Position numbers and translations under genes: made by a program
Notes under the pieces: generated by a model
The model's database searches: none
The model's input: the letters and a program-made list of their open reading frames with translations, nothing else
Told to the model about the DNA's origin: nothing
Part shown: positions 1 through 64,000 of the stretch, piece after piece
Position numbering within the stretch: the first letter of the stretch is position 1
Layout: each line of letters opens with the position of its first letter
NCBI GenBank assembly: GCA_009869945.1
Contig: WIXG01000290.1
Span: 1-64,000, forward strand
Source: Mesaphorura yosii
Lineage: Eukaryota; Arthropoda; Collembola; Poduromorpha; Tullbergiidae
DNA length: 64,000 bases
Reading direction: 5' to 3'

Positions 1-1
1 G

Positions 2-88
2 GGCCTCCGCTGCCTGCAATGTGGGAAGACTTTTACAAGGCTTTTCAACCTTCAGCGACATAGCCTACGATTTCACCACTGAGGATAA
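2..88 (+). CDS. C-terminal exon of a C2H2 zinc-finger protein (5' partial)
   Basis: Reading from base 2 gives 28 residues and then a TGA stop at 86-88. They contain a classic C2H2 finger: CLQC, twelve residues, His, four residues, His, with the usual GKTF and F..L..H core. This is the last finger of a longer protein whose other exons lie to the left of the window. Similar finger exons end many arthropod BTB-zinc-finger isoforms, but the N-terminal part is needed to name it. The frame could open just left of base 2, so whether base 2 is near a splice acceptor is unknown. The exon lies inside what should be an intron of alpha-catulin, which runs on the opposite strand. Confidence 0.7.
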
Positions 89-183
89 ACCCCTTACAAC
101 TCGGCCCTTTTAAGAGCCACCAAATTTTCCGAAGAGCAAAATTCCGGTTAACTTTGTGCAACTACCATTAACTTTAACATCAC

Positions 184-314
184 GGGAGTCGACATGGGGT
201 TTTAGCGTTGGGAGTCGACATGGGGTTTTAAAATTGGGAGTCGACATAGGATTTTAAGCATTGGGAGTCGACATTGGGTTTTAACATTGGGAGTCGACAT
301 AGGGATTTAACATT
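184..314. repeat. 26-bp tandem repeat, five copies
   Basis: Five consecutive units of 26, 26, 27, 26 and 26 bp start at 184, 210, 236, 263 and 289. Each begins GGGAGTCGACAT, so each carries a GTCGAC palindrome, followed by an AT-rich half (GGGGTTTTA-like) with small variations. A sixth unit decays after GGGAC at 315. It is a minisatellite lying between the zinc-finger exon and the last visible alpha-catulin exon, and it codes for nothing convincing. Confidence 0.9.
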
Positions 315-381
315 GGGACGGACGGACACAGAAGATTATTATAATAGATTACGTTTTAGTGCAATAGGTGTCTTCACTTAC

Positions 382-2678
382 CCCTGGTCTTGGGAGGGAA
401 GTGTAAAACTGGATTTCTGGTTTCTGGCTCCGGCATACATCCGTGATTTTGACGACGAGGGCGTGGAGGTCGCTGATGAGTTTCTTCCACATTCCAATGA
501 AGAGGTTCAGGTTTTCTTTCGCGATTTCGGACGTTGGATTTGAGCAAAGAGTTTTTGCAGCGATTGGAATTTGAGGGCCGTAAATTCGCAAGTTAATTTC
601 CGTGTACTTGGCTTGGATATGTAGACTGTCCGAAGGACAGATGTGGCGTAACAATTTACACACCTGCGTGTGAAACAGAAAGATAACCAGACGATCTACC
701 TTCATGAATGAATGAATGAATGAATGAGCCCACCTCCTGTGAGTGTTCGAGGTGCTCCATGAAGCTCTCTTCGACATCTTCAAGTCTGTTACAGTCCGTC
801 GTGAGGGCCGCATGCCGGAGTGCCTCGACGAGTTCGTTGGCATCTCGTGACAGCTTCAGCATTTCAGTTGCCTGTGAATTGCCACAGCAAAGTTAACAAC
901 GCGATTCACGCAAATGTGGAGAAGAAGACTGTGAAATCTGAAATACCTGCAGGAGGGCCGTTTCTTGAAGTTGTGTTCGTAATTCGATGACTGACTTCAG
1001 GGCGCCGTCAATTGCAGGGCCGAATTCGTCATTTCCCGGACTCTCTTTTCGCTCTGGCATCGGTTGCTGCATGCGATTTAGAAACTTATTAAATTCAATT
1101 GTTTTATTAGTCGCTAGATTGGACAGTGATCTTGTTGACTTACGTGCACGTGGGAGACCCCCACTCGAAGCAGGTGGTTAAGCTGGAGACGGACTCTGTC
1201 GCAGAGAAGAAGAATATTTTCCCTGTCTTCGTGGCACGTGTACGCAGAATCCGTGAAGTCCTGAAATTGAAATAAAATTAATTCTAACCTAACGCATTTC
1301 ACTTTAAACAAGCCTCAGTCTCAACCCGTTACTCACCTGAATTCTTTCAAGCAGGAACTCCAGAGAAACTGGTAACTCCTGCCGTGCTTGCGGACCAACC
1401 AACGTCATTTTCGTCAGTTCAACTTGGTCCAGGAATCGTTGTAAGTGCGAAGAGAGTGAGTACGATCCTTCCCAAGCATCCTGAAAATGCAAACATTTCT
1501 GCTGATAAGGCTTTGCAAAATGCTGCCTCAGCTCAGGTCACGGCTGATGACTAACCTTCCTGACCAGTTTCTGGAGGGATGACGGAACAGTCACGAGTGA
1601 CGCTGCCGCGTCCAGAATTCCGTCCTTGACGACGTAGTGGATCAAGTCCATGGCTCTGCGCATTTGGCAAAAGACCGTGTCTCGGTTCTCGCGTGCTGAG
1701 GCACTTTCCTGGTGCCGTGAACACACCTGCCCAGGGTTGCCAAGAATTGTAAAGATTTGCAAGGCAGGAATCGATACAATCCAGTAGTGTCACTGTCACT
1801 TACCTTTGATGCTGTGAGGAGCATCAAGCCGGACCGTTCAAGCACTCCCTGCGCGACGGAAAGCTGCGCCCTGCGACGTTCGTCCTTGAAGACGACTTGA
1901 CGGTCGGAAATGACGGAGGTCAGCTCCACCAGTTCCATCCCAAACTGACTGAAAGCTTTCGAGAACTCAATGAAATTCGTCACAGATTCGAGTTGATTTG
2001 AAAAGTGAATAGTCTAGAAAGAAAATTGGCTTCATCAATACGCAATAAATTGCAGGTTAGTTACAGTCACATCTGGTTACCTGACTAGAAGTTGCAAGAA
2101 GAAGCTCTTTCACGACCACGCTGTCGGCCAAGAGCAGCACCTTCGTGATGGCAGCCAGAAGACTTCGAGCTGCCCTGACCATCGACGCCTTGCCCGACGT
2201 TGACTTCCAGGCACTTTTGCTGTCTGCGGGGTCTCCGAAGTTCAGGTCGTCGAAGCCAGTGTCCCGAAACAGTCTCTCCATCGTCGAACCTGAATCATGG
2301 TTGCAAGAATTCAAGGTTGTGCTCATGACCTCGAAGTTGGGCATACGCTCTAATACTCTGGTTGGTTCTTACCAGCAGTCCGTGCCTCCTCGCAGGCTGC
2401 GTACATCTGCAGTCGGGCATCGGCGCTGCCTTCAGCAATGGTCTCGCCCACAGTCACAAACCTCTCCACGGCCACGTTGACAGACTGGCCTAGTCTTCGG
2501 TTCGCGTGATTCATTGTTGGTTTGACGTCAGTGCTCGAGAACGGCTTGTCCTGAAATATTACGGATTCAAACTCTTGAGTTGGCCATCGCGGAGCTATTC
2601 AACGCAGCGGACTTTTATACTTACGTTTATGTCCGTAGGCTCAGTGCTGCTCACCGCGTTCAGTTCTTCCGAGGCCAT
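382..2678 (-). CDS. CTNNAL1: Alpha-catulin (alpha-catenin/vinculin family), C-terminus missing
   Basis: Cytoskeletal scaffold of the vinculin/alpha-catenin superfamily; catulin links Rho-GEF and dystrophin-type complexes to actin. Ten exons join in phase: 2678-2625, 2550-2373, 2289-2081, 2013-1804, 1726-1556, 1480-1337, 1260-1144, 1066-947, 871-734 and 663-382, giving about 541 codons. Family-specific stretches are plain: AARSLLAAITKVLLLAD near residue 115, FSQFG...LLTASK near 165-215, DFTDSAYTCHED near 325 and SEIAKENLNLF near 505. The last exon ends in SLPRPG followed by a gtaagt donor, where human catulin continues for roughly 230 residues; that part is not in the window. The N-terminus is also short: the first conserved vinculin-family helix is not seen upstream of MASEELNAV. 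Identity is firm; both ends are uncertain. Confidence 0.9.
704..727. repeat. ATGA microsatellite (6 units)
   Basis: Six perfect ATGA units lie in the short alpha-catulin intron between the exons ending at 734 and starting at 663. The tract is intronic and not translated in the spliced product. Confidence 0.85.
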
Positions 2679-4362
2679 GTGCTTCTTGTTTCCATTTATC
2701 CAGGTCGATGCAATTTTACCCTGCTGGAGTCCCGGATCCAGGTTCGGAGCCCGACGCGAGCCCTGTCGTTACTCTCCGCCTGACTTCTCCGTGATGGATC
2801 GATCGACGCTTGACTGTCTTGCTTAAAGTTGGTTTTGAAATTGCGACGGGCGAGAGAGCGTCGAGAATAATTTAGACCACGTTCTGCGAGGGGGATGTCG
2901 CAACCAATCTGTGTGGCTCATCAACAGTCCGTGCTCAGGTAGAGCAGGAGCGAGTCGATCGATAGAAGCACTAGAATTGAGTTCACCAAGGATCTTCCGG
3001 ACCTCGCTGATGAACTGCTGCACGAGCTGAAAGTGGGAAGGGATTCTCTGCACGAACGCAGAGGAGAAAGGAAGGAGTGCTGAGACCGTGGACAGAGCTC
3101 GGAAAATTCAGCAGAGCCAAGGCTTTCCGCTTCCCACCTTCGCTCTCGCACCAGTTGCTCATTCCACATTCTTCATGCTCGGGTTCCGCAGTGAAAGTCT
3201 ACCCGCCCAGCCAAACCACACACGAAAGGCGGTGAGCGAGTCTGGAACCCAAACCTTCATTTCCAAGTTCAAACCGAATCCTTCCTCTTCTTCCTAAAAA
3301 TACACTTTGGCTTTGTCTTACGAGCGAGCAGCAGCACAGACGCTGGCTCATGGAAAATCCATACTTTTCCACACATTCTCTCAAATGCCTGCAAGACCTT
3401 CAGATGCCAACACGAAACGCGACACGCGGCTTTGACGCTTCTAAACGCTGCTTAAGCTTGCTTTCTCTTTCATTTAAGCCGTTGATTATGCATCCCTTTG
3501 ACCAAAAAATAAATGACTTCAACCAAGTTTATGTAATGTGACCCTGTGTGCCTGCATTCTCAATGGAAAGACCCGCTTCCTGGATACTTTGCACCATTGG
3601 CTGAATTGACTTCAACCACTTCAACGGTGTCCTGTCTGAATCTGAAGTGCAATGGCTTGCGACTGCCCCTGCGCGCATGAAGAATGCAGAACCATCCCCC
3701 ACGCGCACACGGCTTTTGAATTTGAAATCACCACAGCGCAGCAGTGAGGCTTGTGGTTTCACTGTTTGTTATGTGCTTCTCAGGTGTGCTCTGTGCGAAA
3801 AATACCAGACCCAGTGTTCGGCCTGGAATAAAAGTTCTGGCTGGCAGGTTGGCAGTCCGCAATTGGCAGAATTCAAAACCAAGTCAATAGTCAAGTGTCA
3901 GTGTGCAATCGCTATTTAGCACTAATTAACAACATAACAACTGTACTTGGCGTACGGCGTACTATTTTTAATCATTCTCTGATTTCTTCTGTGGAAGGTG
4001 AACAGGAAGTATCATCTGGTAATAAATTATTTACAGACTATATTCCATCGGATTCTAGCTAATAACCATTCGTCGGAAGCTAATAGATAATCCGTGCACT
4101 TCCTTGCTAACAGCTGCAGCATGAGTCAAACGTGAAGCGATAAGCTTTACTCACTCACTTCACTTTTAATCGTGCCGACTGTCATTAGCGTCCAGTAACA
4201 TTTAAAGACCAAGTCGCGATCTTAGAATACCTTTAAAGAATATAACCATTCAAAGTATAATTGTGAGAATTGTTCTTGAACTCTTCCTATTTCAGGCTGG
4301 TACCAAGCTACTTTATCCTGAATTGATTGGACGGGAGAGGACTCCGAAATTCCCTAAGTAAT
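2679..4362. other. Gap between divergent alpha-catulin and ERp44 genes
   Basis: About 1.7 kb between the first alpha-catulin coding exon (minus strand) and the ERp44 start (plus strand). Only short open frames are present and none resembles a known protein. It probably holds untranslated first exons and promoters for both genes. The last 450 bases are AT-rich. Part of the missing alpha-catulin N-terminus could lie here, but I could not find it. Confidence 0.5.
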
Positions 4363-6168
4363 ATGCCAAAACGGTTCCTGAATTCTATTCCTGCGCCTCG
4401 TTTGATGTGGAAGTACATGTTTATTGTGCTGGCACAATTGGTAAATGATTCACTAAGGATTAATCGGGCGCAAGCGGCTTCCGTGTATTCATAAAGATAA
4501 TAAGAAAACCATTGTTTTTGCGAATGTTTTATCCGCAGGCGGTGATCTATTTCCATAATCCGACGAGCAGTGGAGCAGTAGAATTAGAAGCACAAAGTTT
4601 TGACTCGGTCATTTGTAAGTATTGATTTTTTAATGCGATCCACCCATTCGAATTGTCGAATTTAGTCTTATGACCATGATTGATTCGTTTACAGCTTCGA
4701 CGGAATTGGTGTTCATAAATTTTTACGCCGATTGGTGCAGGTTTAGCAATATGCTGGCACCAATATTCAACGAGGCGGCTGATAAGGTCAATAGCGAATT
4801 TCCTGACAGGACGAAGGTCAGCGAAGTTTCGACGCCCAAAGCCTATCGTTAAGGCCCGATTTCGAGGTTTACGATGTTCTGTTCTTATGTTTTAGGTGAT
4901 CTTAGGACGCGTAGATTGTGACAAGCAGTGTAAGCTGCGTTTCAATTAAACTTAAGTTATTAATTCTTCATGCAGCAATCAATAAATTTTGCCATTTCTC
5001 AGCGTCCATCTCTTCGCGGTACAAAGTGTCGAAGTATCCCACCTTGAAGCTGATTCGAAATGGTATACCGGTGAAGAAGGAGTATCGAGGGGCAAGAACT
5101 TCTGATGCGTTTCTGGAGTATATCAAACAGCAACTAGCAAATCCGCTGAAGGAGTTTACAAACTTGCAGGAACTAGTTCAAATTGATGACGTAAGTAGCT
5201 TGCTTAACTTGCTTTTTTTGGAAGCTAGTTTTTGGCTTCCTGTCGTAATTAATTTTATACTACGTTTGGTCAGGGCAAGAAGCGGTGCTTTATTGGTTAC
5301 ATGATCAGCAACGCCTCAGCGAACTACGAAGTGTACAAGAAAGTAGCCGCCAATCTAAAAGACGAGTGCACATTTTACGTGGGCTTCGGGTAAGAATCGC
5401 TGCAGACTGGAGACTGCTAATTCATGGTGAGAGCAACATGAGGTAAAAATATGCTTCCTTTTTATTAGCGATACTACGAAGAATATGCACCCACCGGAGC
5501 AAGACATCGTCGCATTTCGGCCAGATCGGACTAGAACCGTAGATTCAGATGAGACATTTCAGGGCAGAATAGATAATTACGACGACCTATTCGCCTGGGT
5601 TCAAGCAAAATGTGTGCCACTAGTTCGAGAAATTACATTTGAGAACGCTGAAGAGCTCACAGAAGAAGGCCTTCCGTTTCTGATTCTTTTTCACCATCCA
5701 GATGATACGGACAGCGTGAAGAAGTTCAACAACCTCATTCAGCAGGAACTCATGCACGAAAAACGTAAGTATGATCAAGCGTAATATCAGTAAAATGTTT
5801 CTCTTGCTTGTTAACATGAATTCGTCATTTTTGTAGCAAATGTGAATTTCCTGACGGCGGACGGTCTGAAGTTTGCTCACCCGCTGCATCACCTCGGCAA
5901 GTCCTCGAGCGACTTGCCCCTCATCGCCATTGACAGTTTCAAGCACATGTACGTTTGCAATGGCGATTTCAACAAGCCCGGAGTCGTGAGGAAATTCATG
6001 GAAGACTTGCACAGCGGGAAATTGCACCGAGAGTTCCACTACGGCCCTGACCCCACAGAAAGCCAGACGGACGATGCGCCACCAATTCCGACGAGCCCTC
6101 CAGAGTCGGCGTTCAAGAACCTCGGCCCTTCCAGAAACCGATACACCTTGTTAAAAGACGAGTTATAA
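4363..6168 (+). CDS. ERP44: ERp44, thioredoxin-fold ER/Golgi quality-control protein
   Basis: ERp44 captures Ero1, unassembled immunoglobulin-type subunits and other clients through one cysteine and returns them from the Golgi to the ER. Exons join in phase: 4363-4440, 4539-4614, 4695-4816, 4896-4929, 5003-5190, 5274-5389, 5469-5764 and 5837-6168. The first exon encodes a hydrophobic signal peptide. The thioredoxin domain carries NFYADWCRFS, the CRFS motif that replaces CXXC in ERp44 and is diagnostic. Later come KYPTLKL, the strongly conserved CVPLVREITFENAEEL block and DLHSGKLHREFHYGPDP. The protein ends in KDEL, where mammalian ERp44 has RDEL. The start follows from the signal peptide and the clean gtaaat donor. 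An AATAAA lies at 6227-6232, and StnB ends 206 bp away on the other strand. Confidence 0.95.
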
Positions 6169-6226
6169 TGCAGGCATTTTAGGTTGCGGGAGAGCGTGTA
6201 AATTATTACCAAGTCATAACCCAGTC

Positions 6227-6232
6227 AATAAA
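6227..6232 (+). terminator. AATAAA polyadenylation signal of ERp44
   Basis: Canonical hexamer 59 bp past the ERp44 stop codon, in an AT-rich 3' region. Confidence 0.7.
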
Positions 6233-6281
6233 AATGATGCGTCACCTGATTTTCAAATACTACGTACTAGATAACATCGCA

Positions 6282-6287
6282 TTTATT
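6282..6287 (-). terminator. AATAAA polyadenylation signal of the stoned transcript
   Basis: Minus-strand AATAAA (TTTATT on the plus strand) 88 bp beyond the StnB stop. The ERp44 and stoned 3' ends therefore converge within about 60 bp of each other. Confidence 0.7.
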
Positions 6288-6374
6288 GAATTCTGTTAAA
6301 TATAATCTAGTTTATGAGACTAGTGAGATTATTCATTGCTACTTGCTCGCCCTTCAGCACTTCTTTCCTTCTTT

Positions 6375-9300
6375 CTAGTCAGAGAAGTCCGAGTCGGACT
6401 CTTTCTTCTCCTCGATCTCTGTGCTGACAATATTCACTTTCTCCTTCTCCTTCTCCTTCTCCTTCTCCTTCTCGTGACTGCTCTCGACGGTGGCTGCGAG
6501 GTTGTAGGAAGCGGGGGCCACACCGGTGGTGTGTTCGACCTCTACCACGTACTCGTGTCGCGAGAGGTTGCGCACGCACTTCTCCGGGGGCTCGTCACAC
6601 ATCGGCACAGAAATAGACCGGCACACCGTGTGCGAGACCGTCGTATGTGGCATCGTAAATTCCACGTAGCAGTACTTTGTCAGGTTGTCCGGAATCTCCT
6701 CGTGTGGCTGCAGAGTGATATGGCAGAAAAACGAGTGCGTTGTGTACGCGCCTGTGGAAAACGGAAGTCGAAATTTTGTCAAAGCAATCAACGAAGGGTC
6801 TGTGTACAATATTCATGCAATGGATTTAATCGAGACCTTGTCCATCCTTCGGGAGTCTGGAAACCCGCCACACGATGGCCCTGTGTTGATGCTCATACTT
6901 TGCCTGTCCCGACGTGACCTCCATCAGACTGTTCTCCACTGCCTCAACTGCCCCCAGAAATCTCTCGATGCCCTTCACCTTGCCACTTCTAAAGTCCAAC
7001 ACAAGCACAATCCGTCAAGGGACACAAAGCTTTACCCCGAGCAAGAGTTTGTTACCGTCGATGAGCCGACTTGACTGAGCCATAGCGAAAGTGTTTCTCC
7101 ACTCTGAACATGTAAATCCAGGTTTCTGGAATGGGGATCCTGACCATGACGTCTTCGCAAGGGATTTGCCCAAGCTTCCGACTCGTGAATCCCGGCACGA
7201 GAATATCACACCGCACTTCTATACGATGGCCCGTCGTGGTGAAGACCGTCTTCACCTGCAGAGGCAGCTCCCGGTGTCTCGGCGGTCGGACCCGAAATCG
7301 CAGCAGCTCGATGTAGCACGCATCAGGCGGCTTAAACCTGCACTCAGAAATGAAGCATTGGCATCAGAGCCATTAACCTTTCCGTGCCTCTGCACGGGCT
7401 TCGGACACGTACTTGACCATTTTTGTTCTCTCGAACTCGTCCAACTGGACACAGCTCGCGAACTCCATGGCCTCGATGCGGATCCACTCCTCGGTCGCAA
7501 TCGGAATGATGTCGTGCCTCCCAACCACCTCCTTGCCCTGCCTCCGCATGTCGTTGATGCCCAGCTCGATCTCTGTGTTCCCGGACAGGAAGGAGAGGAG
7601 GAAGAGTCTGACTCGCGCGATCTGCTTCAGAACCACCCCGTAAACGTCCTGCTCCACGTAGTACTCGTCCACCACAGTGACCTGGATCTCCTCCGTCTTG
7701 TACGTGAGAGCCCGGTCCCGGTGCACAGGAAGACGAAACAGCGCCTCCTCAATACACATGCTAAACTGCTTCATCTCTTCAAAATTCTGAGTCCCGAGCT
7801 TCACGAGTTGAGAAATCTGCAACCAAATAGAAATATCTTCATTCTTCACTGTTTAATTGAGCATGAGCATTATTATTATGTTTAAGTTGCTCACCTGAGG
7901 CGCGTGCTCAATTGGAATTCCAAGCTTCTTCAAGTCGCTTCCGAATTCCTTAACGCCTTGATAGTCGCCCTGAATGGCGAATGCTGCAAATTGGCTCAGT
8001 TTTGTGGAAATTCTTTCCGCCTTGGATATTTGGCCAGGTCTTATCCCAGCCCGTTCTTTGTAGAAGATGTACTGCACCTTCGCCGTGAATATTTTCCCGT
8101 ACTGGTCAAACTGCTGAGCCGCTGTTACACAAATTGTTGCAGGAATACATATTACTGATCTAATTATGTGTGTTTGTTCTGGAAATTCGGTTCGTTACCG
8201 ATTTCGGAGACACTGTAGCACGGCTGTAATGGAATTTCCTGAATTGGGTCTTTGTCGGTTTTGTTATTGCTGATTTGGAGGATAGGAACTTCATTGTGGA
8301 AAACCAGGCGAACAAAAACCTTCTTCCAGAAACGTTGACCAGTAATTTTCTTTTTATTTGGGTGTCTCATGAACATTTCCCACGCGCAGTTTTCGCAGAC
8401 CGTGCGAGGAAAGTCTTCGAGCGGTTGTGAAGTGTCCTCCTCGAACAAGGGCGTGCCCGGAGACTCAAGCGAGTCACGCCTCTCCGCCTTGGCTGAGTCT
8501 GCGTACGGCTGCGGCGCCGCCTCGCGATCGACCCGACCAGCCGACAAAAAGGGCACGAAGGGCTGCGAATCTTCACTCAGGGCGGACGCCGTTGAAATCG
8601 CAGGACTCTTAGGCGGGGGCGCCAGAGCAGGAGCAGTCATGCCGAAGCCGCTGTCGAATTCCCCTTTCGGTCTGCAATCACAACAAGAACGTCATGACTC
8701 AATGCACTTTGACATTCATGGGCTATTTGCAGAAGGGTACCTGATGACAACGGTCATTGTTGTGTCGTCTCCCTCGCCGAAGTCATCACCCTCTCCATAT
8801 GGGTGCTTCGCAGGGGTGCTCTGGGGAACGGGAGGAGGCTCCGTGATGGCCAGGAAGCTGTCGTCGGTGTCGAACCCGAAACCTCCGCCAGATTCCCCAA
8901 ACGAGCTGCTTTCACCACCACCCCAAGCTGCAAGAATACAAGGAGTAAATTAATTTGCTCAACTCGTCATTTCGATATTCTCGATCTACCTTCGCCCTGG
9001 GTCTCTTCCACTTTTGAATCCCCAATTGTCTCAAATTGTTTGTCGAAGGAGTCAAAGGTTGAGGTGAGGAGTCGCGACTGAGCCGGCATTACGGGTTTGG
9101 ATACCGCCACGCGAGGCGGCTCCACCACAGCGGGTTCCTTGGCCACAGGTGACGGGGCAACAAAAGCTTCGCTGGCTTTTTGTGGTGGCGGCACTTGCTT
9201 GATGTCGTTGGGCACCTTTGGACTCTCGCTCACCTGCGGCGGAGGCGGGCGCACGACGGCCGGCGGCGGAGGTCGTGATGGGGTGACAGGTGGCTTCCGC

Positions 9301-10214
9301 TCCACAGGTGCGGGTGGCTTCGGTCGCTCTGGTGGACTGACAACCTCGGGTGCAGGCACCGGAGCAGGAGCGGGCACCGGCACTGGCGCAGGTTTAGGCT
9401 CCTCCGGCACAGGCTCCTTCACAACTTGCGGCTGGGTGGCCGGACGAGCCTCCGTCATGATGGGAGCCGGAGGCGGGACCGCTGGAGGTCCACTCTCCGC
9501 GACGGTTGGCGTAATGCTGGCCGAGACTTGGGTAACCTGAGGCTGCGGCGCGGGTGTTGACGTGAACGTTGTCGCAGTTTTTTGGTAGAGATCCATGATG
9601 TCAACACTAGGCTTCGTAAGTGGGGGCTCCGGCTCCGCAACAGGCACCACTTGAGGAATGCTGGTTTCTTCTTCGACAACATTGCCAGGTTTCGGGATCG
9701 GGACCTCATCATCAAATCCGCCGAGAAGGTCCGGCGTGACGGGTGAGGGGGTTCGAGGTGAAGGTGTGGGAGAAGGTGGCTGGGGAATCGGGCTCGGTTG
9801 GGACACACGAAGACGGTCCAGCAGACTGTCGGAGGTGGCGTCCAGGCTACCCGTGACCGCGTCCAGCAGATCCTTCGTGGACGAGGGCATGACAGAACCA
9901 TAACTCGGAAAAGCCTCTGCCGGAGGGAGGTTGACCGGCGGCTCTGGAGCGGGGACAGACCACATGTCAGCTGGTTGCACGAGATTGGTGTCAACGATGT
10001 CTGCAAACGGATTGCTGTACACAGGAGGAGGCTGCTGGATGACGGCGCCCATGTTCTGAGCGAGGAACGGATTCTCGGGGATGTACTGCTGTTCTGGGGC
10101 AGACGTCGCAACAAAGTCCATGAGGAAGGGGTTCGAGGCAGCAGCCTGTTCGTAAACCAGGTGCTGGGGCGGCTCCTCAGCCTCAAACAGGAACGGATTA
10201 ATTCCTTTCTGCAT
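6375..10214 (-). CDS. stnB: Stoned B / stonin, endocytic adaptor (second ORF of stoned)
   Basis: Stonins sort synaptotagmin during synaptic-vesicle endocytosis. Eight exons join in phase: 10214-8990, 8927-8741, 8671-8199, 8121-7895, 7816-7413, 7337-7056, 6988-6837 and 6751-6375, giving about 1108 residues. The N-terminal third has four NPF motifs (EH-domain ligands) within the first 75 residues and a long Pro-rich disordered region. The stonin homology domain begins around CENCAWEMFMRHPNKKK, and the mu-homology domain carries FRVRPP, GQAKYEH and AIVWRVSRLP. The tail has an alternating Lys-Glu run from a CTCCTT repeat. The start codon is 79 bp downstream of the StnA stop with no promoter-sized space, so translation probably comes from a shared dicistronic mRNA as in Drosophila. 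An AG at 10241-10242 could allow a separately spliced transcript. Confidence 0.93.
6441..6473. repeat. CTCCTT hexanucleotide repeat within the StnB coding region
   Basis: Five perfect CTCCTT units plus CTC. Read on the minus strand it encodes an alternating Lys-Glu run near the StnB C-terminus. The length is a multiple of six, so unit gain or loss keeps the frame. Confidence 0.9.
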
Positions 10215-10293
10215 CGTGAATGTAGTTTAAGAAATCAGCACTGCACAGAAACAACACGAGGGAGATTTGTCTGTGAACTTAAAATGTCAACAT
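10215..10293 (-). promoter_or_regulatory. StnA-StnB intercistronic region with a minicistron
   Basis: The 79 bases separate the StnA stop (10296-10294) from the StnB start (10214). An ATG at 10293-10291 abuts the StnA TAA directly and opens a four-codon frame closed by TAA at 10281-10279. Further downstream, a pyrimidine-rich stretch ending in AG at 10242-10241 resembles a splice acceptor. Both are possible controls on how StnB is reached: reinitiation after StnA, or alternative splicing. Confidence 0.6.
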
Positions 10294-12585
10294 TTAAGGT
10301 TTCTGCAATTCTTCTTCGAGCAGACGGATCTCGACGTTGGTTGGGCGCACAAAGTCTGCGATGGAGGTGTCGAAGGGGTCGGCAATGTCGTCACTTAAAC
10401 CGTTGAGGAGGGGGTTGATTGGGGAGAGTGGTTTCAGCGGCGTCCTGGCGTGCTCGTCCGCATGCGCTTCGTCGAGTGGGTGATTGATCTCTGCGCCGGG
10501 CCTCCTGCTCATTTTATCAAGACCTATTTTGGGAATCTGAGGGCGTGGTGGCCTCACGTCTGTCTTGGTGCTCAGAAGTTCGTTTTCTAAATCTTTAATT
10601 TCGACCTTCCCTGTAAAAATGTCCTTCACTTGCAAGTGCGAAGTGTCGAAGGGGTCTTCGAAGTCGAGGGCGCTCTTGGGCTCCGCGAGTTCCTTGCCAG
10701 TTGGGCTCTCGTACTGCACGGGGTTCAGAGGCTCCGAGCACAGCACCTCCTCGTCCACCCGGAAGAAGTCGTCGGGCTCGCTGAGAAACGGGTCTGGCAC
10801 TGAAGTGGGTGGAGCGAGTTCGCTTTCGTCGGGCTGATTCACAAGTTCACTCTCGAGTTGTCGAAGTTCCAACTTACCCGGCACGTGCACCGACGCAGAC
10901 ACGGCGGACGTGTCGAAGGGGTCGAGCTCAACTTCCGCTTGTGTTACTGGAGTCAAAGTCCTATTCTCAACCGACTCGTCAAAATGTTCGACGTCGAACG
11001 GGTGTGGCTCTGGCTCGGGGTCTTCCTCGATGTCGACTTCGCGTGGCGGTTCGTCTTTTCTCGGGTCAAAATCAAAGTCGCTGTCGACTGATAATTTCCT
11101 CCCGATTTTCTCTTCGATGAGTACGTGCGAGGGTTTGACGGGCTCGGCGGACTCGGTCTCGTTCTTCAAGAACTCTTCTTCGATCAGCTTAAGTTGGGCT
11201 GTGCAGGGCTGAGCGATCTCGAGGGTCGAGGTGTCGAAGGGATCTTCAAAGTGAGATGATGGCGGAAGTTGGGGCCGTGGAGGGCCCGCTTTCTTTTTCT
11301 CCGCTACGGCTACGGTCACTGGCACAGCCACTGGCACTTCACATTCAACCGAGTCGAGGACACTTTCTGGCGCCTGCTCAGGCTTCACGAAACTTGTATC
11401 AAAGGGGTCTTCCTCGTCAACTCGCAGCTCCTCTTTGGTTGGAGCCTCTTGGCCTTGGTGAATGGAGGCTAGCGCGAGTTCGTCAAACTCGTCAAACTCA
11501 TCGTCATTCTCCTGAGTGAGGGCGAGGGTGACCGGAGCACTGCTGCACTGTTCACTGCTCGGTAGTTCCTCGAATTCGCTCAAGAGTTCTCGTAAGTCTA
11601 CTTTTTCAGGCGACGCTTTTTCGTCGGGAATGCTCTGCTTCGTGGCTGGGGTCGGGCGCAACTCGATATCTTGGTTGTTGGGTTCCGCCTCACCTAATTC
11701 CAATTCAAAGACATCTTTCTCGGGAGCGCTCTCAGAGTTCGCCTGTGCGTTCTGTGATGTGGTGATTTGGGAACCTTCGTCAAAGGTACCGAGCAAGTTC
11801 ACATTGTACAGGGCGCGCCTCTTCGAGCGTCTGTCCACACTTGCAGCAACCACACTTTTTGGCTGCTCGACGGGAGCTGGGGAAGAGCTTGTGAGGAGGT
11901 TGACTGCAACTCCGAGGTCGACCTTTCTCTTTTCCTTCTTATGGGCCTCCTCGATCTTCTTCACCACATCTGCGACTCCCGAAGTGTCGAAGGGATCTTC
12001 CGACTCGGGCTCGTCCGGGCTCTCAGGAATGTACGCTAGTTTGATCTCACCAGAAGCGATTGCCTCGACGAAGCTGGTGTCGAAGAGTTCGTCGCCCAAT
12101 GAGATCGGAGCTTCCTCAGAGACTTCGATAGGCTGAGCAACGGCTCCGGCGTCGACTTCGTCTGCTGATGGCTTGGCCTCGTGATCGTCTTCCCTTGTCT
12201 TGTTTTCCGGGCCCGTCCACTCGTGTTGCTGCGGGTGGGCGTCGCCTGAAAAGTCGCTGGAGGGTTCTGCGTGCTCGGCGTGATGTTTCGGGGGCTCTGG
12301 CGGTGGTGGGGGCTTCTTTTGGTAGAAGCTATCTGACTTGATTCGGTCGAGGTCTCCGCTGGTTTTCTTTAAGACGTCGTCGATTCCCGCGGTGAGAAGT
12401 TTAAACCTCTGCCACTCCTCGTTGCTGGTCGAGGGGTTTCCTGAAGCGCCTTCTTCGTTCTGCTGCTGCTGGGCGGCTAACTCCTTTTCCCGTTTGTACT
12501 TGGCGAGTTGCTCTGGGTCGAATAGATCGTCTTCGGTGTGCTTCTTTCCCTTTTTCTTTTTCAGCCCCTTCTTTAGTTTGTTCAT
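10294..12585 (-). CDS. stnA: Stoned A (first ORF of stoned), DPF-repeat endocytic protein
   Basis: A single uninterrupted 763-residue frame. The basic N-terminus (NKLKKGLKKKKGKK) and the repeated DPFDTS motif identify it as StnA, which acts with StnB in synaptic-vesicle recycling; DPF motifs bind the AP-2 alpha appendage. I count six exact DPFDTS motifs and a seventh diverged copy (ELFDTS). The later copies are followed by an acidic LE.EL helix-like segment, forming a module. The protein is otherwise acidic, low-complexity and without a globular domain. A minus-strand acceptor (TTGCAG) at about 12613, just upstream of the start, indicates an intron in the 5' UTR. StnB follows after 79 bp on the same strand. 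The family is recognised from N-terminus, DPF repeats and position together. Confidence 0.9.
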   Translation of the reverse strand: MNKLKKGLKKKKGKKHTEDDLFDPEQLAKYKREKELAAQQQQNEEGASGNPSTSNEEWQRFKLLTAGIDDVLKKTSGDLDRIKSDSFYQKKPPPPPEPPKHHAEHAEPSSDFSGDAHPQQHEWTGPENKTREDDHEAKPSADEVDAGAVAQPIEVSEEAPISLGDELFDTSFVEAIASGEIKLAYIPESPDEPESEDPFDTSGVADVVKKIEEAHKKEKRKVDLGVAVNLLTSSSPAPVEQPKSVVAASVDRRSKRRALYNVNLLGTFDEGSQITTSQNAQANSESAPEKDVFELELGEAEPNNQDIELRPTPATKQSIPDEKASPEKVDLRELLSEFEELPSSEQCSSAPVTLALTQENDDEFDEFDELALASIHQGQEAPTKEELRVDEEDPFDTSFVKPEQAPESVLDSVECEVPVAVPVTVAVAEKKKAGPPRPQLPPSSHFEDPFDTSTLEIAQPCTAQLKLIEEEFLKNETESAEPVKPSHVLIEEKIGRKLSVDSDFDFDPRKDEPPREVDIEEDPEPEPHPFDVEHFDESVENRTLTPVTQAEVELDPFDTSAVSASVHVPGKLELRQLESELVNQPDESELAPPTSVPDPFLSEPDDFFRVDEEVLCSEPLNPVQYESPTGKELAEPKSALDFEDPFDTSHLQVKDIFTGKVEIKDLENELLSTKTDVRPPRPQIPKIGLDKMSRRPGAEINHPLDEAHADEHARTPLKPLSPINPLLNGLSDDIADPFDTSIADFVRPTNVEIRLLEEELQKP

Positions 12586-13365
12586 ATTCTAACCACTACC
12601 AGGGGGTGCCCTGCAACAATCACACGCTTGACCATCTCGTCAGAAACTCACCAAACCCCTGGCGGGATTGACTGACGGTGACTCAATCAATTTAAATGCC
12701 GTTATCGTCGAAGGCCTTCACGTAGCATGTATTAACAAATTGTGCTTACTTTGCCAGGGTGGAGAGTCCATTGCCAGTCGTCACTCCATGTCACACGTCA
12801 CGCCGTGTCGTCTCCAGCCTCGCTTTGAGAAAGAATCGGGACTCGATGCTGAAGCTAATTTGATGCTCGACGGTAATAAATTCCTGAGCAGTGTCTGCGA
12901 GTTAGGGCGTGTGTATGGGAAGCACCATGACGCAAGGCTGCATTCCGTGCACGGAGGTGGGAGAGAACAGAGAAAGAGTGTAGGAGAAAGGGCTGGCAAG
13001 GCCAAATCCTGCTCTACATTTCCACACCACTGCAAGCACTCAATCGATATCGAGAACTGCTGCCATTGCGCACAGGGAACTTTCCAAGAAGACGTGTTCG
13101 CACGCACGCATGGGGAATCTGCAACACAGGGCGAGACGAGAGATAGACAGCAGCACTCTGTAGACATCCGTGCAAGGGAAACGAGAAAAAAAACTGCACA
13201 AACCTTGCAAGAGGATTTAATCTTCAATCTGAATTTATTGCACTAGAAAATAGTATGTACAAGATTAATATGAACAACAATAACAAGTTATGAGCTCATT
13301 TTTAGCATCTTAGCAGTAATTAATAAAACCAGTAATTTTAATGGCGTGGGCGAGATGACGGCGGA
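12586..13365. other. Upstream region of the stoned locus and DIS3 3' region
   Basis: About 780 bp between the stoned start and the DIS3 stop, both genes on the minus strand. It should contain the stoned 5' UTR intron and promoter. A minus-strand AATAAA at 13234-13239, just past the DIS3 stop, marks the DIS3 3' end. A plus-strand frame of 192 codons (12668-13246) is open, but it resembles nothing and is probably chance. Confidence 0.5.
13234..13239 (-). terminator. AATAAA polyadenylation signal of DIS3
   Basis: TTTATT on the plus strand, about 127 bp beyond the DIS3 stop codon. Confidence 0.65.
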
Positions 13366-16300
13366 TCAAGGTTCTCTGAGTTCTGGAATGGCTGGTGTGA
13401 CCAGGCGGAAGAGGACCTTCTCCTTGTTCTCCTCCAGACTCAGCTCCACAGTTACTCGGTCTAGCGGTCGCAGAAGGACGGGCCCGAATTGAACCTGGGC
13501 CTCCTTTTCGTTGTACACGTAGCCACCGCTCTTTGGGAAGAAAATGAATCCCTCCATCGCGTACCTGGGCACAAACACCTGCAGCGCATTCCGACGGATA
13601 AACATCACAAAACCAGAATGCTCTTCTTTCCTTCCTTTCAGAAGGTTCTGCAAAGAAGTACAAAGAATTTAGATGAAGAGCGATCCTCATAAAAATTAAT
13701 GTGATCCATCTCAGTTTTTGAAACTTACGCTTTTATGTAAGTTGAAAGACGCTCTCGAGGCGTATTGTGCCATGCGATGCCGCAAGTTGTTATTCTCACA
13801 GGTGGCGTGGATCTGTTTGGAGACCAGAATCCGCGGATCAATCGGATCAAACTTCAAGGCCATCGCGAGCAGACGATGTACCATCAAATCAGCATATCTA
13901 AACAGACCATTCAAATCAGTAATTCCTTAGCTCGTAGCTTCGTAAGTGCGAATTTGCAAAGTCAGAAGGGTCGCTACCTCCTGATGGGGGATGTGAAGTG
14001 GGTGTACAAGTCCACGGCCAGGCCGAAATGTGGGTAGAGGTCTGGGGCGGTGGTGCCTGAGCAGCAATACACCGCCTGTGTCATGCAGCGTGTGGTCAGA
14101 ACGCGCAGAATGTTCTTGAATTCTTCCGGCTGGTTTTCGATGGACTCATTCAGCGCTTTGGATCCCTGGTCGACCACAACAGTGATCCCGTGTGTCTTGG
14201 CAGCAAGCAAAAGTGGTTCAAAATTGGTCGGAGGTGGAACGGGATGTCTGCGAAGTAAAGCAAATTCGCGGAATGACTGCAAAACGTGTTGCGCCACTGA
14301 GCAGTTTGCGAGCAGCATGAATTCCTCGACCATCGAGTGAGACTCCTCGCAGTCCTGGTCAGCGTCCCCCTCGGCAGACACCTCCGCGTTCGACAGCATC
14401 AGAGCCCTGTTGCCAAAAGCCAAAATGAGGTTCAGATAAGGCGTCATGAAGTTGAAGAGAATCGAGAAGTAAACTCACCCGTTGTCAAATCGGGCCTTCT
14501 TGAGCTTCTGAGCCAGGAAGCTTAACCTTTTTAATGATTCAGTGATTTCATCAGTAGAAGACGAGTTGAGGCGTGCCTGAGCTTCGGCGTAGGTGAGCGC
14601 TGCTTTGGAGTTGACAACTGCCTTGAAGAAGTTTGTCTCCAATATCTTGGCTTCGGAGGACAATTTCCAAATGACGGAGAATACAAGTTTGTCTGTGCCA
14701 GAGTGCAGTGAACACAAGTCGGAACTCAGAAGTTCTGTGAACAGAAGAGGGACACATTTTAGTAGTAAAAGTAAAAGTCGGGTTAAATTTCATGAATAGA
14801 ATACTTGGAATCATGTCCACCCGTCGATCGGCCAAGTACACCGTCGTTCCTCTTTTCGCGGCTTCCGAGTCCAGCGCAGTTTCTGGCTTCACGTAATGCG
14901 AAACATCGGCGATGTGAACCCCGACCTCGAATGTTCCGTCCTGCAACTGGATGCAGTGTAGGGCGTCGTCAATGTCCGTACAGCCTGGTGGATCCACAGA
15001 AACAACCAACTTCCCTCGAAAATCCTTCCTAACGACGTACTCCTGTTTATCGATTTCATAAGGCACGGATGGCAGGCATGACTCGACAGCCTTGGAGAAG
15101 GGCTCATGTGGAATCCCGTGCTCGTGAAGAATTGCGTCTGTCTCGGTTTCTGTTGAAACCACAAGTTTCATAAGTGAATGAGCTCGCCTGTTAAACTGGC
15201 AACGGATGGAATACTCACCAATTGTACCCACAGGGCCCAAGATTTTCCGACAATGGCCAACTGGATGGCGCGAAGTTCGAGGCCAGGAGTCAATTTCGAC
15301 TACAATCTTCTGGTTGTCAAACTTGCTCACGTTTCTGGTTTCAATTCGCACGATGGGCATCTTCTTGTTGTCCGGGATGAAAAAGTGAAAGGTTGAAGCT
15401 ACATTCTGACCCTTTCGCAAGACTCCGCAAAGAGGCGCCCACTTCCTTCTAATAATCCCAACAACCCGGACACTCTTCTGCTTCTCTGTGACCGGCTGAC
15501 TTGGTAGGGAATTGATCAGTGCCTCCTCCGTGTCCGCTGTTGGCACATTTTCCTTGTCCAATTCAATTTTTTCCACATCTTCTGGAGCGATCACCGTCTC
15601 CTTCGTGAGAGACTCATCTTCATCGTTCAGCATCACCAAACCACTTGGCGCAGACCATTCCGACTCGGGCAGTATCTCGAAAGCCACAACATCGCCTGTC
15701 ACGAGTCCAAAAACATGCTAAGTTTGATTGTCTGTCCCTTCCCAAAAACCCTTGCAAATAAACAAGACGCGATCATACCTTCACTGGCACGATTAATGTT
15801 GTGTCTTCCACGAACAAGCACTTCCGACTGATCTTGGTCTGCGTCAACCCGAATGAAGCCTTCATTAAAGTTCCTTGATCTGTACACGCCTTGAAAGTAT
15901 TTGCCACCCTTAATTCCGTTCTGCACTGTCTTCATGTCCTCATGGGCCGGATACAGGAAGTCTCCCACAGCGCCTCCTTCGTCCTCGTTCAGAGGTGTTC
16001 GGCAAATCTTTTCATCCAAGCCCTTGGACTTGGCATCTCCGATCAGCCCGGTCACGTACTCCTCGCAAGTGGCAATTGCTGTTTCCTTTCTAGCCTCCAC
16101 ATGCTTGTCGTAGACGTCTTTCTGGTCGCTTAGAATGACAACTCGGATTCCGAAGACGTTAAAGTGAGTACAGAAGTACTCAAAAGACTTAAGAAAGGCC
16201 CTTTGATTTCTGAGTCGGGGACTTTCGTCAGGATGGCGTTCCACGTAAGTGTCCTTGTGATGCTCGTTGAGGAAGTAAAAGAAGTTTCTGTTCTTTGCCG

Positions 16301-16670
16301 CCTCCCGCAACCTTCTGTACTTGGTTGGATTGATCCGCAATACCTCGTCCATCACAATTTGAAGTAAGATCACATTTGAGAGCTCTTCCAGCACGTCGGT
16401 TTGTCGTAGGACGAATAAAGCGTCGGGCAGCAAAAAGTGCTTGAAATCGAATGTGGACGACAAAATCGGAGGATCAGTCTGCAAACCCGACTTGGAAAAA
16501 GGTGAGCTGGGACAAATTTTGCAAAAACCGTAGCCACAATTGATGTCTGCACGCAGGTATTTCTCACGGGAAATCTTCAGTGGACCTCCTCTCTTATTTT
16601 GGCGATAGTAAATCGTCTCTCCGATCTGTCCAGACCCGGTGGTTGGTTCCTTCTCCAAATCAAATCCCAT
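13366..16670 (-). CDS. DIS3: DIS3/Rrp44, exosome exoribonuclease
   Basis: Catalytic 3'-5' exoribonuclease of the RNA exosome. Exons in order: 16670-15779, 15695-15219, 15149-14805, 14734-14479, 14406-13978, 13897-13729 and 13647-13366. The N-terminus has a CR3-like Cys motif (YLRADINCGYGFCKIC) and a PIN domain (LLPDALF, MDEVLR, CEEYVTGL). Two cold-shock domains follow. The RNB domain has VDPPGCTDIDDALHC, holding the magnesium-binding aspartates, GVHIADVSHYV, and THFTSPIRRYAD; a C-terminal S1 domain ends the protein. The exosome-type PIN plus CR3 and the DIS3-like RNB separate it from DIS3L2. Relative to human DIS3, the residue matching PIN Asp146 appears to be Gln (codon at 16205-16203). The start at 16670 is the first Met in frame and is less certain than the rest. 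Confidence 0.92.
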
Positions 16671-17164
16671 GTTAGCGTCAAGAAGGGAACCGCCTGATCA
16701 AAAATGCGTGGTAAAATTAGTAAAATACTATGGATGCTCCACCAGGGAAGAAACAGATAAGCTATCCTCACGTTATCGGTGTACTTACGAAGAGATCGCA
16801 GATCGACACCGTGATTCGCAGATTCAACTTGTAAATACGGCGAAATTCGAACTCGGTAAGCAGGTTCTGATTGTAATCAGTCAACACTTTGAGTACAAAA
16901 GGAAAAGAACAGAACACATGACAATCTTTAAAGATAAGTCGACGTCGAGAGCTACCGCAATAGTCAGTTTTTTCAAAGGCTGAGCAAGTGCGCGTGTTTC
17001 ATCCCGCAGCACGTGCAACGCGCTTGTCTCATTCTGACACTTGCACGGTGTTTCCAAACGAAAATTGACAAGATACGTTTCAGGAACTTTTATTTTATTT
17101 TGACAAAACCATCAGGCTGAGGTTGTTGCTGTTATCGTTGTTTTATTGTGGTCGTGCTAATGTA
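16671..17164. other. Gap upstream of DIS3
   Basis: About 490 bp between the DIS3 start and the DIABLO-like stop. It contains the DIS3 promoter or 5' UTR and the 3' UTR of the neighbouring minus-strand gene. No coding signal is seen. Confidence 0.5.
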
Positions 17165-18244
17165 TTATGTTAATGACTTTCCCGATTCCACGATGACAAC
17201 AGACTGCAGCTCGAGCATTTTTCTCTCAGCCTCCATCGTGGCTTCCCTCAACAATTTCATCTGCATCGAAGCGGTTTGCAGGGCTTGACTTAGGAAAATA
17301 CTGGCTGACTCCGCGCCACCCACGAAGGCGGCCTCGCAGGCGGCAAGTGCCAGTCTCTCCACAATGCACAGGTAAGCTTCCATCTCCTGCAAGGCATCAC
17401 GTATTTTAGCTCCTCTTGCTAAATTCACCTGTTGGAGAGCGCACTCACACTTATGCAGCTCTTCAACTCCTCCAGCTTGTTTCTGATCACCACCATGTTG
17501 CAGCTGATCAACTCCTGTCCAGTTTCAGTGGTCACCCTGCTTTCTTCGAGGAGGTCCAGGAAAACCGCAATGAATTCCCTTCAATGACAAGAATTCAACT
17601 TCACATAAAACTACCGTACATCACAAGCGCTTGATTGGCCGTAGCCAGCTTAAGACCTGTAATGAAGATGTTTGTCCTCCAGCGCCGACACTGTGATGCT
17701 CAGCAGACGAGTCACCGAATCAACAGTCAGCGTGCACGCCTGTTTAACGAGGTGCTTATTTGTCAGTTCTTCAGGCTCCCACTTGATTTGCTGGTGGAGA
17801 GATGGTCAATATGAGACGAAGGCAGAAGTCAGCTCGACTACAAGCTAGGGTGACATACAGAATTGTAGCCATGTTCGCCAGAGTCCGACTTCATTTTGCA
17901 GCATGCTGTCTTGGGGTCAGATATACGACTCGAGCACTGGTGGACAGGGACTGTGTGGCTTCTTTTGCAGTGGGTCTTCGTATTTTTAGGACATTCGGGC
18001 AGGTCACTGCTGTTGGCGTCTTCGCATTTAGCGACATTGCACAGGGAAAACTCCCTCAGAATCTTGAAAAACATCTGTGCAATGCAATGGATCGAAAGTG
18101 CAAAAGGTCTTCTATTTCTCATTTTTGCTCGCAAAGCACCCAGACTTACGTACCCTGGAAAGCTCTTTGCAGCTTCCAGAGAAGGAGCTGAGACCAATAC
18201 TGAGGAAAATGAGCCCGCAGGAAAGCCAAAGCCTGCGCAGCCAT
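17165..18244 (-). CDS. DIABLO: DIABLO/SMAC-like mitochondrial pro-apoptotic protein
   Basis: Five exons join in phase: 18244-18150, 18009-17859, 17790-17657, 17578-17449 and 17386-17165, giving 243 residues, close to the 239 of human SMAC. The C-terminal half matches the SMAC helical bundle: LTVDSVTRLL, a long amphipathic helix, then ERLALAACEAAFVGGAESAS, equivalent to the SMAC segment with MAAEAAYQTGADQAS. SMAC is imported into the mitochondrial intermembrane space, clipped to expose an Ala-Val-Pro-Ile N-terminus, and antagonises IAPs after release. The first exon (MAAQALAFLRAHF) could be a presequence. The second is Cys-rich, unlike human SMAC, and contains TVPV at about residue 51, near the position of AVPI in the human precursor (56). 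The acceptor at 18009 is my choice; another AG upstream stays in frame. Confidence 0.78.
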
Positions 18245-18513
18245 TGCGCTGCGGCAATTGAAATGAACTTCACTCGCTCGAGCTTGGAAGTTCCTGCAAG
18301 ATGCAAAACGAAAGGAGGAAATGAAGATGAGCGATGACGATTGAATACAATGTCACCTTATTTCGTGGTCGGTAGTATGCACAAAGCAATCTTTAATTCC
18401 TTTAATATCACACGGAAAAAGAAATTATTTAACATGGCCTTAGCGTAACTAATTGATTATACACAGTATAAATGCAGTGTTATCTTAGGGCTATCTTAAT
18501 AGTTTGAGTGATG

Positions 18514-20716
18514 CTACAGGCCTCCTGCACTAAGCACAAGAGTGTGGTCAACTCCAAGGGAGACATCTACGACCTGGCCTCCGAGACAGACCTGCACAGC
18601 AAACCAGCCCAAATTTAGAAAAATGTTTGACCCCGACCTAACCTACGCTCAAATGGCGTGTGGACTCAACGCTTACTTTAAAAGGAAAGTACTGTTGCTG
18701 CATGGGACCCAATCCGAGACACCCAGAATCGTTTTTACCCCACGTGTACAAACTCCCATCAGCCGTGAGCGCTGCTGCGTGGAGGAAGCTGCAGAACACT
18801 CGTTTCACATGACACGCCGGATTAAACTCATTTCGTCCGAACAACGGAGGAGGCATGAGCGTTGGCACCCTGAGTATTTTCATTTGGGGCCCTAACCCCA
18901 AAAGCGGTCCAGTCCCCCACGTATACACGTCCCTCTTCTCTGTGAAAGAGTAACAAGCCACAAATTGAACTAAACTCTGCCTCGTCTCTAAGCCACTGCC
19001 CAAATCACACATCCTCTAAGCTCATGCATGGACTACGCCTATGTGCAATCTAATATTAATCTCATCCTAATCTCAAACCATCTATCGAGTTCATGGTCCG
19101 TTATCTGAATCCGTGTCATTTATGCGAAATGCGAGCCAAGGCCACGGGAGAAATCTTTCCTTATCGGTGCGTGGCATGCCTATCTCGTAAGAATTGACTT
19201 ACCATTGACAATAAATGAACACAATTCTCCCGCCGCCACATCCAACACCTTTCCAATTTTGCTGCCTACGTCCAGATGACGAGGTTCGTATATCACGTGG
19301 CCGGGGTTGTATGGGTTTATGTTGCCGGCCTCGTTGCACCCCCATACAAATACTTCGCCCTTGTCTACAGAATAAATGAATTTTTACTCCTCATCTTGAC
19401 GGCATTTGCTTTTACACTTTGTTTTACTGACCCGTGAGTGCCATCGTGCTACTTCCCGAAGTGGAAAGGGCGACTACCTTCTCCCCCGATAAATCACCTT
19501 CAATCTGCACTGGCTCCCACTCTCTCGAAACTTTACGACCTCGACCCAGCTGTCCCTTTACGTTGGACCCAAAAGACACGACACGCTCACTTGTCAAGCA
19601 ATACCTGGAAACAATCAACAGAAAGCGTCAAGCACTTGCTCTGGGTGATACATATTCGAAATTCCACAGTTCGCGCTTCTCGTACTTTGGAACAGAGCTT
19701 GGATGTGGATGCGTTCGTTCGTACTTACGTGACATCGAAGCGGCTGACCACCTTCACAACTTCGTCGGAGATCGGGTCGAGGTTTTTAATTTTGTGGACA
19801 TACTTGGAGCCAAAGTATGCCTCATCAGGAATCACTCGTCTTCCACACTGACCGAACGAGTTATCACCAAACGTAAAAACACCATCTCCTTTCAATGAAA
19901 CGACGGAGTGCGCTCTTCCACAACCAATCGCCAAAACCTTAGCTTTGCCTCGGATAGGTAGCTGAATCGGGACAAATTCCAGAAGAACCTCCAACGGTGC
20001 GTTCGTTCTGGCAGCATGATAGCCTATAATTGTAAATAGCGAATGAATGAGGGAATTCTTCTACAAGTTGAAAGATTCCAGACGGCCGGCTTACCTATTT
20101 GTGAGTGCGAATTGAGACCAGTTCCGAACAACTGAAAGCTATCGTGGTCCCCACGCGCCTTGACGCCAAGCCTAAAGGGGAAAAGCCCAATGTCTCCAGA
20201 AAGTTTACCAACCAAGAGGCTGCAATTATTACAGCTTACAATGAAAAGCCGTGACCAGCGGCCACATGGGAGACGGACAGGTATGCACCAATCTCATGTC
20301 GAATGGGTCTGCTAACTTTCCTCAATGCCAACTTAGCGGGTCTGACCAATGACGACATTCCGAGGGCCCCATGTGCGGACAATCCAAAGACGTACAACCG
20401 CCTTCTGGCAGGATCTGGCGCCCCATAGTCATGAACTGTGAAGAAAAAAGTAATTATCTGCAGTATTTCCATTGCAGACCTTGGATAAATAAATGCAGTA
20501 TCAATGAAGTTACCATTCAAGTCCTCTGCAAGCTTTGGTACCTTCTTTGCTCCTAACACGGTATTTACGGAGATCGAACGACTCAACTGACTTCCCCCAA
20601 AGTCGCAGTTTTTGAATAACAATCCTGCGCCTGAGAAAAGAGGTACAAGATTAGAATTACACAATCTAGCCAAGCCGGGTGTCAATAAACTAAGAAGTAG
20701 TACCAATTTTCCACAT
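18514..20716 (-). CDS. RCC1L: RCC1L-like mitochondrial RCC1-repeat protein
   Basis: A beta-propeller protein of RCC1 repeats; RCC1L (WBSCR16) supports mitochondrial rRNA pseudouridylation and ribosome assembly. The start is a 13-nt exon (20716-20704) joined to 20630 by a 73-bp intron. The N-terminus is basic and hydroxylated as in a mitochondrial presequence. Repeats are visible as RRRLYVFGLSAHGALG, GCGRAHSVVSLKGDGVFTFGDNSFGQCGRRV (shown in pieces at 19990-19800), VVSFGSNVKGQLGRGRK, DVYTWGTGPLLGLGP, LYTWGKNDSGCLGLG and a final DVSLGVDHTLVLS before the stop. The order and PPPLFGRNEFNP insertion match RCC1L rather than RCC1 itself. Several exons between 19010 and 19400 are short and were not each phased. 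Confidence 0.85.
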
Positions 20717-21365
20717 TTTAGCTCTCATTCAACTCTATGCTCTGCAGTCCAGCTGTGAAGTCCGAGTTCTAGTTGTCATGTCCGAAGGCTGCTCCCCACC
20801 CGAGTTCACTCCACTCCTGATTGCCATGAAATCAATCCACACGAAACCACGTCGAGGTTTCACTTATTTTTGCATAGTCTAGTGTTGTGACCTCCTGAGG
20901 CTACTGAGATAATAATTGAGTTGGAACCACAATTCGTCAGCAAGACAACACTGGGCTTTCCACCCTTGCTCCAGAGGGACAGGGCTCTCGTCTACTTTCA
21001 AGATTTGCGAAGTATTCGCAAGATTTTTGAAACACGAGCAACTATTCAGTTTCGTGGTGCCACTCGATTTTTCGATTTTCGTGCGAGTAATTCCTTGGAA
21101 GATGTCAAAAGTGTTTGAAGTTTTACGGCGTCAAAACTCCAGCAAAAGTTTCCAGAGGTAAAGAGTGGTCGTCGGCTGGTTTCATTCTGTCTAACCCATT
21201 GATATCATTAATAACGGTTCAGATGGCTGAATTGATTATTATATTCCTTATGATAAAAGAGTGGAGCTAGTTTCAAGAGGGAGATTTGGAATTAAAATGG
21301 TTGAGATTAGCTCACATTGGACGAAATTAGTTGTGTCTTAAACTGGGGAAGAACGGCACGAAGTC
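20717..21365. other. Divergent intergenic region, RCC1L and aminopeptidase
   Basis: About 650 bp between two start codons on opposite strands, so a candidate bidirectional promoter. No coding signal is seen. Confidence 0.5.
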
Positions 21366-24300
21366 ATGGATCCAGAATTCCACTATGCCAGTCTCAACGG
21401 AGGAGGCGGCTGCGGCCGGCTGAGGTCGAGTGGGGTTTCAGCTGATGTCATCCCGAGAACCTACGATCTTAAGTTTACCATTTCAAATGACAGCGTCTCG
21501 GCGTTTACGTGCGAGGAAACTATTGGCATTAGGGTACGCATTCCCAAGGTTTCCAAACTCTTAATTTGTTAGAGAAATTATACCAGGCTGCTGATTGTGA
21601 AGTGCGTTTCAACAGGTGTGTCAGGAGGACATCTCACAAGTTCGTCTACATGGCTGTGGCTTAAAGATTAAAAGCTGCAGTTACGAAGACTGTGATAAAA
21701 ATTCACAGCCCTGCCATAAGCGGCAATATTGTGGCGACCAAATCCTGGAACTATCCTTTGACAGGCCTCTGTCAGTTGGAGATGGTGCTATCAGCATACA
21801 ATTTGAGGGACCAATTGCAGATGACAGTGACATGATAGGCCTCTACAGATTCCAAAGTCAAGATGAACCTGATGATGAGGTCAACAAGATTCGCTACAAC
21901 TTTGCAACACAACTTGAACCCATTTTCGCAAGGAAAGGTTGGCCTGAGTCTGAGCTCTTATAAACTTGAACATGTTGGTTTTAGTTTAGAGTCATGGAAC
22001 TGGAATTTATTTTTTCATGGCTCTTTCTGTGATAGTGTTTTTTTGCTGGGACCAACCTGACATAAAGTCAACCTTCAGACTGAAACTCGTTATCCCTAAA
22101 GACTGGGTCGGGCTGTCTAACACGGTAAACACCTAAATAAAAACTGGAATTAATTCTTCGCTTCTCCAGCCGGTTATAAATTTAATTTTAGACTATTGTG
22201 GATACTGGAGTAATAAGTCACGATGAAAGCTTGAATGTGATTACTTTTGAGGAGACTCCCATCATGTCAACTTATCTCCTCGCTTTTGTAGCGGGATCCT
22301 TCGACTTCTTAGGAGCAAGAACACCAGGTGATAGAGTCATTTGTCGCGTGTACGCGCCATTGCGAAAACGGGACCTTGGTGCCTTTTCACTGGGATGGGC
22401 TTTACGATCGATCTCATACTTCAGCAATTATTTCGGCACGAAATGTCCGCTGCCGAAATTGGATATCGTCTCCGTTCCTGGACTCGCCGCCGGTATATTA
22501 CGAAGAACAAAGAGTAGAAACCACCTATCAATCTGTATGCTATTTTTTTTTACTGATACTTCAGGTTCTTCGGAGAACTGGGGACTGATTACAATGAAAG
22601 AAGACTATTTGCTTATCGATGAGGTAGCGAGTACGTTCTTCACCAGGCAGCGGTGCACGTTGGTTCTCAGTCATGAAGTATGACAAACACGAAGATTTGC
22701 ATTGTGAAATACAAAACTGTAGGAAGTTGTAAATGTTGATGTTTCTGAACAGATTTCGCATCAGTGGCTCGGAAATATGGTTAGTATTGCACTTTGACCT
22801 GCAAAGTTGATTTGCTCTTCATTACTGATTGGATATCCTGTACCAGGTGACTGTAGGCTTTACTGATTTGTGGTTCAAAGAGTCGATGGCCACGTTCTTA
22901 GGTAAAGATCCTGTCTGCAAGTGGAGTGCATCTAGCATCCTGAAAATGATCATTATCAGTTTCTGTATGTGTCCAGAATACTGCTGTGCCGACAACATCA
23001 ACCCGAAGGCTGATCTTTGGCTTCATTTCGCGGTCAACATTTGCGGGAGGGCACTGCCAATGGACTCAATGGAAGGCGGTAGTCCGATTTCCCTGAAGCA
23101 GAATGGCTCCCAGTCGGACGAACGTGTGTCTGACGCTGGAAAATTCAACGTGCTGTCCTACCTGAAAGGAGCCTGCTTGTTGCGGATGTTTGAGAGTTTC
23201 GTCACCACTCAAATGTTCCAGAACGGTCTTCGTTCGTTCCTCACGTCGCATTCCTACAAAGTAGGCTCCGAAACTGATTTCTGGCATGCCTTGGAAGAGG
23301 TCGGTTTCGCTGACGCGACGGAGGTGACGCGACCGTGGACTGCACAGCATGGATTTCCACTTATCAAGATAGCAGAGTGGAAGCAAGTCAATGAAACTCG
23401 AGTTCTGTTCCTGACGCAGGAAAAGTTTTGTGCCAACCCACGACTTAACGAGGACAAGCGAGGGTTGCGAGGCTTCCGGTGGTCAATCCCATTAGAGTTC
23501 ATCACAGGAAGAGAGCCAAAGAAGGTCGTCAGCTCAGTTATGATGAGGGAGCGAATGCTGGAGGTCTCGATTCCGGTCTCTTTCAAAGGGGATTGGGTCA
23601 AAGTTAGCAAGCTCCTTCAGTATCATTTGCCTTTTATGATTTTGATCAATTAACGACGAGAATATTGAACTGTTCTTAGATTCGATCTGTCGGGTACTTC
23701 CGAGTTCACTATCCACCCTCGCTGATGCGAGACTTCTCGAAGGCCGTTCTCTCGAAGCAGATGCCGCCCGTAGATAGAATCGGTCTCCTCGATGACTTGT
23801 TTCATTTGTGCAAGTGTGGCGAAGTGACAACGATCGAGGTAAGGACGGCGAGATGGCAGTGCACAATCCGTGCACGTTCTTGATTGATTGATTCATGATT
23901 TGGGTACTCCGCCAGGCACTGCAAATGCTGAAGGCCTACAGTGGGGAGACAAATTACTACGTGTGGCAAACCGTTTGCAGCGTCTTGAAGTCCCTCCACA
24001 TGCTGCTCGAGTTCACAAGTTTTCATGACAAGTTCAATGCATTTGGTATTTCGCTGTTGAAGAAAATCTATCACCGCCTTGGGTTCGATGCGACAAGGGA
24101 AGGTAATGGTCGAAAGCACAGTGGCATTTCCTCAAATGCAAGATGACATTTGTTAATGTTAAACTCTGTTTGAATTCTGTTGGCCAGGGTCTCTGGAGGA
24201 GGAGCTTCGAACGACAATTCTACTGCGCATGATTGAATTCGGTGACCAAGGAGTAATTGACGAGGGAGTAAAGCGTTTCGAGAAGTGTCTGAGCCTTAAT

Positions 24301-24996
24301 ACCTTTGCTGGGGTCCCCGCCTACTTGAGACCGGTGCTGTACGCTGCCGCTGTGGTCAGTGGTCAGTGGGAGCTCTTCCGAGAACTGTTCAATGTAAACC
24401 ACTTTTACCCATCAAATCAGACCAACCCTGCGTTTTAACTCACTACAAACTCTTGAATCCCTTCCAGATGTATGAGGTCTCAACAACGCAGGAAGAAGCC
24501 ACTCAAATCCTGCGTGCTTGCTGCTACACAAAGAAGGAGGACTCTGTGAACGACCTCTTCGACTACATTTTGAGTCAGAGAGCAAAGCCAGACGCGGTGT
24601 CGACTATTCTTTACAGTCTGTGCTCCTGCAGATTCGGAGTTGAGAGAGTCTGGAATTTCTTCCGTTCGAACGTTTACCTGTTTAAGGTGAGATTTCGTTT
24701 AGGCTGTTTGCCGCCAAATTGAAAGCACATTCTGAAATTTTTATTCCTCTATTTGGTTTCAGAACTGCCAGACCACCCAGACTCTTGTAAGACGAATGAT
24801 CGAGGGCTTCTGTGATAGCGAAAGGGCCGTGCAGGTGGAGACCTTCTTCCGCGACCACAGGCTGGAGTACCTGGTCGAAGTGGTGAGAAATGGTGTGGAG
24901 ACCATTCGAACGAGAGAGGCGTGGCTGACGCGAGATGTTGCCGATCTCGAGGACTACTTGCACAGAGAAACAACAACTTTAATTATAATCGATTGA
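21366..24996 (+). CDS. M1 family zinc aminopeptidase (puromycin-sensitive/ERAP type)
   Basis: Removes N-terminal residues from peptides. The N-terminal beta domain runs VSADVIPRTYDLKFTIS to CWDQPDIKSTF. The catalytic domain has the zinc motif HEISHQW, with an intron (22678-22751) splitting it after HE, followed by WFKESMATFLG, which supplies the third zinc ligand Glu. The Tyr of FNVLSYLKGA, the usual transition-state stabiliser, is present. The exopeptidase motif GAMEN reads GSSENWG (22565-22579). A long helical ERAP1-C-type domain follows to the stop. The first exon has no signal peptide or membrane anchor, suggesting a cytosolic enzyme. Zinc ligands intact and the substitution limited to the GAMEN loop suggest altered specificity rather than a dead enzyme, but that is inference. 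The lipase gene ends only 116 bp beyond it on the other strand. Confidence 0.88.
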
Positions 24997-25112
24997 CCAA
25001 GTGCAACACTGATTAAATCAATACTTTTATAGTGTTTCAATTGAATTCGTGTCTCATTCATTCACAATTTGCCCGTGATTTGGCTCTTCACACAGAGGAT
25101 TATACGACAGCC

Positions 25113-26797
25113 CTACAGGAGATAAGGCGGTGCTGAGCCTGTCCTCAGATAGAAGCTCCCTCTCAGTCTAAGAATGAAATAAAATCATGTTTTGCTCTTG
25201 ATGCGCGTGCGCCTGGAAGATCGATGCTCTGAGCTTACTTCTGGTTGGTGTGCTCTCCCATCAGATTCAGTCGAGATGGATTGTCGCATCGACACTCATT
25301 CGCCATGAAGAGTGTCCAATTCCCGCACTGGCACCCGAACAATTGCGTGCCTCGGATCGATTCAATATAGAGTTCGAAGGAGCGCTGATGACTGCATCCA
25401 CCTGTAATCAATATTAAAGCACAGGGTCATGAGTCTCACGAGTATAAGATAAGAATAAGTTGTGTTGTTTGATATTACTCACCGAGCACAGGATCCACGA
25501 CGTACTCAAACGAGCAGCCAGGTTGATAGTCCCCACCATTTGGAAAAAAGTCCGCAGATCCAATTCTAAGTAATAAGAAATTCTTTCGATGGGACAATCA
25601 GCCGAATAAATCTAGACTTACGCCGTGTGCAAGCCGCTCTTGACTGAAGTGTGGATCACGTCCACAAATTCTGCGTCGTCTTTGTCGAGTCGGTTCTCTG
25701 AATCGGGTCCTGCAACAATTTATGACGAGTGAGTTGTTAGTGTTGGTTCTTTATGCAATGGCACACAAACGCGGAAACACGCTACCTGTGAATCCGGGTC
25801 CGGCAGGATCCAAGCCTAGAGATAAACAAAGAGCTTTTTTGAACATTTCTTTGCTGGTTTGAGCCCTCACATTGCACTGTCTGGTGCAGGGCCAGAGGAC
25901 CTTCGAAACTCGCTTTGAATATTGGAGATAGGAATGAACTCGCCTGTGATTCTCCCGATTTTCAGGTTCCTCTGCATCTGGACATACTTTCCGACGTATC
26001 CACTCAGCTGAGCCCCGAGACTGAAGCCGATGATGTGCACTTGGCGGAAGTCCCTCACGAATTTTTGGTCCTTGAGAAACACGAGCATTTCGCCTACCTA
26101 CAACAGCCGATTTTAATAAGAAGACATTAACCATGGATACAAAGCAGCACAGAACTGACATTTCGGTCTGAGACTCACCCTCTCGGCCACAAAGCGGGTG
26201 TTGTAGGCGGAGTTGACGTAAAATCGGTCGGCCGCCAACCGTTTCCAGTCCACGCAAATGATGTTGAACTCGTACCCGTATGCCAAATACGCTGATAAGC
26301 AATTTCGCAGAACACGTTAATGGAATCTTCACTCTTCTCAGAGAAGAAAGAAAGTGCATACCGTTCTTAACAAAGTGAGGGAAGTCACTGAAGGCATTCC
26401 TCCGATACCCGTGAATGAGAACTTTGGTCGGGTTGGAGCTGGAAAAGTTGGCTTTCCTCAGGGAGGCAGGACTCCCAATGAAAATTTCGCCGGACCCACT
26501 TCTAAACGCATGAAAAGGATGAGGAGCAAATGTCTGACTGAGCCAGTTGAGCAGTGCGTGCCCTTCTTGCGTGCCTGGGAACCGCCAATCGCGCGCTTAC
26601 CTTTGACCTGCGAACAAGTAGAACCTGACTGTCGAGTCACCGAAGAGTGGAAATATTCTCTCGGAGTTCTCTGCCGGAGACAAGTGGGTCGACAAGTGCA
26701 TCTGGGCTAATGTCACATTCCCACTGGCCGCGCTTTCCGCATTCGAGAGAGCAAGTGGCCAGCAGATCCACATCACAAACTGCAGATTCCGCATTGC
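25113..26797 (-). CDS. Secreted pancreatic-type lipase (lipase/phospholipase A1 family)
   Basis: Extracellular alpha/beta hydrolase of the animal lipase family. The start at 26797 is chosen because it opens a hydrophobic signal peptide ending near SNAES; an in-frame ATG 66 bp upstream (26863) is possible. Conserved blocks: TKVLIHGYRRN (oxyanion region), NIICVDW, VHIIGFSLGAQLSG with the nucleophile Ser, LDPAGPGF with the catalytic Asp, FVDVIHTS, ADFFPNGG and CSHQRSFE with the catalytic His, then the terminal GSFYLRTGSAPPYLL. All three triad residues are present. The elbow reads GFSLG rather than the usual GHSLG. The stretch after the Asp is short, as in lid-poor arthropod members, many of which are digestive or yolk-related. 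Substrate cannot be told from sequence. Confidence 0.88.
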
Positions 26798-27452
26798 CCT
26801 GGGCAGCTTGCCTTGGAAGTGAAGCAAGTACGAGGGCGATGAAATGTTTGCCTCAGGATCCACTTGTCAAGCGCACTCAAAGAGAAGATTAAAATATCCC
26901 ATTCAATATGCTCCCCAAAGTCTAACCGTCTAGTTCGACAAAACATGCGGATGCTAAGAGAAGCACTCGGTGCCATTAATTACGTATTGCATTGTCATTA
27001 TAATGAGCATCTTGTTTAGGTTAGTTTTAATTTTCTGTGTTGGGAAAGGATAGAGATAGGCGATCGGAAAAGATGCATGGATAGAGTCACATCTCTCGCA
27101 GCTGTGGACTCTCCCTCTCTCTGCCACTGGCATACGGGCATACCGCACCGTTCTCCGCTCCGCGGAACCTTTAATTTGCATCTACTTTCATTTATTTGGG
27201 TGATCGTGTTCGAGACTCTGTAAACATCCTATAATTGTTATTTGTCACCTCATTTTGCTGATTTCTTGCTCGCTAATTACTTCAAATGTTCTCATAATTT
27301 GCTTCTAGCTACAATCAGGCCCGGGACCTGACTGACATCACTGTTTTCCCAGCATACGTGTAAGATACGGTTCATGTTGATTGTTGATAGGATGTAGCTG
27401 CACTACAATAAATTAATTAATTCATCTTTTCCTATTCAGTCGACCGGAGACG
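26798..27452. other. Divergent intergenic region, lipase and NDUFV2
   Basis: About 650 bp between opposite-strand start codons, partly AT-rich near 27200-27420. No coding signal; presumably promoters for both genes. Confidence 0.5.
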
Positions 27453-28734
27453 ATGTCGCTGGCGGTTCGTTACATTTTATGCGCACATCGGGCGCTTGCC
27501 GTCCCTGCGACTTCTACTCAGGTACACAGATGCCTCGTACTATAACCATAATCCAAGGTTCCCAATGCCATCAGTTTGTACTTACGTCCATTTCGTACCC
27601 TCGTTTTCAGCGTTATTCGGCTGAGCGTGCTGTTCGACTCTTTCACCGCACCAGCCCCGCTGCCTCCGAAAGTTTATTTGTCGTAAGTCCAGAAACCATC
27701 AACCCCAATCCCATACCCCATTAATGTATAAGTTTTAATGCGTGAGGGCAGTTTAATTAGTTTCTTCCTTCTCTTAAAATTACATAGCACCGAGACACCC
27801 CTGAGAACAATGCAAACACGCCCTTTGAGTTCACGGAGGCAAACCTCAAGGTAACTCGAGTACCCGGCCCCAAAATGTGCCACACATGTCATATCTTGTA
27901 TTATTTTTGTTCGGTTACAGCGAGCTAAGGCGATAATTGGAAATTACCCCGAAGGACACCAGAAAGCTGCGGTAATACCTTTGCTGGACCTGGCCCAACG
28001 ACAGCACGGCTGGCTCCCAATTTCCGCCATGCACAAGGTGGCCGAGATGCTTAACATGCCTCGCATGCGCGTTTACGAAGTTGCAACCTTCTATACCATG
28101 TTCATGAGGTCAGACTAGTCTTATTTTCAAATATTATTAAAAGAGAACTATCCAGGCATTACAATGGCTTATTTAAACCCTTGTTTGTCTGTTGTTCAGA
28201 AATCCAACGGGGAAGTACCACGTTCAAGTCTGTACAACAACGCCCTGCTGGTTGCGGAACTCAGACGCCATTCTAAACTGTATCAAGGACAACTTGAAGA
28301 TAAAAGTCGGCGAAACGACGAAGGACGGTCTCTTCACCCTGAGCGAAGTGGAGTGTCTTGGGGCCTGTGTCAACGCGCCAATGGTTCAGATCAACGATGA
28401 CTATTACGTGAGCGACACAACAGAAGGGGTCCAGCGGTCCAGGGCATGTGAGAGTGGAAAGGTTAATATGACCTTACATTTTATTATTGCAGGAGGATTT
28501 GACCGTGAACGACACGGTGGAAATTTTAAACGAACTGAAACAAGGAAAGCAGCCACGACCAGGCCCGAGGTACTTGAAACAAATAACAATGAGCTGAGTA
28601 ATTATTAACATAAGTACTTTGTGCCTCGATTCTCTTGAAGGAATGGGCGGTTCTCGTGTGAGCCTGTTGGCGGCCTGACGTCCCTAACTGAAGAGCCCAA
28701 GGGACCCGGATTCGGAGTTCGAAGTGATTTGTAA
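27453..28734 (+). CDS. NDUFV2: NDUFV2, 24-kDa subunit of respiratory complex I
   Basis: Carries the N1a [2Fe-2S] cluster in the NADH-oxidising module of complex I in the mitochondrial matrix. Seven exons join in phase: 27453-27521, 27611-27682, 27788-27850, 27921-28108, 28200-28407, 28493-28569 and 28641-28734. The first two exons give an Arg-rich mitochondrial presequence. The mature part has [32 protein letters not shown], the first cluster pair in VCTTTPCWL and the second in [11 protein letters not shown], four cysteines as expected. It ends in the family's [18 protein letters not shown] tail. A polyadenylation AATAAA lies near 28840. TMEM208 ends 198 bp away on the opposite strand. Confidence 0.96.
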
Positions 28735-28932
28735 ATAGTGGGCATTGCATTGGAAGCACAAATCTGTTGCTTCGAGTCAGTTTCTAATGTAGTCGCGGCG
28801 GCGCAGCTCAGCAATCAAAATTGAGCATTTCGAAGAACTAAAATAAAATATGATGCGCAATGAAGTGAGAGAAGACTTTGTGATTTCATTTATTCGTCGC
28901 ACTCTTTCATTTGCTTCATCACAGGCAGTGGA

Positions 28933-29757
28933 TCACTGCCTCCTTCTCTCCAACTTTCTGGCCCTTTTCTCATCCTGCGCTGTGGGCTCAGGCCCAGGCG
29001 CAAATATCCACGGGGAAATTAATTTGGACCAGGCGTAGTACGCGCCCTTCAATGGAACCTGAAAAGGACAACAGTCGTCAGTTCCTCATTCAGTCTGCGT
29101 CTACGCTATAGAACGGACGGACTGCAGTGAAATGCTGAAATACCACTTACCAGCGTCCACAAAAGCCAAAACAGCTTCGAGAAGTAAGAGAGAACGAGCG
29201 CCACACAGGTGAGAATGATAATGTCCTTCACATGCCTGAAGTAAAGTAAAATGTCAAGATAGTCAAGAAAAGAGAAATGTGCAAATAAAAGTCCATAACA
29301 CCAGCACAGAAGCTTGAACTTACTCAGCAACTCCAGCCTCCATGTTTAAATCCACGCCACTATCCAGCAGCTGATTACTCTCACTGTATGTTGCCTTTGC
29401 CATGAACTTCATGAACTGAATGGACGACGAAAATACGATACCTGCAAAGATGAAATACCCCTGCGAGAAAAAAAGAGCGTATGATTAATTGGAGTATGGT
29501 AAGGGCTGGTGTGTGAAGTGGACAGTGGACTCACGATGTCTGACCCGCTGAATCCATCGGAGTGAAGACACATCATGGCCAGGTACATCAGGCATGCTCC
29601 AAGTATCATGTTGCGGTAGAAGACGAGAGTCGCTACATTTTCCTCAACTATCTGCTTCGCTCCCTTTGTACCTTGCTTGCCCTTCGTCGGAGCCTGAAGA
29701 AAGACAATTCAGTTTTACTTGCTGACTGCGGCGAAGTCCATTCACACTCTTACCATA
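28933..29757 (-). CDS. TMEM208: TMEM208 (SND2), ER membrane targeting protein
   Basis: Component of the SRP-independent SND pathway that targets proteins to the ER membrane. The protein begins APTKGKQGTKGAKQIVEEN after Met, then has hydrophobic segments (MILGACLMYLAMMC, FIFAGIVFSSS, IIILTCVALVLSYFSKLFWLL), the family signature SGVDLNMEAGVAEH, and a basic C-terminus KRARKLERRR. The start codon is the only coding triplet of its exon: ATG at 29757-29755 is followed at once by a gtaaga donor, and the second exon starts at 29693 after a 61-bp intron. The length and order match vertebrate TMEM208. A minus-strand AATAAA lies at about 28889-28894. Confidence 0.92.
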
Positions 29758-30302
29758 TGACTTCAGCTGTACTTGACGTATTCTAAATTATTCGTCGTCT
29801 AAGGATTCAGACTTGACTGGGATCAATGAAGTAGGAAGACGATTTTCAGATTCAACTTTTAACTTTTTATGTCTGTCACTGTCAGCTGTAATTTTAGTCT
29901 TTTAGCCACCTCACCTCGTGAATTGTGCAAAGACTTTTACCGCAAAAATCAACACTTCAGTATGGATACACGTCAAAGCAGTGCAGGGGGAAATTCTGAA
30001 TTCAAAATCCATCAGTCATTCCACTTAAACTGGTTCACTGAAGTATCAGTTTATCTCTCGCATAATTTTACTTTCACGTGAGATTACGCAAGTGATGCAA
30101 CTCCGAGGCCAAATTGGAATTCGGGACTAGGCAACCGTTATTTTAGCCGGAACTGGAGATGATGCCTTCACGTCGAAACACGTAGGCCTAGGAAGGAGTG
30201 CACGTCAAAGAGAGGGGAAGACGGCGCGGCGGGGCGAGCGAGTTCATTGCATTATTGACTGATTTGACTCCTGCCGGCCCTGACGTCGTGAAGGGAATCT
30301 GA
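29758..30302. other. Divergent intergenic region, TMEM208 and ZDHHC gene
   Basis: 545 bp between opposite-strand start codons. The part near 30180-30240 is GC-rich, in contrast to the AT-rich remainder. Likely a shared promoter; nothing coding. Confidence 0.5.
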
Positions 30303-32276
30303 ATGGCTTCTAAGAAGAAGCGCAGTATTAGGTGAGTTAAGTATTTCTTCCGTTTCAATGGACAAGCGTGGTATGGTAGACTTATATCATTTAGACCTTT
30401 GCGATGATTGTTTAGTTGCAGCAGTGGAGCCAAAGACGAAGCTGAGCATTATGGTTTCAGTCAAGAGTTGTACGCAAGTGCGGGGGATCACGAGAGAGGA
30501 TCGTTGCTGGAGGACGAGGACGATGAGGAGGATTATTACTATGAACAGCTCGAGGAGTACGAGACGCGTCAAGGGTTTTCTGTCCGGAGAGATCATGCAG
30601 ATGCTCACAACAAGATTTTTGGAACAGTTTGGTGTGTTCATGTGAGTATTAATTTCGACATTCAGATTTATCACGGTTACGAAGCATCCGGGAGTCTGAA
30701 CGTCAGCAACTGGAAAAGTTAATCAGCCTTTCGATCTATTCTATTCCTAGGACATTTGCGGTATTATTTGCGCAGTATTCACGTGGCTCCTTGTGATGTT
30801 TGCGGAGTTTGTAGGTAAGCCGATTGCTACTGCTACTGCCCTATAAGTGCTTGGAGACTGCAGACGAAAGGGCATGGCGGTTCATAATGAATAGATTTAT
30901 ACCAACTTTCTGTTTCACGTTGTAGTGATGAGAGTAATTTTATTCAACTCGACGAGCTCTAACATTTGGTACAGGAATATAAATGCGTTGGTCTGGCAGG
31001 CACTGGCGGTGAGTGAACATTTTAGCCTATACGAACAAGTACGGAAGTCAATCGTCTTGGCTCTCGAATTCAGATGCCTGACCGGTGTGCTTGCAAATTG
31101 ATAAATGAATTTAATGGTAGCAATTCTTTACCAGGGCCTAGCGCTGGTGTCACACATTCGCACGATGTTCACTGATCCCGGAGCTGTCGAGAGAGGTAAA
31201 ATTTGGAATTTGGATTCTGAATACGGAGCCATTTGTATCGTGTTGAACATTCACTTTAAACAGGAACTGCGACGAAGGAAATAATAGAGCTCATGGGCTT
31301 CCGGAAAGGTATTAAATATTAGTTTTCTCAGAGTCCTGTGCTCCTAGTCTTACTTTAATCTCAACTGGAATTATTATTTCGCACTTCACAGGGCAAGTCA
31401 TCTACAAATGTCAGAAATGTTGCAGCATAAAGCCCAGAAGGTAAGAACTGAAAGCTTGAGAAAGATTGACTCTGGTCTATAGCTTGTATTTTTGTTATCG
31501 AATATTCAATGGAGTTAGAAATTTTGTTTTACTATTTACAGAGCGCACCATTGTTCAGTCTGCCAAAGATGCATTAAAGTAAGGTTCATTTCTTCACTTG
31601 TCAAGTTACCAGCTTTCGCAATCAGCATTTAGTCTTTTGTCTACAGAAAATGGACCACCATTGTCCATGGGTCAATAATTGTGTTGGGGAGCACAACCAA
31701 AAGTTCTTTGTACTTTTTACGGTACGCTGGACATAAACATGCTAATCTTACTCAATCACACCGAACGATATCGATGAAATGGAATGAAGATTTACTGTGC
31801 TCTGTATCTGTTCCTTTCCAGTTTTATATTGCCCTGACGTCAATTCACGCGCTGGTGCTTGCGATCAACCACTTTGTAATTTGTGTGCATGGCGAGTGGA
31901 AGGAGTGCACCACATTCACTCCACCGGCCACCGTCGTATTTCTAGTTTTCCTCATATTTGAGGCTCTACTGTTCACCATTTTCACGGTCATCATGTTCGC
32001 GACTCAGCTGCAGGCAATTTGGAATGACGAAACTGTAAGCAGAACAGAAATACGTCGCTGCAAAATCTTCACCTGCCGAATATGAATTAAAGCGATTGTG
32101 GTTATGGATTTCAGGGGATTGAGCAACTGAAAAAGGAGGAGACAAAGTGGACGAGGAAGTCGAGGTGGCTGAGCCTGCAGGTCGTGTTTGGACGATTTTC
32201 AATTGGGTGGTTCAATCCCTTCACCAGCCCCTCAGCTTCAATGAAAAAGCCCCACTTCATCTCGTTCCCCGTGTGA
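30303..32276 (+). CDS. ZDHHC3/7: DHHC palmitoyltransferase, ZDHHC3/7 (GODZ) type
   Basis: Golgi S-acyltransferase that palmitoylates membrane-associated proteins. The start MASKKKRSI precedes a cytosolic acidic N-terminus with a Glu/Asp/Tyr-rich stretch that vertebrate ZDHHC3 lacks. Transmembrane segments include [20 protein letters not shown] and the helices around [18 protein letters not shown] and [17 protein letters not shown]. The Cys-rich domain has [33 protein letters not shown] and the catalytic DHHC in [14 protein letters not shown]. The TTxE-equivalent block reads [12 protein letters not shown], which is typical of ZDHHC3/7. Exons are short and many in the middle. The stop is at 32274-32276. 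Confidence 0.93.
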
Positions 32277-33189
32277 TCAGCTCTGCTTCTGCCCCACGAT
32301 TTAATTGATATTAGTAATTAATAATTGACACTTCAAAACGCTGTGATAATGAATTAATCCCGACCACAAGGCGAAGTATTGAAATCGCTGCTGAGGCTGC
32401 CGATCCAAGTCTAGATTACAATTTGTCTGTTTCATAAATTGAACAGCCATGGTGAAACGTGTTGTACTAACGCCAATGAAACCATTAACTTGCACATTCC
32501 AATTTCTAATGCCAGAGTTCAATTAAAGAATAAGTATATGAGATTCATACATTTTCCTCCTGCACTTACTTACGGACTCGTCACTGGGCAACCGGTCATC
32601 GCATCATCTCTAAGAGGCTTCTATGCTGGCTATGCTTCTGGCGTCTCAATTTCACAAGTTCATAAAGCGTGCAATGATAATACTAACGAAGTTAATGTCG
32701 TAATACTGTAGAAGAGAACACTCACAGAAGAGGCGTCGCACGTCTGTGCAACGTTCAAACAAAAGAGTGAGACTGAGACAAGCTGCACTGCAGTGAGACC
32801 ACCTACGTTGTCTAGTCTCAGCCTATTTTACTGAAACGTTAGAAATCGCATCTCTCCTCCAGCTCCATCTCGATAAGTTTTTCACGTGCCCTTAGCCTGT
32901 TCTGTAGATGGAAAGGTAAGGGACTACTCGTCAGTCCTGGCTTGGGAATCATCAATATTTCTTTAACCAGTGATTCTAACATCGCATCATGCCAATCATG
33001 GGAGGTGGTAATTCTAAATTGAACAGTGAATTTGGAAACCTGCAGGTACGACCTTCGTTTCTTTATCCTATGCGACAATATATCAGTTACTTCTCTCATT
33101 CCGCCACGGCCAATTAACAACCAGAATTGTAACCCCATTGAATTGCACTTCTTAAATAAGGACTCAATCATTTTCAGGAGTACGTGTTC
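32277..33189. other. Gap between ZDHHC and Nanos genes
   Basis: About 900 bp, AT-rich, with the ZDHHC 3' UTR and the Nanos promoter and probable untranslated first exon (acceptor CAG just before 33178). A 203-codon minus-strand frame (33450-32839) runs from antisense to the first Nanos coding exon into this gap; see findings. Confidence 0.5.
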
Positions 33190-34754
33190 ATGGATTTGGA
33201 TGACGCTTCGGCGGTGGAGAAGGAGGCCATAAGAAAAATCCTGTTTCCAAGTGATGAAGAGGCCCTCGAGAAGATTGGATTCATGGAGTCGCAAGATGAA
33301 GATGAACAAGAGAACTCTGACTTTGACGACTATTCCCACATCGAGAACGTAACCATCAATTTTGACTTCAACCAAACCGTAGAAGCTATCGAGGGAAGCT
33401 GGAGTTTGAGCGAATGGAGTGATGAAAGAGAAGCAGGTAAGCGGATCCATTTTGTCTGCTAGTTCCGTAAGGACTGACCATGCATCTCAAGCCAGCTAAA
33501 CGTTGGCCATTGTAGGCTCGCCGCCATTTTGTACAATTGTAGTGTCATCCACTCGCTCAAAGTTATAGTTGCAAGAAAAATCTTTAAATCTTGAATTTGT
33601 TGCAGACGACGAATGCCACCTCATTCGCACATGGGACAACCCTCCAGCTGAAGTTCATTATGATACCGCCGATTGTGAAGCCACGGCCATGGGAGGAGGT
33701 GCAGACAGTGCGGGGAAGGGCTGTACTCTCTTCCAGTCAATGGAGTACCCTCAAATAAACTTTCAGATTCCCATTGCACCATGGTTGTGTTGGGAATTGA
33801 CTTCTCCTCAGCAGCAGTTCCCGGCAGCGCCTGCACCCTCGCATGGATTTTATCCATATACGGAGCCGAATCAGCCTCTCCCAAGTACTCCTCTGACTTC
33901 TCTCTCGCCAGCGTGTCCGAACACGCAATTCCAAACTTTTTGGACTGAAGTCCTCTATCAGCCTTGGCAAGTTGCGGCGCCACAATTTGGAGATAGCAGG
34001 TATTCATCACTCACCACACTAATATGTATCTCTCACTCGTCAGTCACCCCAATCCGCTATTTTACTTCGTGTGCCTACATTTAGTCTCACATACTCAGAG
34101 CCGCCGGCGCCAATGAGGAATGGTTCCGCGTTTGGGGGTTCACAACTCGTATCATATGCGGCCCCAAATTTTCTAGCAACGGATTGTGCTGGTAAAAATT
34201 TGACGCCTTTTGCTTTTGCATTGGGTACAAGACTAAGGTAATTTTATTTGGGCTTAATTTTTCATTCAGTTTGTCCGCGAAAACGGAAGCGAAGCCAGAA
34301 GAATAAAAATCGACACGGTTCTTTTCGGTTCACGGCTCAGAAGTGGTCTGGACATTCTGGAGACGAACATTGTCGCTTTTGCTGGAGGAACAACGAGACG
34401 AGGGCAGTGTACACTTCCCACACGCTGAGGAATGCGTTTGGCCAGCTCACCTGCCCAATTCTAATGCGACACGTTTGTCCAATCTGCAAGCAAACGGGCC
34501 TCGACGCTCACACTGAACGGTAAGACAAAGAACTAAGCAGCTGATAGCTGCATTGTAATTCGACTGATTTCTGTATACAAGCGAATTTGTGTGCCGACAG
34601 ATCTCTGCACAAAATGTGAATAAATTTTCTGCTGATGTTTCACTCTAGATTTTGCCCCGTTCGGAGCGCCAATGAGGGTGAACCGGGGCCGTCCAGTTTG
34701 TGGACAAGGAAAGGAGCGCTGGCATCGGTTGGAAGAAATCCACTTCGTGCTTGA
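33190..34754 (+). CDS. nos: Nanos, translational repressor with paired CCHC zinc fingers
   Basis: Germline RNA-binding cofactor that works with Pumilio and recruits the CCR4-NOT deadenylase. Five exons join in phase: 33190-33436, 33606-33999, 34085-34191, 34270-34519 and 34649-34754, giving 367 residues. The N-terminal two-thirds is acidic and then Pro/Gln-rich without a known domain. The C-terminal zinc-finger region fits the family spacing exactly: C-x2-C-x12-H-x10-C, seven residues, C-x2-C-x7-H-x4-C, with YTSHTLRNAFGQLTCP and CPICKQTGLDAHTERFC. A basic run (RKRKRSQKNKNRH) precedes the fingers. The last zinc ligand lies in the final exon, so an intron cuts the second finger. The start at 33190 is the first in-frame ATG after an acceptor; an earlier coding exon cannot be excluded. 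Confidence 0.92.
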
Positions 34755-35699
34755 ATTGACACCTACTCCTGACAATTTGGATAGGTCACATATCTATGCA
34801 GAGATTACTAGATTTTTGTCAGGGCGGCTTTAGTTTATGCTTCTTATGCAGGGTGTTAAATGACCTTACTACACAAACTGCACATGCGAAGGGAAAAATT
34901 TTCGTGCTTAATGTTGATTAAATACATGTATCTTGGTTTATTGATTTGGGAAGCATTAACATCCGAATTCACTTAATTACTGCGTGCTCTGTCAGTTGAA
35001 TGAATGCTCCTTAATGGAAACAGAAACATACTTCTTATTCATGCTGTGTCATCTCGAATTGACATGGACTTTCTCGGACGTATTGCATGCACGTACACAC
35101 GAACTTGATCCACGATCATATGCGTAGTTGTGTTACCATCCGTGTATGCTCAGCACAGTACTACAAAGCCTGATGACAGTACAAGTAAGCACAGCACCCT
35201 GCCCCTACTCCGTGAGCACCTTTGCGTCCTTCCACCAAGAACCAAGTTAAGTTGCTCTTTCTTGTGCGTCGGTGCTGGTGACGTCGGGAGATGAAATGCT
35301 TGTAACCTGAATTCGAATTCCAAAAGCCTATTGTCCTCTGTTTAGAATAAGCAAAGATTAAAACTTAAATCGAAATGTTATTATTTAAGTTATTTAGTGG
35401 CTCAAGTTCGCAACGAACCTCCAGGATATTCTTACCCTTAACGATGCATGCATGGAATAATTAAGGTGAGGTGTAGTGAGAAGATTTAACTATTTAAACT
35501 TAAACTTACTGGTTATGGAAAGATATTTGCTTTGTTGCAAACTCAGAAAGTTCCTGAGACAATTTCAGATGTGGATCATCGGCTAACTTTGGATCCGGTG
35601 GTATGTCTTGTGAATTTATTTTTGATTTAGCATTGAGGAAGTGACACGCATCAACAGTAGATAACTTTGCATAAACAGACGCTGAAGCCGTAAAATACT
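34755..35699. other. Gap between Nanos and Asx
   Basis: About 950 bp, AT-rich towards the right. Nothing coding was recognised. An upstream Asx exon could be here, but I see no HARE-HTH-like sequence. Confidence 0.45.
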
Positions 35700-38600
35700 A
35701 TGGATGAGATACAAACATCGGCTGATGCTGACTTGGAAATCGTCTTCGATGCCTCTGAATTTACGACAAATTCAGTAAAATCCACAGAGGGGGGAATTCC
35801 AGAGCTACGTGAGCCTGACATCTCCATGAATGATGCCGTAGGTGAAAATGGAGATGAAGGTCAGCCCGAAGAGATCCAGAACGAAACAGTCAATCTGATG
35901 GAGACGAAATTGTCAGCGCCTGCTGCTGTCGCTGTATTGTCGTTTGCAAACGCGAATGGACTCCAAGAAGTCATCCCTAACGCTTCACTTCCGGATATCA
36001 CAATCACACCAGTGACCAAATGCGTCAGGAGAAGAAGACGAAAGCGATTTTTCTCATCGAATCCTGCCAATACAGTAGCTTACAGGACTCGGACGGTTAC
36101 CAAGGCTAAATTAGCAAGCAGTAAGTTGCATGCAGTTCTGTATCAAATAATTGAAGCTTGCATACATTCTGGCCTAGTTTATAAGCTAAACTAAAAGCTA
36201 ATACTGAATTTCATTAATCATTAGAAGAATCTGGGAATGTACAAGAGTCCAAGTTGGTGGCTGCGCCAATTAAGAATGTGCAAAGCAAGTCAAAGACTTT
36301 AGATGCCAGAAATTCCAACTCCGAGCTGCCTGAAGGTGATGTGAGATCATCGAGGAAACGAAATACCAAGAAGCCAACGCAAATGCTTGATCAACCAGAG
36401 CAGAAGAGGGAACGATTTATTGACCTGGACAGACCTGGCTCTGTTCTGGGACAAATTAACATCAGGTCCATTCTTAACAAGCAAACATTTGACCTGCTAC
36501 CTTCGCTTTATCAGTACAAGCTTCTACAACTCCTCCCTGATGTGGACACTGTTGTTGGTCCTGACAATGCGTCAACGTAAGAAATTAGTGAATGAAATGG
36601 AATTTAGAATAGTAGAATTACTCAAGTGACCTGGATTTGATGAAGTCTTTCTTTCGCTTTCCAGGCCCAGTACATCGGCTTTCAACAACGAATTCTTTGC
36701 AAAAGCGTGCGAGGAATGGAAGACGAGACTGATGGCCGGAGAATTCACGCCCGAGCAAATCCAAAAAAATCGACAGGAAGCAGAAAGGGACAAGAGCAAG
36801 TTGGACCCGTGGAAAGTATGTGCAACTATCAAAGCCACAAAAAACATTTAACTGTGAAAATGTATAATTTTTGGTCTTTACGCTTTCTGCAGGTAAAGTA
36901 TTTCGAACCAGTGTGGGGAACGAAAGCACCCACATCACAAAACTCCAAACCTCCAAAAACGAGCGTCGGTGAGAACGCGCTGTCAACTTCCAAGCCAAGC
37001 TTAGAGCTTCATTCAGCATCACCTGTCGCTCTCATCTCATCGGCGAACCAGGAAGAAGGTGGAGTCTTGACAGGCGACAAAGTCAGTCAACCCGGAGCTG
37101 GTCGAGGCCAGGATTTGGGACTTCCTGGAAACCCACCCCAAATAGAAATCCAGGTGAACTCGGATCAGACTCAATCTAGGCGCGATTCGTTGACTTCGCC
37201 GTCGAGAAGCACCAAGCGGGTTCATCCGAGCATAAATGGCGAGGATCAGTTGCAAGACAAGAGAGGACGGCTAAGCGTCGAGCCCTTCTGCCCAGGTTGG
37301 TGGCTCCCTCCTGCCAATTTGAATACTATTTAGACTCTGTGTAATCTTTTGTCATTTACTGGGCTTCGAACAGAGCTGAAGCATGAGCCGTGTCCCTCCA
37401 GCTCCATCGGCACTCCGGAAGTGCTCAAGCCGGAAACCGTTGCCAAGCAGCAGGAGGAAGAGAACAAGCTGGTTGGTTTACCTCCTCAAAGCTTATCCCC
37501 TGCCTTGGAGGTGAAGAGTGTGGAGCATGTCGCGAGTGAAGATATGACCATTGTTAAAACGGAGGACGTCCCTGCCGACGCGGAAGAAGAGGTGGCGACC
37601 AATTTCGTAAGGGGGCGAAATGCCTCGGATGAGAACCTTGTGAGGAGTGGAGGAGGACCTCTTCATTCGCAGTCCCAGGTTGACAGCAACGCCAGAGAGG
37701 AGAGCTCACGGACAAAGAGCGTTACTCAAGCGGGTCAGCCTGACCAAAAGGCGCAGACACAAACTGTGAGTGATGTCCAGTCACCCTCAAACGAGGGAGG
37801 CAGGGCGGAAGATCACGCTGACCAGGCGCCTAATGTAAATCAACCGGAGCTGCCAAGCGAAATCCCGAAGTTTGGGGACATGGAAAACGCAAATTTTTCG
37901 CAAGTGATTGTTGGGACGTCTGGCACTGTAATACCAACCGTTGACGAAACGAAAGGTGACTGTGACGGAAGATTGCTAGAAAGTGTGCCTCAAACCCTCG
38001 GTGTAGAATCAAGGAGCGGAAGCGGAGACGGGAGTAGTAACTCAATGTCCACAGAAAGCATAAGCTCGCACGTACAAATCTTTGCAAATCAGAGTGACTG
38101 TGAAGGGAATCTTGTTCATGCGACCGCAACAAATGGCAAACATGCTTCTTTGGTTCAATCCAATCAGGCAATGGAAATTCACAGAAAGGCCCGGCCCAAA
38201 GCTAAGCAGGTAGGGTCATAGTTCCGTATGTTGTTCGAAGTCAAAGATTATGTGCCGCAAATCGTGAGAATTTTTTTGGTTGTTTGCTGTAGGGCAAGTT
38301 GACGAGAACTCCGTCTGCACCACCGGGCTCAGTGAACCTGGAACGGTCATACCAGATCTGCCAAGCGGTGATTCAAAACAGTCCGAACAGAGAACAACTT
38401 CAGAACCAACTCGTCAAACCCCCGCCCGTGCTTGTCACCAGCAAAGCGGATGCGTCCCTCGCGGGATACCAGCAGCAGTTCAGGTAACCATGAAAAGACA
38501 TCAACAAACATGTCTCAAACGAAGATCCATGTCTCGAATGTGAAATGAAGTAACTGAGCCAATTACACGACTGAATATTTTTTGTACAGTTTGTCCACTC

Positions 38601-41600
38601 AGCCACCGGTTACGCAGCCCCAACGTCGTGGTTCAACTCCCGCGTTGGTCCAGGCCACGCAGCTGCCGCCTCACGTCCAGCTTCTGAGGCCGCACCAAAA
38701 GCTGATTCTGACGCACATTTCTGGATCTCCGCCCAACAAACAGCTGGGCGTCTCGGCGCATCCCATCATGGCTCACCCTCAGCTGGGTCCTTCAGGTCTC
38801 TCAGCTCTCCCGATCCTGAAACCTGTTCAGGCGTCAAACCCTGTGCTCCTGCAGTCGGGCGCGGGCAAACCACTCCTTCAGTCGCAACAGGTAAGCGGCC
38901 GAGTGCATTCTTTTGTCGCTTCATTTTGGGCAGGGATGCAGGGAATTGGGCAGAGTGGTGAGTGGGTGGGTGGGTGATAGTTGCATGTAGCGTTGTGTTG
39001 GTGTGAGTGAGCCGTTAACACTTCACTAATCCTGATATGCGATGCTGTACAGTCCCATACTCCAGCCACAAGTAGCGCTCCTGCAGCCACAGTAATCACC
39101 TCTCAGCAGTTGGCAATGCTTATTCAGCAGCAGCAGAGGCAGGGCGCTCCGGCGGTTCTCCAGCCACTCGCTGGCGGAGGAAGGAACACCGGCCTCATCA
39201 ACTCCGTGACCACCTCGCGATGTGACGCAGTATCGTATTCGCAGCAGGCGTTCACCTGCGCCGGCGGAATTACGGCGAGGAGCATCAGCTCTCTTCCTCC
39301 CCACATAAAAATAATTAGTTCGCAGTATCTGCACAGAGTTCCCAGCAGCGCAGTTTCCTCGCTCCCGAACTCCGCTCCTCCTTCGCTTCCTTCCCTGAAC
39401 CAGGTTGTCCGCATCCCTATCCAGAGACAAGGTGGCAAACCCTCTCCGCAGGGTAACCTGCCCATCCGGGCCAAAATAATCAACAGCGTGGGAGAGACGC
39501 TCACTATTCATCGAGCACCAACATCCCTCCAGCAGATCGACTTCAACTCCACTGCAAGCGTAGTTAGCGTGGGATCAAGTGCCGGCGGCTCGAAAGACTT
39601 GAGCCATGAATTTGCCCAGCGGAGTCAGGACAGTCAGCACCACGGCCACAGCAGCAATCAATCGGTGGCTTTCCCCTCAAAGGTCAGGGTGATTAGGGCT
39701 ATTGACAATATGGGCCTAATTCCTCAAACGAACAAGAATGGAGCACCGGTCTTGGCCCAGGCAAATGGCGCATTGGGAGGAGGTGCCAGTGTGGGCTCCA
39801 GTTTAGCCGAGTTTGTCACGAGCCAGTTAGCAGCGTCCAATATCCGTCCAATCTCACCACTCGGTGTGGAGCACAAACAAAACGTCTCCTTCATGAGCAC
39901 AGGAGTTCGCAGCAACTCGCCATGTCCCCGCAATGACCAAGTTTTGGGAGCGACGCTGCAAGCTGCGAGACCCCAGACGAATAACGGTGGTAGCTTGGCT
40001 GAGGGAGGACAGGGCGCATTGCTCCAAGGCTTCTCAAACTCGGACGACCTGGGCTTGGTTCCCGGTTGGGTGGGAGTCAACGGTGAGCAGGAGGTGGACT
40101 TGGCCGCCACCTTGGACTCCCCGTACAGCTTCATTTCGGAGGCCGAGTTGGGAAGCGTGGCCGAAACGATCGACGTTACCACCAAGACGACGCCGGAAGG
40201 TGACTCTGGCGCTTCGGGCTCCTCGAAGCAGATGAGTACGGTGTACTTTGCGGGTTCCAGTGGGTGGGACGGCAGCTGCCTCGCTTCGAGCGGGGATTCC
40301 TCTTCTGACCCCATCATGTTTGTGTCCCCTTCTTACGAACTGGGCGCGTATGTAACCCAGAAAGCCTTTCCTTCTCCTGCCTCCTTCCCCAAGTCGCGCA
40401 CGTCCCTCACTCCGGCAGATGCACTGGGCAAGGCTGGCCTTGAGCACAAAGGTGGCGGAGGAAACCAGGTGAGCGGGCCTCCAACTCTCTTGCACGAAAT
40501 CTGACGTCTTTCCTCTCAATCAACTCTTCGCCTCCCTCCTCCTCGTCTCTTTCAGCCTTCCGTCGTCAGCTTTCGATCGCGCATGAGACTTGATCCATCT
40601 GATGTGAGAGAAAAAGTGCATGAAGCTTCGAGTGTGCAACTGCTTGCAGTCTCAAAACTACAAATTCGCATGCTTTCTTAACCAATTAACACGCTTTTAG
40701 ATCCAACTGCTTGCCTGTGACGACTTCTCCGTCGTGACTGCTTTCGTTGGTCGAGACACGAACGACGAACACCTTTTGCGCAAGCCATCCGTAATAGGCA
40801 GTCGATTGTCAGGCGTTTCAGCTCGATTGCTTTAAGTGGCATTCTCGTAACCTATGTTTTCTATTGTTAACTGCAGCATGGCCAAGCAGGAAGCACGTCG
40901 AGGTTTGAGAGTCCTGCGTCGCAGGCTCCGTCCGATGGTCTTCGTCAGCAGTACATCATCGTTCAGGCCACCGGAAGCAATGGGCTACCCACCAACTTGG
41001 CAGTTCCCACAAATTCCCTTCTCCTCTCCTCACCCGTGCTCATGGACCAAAAGCGAGATCTCCAGAACGACAACTCCAACGCGGTTGCTGGAATGCAGCC
41101 CGGGAATTTCTCCATCGGACTCGATGGCTCCAACTGTGAGGCTGTGACTGTAGCCGGCGTTCCCACTGCGAACCACCTGCAGGGTGGGCAGAGCAGCAGC
41201 TGCCCAATCTCCATCCAGTCTCAACTGGGTATGGATGTCAAGGTACTTTCTTCACTCTACTACAAGTTGAGATGGGCCGAATGCTTAATTTTGAACTGAT
41301 CTCCTGCAGGTCGTCTATGCAAGCACTGCCTCTGGTGATGGCAACGGCTTGGCTTGCGTGCAGACGAGCGCACCGAGCCAAGGCCAGTACATGCTCAACT
41401 CGTTCGTGAACCAGACGGGTCCAGTCCAGTACAAGGTGTCTCCTTCGAACCAGCTGAGGGGCCCCAGCCTGATAACTGTCCCCATGAGCACTCAGCTGCA
41501 GCGCCATCCCCCCGCCCAGTCGATCAGCAGCGGTCAAAACATCATCCACATTCAGAGTCCCGCTCTCCTCGGTCAGCAGATTGGGAACCGAATCGTCAAC

Positions 41601-42029
41601 GTCGGCCTGAAAGCCCAAAACACGTGGAGCTCGTCTGGAATTGTCAATGTCATGAACTCCTCGGCGACTGTTGTCACTGCGCCTGTTGCCGACACGACGC
41701 AGAGTGGAGTTCAGGGCGCACAGCAACTGCACAACTTGAACGTGCTGGAGGGCGGAGGAGGTGCGAGCACTCCGTTGAACGTGAAAGTGGTTCAGTTGGG
41801 AGGGAACGGGAATGTTGTGAGTGCAGGCATGGATAGACTCGCGATTCTGCCGAAACCCTCAGCGAGAGGCGACTGTCCGGCCCCTCGACTGGAGCACATT
41901 GTTCTGGATAAGAAGGGAAATTGCATTTGTGATTTACGAGCTATGGTCATGTGTCGAAAGTGTGGCGTCTTTTGCCACGACGATTGCATGGGGGCCACGA
42001 ACCTCTGCATGACGTGCACGATTCGATGA
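35700..42029 (+). CDS. Asx: Additional sex combs (ASXL family), PR-DUB subunit
   Basis: Asx activates the deubiquitinase Calypso/BAP1, which removes ubiquitin from Lys119-type sites on histone H2A in Polycomb regulation. The N-terminal region is acidic, then basic (RRRRRKRFFSSNPAN). The DEUBAD domain spans the exons at about 36400-36940: INIRSILNKQTFDLL, YKLLQLLPDVDTVVG, then the conserved NNEFF motif, EEWKTRL, GEFTPEQI and KVKYFEPVWG. About 1300 residues of low-complexity Ser/Gln/Gly-rich sequence follow. The protein ends in the atypical ASXL PHD finger (AMVMCRKCGVFCHDDCMG, then CMTC). Fly and vertebrate proteins share this layout. The HARE-HTH domain of vertebrate ASXL is not seen upstream. 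An AATAAA lies at 42149-42154. Confidence 0.92.
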
Positions 42030-42148
42030 GACCGCTATGGAAATGACAAACTTGTATTTAAAAGAACCACGTACATTATATTTTATGTATTAATACTTGT
42101 ATTTTTGCCACTTCTTGACTTGCCTGTCAAAGCAAAATGTTCTCAGTA

Positions 42149-42154
42149 AATAAA
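42149..42154 (+). terminator. AATAAA polyadenylation signal of Asx
   Basis: Canonical hexamer 120 bp past the Asx stop. The EMC8/9 stop on the opposite strand is 69 bp further on. Confidence 0.7.
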
Positions 42155-42222
42155 GCCGGCTAGTTAGACATTCGTGTACAAAATTGCACGAGCTCAATTA
42201 CAAAATTACTATTACAAGTGGT

Positions 42223-43136
42223 TTAGGACAACTGTTGAATACACTGATTAACCGGCGTGTTGGCCCAATAATCTAAGCTAATGTCGTCCATGTGATTATC
42301 AAAGTCAACCAGCTTCTCGTACGCTTTTGCCTGAATCAGTGCACTGACTGTGCTCAGACATCCCTGTTCATCCGGCTCCAGACGCGCCACAACGTTCTCC
42401 ACCTACCCAAGTGAAGAGCCAAATGATTATACACAAGTCAAGTCTCGCGAATAATGACAGGAGGTTGGAATTAACAGATGCTTGCCTTCAGTTTGCCATC
42501 CGCTAATCTGTAGAAGTTGAATGGAATGGATTCCAGATTTGAATCGACTTGCTCGTTGTTTACCTGCAATGACAGATCAGAATTTAGCATAGCGAAAACT
42601 TATTGAAGTCAGGAGTACAAGCCTGTTACGCTCACCATCAAAATCAGTATTTTTGGATTTAGTTCGCCGAGTTTTTCCGCAATTCGGGTGGCCACGAAGT
42701 CAGGCCTATTGAATATCATTACAAAGTTACAATTTAAGCACAAGAGACAAGCAAGCATAAGTATACACGAATTGGACTTGATGCTTTGTGCTTGGTCTTC
42801 TTACTGGCTGTCGTTTATGTATTCATTGGCCTGATAGTAGCCAGTAACTATCTGGTTTGTTCGTTTGCAATGCTGTTCCACTTGAGCAAGAGCCACTTCC
42901 ATGGAGGGAGTCACGTACTTCGACATGTGGAGCAGGGGAATTGCTTCGTGAAATTTCAGGGGCGCAGATCGTTTCTCGCTGCTTGCAGAGTTGGCACTGG
43001 ACTCTCCTGTTGATCTGCCGCTGTCATCGAGACTTTCCTTCTTGCTCAGCAAAACTCCGTTCACAAAATACTCGGGATACTTTGTGATATGTAGTATGAT
43101 CTTGGAGAAGGGATTCACTCCAAATGAAACCTCCAT
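42223..43136 (-). CDS. EMC8: EMC8/EMC9, ER membrane protein complex subunit
   Basis: Cytosolic MPN-like subunit of the EMC insertase, which places tail-anchored and multipass proteins into the ER membrane. The protein starts MEVSFGVNPFSKIILH, then ITKYPEYFVNGVLL, AIPLLHMSKYVTPSMEVAL, IVTGYYQANEYINDS, VATRIAEKL, and closes with AYEKLVDFDNHMDDISLDYWANTPVN. This order is that of vertebrate EMC8/9. The metal-binding JAMM residues are absent, as in the family. A second Ser-rich insert follows the first block. Invertebrates carry one EMC8/9 gene, so it is not closer to one human copy in any way I can tell. Confidence 0.92.
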
Positions 43137-43635
43137 TTTACTGTAATTAAAGAAGATAAAGACACCATCATGGTGTCGGTGACTAAACATACCCTTCCTA
43201 ATGCGAAGTTTAACTTACATCGCTTACGTGTTATAAGAGCAGTCGTGCTGTGGGGAAAATAAATATTACTTTAATCTGATTGCCCTTTCTTATGTCTTGA
43301 TTTCGACTCGAAACTGCTGAAACCCAGATCCAAATGTGGAGATGGACAATTGCTGATGTGCGACTTCACCACCTAAAATGACTGAAGTCAAGTTCAAACT
43401 TCGTCGAATTTCTTGTGCAAGCTTGTTGTAAACGCTGATCTCATGCTCTCGTGTTGCAACCATCCGTCGCTCTTCATCACAGCCTTCGCTGCGCTGCTGC
43501 GGCCTGTTTCGGATTCCACTGCCCTCGAATTTTCAACTAGCATTTTTTGTGTAAAGGAAGTGACTGGCTATCAATTTCAAGAAGCGTTGGGTTGGAGACA
43601 AATTTGGGAATAGATAGATAGTGAAAGGAATTATC
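43137..43635. other. Divergent intergenic region, EMC8/9 and mL42
   Basis: About 500 bp between opposite-strand start codons, a likely bidirectional promoter. Nothing coding is seen. Confidence 0.5.
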
Positions 43636-44418
43636 ATGTACTCGCTGCTCGAGCCCTCGAAGGGCATCGCAGTCAAGTTGAGTCGCTGCATCAGCAGCAC
43701 CCGAAACAAAGTGGGGATCCAGATTGGGAAGAAGCCCGTACCCGCCGTGCTGGACACTTCCCGAGTCATTGAGAAGGAAGAAAAAACAGAGACTGACCAG
43801 GTGGTGCTGAGCAGAAATGGACAAGTGGTCGTCTGCTGGCACCCGGAGACGCCCTTCCCCTACGAAATGTCGAAACCGATTCCGGAATCCGCCTTCCCGA
43901 CAGACTCGGCCCTCAAAATTCAGGCTTTAGAGCCGGTGAGTCTTGTGATCTCTACTTTTTATACTGCATGCGCCATGCAATATATTCTGTCGATCGGCTT
44001 CGCTCTGTCCATCTGACTTCCCGATAGTGCGACACAACGCATCTTTACGATTAGCGATCTCTTAATCAATCGAGCGATTAAGAGATCGCTAATCGTAAAG
44101 ACATGTTGGTGCGACAAGACTAATGCGTTCAAAGTTCAAACATGAAAAGGAAGTAGTTTTCACGAATTATGAGCGAAACTAAGCAACACTGTCTTGTATG
44201 TGTATATAAAGTATCGTATTTTCAACTTTTATTCTTTCGATTTAATGCAGGTGAAGGAATTATTTCGGAAGAAACACCAGAAAATCATGGTTCGGGAGCT
44301 CATGCAACTGACCCACACCAGTAAGCATCGTTGGTTCCTGAAGCCGACTCGGCAGAACCGCCTCCGAATGTACAATCAAAACGACGAACGACGAGATCGA
44401 GATCGCGATTATCTGTAG
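43636..44418 (+). CDS. MRPL42: Mitochondrial ribosomal protein mL42
   Basis: Large-subunit mitoribosome protein. Two exons in phase, 43636-43935 and 44251-44418, give 155 residues. The first ATG is at 43636, giving MYSLLEPSKG and an N-terminus with Arg and Ser like a presequence. The family signature is NGQVVVCWHPETPFPYE with SKPIP, and in the second exon LMQLTHTSKHRWFLKP, matching the human TIVCYHP..PYE..KPIP and TTKHRW blocks. The tail is an Arg/Asp repeat. The single 315-bp intron contains a perfect inverted repeat. An AATAAA follows at 44445-44450, and CDK10 ends 101 bp away on the other strand. Confidence 0.9.
44043..44100. repeat. Perfect 25-bp inverted repeat with 8-nt loop in mL42 intron
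   Basis: Arms 44043-44067 and 44076-44100 are exact reverse complements (left arm begins CTTTACGATTAGC), separated by AATCGAGC. Flanks hold further loose complementarity (ACACAACGCAT and ACATGTTGGTG). The stem would be very stable in RNA or single-stranded DNA. Confidence 0.92.
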
Positions 44419-44444
44419 TAATATTTATGGTACTTGCTTCAGTT

Positions 44445-44450
44445 AATAAA
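44445..44450 (+). terminator. AATAAA polyadenylation signal of mL42
   Basis: Hexamer 27 bp after the mL42 stop, in the narrow gap to the convergent CDK10 gene. Confidence 0.65.
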
Positions 44451-44519
44451 ATTGACATGTAAAACACTAAAAATGCTGCAATAAAATATGTTCTATGTTC
44501 ATGTTATCTTTCGATTGTT

Positions 44520-46068
44520 TCATTGTAGTGACCTCTCTTCGAATCGAGTCAAGCCTCCCACACCGCTCAGATTACGATGCTGCGGAAAACTGGGCATCAG
44601 CTCCCGGTCGCAAGCTGAAAAGAAATCAGTTTACTTGTCAGGAATGATCGCTAAGAGCCAATGACTGCACTTACGGAGGGGTGGCTCTTTGAAGTACGAA
44701 CTTTGGAGGCATTCCTCTGCTGTTGCACGCTTCCGTGGATCGTACATGAGGAGAAAGTTGATGAGCCGAAGACCGGCACTATTCAGCAGAGGGAATTTAT
44801 CCTTAATATTGTTGTATGGTTGTGACTTGAGAGAAATGTTCTGCACTGCCGGGAGGCTAGAAAACTCAGGCCATATTTGGTCGTTTGGCGACCCAAGGAG
44901 ATCGATGATCAAATCCAGTTGGTGAATTTCCGAGCGCCCAGGGAGCAAAGGCTTATGAGAAAGAAGTTCCCCGAAAATACAACCTGCCCCAAAGGAAAAA
45001 ATAATGAGGCCAACTGTCCAACTTCAAGATCAAAACAGACGACAAAATCTGATATACCTGCGGCCCACATGTCTATGGCCGTCGTCTGCGTCTTGGCATG
45101 CAGCAGTAGTTCTGGGGCTCGATACCACCGTGTAACCACGCCTGGCGTCATCGGTTTGAGGGGCAACCCATATTTGCGTGCCAAACCAAAATCAGCTAGG
45201 ACATCACACATGAACAAAATTATACTTTTAAGTGTCCACGTCAAAATCCTTAAGAACTTCCTTACCTATTTTCAAGCATCCTTTGTCTGTCATTAGCAAG
45301 TTTGAAACTTTTAAATCTCGATGTACAATGAAGTTTCTGTGCAGATGCCGAAGACCCTTGAATAACTGCAGAATGATACATTTGATTTGTGACTCTGTGA
45401 AAGGTGTCTGCATGTTGTCAAGAAGGCTGGCCAGGTCCTGCTCGCAGTACTCCATTACTACAAATATGCTGAAATTCATTCATTTCAAGTTGTGGGTAAG
45501 TTCAAGTACGACAAACCTAAACGCCTGATGATAAGGATCCATACCTTTCTAAGCTTCTACCAACGACGACCTCTTTCAAGGCTACGATATTCTCATGTCT
45601 CATATTGATAAGAATTGTTATCTCGCGCAAAGCGCTCACAGGAAACCCGTCCTTCTCTTTTTCCATTCTCATCTTCTTAAGAGCTACAATCTCTTGCCCA
45701 TCTTGGGATTTTGTATCTCGTGCTCTGTCTGAGAATATCAAAATACGACCTGGAGTTGGCTGAGGATCTTGTGATCATCATGTGATTGCTTACAGACGAC
45801 TCCATAGGTTCCTTCCCCGATTCTATTTAGCTTCTCAAACTCCGCCACTGATCTGCATTGCCCGAGCTAGCACCAGAAAGCAAACAAGCAACTCAATCAA
45901 TCAATTACTCTTGTGTTATTTTCCTAATACATGAGCACTAAAATCTCTATCGCATCTCACCATGTCGCTTTCTGGAATCGGCATGCTGTTGCCCGTTAAA
46001 ATGGAAGTGATTTCGCCTTTCTTTCCATGCGAAGAAGCTGAATTCTTGATGTCGAAGGCGGAGGCCAT
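44520..46068 (-). CDS. CDK10: CDK10, cyclin M-dependent kinase
   Basis: Ser/Thr kinase that pairs with cyclin M and phosphorylates ETS2. The N-terminus is [13 protein letters not shown], then [15 protein letters not shown] (glycine loop), [17 protein letters not shown] with the catalytic Lys and PVSALREI in the PSTAIRE position, where human CDK10 has PISSLRE. Also present: [91 protein letters not shown] and [11 protein letters not shown] at the end. All catalytic motifs are intact. The combination separates it from CDK11. The start is the first Met of the upstream exon, at 46068. The septin gene starts 590 bp away in the other direction. Confidence 0.95.
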
Positions 46069-46659
46069 GGGGAAGGGTTTGGAAATGCACTTCCTAATCA
46101 GTCAGTGATCCGGTGAAGAGTCAAGCTCAAGATTCAATCCAAACTCGAGCTGTGCGCCGTGTGTGTTTGTACCGACTATCCTTGCTCTCCATCCCCTTCC
46201 TTCTGCGCTGCGCTGTTGTTGCTGCTGCTGAAATGTCACGAAGAGGAAACACCCTCCGCACCGGTCCGGTGCAACCACAGCCGTGTGTTTACATATCGTC
46301 GTCAGCCCGTTACCAAATATATGACGATGATACATTTCCTTCTCCTTTTTCCTTCTCCCTCTCCTGTTTGAAACTTGGTTCAGTGAAAGTTGGTTGTAGG
46401 AAGAAAGAAAAGGTGAAGGAGACTGTCAAGCGTGAATATTAAATGTCAACTGAATGTGAGGCGCTCAAGAATCTAAACAGCACATTCATTGCCGAGAAAG
46501 AGCTGAACGCAGTTTTTACACGCCCACGTACGACTCAGCATTTCAAGTGAAGTGACTGTGTCAGTACCGCAAAGGTAAGTTTTTGTAATCAGCGATGCAT
46601 GTATCAAACGGACCTGGTCTGGTAAATGACTTTTATCTTTACTTTCAATTTGTTTAGTT
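46069..46659. other. Divergent intergenic region, CDK10 and septin
   Basis: About 590 bp between start codons, with a short CTG/TTG-rich run near 46208-46230 and a CT-rich tract near 46337-46365. Likely shared promoter and 5' UTRs. Confidence 0.5.
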
Positions 46660-49600
46660 ATGTCGAGTCTCCGCCCGGGACCTCAACCCTATCGCCAATC
46701 ACCAGCCGGAGTAAGTGCCACTTCTGTCGCCCTTTTATGTCTCTTTGGGAATACAGCAACTGACACAGACAAGCGATCGAATCTCACCATTGGGTGACTG
46801 AAGAAGTAAATTTTGTTTCTAGATTCAAAGCAAGAGAGAATTGTTTTTCAAGAATGAGGCGTCTCCGGCACCCGCGTTAGTGACTTCAATAAATTCCAGT
46901 GTCCTCGCTTCAAACAACGGCCACGTCAAAACGGACTTAGCCCCAATGCCTTCCAAAACTGAACCTTCAAAAACCCTTCAAGGGTACACGAATTCTGGCT
47001 CTCATGTTGAAGACAACCGTGAGAAAGATTTCAAGGAGAAGCTGAAGGATAAACTTGAGAAAGAAAGCAGACGAAAAGAATTAGATGGCTACGTTGGTAA
47101 GTTTTGCCCAGTTTCTCATTTCTCTGTTGCTCGAAAGCTTTCGTTTGCGTAACACTGACATCGTGATATTAATCTTAATTTGCTGCGAACAGGTTTTGCG
47201 AATCTCCCGAACCAAGTGTACCGTAAAGCCGTGAAGAAGGGCTTTGATTTTACCATCATGGTTGTAGGTGAGTTCCCAAGTCACGTTAGTCTTCACTTGT
47301 AGAACACTATTTACACTATAATGTTCTTCGTATTGTGTTATATTTACAGGCGGAAGTGGCCTCGGCAAGTCAACACTTCTTAATTCGATGTTTCTCACTG
47401 ACATTTATTCTGCAGAATATCCCGGTCCATCGTTACGAGTCAAGAAGACGGTTCAAGTAAGCGAAACTGTTTACGATTTTACCAATGACAAATGTTATTA
47501 AAGCCTGAGCATTTCAGGTGGACACTTGCAAAGTTCTCCTGAAGGAAAACGGCGTCAATTTAACTCTCACTGTTGGCAAGTGCAAAAATTAGTCCTCATT
47601 CATTTAAACTCTCGGTATAACTCTTATGCTACTGTTGTAGTTGACACACCTGGCTTTGGCGATTCGGTGGATAACAGTAATTGGTAGGCAGGCTATTCCT
47701 ATTATGATCATGAAGTACTTACAGGAATCCTTAATTGACTTGATTAACCCGTAGTTGGCAACCTGTGGTTGATTTCATTGAAAATCGGTACGAGGACTAT
47801 CTGAATGCCGAGTCGAGGGTAGCAAGGAAGAAAATTATCGACGGGAGAGTTCACGCTTGCTTGTACTTTATTGCCCCATCTGGTCACGGACTGAAACCTC
47901 TCGACATCGAACTGATGAAGAAGCTCCACGATAAGGTCAACATCATTCCGGTTCTTGCGAAGGCTGACACAATGACTCCGGAGGAATGTTCCTACTTCAA
48001 GAAGCAGGTAATCAAGGAAATATTTAAAAGACATTTGTGTGCAGTCTACGCAGTACGTCACCCTTGGCGCTATTGTTATTTTGCATCAGGTACTAAATGA
48101 GATTGCCCAGAACAAGATCAAGATTTACGAGTTCCCGGACTGCGATGAAGAGGAGGAAAACAAAAACAACAAGCTCATGAGGGAAAGAGTTCCCTTTGCT
48201 GTTGTTGGATCAAATGTGGTGTTGGATGTGGATGGGAAGAAGTTTCGCGGCAGAAAGTATCCCTGGGGAACTGTTATCGGTAAGAATGCCGGCGTCCTAG
48301 TTTTTCTCGTGAAAGAATTGTACAGTAATTATCGCTCATGATACTCATGAATCATGTGCAGTGGAGAATCTGGAGCATTGTGACTTTCTGGCGCTGCGCA
48401 ATATGGTCGTTCGCACTCACCTGCAAGATCTGAAGGATGTGACAAACAACGTTCATTATGAGAACTTCAGATGTCGGAAGTTGGCTGGCCTTGGTCCTGA
48501 CGGCAAGCCCCTCAAGGGATTCGACAAGTAAGATCCTTCTCGATCTCATTGCTCTAGTCGTGCACTAATCACACCAAGTAAAGTGGCAACATAATTTGAA
48601 GCATCGCTGCATGAGGCAAAATCATAACAAACTAATTACACGACCATACTCTGACGACTCACAATACTGAGCATCAGCGGATAGTGTCGGTTTTGAGTTG
48701 ACCTCTTGAAAGATTAGAAAACCGTTGAATTGAAATTCATTTAAAACGGTCGACTCTTTGCGCGGTGTTGTTGGAGTCCAATCTAAAAGGTGTGCTTGTG
48801 ATTCTGTTTGCATCTGGCCAGTGCTCAGTCTCCGGGAGTTCCAAATTGTTTTATAACGATCTGGTAAGTGAGAACTGGCTTAGCACATTTTTATGCCATC
48901 ACAAACATTGCCATGCATGCATTGCGTCGGCCTTGTGCATATGTTTGAATGTTTGGCTTCCGAAGATTGATTCTTTCCTTCATCCATCCTGTTTAGAAAT
49001 TTGGGAAAGGACACAGAGTTTGTCTTCAACTGTTCAGTCCCCTGCTAGCATGCGATTATTGTGCAATTATACCGAAAGTAGTTTCGTGGTTTTTAGGCAA
49101 CGAATTGGCCTGTCATATGTCTTGTTCCGGTTTGTCATCTTGATTGCACTTCTACAGGAATCCACTTGCTCAGATGGAAGAGGAAAAGAAGAACCACGAA
49201 AGCAAGATGAAGAAAATGGAGCAGGAAATGGAACAGGTCTTTGAGATGAAAGTGAAGGAGAGGAACCAAAGACTGCTGGATTCCGAAGAAGATGTGAGAA
49301 CCAATGAAACTTTTGTGATACCTGTTCCTTTTGTTGCCTGCATAAATGGGCGAAATTTTTCTGTATCACTTCTGTAGCTGAAGCGGCGGGAGGAGACCAT
49401 GCGGAGGATGTTGGAGAAGCTGAGACAAGAAGTCGACGAGAAGCGGGGCCAGTTCGATAGTGAGAAGCAGAATTGGGAACAGCTGAACGGAGTGACTTTT
49501 GACGAGCTGCGACGAAGAAGTTTGGAAGGCTATTCAAAGGAGTAAGTGCTGCTGCCACTTCCATTTCGCTGTCCTCAAACCCTGCCTCCTTTGACCATCA

Positions 49601-50491
49601 ATGGCTAGCTAAACTGCTGGCCAAACACAACAGCTTTCTGGAGTAGCAAGTCACTGCTTCGTCGAGTTGGTGTTTGGTGTATCGTAAATATGGCCATTTT
49701 GGTGTAGCTGATCTGTGATAGGGCTTTGGGAAGCAACAGCTTGGCAGTTACAGGTGGAGGCGGTTGATGGAGGAGTACTTTGGCCGCGTTGCTTTCTTTG
49801 CTATGTTTTCTACTTCTATTTTACGCTATCTGCTATTGCTTTTACTCGGTTTCTTGGAATGAATGACAATCTGACTTAATTGCTAAGGTGCTTAATTGAG
49901 GTTGCTAGGAAGTTGTTGGGCGCTGAGCACACTCTTGAAGTTGAAGTCGTAGAGATGGACCGGATAGTTTGCTTTATGTTACAGCAAAGCCGTGAGGGAA
50001 ATGAGTTTTGTAGATGCCAAACGTCGTGAGAAGAATTCTGGCACTTTCGATAGGCAGAAGAGTGAGGACGCCGTTCCACAAAAGGGCGTAGTCAAACGGA
50101 GTGTGTCCTTCTCGCGAGGCAGGCTGGGAAACGAGTGTACTCAATCTTAATCGGAACCTTTGCATGAATGAATGGCAGAAGAGTAAGAAATGAGTTTGAT
50201 GTTCCCAAAATGGTGCTGCACTCCTCTGGCAATCTGGTGGGCTGAAATAACTTGCTTGCTCCAAACTAAACGGGACTCTTTGAGCAATTGATTACGTCGA
50301 TTAATGACTGGGGGCTTGTGTCTGTGTAGCTTCCCGGTGGTTGCAGGCTGCATTTGGTAGTCATTTTGCTATCGAAATCTTGCTTTCTATATCTTGGAAG
50401 CGATTTCTCTTTCTTGTTCTTGTCGCTAATCTTATCTGTGTCTGGCAGGTCAATGGACGGGAAGAAACCAAAGAAGAAGGGACTCTTCTAA
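46660..50491 (+). CDS. pnut: Septin, SEPT7/peanut type
   Basis: GTP-binding filament protein of cytokinesis and cortical cytoskeleton; the SEPT7 group occupies a core position in septin hexamers. [17 protein letters not shown] starts an N-terminal extension of about 110 residues ending in a charged coil, as in fly Peanut. The septin core follows: [21 protein letters not shown]-loop [11 protein letters not shown], the DTPGFGD switch, [14 protein letters not shown], the AKADT guanine-specificity motif and the septin unique element near YPWGTVIVEN. The tail is a long heptad-like coiled coil ([18 protein letters not shown] to [10 protein letters not shown]) ending KKPKKKGLF. The final two coding exons are separated by introns of 630 and 907 bp, unusually long for this window. 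Confidence 0.95.
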
Positions 50492-51271
50492 AATCCGTCA
50501 CCAACCAAATCACCAATGCAAGTCTGAGAGCGGACAAGATATTCCAACCAGCGTATTGCGTATTGTATTAATTATGTACAATTAAGCTATTATTAAGCAT
50601 TTCTTTGTTCGTTCACCGTTCATCTTTTATTGAGTATTCGTGTTTTCTGAACTCCTCACCATTCACGAGTGAGGTGGTACTTAATCAACGACAAGAAACA
50701 ACGAACGTTAATTCTCTGTTTACAGTTGGATAGTGTCGTCTTTCCAGTCTTTTACTATTACTGGAGTTTGTATCTTCGACCATTTCATTCGTACTTCTTA
50801 TTCCAATTCTTAACTTTGATGTCTTCATTGCAATCAGACTATGCAATAGATCGACTACTTCATGAAATTATGCATGCACGTAACCTTGACGTACTCTTCT
50901 TTCCAATTTGTTCGTCACTCGTACTCGTAATGACGCACAAAGTTGTGGTTACCTGTGAATATTTGAATTTGAATATGATGACAATGTCTGATAGGCTAAG
51001 GACTTTGGATTCGAGAAGTGGGTAGAGTAAGGCTTTTATACACTTTGTACATATTCTTGTATTTCTGCCAGTTGAACGAAAGTATTTATGATTGAATATC
51101 TTCAGGATCAAACCAAATTCACTACTCTCTTGGTCGATTCCTCTTAGAGCAATATGCAATAAATCAAGCTTATCTAGAAATCACAACTCGAAGCCATTTC
51201 ATTTTCATCACCTCACCTTAGAATTTATTGAGTCGAGAAGTTGCAATAAATAACAACTGAACAAGCTAAGG
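50492..51271. other. Convergent gap, septin and rhophilin 3' ends
   Basis: About 780 bp, AT-rich, comprising both 3' UTRs. A minus-strand AATAAA (rhophilin) lies at 51224-51229. A 118-codon plus-strand frame (50669-51025) is hydrophobic and unlike any known protein, probably chance. Confidence 0.5.
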
Positions 51272-54200
51272 CTATCTGATGCTCGCGTTGGATTTGTAAA
51301 TCCTGATGTCCTGCTCCTGCTCAGAAGACTTGGACCTCCGGAACAGCGACCTCGTCAGTTTCTTCATGGTTCCGTTGCTTGCTGGTTCCGGGCTCGCTTC
51401 TCCCTTTCTGTGCTTGTGTCTGCCCATGCTCCCACTGAAAAACAAAGCAGAAGTTGACTTCACGAGATATCAACCACAAATAACACGAGTCAACTCACCC
51501 CGAGGAACTTCCCGACGAGCTTCGTGGCGTCGTGTAGGAATTCGTCCCCAAACTGGCACTGCTGCTTGTCGAGTGCGGAGACAGACGACCTTTGTGGCTG
51601 GAAACCTGTTGATGCAGTCAGAAAAGTTAGCCTCTGACGTGAGTGAACAAGGATGGACTGAAGTCAGAAGTTCTCTAACCTTCGGGTCGAGCGGTGTGAC
51701 CAGGCGGAGCGTGAGGGAGTCTCCCGCAGTTCGAACAATCGCCACGATATCTTCATGGGTCAGCCATCGGGCGTCGTCTCCAAAGATGCCGACAATAGCG
51801 TCTCCAGGTCTCACGCCGCCCACCTGCACAAATATCAGACGTGAGGGTAAAGACCCACGACCGACTGAGCCCCATGTCCGGCTCCCACACAAGCAAATTC
51901 GTCAAGCGCCCAAGTCGGGCCGCGTGCTTACCTCTGCCGGAGAGCCGTCTTCCTCGACGGAAGCGATGACGACTGGCGCGCTTCCCTTGACGCTTAGGCC
52001 GAATCCACCTCCTCTCCTGCGCAGTGTGACAGTGCGAGGCTGTGTCCACTGTCGCTTGGCGGAGAAGAAGGAGAGTGGACCCAAATCTCGGAAGGGGTCG
52101 TCGATCTGCGTCGTCAGATCAGGCGAACTGATTTCCATCTGGAACTTGGTGGCAGCTGAGAGACAATTAGAAAAACTTAGCCGAACGTTCCTTCACAAGC
52201 TGATTGATGTGTTTACCGATAAGTTGTGGAGGATCGAGGTAGTGGTCAAGCTCTTCAGGGTTCTGTATCTGTTTCCGCTCGCAGGCTGCGTAGAGGCGGT
52301 CCTTCATGGAGGAGAGGGTCGCCTGGAGTCCGGCCTTATTCCGGAGTTCCCTGTTGAGGCGTGCGTGTCTGGAGGCGTCCTCCAAGGTGGACATCGACTG
52401 CCGCAAGTGGCAGAAGCCGAGTGTCTGCGCGTTTTCCTTCGTGCTTGGCATTCTGACGTCTGTGGTTGTCGGGTCGTCCGACTCGGAGTAAAGGTACCGA
52501 AAAGTCTCCAGCGTCTCTTCTGAAATGCTCCCCGCGCTCAAGAGCAGCGTGGAGATGTAGTGATGGGCCACGCACTTGTACAGGTCCATCTTGACCTGCA
52601 CCAACGAGGTCCACGCGGCAGGGATGAACTCCTTCAGTTCTTCGTGCGAGAAGAGGACTAGCACACGGGTGTACTCGTCCGAAATGAGCTGGGCCTCCTG
52701 GGCAAGTTCCACGAGTTTGATCTGCTCATCCCCATCGTGCACGCCGTTCTCGAGCATCCTCGTGATGTCTATCCTGTCGACCATCGTCTGCTGCTTCTCA
52801 AAGTGACACTCCCTCGCCTGGGCCTGCATTGAAATTGTGTGAACTCGCCAATTCTGCCAGGGGAAAATGGGCGAGTGTTTGGCACTTACCAGGAGGAGCG
52901 CGGTGAGGGCGTCGAGGGTTGGCGAGGAGAGGTCGAAGGAGGGCGGGTGGGTGAAGTGGTCGCCGATGTAGCGGAGGGTGCCGGCTGCCCTCAGAAAATT
53001 GTCGATGGCCTCGTCGGCAGCTTCCAAGTTCATGTGCCGGTCCTGCTTGGAGCCAATCTGCGTGTAGAGCGCAGCCAAGTTGAAGAGTACACTCGCCTTC
53101 TCGAAGGCAACCGTCCGCTGAACACTCGACACTCCCATCAGCGCATCGTACCTGCGAAAGAGTGGACGACAAAAGATTACGAGAATCTCACTGGGTCACT
53201 GGTCACGGGCCAACGGAGCTGTGGACTGACCATTCGAAGTAGACGCCGATGTTTCTGTCTGCGGGAAAAAACCTTCTCTCGACGTAGTAGAGAACGCCCA
53301 GGTACCTCAACAGCAGCTGCACGCCGCTCTTGCTCCTTGCAGGCCGCCTCATCGCCTGTCTGAGCTCCATGAAGGAGCGAATTGCACCGTCAAACCCTTT
53401 GCCGTCTTCACTGTAGTGCTCCAGAATAAAGTCCTACACAGAGTCATGATTAAGTAACAAATATTTCGCACTGATTTTCAGAGAGCATGAGTGCGCACCT
53501 TGAACGACTCCCGGAAGTCAATGTCCCTAGTCTCCTTCAGACCCAGTGGAATCATGGGCAGTGTCGAGTCGTGCCTGAAACGCAAACACTCAGTCAGTTG
53601 GCCGTCAAACTTCATTTATTCGGGTTGACAAAGACTTCTTACCCTTGGCCCTGGTAAATTTCCAGGTTCGAGTTCAAAGCGTTCAGCTGCTCACGAAGTA
53701 GTTTCAGGTGGGAGTTGACGAAGCTCAGCTCCAGCGCTGCCGTCTCGCGAACAGCGCGATTGTTGGTAGCTCTGCACAAGAAGATACAGTGTGACGAGTT
53801 CAAATTTTCTCAACTGTTGGAACTTTGGGGCCTCTCTTCGGAGGTAGCTTACCTTAGCAGGTTCTCCGCGCCAGCTCGCAGACGCATGTCGCGATGAATT
53901 TCTCTGTTCAGTTGGGAACGACGCGACTGCTGACTTCCACGACACGTCGCCCTGCAAGCGTCCGCACCCTGAAACACCAGCAACACGTTCTCAGCTCATT
54001 GCAATGCTTTTAGAATTGTTTCTTTTATTAGAAGGCTGATTTGTTTTAGACTCCAGACATTGAGTGATTGGATGCATTGCAATAATGGGGCGAATTGGGG
54101 CCCATCGGCCCATTAATGTCACGAGTCAAGGCGATCGAGGATTTCTCATTCGCATTGCCACGCGTGGGACGGTAAAGCGCGTGAGAACACACGCCATTGA

Positions 54201-54579
54201 ATTCTGAGTCTAACGACGGCGATGATGTAACGACAGTTCGAGGAATGCGTGAGTAGACACAATGCATGACTGATTCATGCTTGCCGTATCTTTCTACACT
54301 TCTTTTTAACAGCACGCTTGCGATTGTTGTGACCACGCCATTTCTAACTACAAAAGGATATTCTGATCGTGAAATGGGCATTCGCATGAGAATGAGAATG
54401 TAGAGAATGTGGATGGGACAGTTGTTGGCCTTCAGCCTTTTCGTGGTCAGACCGCTGCATGCTGCACGGCTGCACCCACCATTCAGAAGCCAGAGACAGC
54501 GAAAGTGGCGGCTGAGCGCGTCCTGCCTCTGAAAGTGAAGGGACTGGAAACTTACTCTCAGCAGAGCGGACACCTCCAT
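51272..54579 (-). CDS. RHPN: Rhophilin (HR1-BRO1-PDZ), Rho GTPase effector
   Basis: Rho-GTP effector scaffold. The first coding exon is only 24 nt (MEVSALLR, 54579-54556), followed by a 587-bp intron. The HR1-type coiled coil includes [39 protein letters not shown]. The BRO1 domain starts at [16 protein letters not shown], then [26 protein letters not shown] and [20 protein letters not shown]. The PDZ domain carries [32 protein letters not shown] and ends near RLVTPLDPK. The C-terminus is Lys/Arg/Ser-rich ([12 protein letters not shown]). Domain order matches rhophilin, not Alix or PTPN23. No Rho contact residues were checked individually. Confidence 0.93.
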
Positions 54580-56742
54580 GCTCACTGATCACAACTTCCG
54601 AAATCCAGAGGATCACACGGGGCAAAGACAAAATCTTGAAAGTTGATTAATCGGAGGTCTCTAGCTTTCTGACTTCTTCCGCACTGGTACAACTTGTTTC
54701 TTCTCACTTCACGAACTTCACTTTTAGGAAGTTAATAGTTAAGCACAGTTGAGAGTTGAGGTTGGAGATTTCAGGACGTCTGATGTGCACTGACGCAGCA
54801 AAAGGACGTACTCGGAAGCAGGAACTCAAAAACGCCGAATATCACACACACTCTCTGGTACTTCTTGTTTCTCGATTCTTGCATTAGTCACTAGTTACAC
54901 AAATAAATGCCAATGGCATGAAATCAGCGATGACACTATTTCTTGATGCTTGCATTACTCGTCCGTTACGAAACCACAAACAAATTGATTGTATTTACAC
55001 CACACCCCGTGAATTCTTGGCATTCTGCAAGGTTGAACATGAACTCTTGGAACCATCCTGAAATAAGCAACATTTGATCAATATTTAGTCTCTACGCGCT
55101 CGGGACTTCAGCTTGACGAATTTTTTTTATCTAGCTCGCATTTGAGTCTGGCCAGTCTGGAATTCGCAAACGAATTGCGGAAGGGAAGCGAGGTTTGCAG
55201 GTCATTGTCCCACATCGACGGACTCTTATCTTATCCTAGTGTCAATAGACTACGTCGTGCTCGTACTTTTGCGTAGCACATAACGTGCTTCTTGAAGCTC
55301 GATAACGGAAAGGCGAATTTCCATTCCTGATCTGTCAGAGACCAGCGGAGCGAAATGAGGAATATGAAAAGGCGTTCTCCGCTTTCAGCAGTTCAACTGT
55401 TTCTACCCATAATTGTGATATGATTTTAAAGCTTATTAGTTTAGAGAATTTGTAACCTCATGCGCTTTGCTCGTCACAGACGCCTGACCATGTATGGCAG
55501 AACCACAATCCAGCCGGGCAATCACTTCCTGGCTCCTGTGCCGAAGATTTGATCGATATCACGCCAACATTCCCGGTTTGGGACTTTGATAGACTAACTT
55601 AACTCCAACTGCGCCAACTGACGAAAGAAGAAACAGAAGATGTCTGTCCCTAACTTTAAATGTTTTGTGTGTGGCCAACTGACTTGAGCATTGTAGGTCG
55701 ACTGATGCTCATCGTGGCACAATTAACTTGCGTCTCTTGCGAAACTGCAGGCTGAGTCAGGTACAATATGCACTCACATTTCAGGCCGTAGAAACTTCTG
55801 TAATTCTCTTTACGTTCAATTATTGCTCAATTGTGATTGTGTTGTTAACTTCCAACTCAGAGCGAGAGAAATCACCCGAGGGAGGGGGTGAGACGGAAAG
55901 GGGCACGAAACACACTTGCAGCCTGACTCGTCACTCAATTGCGTGTTTATGTGCTAACTGCAGCAGTACCACTAAGCAAGTGTTGTGCTCTCCACCTTGT
56001 TTACGAGTGCATTCATACAGTTTCAGGCCGATCGTGCCCCGAAGGAGGAAAAGAAAACGAAACGTTAAGTGCGGCGATTGAGATTGTTGAGCGAAAGATG
56101 AGACGCGTGCGTGACGCACACAGCACAACAGAGGTACAGATGAGGCCTGTTGAACGCTGCTGAACTGAGGGCCTCATGTGCTTTTGAAACACTTGACAAT
56201 TAGATTATGAAGGAAGTGCAAGCAGCGCAGCAAGAACATTTGCGGAAATCAGCCGATTGTGAAACGCAATTGACAATTGACTGCTTTGCACCCTGGCCTG
56301 GGCTGCTGAGGCGCTGATCGTGAACAACACAGTTCCGTGATGCCTCTGTCCAAGAGGACAATTTATTAATCAACAATTTATTCGTAATTCAATAATTCTT
56401 ATTGTCGCGTGAAGAAGAGAAGAGGTGGGTTTGAGCACTTTATTATTGTAATTAGACACTTTGACATTCATCAAACAAATCAAACATGAATATCACAGGA
56501 AAGTGAACCGCGGAAGGAAGTGAGAATGAATAAGATGAAGATTTTAATTAGGAGGAATTAGTAAGGATTAAAGCTGATATTTGAGATTAGAGTTTTACAT
56601 TTTACGATAAAATTGTGAACGGCTGTACTTTTCATTTCCTTTGACAAGAGTTGAATCTACAGTCCTAGCAGCCTAGTTCAGTAGAAACAGGCAGATTGGC
56701 TCCGAATTGAAGAACTGAATGAGAGGCCAGTCTGCGAGGAGC
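54580..56742. other. Gap between rhophilin and GPD2
   Basis: About 2.2 kb between the rhophilin start and the GPD2 stop, both minus strand. It should hold the rhophilin promoter and the GPD2 3' UTR (minus AATAAA at 56439-56444 and others near 56360-56390). Open frames are short and none is convincing. Nothing else recognised. Confidence 0.5.
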
Positions 56743-59700
56743 TCAGAGTCCTCCTCCGCTCCTCTCGACCGTGACTGGCCGGTGGTCTGCCCGCACGCGC
56801 TCCTCCTCCATCTCCGCCATCCGAGCGAAGCGCGAGTTGACGACCGTGCCCGTCTTGATGGCTGACATCATCTGACATACCGAGCCGGGCATTAGATTCA
56901 TTCCGAAACTCAAGGGTTGTTGCTTCTTACCGCGAGGTACTCGTCCAGCTCCACTTGTCCGTTCCTGTTGGTGTCGATTTCTCTCAGGATGTCGTGCAGA
57001 ACTTCGCCAGAAATGTTTTCTCCTTGCCTCTGTCGGAACAAATTCGAACGTGTTAACGTTAGAGTTCAGTGTCGGTTTATTGAGCATTGACGTTGAGTGG
57101 GAGCGTACCTGCATGCCTCTCCTCAGATCCGTGATGGAGATGTAGCCCTTCCTTCCATCGTCCAGCGCGTCGAATCTCTTGGCGTACATTTCCTTCTCCT
57201 CCTTGCTGAGCATGTTAGTGGCCAGTGTGGCCGTCATCTCCTTTGTGGCACGGTTGATTCCTTGGCCCATCTCCGTACGGAGAAAGTCAAGAGCAAGCTG
57301 GTGCTGTCTCTGTAGAAGGAAATGCGACCATAGGCAAATCCTTATGGCAAACAGACGATTTTGGGTAGGGAAAGGAAGTCAAGAAGCCTTACCACTCGCT
57401 CAGCCTTGGACCACTTGAGCTCTTCAGCCTGACCAATTAAATCATCAAAACCTCATTAATGCACTGGTGATGTGAACTGGCCTGTTTGATCCTTACCATG
57501 ATATCGATAATTTGAGGCAGTGCTTCCTCCGCAGCTGAAAAAGGAAAAACCGGTCCATTCAGGCGGCCACATACCCTCAATTAGTTTGACTTCTAACCTT
57601 CGACGTTGAGGAAGGCGAGGCGAAGACGACGCGCGATGACGTCCACCGCGGTCCTGGCGTACTCCTTGATTGCATAGCGCACTTCGGCCCCGATATACGG
57701 AAACTCGCTGTGCAACTTCACTCCAACAACCGGCCACCGTTTGCCAGTTATACTCGCCATCTTTGCCACTGCAAACAGAGTTGCAAATCAGCTCACACGA
57801 CGGCAGAATGAATGACTGTGCTTTCGTGCTCACCTGAGAATGCTCTGTCCCCGTAAGTCTGTGCTAGGTGTTTGGCTACTTCTGACTCGAGGCCCATGTC
57901 CTGCACCAGACGAATGAAGAGCGTGGGGGAGTAGCCGTGCGCGCCCTCCAGCAAGAGCCCCTTCGTCTGGGACGGGTTCAGCGGCTTCAGCTTGCAAGCC
58001 TCGATCGCTGCGTCCAGTGTGTCGGCAGCCATCGACCGGTACGTCGTCCACTTGCCGCCAGCTATCGTGACCAGACCCTGCTTGCTGACGTGGATGATGT
58101 GGTTGCGAGCGAGGGACTGCGTGTCTGGCTTGTTGGGGTCGGAGACCAGCGGTCGGATGCCGCACCACGCCGAGAGGACGTCCCCCCTTCGGACTTCCAG
58201 ATCAGGGCTGAGGTAGTGCTTCACCTGACGACGGGAAGATGAACAGACCGGAGTGAATCAGGTCCAATCACGAAATGCAATTTAATTTTGGCGAGCCGTA
58301 CCTCATTAAGGATAAATTGGATATTCTCCTCGGTGGGGGCCGGAGCGTGAGTGACTGCGCAGGGCGAGTCGGTGGTGCCCGCGATGGTCAGCTTCTGCCA
58401 GGGCAGGAAGAAGATGACTCGGCCGTCTGAGGTGCTGGGATCCAGGAGCCCCATCTCCTCCGGACTGTAGTAGCCCGGCAAGACGATGTGCACTCCCGCG
58501 GAAGGAGCGCATATTTCTTTGGCATCGTGGTCGTCCATCTTCCGAATGGAGTCGGTGAACGGCCCTGTCGCGTTGATGATGCAGCTCGCCCGGACGTTGA
58601 ACTCCTTCCCAGTGATCTCGTCCCTCACTTTGGCTCCCGTGATTCGCATTATCCCCTCCTCGTCCTAGCAGATGTCAGACCTAATTAACGAATTGTGAGT
58701 GCGGGGTCCCGCTTGTTTGCGCTTACGCGTTCCCTGATGAGGTCGGTCACTCGCACGTGGTTGCAGATGGTGGCGCCCAGTCTTGTAGCCGTCAGTGCTA
58801 TGCTGATGTTCATCCGCGCGTCGTTGTGCTGGCCTGAAAAAGGTACGCTTAATTTCGTAAATCCAGTAAGAGCTTAAGGAGGCTCTTACCGTCGTAATAA
58901 ACAAGTGCCCCCACCAGCCTGTCCTTGCGGAGCATGGGAAAGTACTCCAGGGCCTTCTGTTTGCTTAAAACGTACGAGGACTTGACGCATTGCTTCCCTG
59001 CCACCAAGTCGTACATTTTGATGCCGAACCAGTAGTATGGCAGCTGCCAGTGCTTGTACACGGGCAGCATAATAGGGAGAGGAGATGATAAATGCGGCGC
59101 TATGGCCAGGAGATTCGCCCTGGCACAGAGATCAGTACACTAGTTGCAACTGCAAAAAATGTATGATTTGATTTCTAGTGTGGAGTTTACCTTTCATGCA
59201 GGGCCTCCTTTACCATTCTGTACTGTTCTGCACGGACAAGAGAACTGTTACTTTTCACGACCAAATGAAAATCAATAGACGGAGAAGTATATGAAGCGCT
59301 CACCTAAGTCCAATTGCATTATTGCTTTTTGCAAGTACCGCACTCCTCCGTGGATCAGTTTCGTGCTCCGCGAGCTGGTGCCGCTTGAGAAGTCTTCAAG
59401 CTCTACCAAGGCCGTCTTCAACCCTGCAAAAGCAAATGGTGTACAGTGATCACTCCCACGAATTTCAGTGACTGGGGGGTAATATTACCCCTGCTGACTG
59501 AGTCCAAAGCGCAGCCGGCTCCAGTGGCCCCTCCGCCGATGACGAGGACGTCAAAGGTGTCATCCTTCAGAGACTGCAGCTGAGCCTCCCGTGTGGGCAG
59601 CGGTCTCTTGGGCCTCAGATTCAGCTGATTGCTCTCAGCAGCGTTGATTGTCTGCATCAACAAAAAATCATTCTACTCCTACTAGCCTACCGCATTGATC

Positions 59701-59819
59701 AATCTGTAATTTTTCGAGCCAACTACTTTTACGTCGTTGAGGACCCAGCTCGTGGCGAAGCAGCCCCCGCCAATTGCAGCGCCCAGACCGAGGACGTAGC
59801 GCGCCTTATAGAAAGACAT
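56743..59819 (-). CDS. GPD2: Mitochondrial glycerol-3-phosphate dehydrogenase (FAD)
   Basis: Inner-membrane flavoenzyme that oxidises glycerol-3-phosphate and passes electrons to ubiquinone; calcium-regulated. The N-terminus ([19 protein letters not shown]) is a hydrophobic mitochondrial leader. The FAD-binding motif [13 protein letters not shown] lies near residue 60, followed by [69 protein letters not shown] and [14 protein letters not shown]. Near the C-terminus are two EF-hand-like segments: [17 protein letters not shown] and [15 protein letters not shown], the second with an intact loop of Asp, Asn, Asn and Glu. The stop is TGA at 56745-56743. Length and order match animal GPD2. The start is the only Met of a leader exon. 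Confidence 0.95.
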
Positions 59820-62800
59820 CGTCGCTTTCCTCTTCAATTACCGTCCACGATCACTTCGTCCGAGCTCACTGCTACTGGCCAGACTGAGACCGCATGCCGA
59901 TTTTCACTGTACAAAAGCACGCATGAACTTATTGACACACACTAATTAAGACAACTGATAAGTAAGAGATGCGAATGTCCGCACGTACGCAGTCGACTGA
60001 AGACTGGCGAGGAGTGCTGCGAACCGACGAGAGCCGAGGTAGGAGAGACGTTCTGAGCTGTGACTTTATTCCGCACGAGCCAGAGCCCAACTTGGAAGTT
60101 GGCAGAGGCTCGGAAACATCAAGGTCGTAATCACGTTGCTAGTCCGAGTCTGCTCACATGGCTCTCTCAATAGCTACCTTATGACTGCTCTAAATAAATC
60201 CAGACTGTATCACAAGTGTATTTTAAGACATGCTATATACTCTCTGATGTTGGGTCGAGATGAGAGGATGACATTGACACGTACTTATGCGGACATCAAA
60301 ACAAGTGACATGACGAGAGTACTGATTGTATTAGATGCAATGCACCAAGCCAAGTCAACAGTCATGTCAGTCACGTGATTGTTGAAGTGCAACGCTAGAT
60401 CGAAATTGCCTCATGAATCTAAACTAGACTGCAATTATGCAAATGTATCGTTACTACATATTAGTGAAGTGTTAGCGCCCAAATAAGCGAAAGCTTTCAC
60501 ACCAATGAGACAGCTTATCCAATTTTCTGGAACGCTACTACATAAAGTTCGTTTAACTATACATTGCGCTTTGTCATCTCGTCAATTTCGAATTGAACCG
60601 ATGCCTCCAGCCAGCCGAGCTATACGTTGAACTATTGAATGAAACAAATGAAATGAAACCGAAAGTGAATGCAATTTGCCTTCTCCGTTCTTTACGAGTA
60701 CTCGTACTCGTGTTCTCTGCGTTGCGTTGTTGGGCAGATTCGCACAGGACAGTGCGATCGGAGATTCCAAGGGATCTTTTCCGTCATGTGCTCTCGTTTC
60801 ACTGCGCAACTGAATCCCGAACTGGGTTTTATGTACGCGCAGTACGCGTGAAGGCCATGACTCTGCTCTCACGTAGTAATTCATTCCCGACCGAGACCGA
60901 GCAAAATGTTCCAGAACACCGGTCGCCTACCAGCCAGCGACTGTAGACTGCTGCCTGACTGCTTTGCACAACCACAGTCTGCTCTCTTTTACTCTTTTAA
61001 TGGGTCTCTCAAATGAATGAGTGCATGTCGAACGGAAGCAGAGATCAAAGTCCTGCCAAGTCTGCACTCAGTCCCTTGCCTGCAACCCAATCGTGCTTCG
61101 AGCACGGAACGTGACAACCACATCGTCACTCCAATTGAGCCACGCAGCCTGCATTGAAGTTACAAGTTCAGCCGGTCAGAATTGAGTGCCAAGTGCTTGT
61201 GGTTAAGTTAAAGGCGGCGGAGTCTTGTGTGCAGTGCACTCGCCTAAAATTGCATTTGCTAATTTTATTCCCCATCACCGTCAGTTGAGTGTGACAGATT
61301 GTAGCGACAAACATTTCGCGATGAGTGCACGTTGAACGCAAATGTGAGCGCTGTCTCAATGGAACCTTGAATTAAATATTACCAATTGTATATGAGCTTT
61401 GCACGCAGAATGAATTTTGTGAGCCGGCATTTTCTTTGTTCGATCCGGTTGAAATTGGGACTTTGCTAAAGTTGGCTGTTCTTTCTTCTGAATGTATGCT
61501 GAAGCGGAAAGCTGACGCGAAATTTGTGGTGATAAAAAGTGGCGTGGTGGATGCTGTCATTTATTGTTCAGTCGAGGACTCTGCCAGGCTCGTGTAACAG
61601 AGAGCCGAGACAAGTTGCATTGTCGGAGTTTGTGCAGAGTCGCAAGGCGCAACAGTGCAGAGAGAGTGGCCTTCACCGTGCAGAGAGACTAGAACCAGAC
61701 TCCGCACGTCAGCACCACCACTCTTCTGCTCCGTGTCCACAAAGTAGAGGAAACATTCGGCTGTAGAATTCCGCGAAATCAGCTCCTTAATTTTCAAAAT
61801 GCTCAGTAACCATTTCCAGACACTTTGACAGCAAAAGCCAATAGTGCAAGCTAAACCCTACTTTAGTGGCAGTTAAAGTCTGTTTATTGCTGCCCGATTC
61901 GGTTCAAACAGTCAATTTTGCAATTTTGATCCGGTAAAAAGGGTCATTCACGCAGTAGCTGAAAGAAGTCACCAGTCAGACCACAAAGGAATCTAATCAC
62001 AGGAGTTGTGAAGTGTGGAGCTTGCAGTTAGCCTTTGTCAAATTGCATTCGTGCCTGCCTGCCAAACATTCAGATTCGTTGGAATTCAAACACCCGGACT
62101 GCTGAGCTAAAGCTGAGTTAACTACTCCTTATTCCACCGAAATGCTGTGACGGAAGACAAAGAACCTCGCTTCAGTCATTTGAGGATCAAGTCATAGGCA
62201 AGCCAGGTCAGCACAACGTCTCGGTTTCCTCATCTCGTTTACATTTAACGTCCTCGTTAGTCATCTATCATCTTTTTATGTAGGCAGACTCTGCTTGTCC
62301 TGATGTGGTAGCTGGTTGTATGGAGTATACTTGTAATTCCATTGTTTCTGTTCCGCAGTGGGCAGGCAGGCAAGGTAGTGAGCCAAACAGCAAGCTCCTG
62401 AGACGCCAGAGAAGCTAACACACTCAGCACTCGGTAAGTAAGAGAGCCGGAAGTTATAATCTCCACAGTCCAACTTTGTCACTCGTCCAGACTTCGCCGA
62501 GTACAAGTAACAGTGACCCCACATTTGATTTAGATTCAAGTCTAAATTTTTATGAAACCGTGCGGTCGGCTGGCCTCGGCAGCCTTTCGTCTCGCCTTGC
62601 CTCAATAAATTAACTGCAGTTGCAGTGTGTTGATTGTTGAGGTCGTGAGTCGATGACTCGCAAGTGTCGTGTTTATCTTTTGCACTCATTTTTTGTATTT
62701 TCTACGTCCCTTCTGTGTTCCTCCCGCTTTCAAGTATTATTCCATCCACCTCCTCACCGTCGTTGAATAGTTTGAAACCGGTTTCTACACTGCTGTTTAC

Positions 62801-62869
62801 TCGAGTGCATGTGCGTCAGCATCCCTTCTTCGGGACCGGCGTGGTATCCAGCTTGAATTTCGGATAACA
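59820..62869. other. Gap between GPD2 and the bicarbonate transporter
   Basis: About 3 kb without a recognised gene, the longest such gap. Open frames are short and unlike known proteins. It presumably contains the GPD2 promoter and the promoter or untranslated exons of the SLC4 transporter. No tRNA or repeat array is apparent by eye. Confidence 0.5.
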
Positions 62870-63737
62870 ATGAAGCTTTCCGGTGAACAGAGTGACGAAA
62901 TGGAGCGAACTAGGAGCGAAGAAGAAGCCTCGAAGGACCCTGGAGCTCAGCAGCCCCATCAAACATACTCGGAAAAGGATTTTGAAGGTAGGTATCTTAT
63001 CTCTCTTGCATTCAAGAAATGAAGAAATAAGGGCAATCTTGACGCAACTGTTGGTGGGACACAGGTCATCGTGCTCATACAGTCTACGTGGGCGTGCACG
63101 TTCCTGGAGCTCCTCTACCAGGAGGACATCGTCGAAGGTCTCACCACAGGAGGCACCGTCATCAAAAGTCTGCTGGAGGAGGTGGGACGGAGACGAAAGA
63201 TGGACGCCCAGGTACGTTGGTTAAACTTTTGGTTAACTTTTCTAACAAGTACAACGGTTGCAGAGGCATTTCGCATGTCTTTCTATCTCCATAAATGCAA
63301 AGCAAGTAAAACGCCTGATCTGATTGCCTGCTCGATTGATTGTAGTTAAATATAAAGTGCGTTTCGGTAGGCAAGCTTCGTCCCATCTTTGGCTGTTAGT
63401 TGAGTCGCGTGAATTTGTAGTTGAAGTCCCTAGCTTAGTATACTTTTTGACCAACTTTAACCAAAGTTAAGACTCGCGGATTCTCACTGTAAGCAAGATA
63501 AATAAGATCAAAGCTGGCGAGGTGTGTCGGTAAAACGGTCACTTTGTGCATGAACTCACGATTTTATTTTACCAACGTGTTGATTCGTCTTTCGTTTCAT
63601 TTTTATTCACCTTTGCAAGCCTCTCTAATAACACACATTCCGCTCATTACAACAACGTCTGCATCGCCATCGGCCAGCCAAGCGCTGCTGAACGAAGCAC
63701 AGGCAGCAGAAGACTCAAAGACATCGTGTAAGGCTTT
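62870..63737 (+). CDS. Ndae1: Sodium-driven bicarbonate transporter (SLC4, Ndae1-like), 5' part
   Basis: N-terminal cytosolic tail of an SLC4-family Na+/HCO3- transporter. Exon 62870-62987 begins MKLSGEQSDEMERT and ends SEKDFE with one base of the next codon. The exon 63065-63211 then gives GHRAHTVYVGVHVPG followed by a His/Arg-rich stretch (GGHRRRSHHRRHRHQ). The DxEGHR..VYVGVHVPxG..RRH block is the classic start of the Na+-coupled SLC4 group (Ndae1, NBCn). A third candidate exon starts at about 63621 (phase-compatible, Ser/Ala-rich); its identity is weak. The cytosolic core beginning PSQRVQFIL and all membrane helices lie beyond the window. The start is the first ATG of an open exon. Confidence 0.75.
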
Positions 63738-64000
63738 GAAGGTGTTGTGTCTACCGTAATCCACGTTTAAATTAAATTGACGTTGTTTATCATTGCGTTG
63801 CTCAATCAAAGTCTGTTGGAAGTTTTGTTTCACCACCCATTTCTCTCTCCTGAGTCTCCTCCTCTCAGTCCTGCTTTGATTTGACCGCTAGGTCATCGGC
63901 CAGATTGGGTCACGCAGTCAGGAGGTACCGACATGGCTTCGAAGGTCCGAACGGATATCCCCGAGTCATAACTCAGGTGGCCGCAAGTGCATGTGGTTAA

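Follow-up and report, generated by a model that had tools for sequence, protein, structure and literature searches.

A putative dicistronic stoned locus, probably from outside the insects, with a first cistron nearly free of in-frame ATGs and bearing only short off-frame ORFs

The 64,000-nucleotide (nt) stretch of genomic DNA analyzed here (the window) carries on its minus strand what its architecture marks as a relative of the fly stoned locus and probably its orthologue: a StnA-like open reading frame (ORF) followed in near contact by a StnB gene. Two sequence signatures accompany this anatomy. The StnA ORF has all but lost its internal in-frame ATGs, and the ATGs that it retains in the other two frames open only very short ORFs. 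The two proteins are likely made from one dicistronic mRNA, on which StnB would be reached by a combination of leaky scanning and reinitiation. The stoned locus of Drosophila melanogaster is said to have been described by Andrews in 1996 as the source of a StnA/StnB dicistronic transcript. How ribosomes reach a second large ORF, in this case 2.3 kb downstream, is a standing question in eukaryotes. Dicistrons as such are not rare, since passages of PMC4528330 count 159 dicistronic pairs in the fly annotation. The novelty of the present locus probably lies in its being a non-insect member and in its off-frame signature, the dicistronic stoned of the fly being already known.

The anatomy agrees closely with a sequence-only reading of the same DNA (Table 1). 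That reading described StnA as a single coding exon of 763 codons with DPF repeats, which is correct to the base (12585-10294, seven DPF motifs), and StnB as about 1108 codons with NPF motifs and a stonin mu-homology domain, which the spliced model reproduces (1108 aa, 10214-6375). It further placed both on the same strand with 79 bp from StnA stop to StnB start, exactly the distance found (10293-10215), and its interpretation of the two cistrons, their order and their spacing as a shared-locus architecture (12585-10294, then 10214-6375) is supported. The StnA-like protein begins with a lysine-rich stretch (12 K among residues 1-35), and six of its seven DPF motifs belong to the longer motif DPFDTS. 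In the C-terminal portion, DPFDTS occurs at residues 448, 555, 644, and 736, each time followed by an [LI]ExE[LF] stretch, these four units having been chosen by eye, without repeat statistics. Passages of PMC3373503 describe fly StnA in similar terms, as a protein with a lysine-rich start, then a coiled coil, and with four DPF repeats at the C-terminus. A Pfam search with StnA found no family even at E 1, and in its own genome its sole match is itself at E 0.001 (four candidates scored). Neither StnA nor StnB exon 5, when queried against viral contigs, had a confirmed relative there.

In the StnB model, eight exons form a single open frame once seven GT-AG introns, each 62-85 nt long, are removed. 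An alternative donor for exon 5, at 7377, was rejected with seven in-frame stops; the donor at 7412 leaves a single open frame. The C-terminal mu-homology domain is recognized by Pfam (PF00928, residues 736-1054, E 2.3e-40), and the best of 22 PDB hits are AP-2 mu chains (E 1.6e-10), no chain among the 22 bearing the stonin name. Its N-terminal region is rich in proline (104 in residues 1-500) and holds NPF motifs at residues 6, 28, 48, and 68. Close to the C-terminus, a short repeat at 6440-6485 encodes a lysine-glutamate run. As for the neighbors, DIS3 lies upstream of StnA on the same strand, and a convergent gene with a thioredoxin-like domain (5485-6168, plus strand) has its last exon ending ~200 nt from the StnB stop.

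Table 1. Coordinates of the StnA-StnB locus and its features in the window
Feature	Position	Strand	Remarks
StnA-like first cistron	10294..12585	-	single exon, 763 codons, ATG start, TAA stop
Sole internal in-frame ATG of StnA	10510..10512	-	codon 692, 72-codon tail remaining
Intercistronic gap	10215..10293	-	79 nt
Mini-ORF MLTF, 4 codons	10279..10293	-	ATG abuts StnA stop (TAAATG); end 64 nt ahead of StnB ATG
Two splice-acceptor-like AGs in gap	10241..10271	-	last bases 10271 and 10241
StnB exon 1	8990..10214	-	start codon, four NPF motifs, proline-rich region
StnB exon 2	8741..8927	-	
StnB exon 3	8199..8671	-	
StnB exon 4	7895..8121	-	
StnB exon 5	7413..7816	-	mu-homology domain starts here
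StnB exon 6	7056..7337	-	mu-homology domain
StnB exon 7	6837..6988	-	mu-homology domain
StnB exon 8	6375..6751	-	mu-homology domain end and stop codon
AATAAA, first canonical poly(A) signal past StnB stop	6282..6287	-	

That 79 nt are too few for a separate promoter was reasoned rather than read off the DNA, and the spacing taken alone may also accommodate a splice acceptor in the gap or a promoter within the StnA ORF. A promoter there, or in the gap, would make StnA and StnB two ordinary neighboring genes, the scarcity of methionine in StnA then following from an acidic, disordered composition. Against this stands the gap itself, which contains neither AATAAA nor ATTAAA. Outside the gap, AATAAA also lies ahead of StnA, at 13239, and one or other hexamer is found within StnA at 10599 and within StnB exons or introns at 8358, 7857, and 6830. 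The predicted fold of 10200-10400 lends no support to the idea that the gap holds a structured internal ribosome entry site, that region folding no better than its shuffles (z 0.46, with 142 of 200 shuffles doing at least as well); unstructured entry is still compatible with this result. At gathering scores, Rfam has no match in the window.

The two acceptor-like AGs in the gap bear on a different proposal, in which StnB has its own mRNA through alternative splicing: a donor in the 5′ UTR (12749, or a GTGAGT near 12652) would be joined to 10271 or 10241, skipping the StnA ORF, while StnA would be made from the unskipped form. Scored with general acceptor frequencies, a weak matrix, 10271 (3.9) and 10241 (3.7) fall inside the range of eight known acceptors (-1.7 to 6.2); about 0.1 sites as good as each would be expected per 79 nt, the StnA ORF holding one and StnB exon 1 none. 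A second, likewise weak, matrix built from 11 introns of the same genome raises 10271 to 10.1, higher than any of the 217 AGs in the StnA ORF and a score expected of 0.02 sites per 79 nt, whereas 10241 scores only 4.5, under all 11 trained acceptors yet inside their leave-one-out range. On the donor side, 12749 scores 6.7, equal to the best known donor, but the GTGAGT near 12652, picked by eye, is absent from the best 25 donor-like sites. Skipping the StnA ORF would, moreover, leave both its in-frame ATG loss and its short off-frame ORFs without a reason, and we regard alternative splicing as an unlikely origin of StnB.

The sequence just ahead of StnA has features of its own. From 13215 to the StnA start, an initiator-like TCA[GT]T[CT] occurs just once, at 12675 on the minus strand, 90 nt upstream of the StnA ATG. 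A candidate intron of 41 nt, placed by eye at about 12652 to 12611, lies a little ahead of the ATG and is below the shortest StnB intron (62 nt). A 17-codon upstream ORF (12635-12582, minus strand) has a start that looks strong (GAG ATG G), and its TGA stop overlaps the StnA ATG; it is relevant only if the 5′ end of the message is upstream of it and splicing does not remove this stretch. The StnA start, TAGAAT-ATGA, has an A at -3 and no G at +4, and does not plainly count as weak.

As in nematode operons, a polycistronic pre-mRNA could also be resolved into a StnB message by spliced-leader trans-splicing, for which the acceptor-like sites in the gap would be suited. Spliced leaders are on record in some crustaceans, documented for calanoid copepods in passages of PMC4664967 and listed for the amphipod Parhyale in passages of PMC5111886. 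The genome (93 Mb, 1127 contigs) was searched for two copepod leader types and for leaders in the flanks of 5S genes, and the outcome weighs against leaders of these kinds: the calanoid-type core gave eight scattered, mutually different matches versus three for its reversed control, the siphonostomatoid leader gave none at up to three mismatches, and the nine 5S loci have in common, besides the 5S gene itself, only some 30 nt next to it, five of the nine having a one-sided flank. (Five of the nine 5S rRNA matches, L025-L028 and L030, are at sequence ends, as if contigs break in 5S arrays.) Trans-splicing, too, leaves the AUG pattern of StnA unexplained, and is highly improbable.

That pattern begins in frame. 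Past its start codon StnA has a single ATG in 762 codons, compared with 53 in 2466 codons of five control coding sequences, a rate at which 16.4 would be expected (binomial P 1.1e-6; Fisher P 1.3e-5); a first cistron nearly free of in-frame AUGs is what a dicistronic stoned would be expected to have. The control pool comprises StnB, one DIS3 frame, BRO1, an M1 peptidase, and arginine kinase, all of families with a Pfam match, and the DIS3, BRO1, and M1 counts are of whole stop-to-stop frames that may include some non-coding codons. The pool omits open frames that lack a Pfam match (15702-16697, for example, with 5 M of 332) as well as the smaller exons that have one. The difference persists when StnA is set against StnB alone (Fisher P 2.4e-4). 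On the supposition of two ordinary genes, the shortage would be a matter of composition. Indeed, D, E, P, and S abound in StnA, and several open frames of at least 150 codons in the window have zero or one M, many of them probably not genes. However, the proline-rich residues 1-500 of StnB contain nine internal M and still differ from StnA (Fisher P 0.0015), so low-complexity composition is an insufficient reason for the methionine scarcity. Protein composition likewise does not account for the short off-frame ORFs, and we consider two independently transcribed genes decidedly unlikely.

The second signature is seen in the two remaining frames. StnA contains seven out-of-frame ATGs, which open ORFs of 2, 1, 6, 12, 10, 1, and 9 codons, the 12- and 10-codon ORFs being nested. 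When the sequence is shuffled synonymously, preserving both the protein and the codon counts, the longest off-frame ORF averages 85.6 codons and the sum 349, and none of 3000 shuffles is as low as the real sequence; a repeat gave none of 1000. Confining the shuffles to blocks of 100 codons and counting nested ORFs once does not change the outcome, with a longest ORF of 12 codons against a lowest shuffled value of 15, and a sum of 31 against a lowest value of 44 (n = 3000). Because the stop map of the real sequence could by itself give part of this signal, the same frames were also sampled at random positions of the real sequence, yielding P 0.0008 (maximum) and 0.00065 (sum), or ~0.003 with the nested pair taken as one. 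Among eight control frames, four of them without a Pfam match, the M1 peptidase frame comes nearest (maximum P 0.055, sum P 0.019), and the other seven have P of at least 0.1 on both measures. These off-frame tests were picked after inspection of the sequence and concern one gene. In number, the off-frame ATGs are only mildly reduced (7 vs. 11.6 in shuffles, P 0.04). Past the StnA start codon, no frame has an ATG until about nt 616 (shuffle P 0.008), but an 832-nt run, the longest without an ATG, falls short of significance (P 0.09). CTG, like ATG, falls below its dinucleotide expectation in StnA (20 vs. 30 for CTG, 9 vs. 16 for ATG). Being independent of the protein, the short off-frame ORFs point the same way as the in-frame ATG loss, and the off-frame pattern points to selection on the mRNA rather than on the protein alone.

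A scheme of leaky scanning plus reinitiation would accommodate both signatures. A single promoter upstream of 12585 would produce a single mRNA ending past 6375. Some ribosomes would initiate at the StnA AUG and make a DPF-rich protein that, by analogy with the fly, would act in endocytosis; others would bypass that AUG and continue scanning for 2.3 kb until the StnB AUG, where translation would yield a stonin that, again by fly analogy, would sort synaptotagmin and work with AP-2. Between the StnA and StnB starts these ribosomes would still meet nine AUGs, including the in-frame one, which has an A at -3, and one just past the StnA stop. At the off-frame mini-ORFs of 1-12 codons, and likewise at the four-codon ORF of the gap, they would terminate, resume scanning, and reinitiate, while a long in-frame ORF would trap them, in keeping with a loss of in-frame AUGs. 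Elements of this scheme have precedents in the fly. As summarized in passages of PMC11892635, Wall (2005) tied translation of the second cistron to the absence of in-frame AUGs from the first; the same source reports that the upstream ORFs of fly stoned and Snapin are deficient in internal AUGs, that reporters depend on leaky scanning, and that the first-cistron start context has diverged from the consensus. Passages of PMC4528330 cite Wall (2005) for a resumption of ribosomal scanning. One may then propose, tentatively and with somewhat less than even confidence, that the StnA ORF has been selected in all three frames as a corridor for ribosomes, in-frame AUGs being removed and off-frame AUGs stopped within 12 codons, in an arrangement that predates the insects. 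Such a corridor, if real, would account for in-frame AUGs mattering most in the fly.

How old the arrangement is depends on the host. StnA proteins are confined to insects according to passages of two 2012 papers (PMC3373503; PMC3393740), and passages of PMC2374702 speak of StnA and StnB for insects at large; a search of the open-licence literature found no report of stoned as dicistronic outside flies. In the genome, neither COX1 nor an 18S pattern gave a match, and an arginine kinase and chemoreceptor families served to place the host. The arginine kinase of the genome (four exon translations) was ranked against single-domain PDB chains, with 4bg4 best at 684 bits, 5zhq at 675, and the Pro c 2 chain at 660, which we take to be the shrimp, crab, and crayfish enzymes, respectively. 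Two-domain kinases lead by summed score, yet reach only about 380 bits per domain. The chain 1m15 (625), presumably horseshoe crab, outscores 6ky2 (613), presumably Daphnia, and the ranking therefore mixes rates of change with kinship and by itself places no host. The insect odorant-receptor family 7tm_6 gave no matches from 10 candidates in the genome, in a search whose controls also gave none, and the related 7tm_7 family had 61 matches at E 0.001. Taken together, the kinase and the two receptor families suggest a pancrustacean that is not a winged insect, and the host is probably a non-insect pancrustacean. The sequence-only reading had suggested that the arrangement is old in arthropods. 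That claim gains one uncertain step from a host that looks like a non-insect pancrustacean, but not from the kinase alone, which does not place the host. The locus thus suggests that one message for two proteins predates the insects. Were the host a crustacean, both StnA and the two-protein arrangement would have to be older than the insect-only statements of 2012 (passages of PMC3373503 and PMC3393740) imply. The locus would also offer a natural test, probably outside insects, and its three-frame signature is measurable in any genome.

Comparison with known systems sets the locus in context. UNC-41 of C. elegans and stonin 1/2 of mammals (passages of PMC3393740) share with it a mu-homology stonin that matches the second cistron, but UNC-41 is described there as having no StnA similarity beyond DPF motifs. 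The bicistronic leaky-scanning loci of green algae (passages of PMC11892635) resemble it in having two ORFs and a depletion of AUGs ahead of ORF 2; their genes are unrelated, however, and the algal ORF 1 start contexts are weak. The closest likeness is to stoned of Drosophila melanogaster, with which it has in common the order and near contact of the cistrons, a StnA with a lysine-rich start and DPF repeats, a first cistron with few in-frame AUGs, and a StnB whose proline-rich N-terminus holds NPF motifs and whose mu-homology domain is C-terminal. It departs from the fly locus in its apparently non-insect host, in the one internal in-frame AUG left to it, and in a start context that is not plainly weak.
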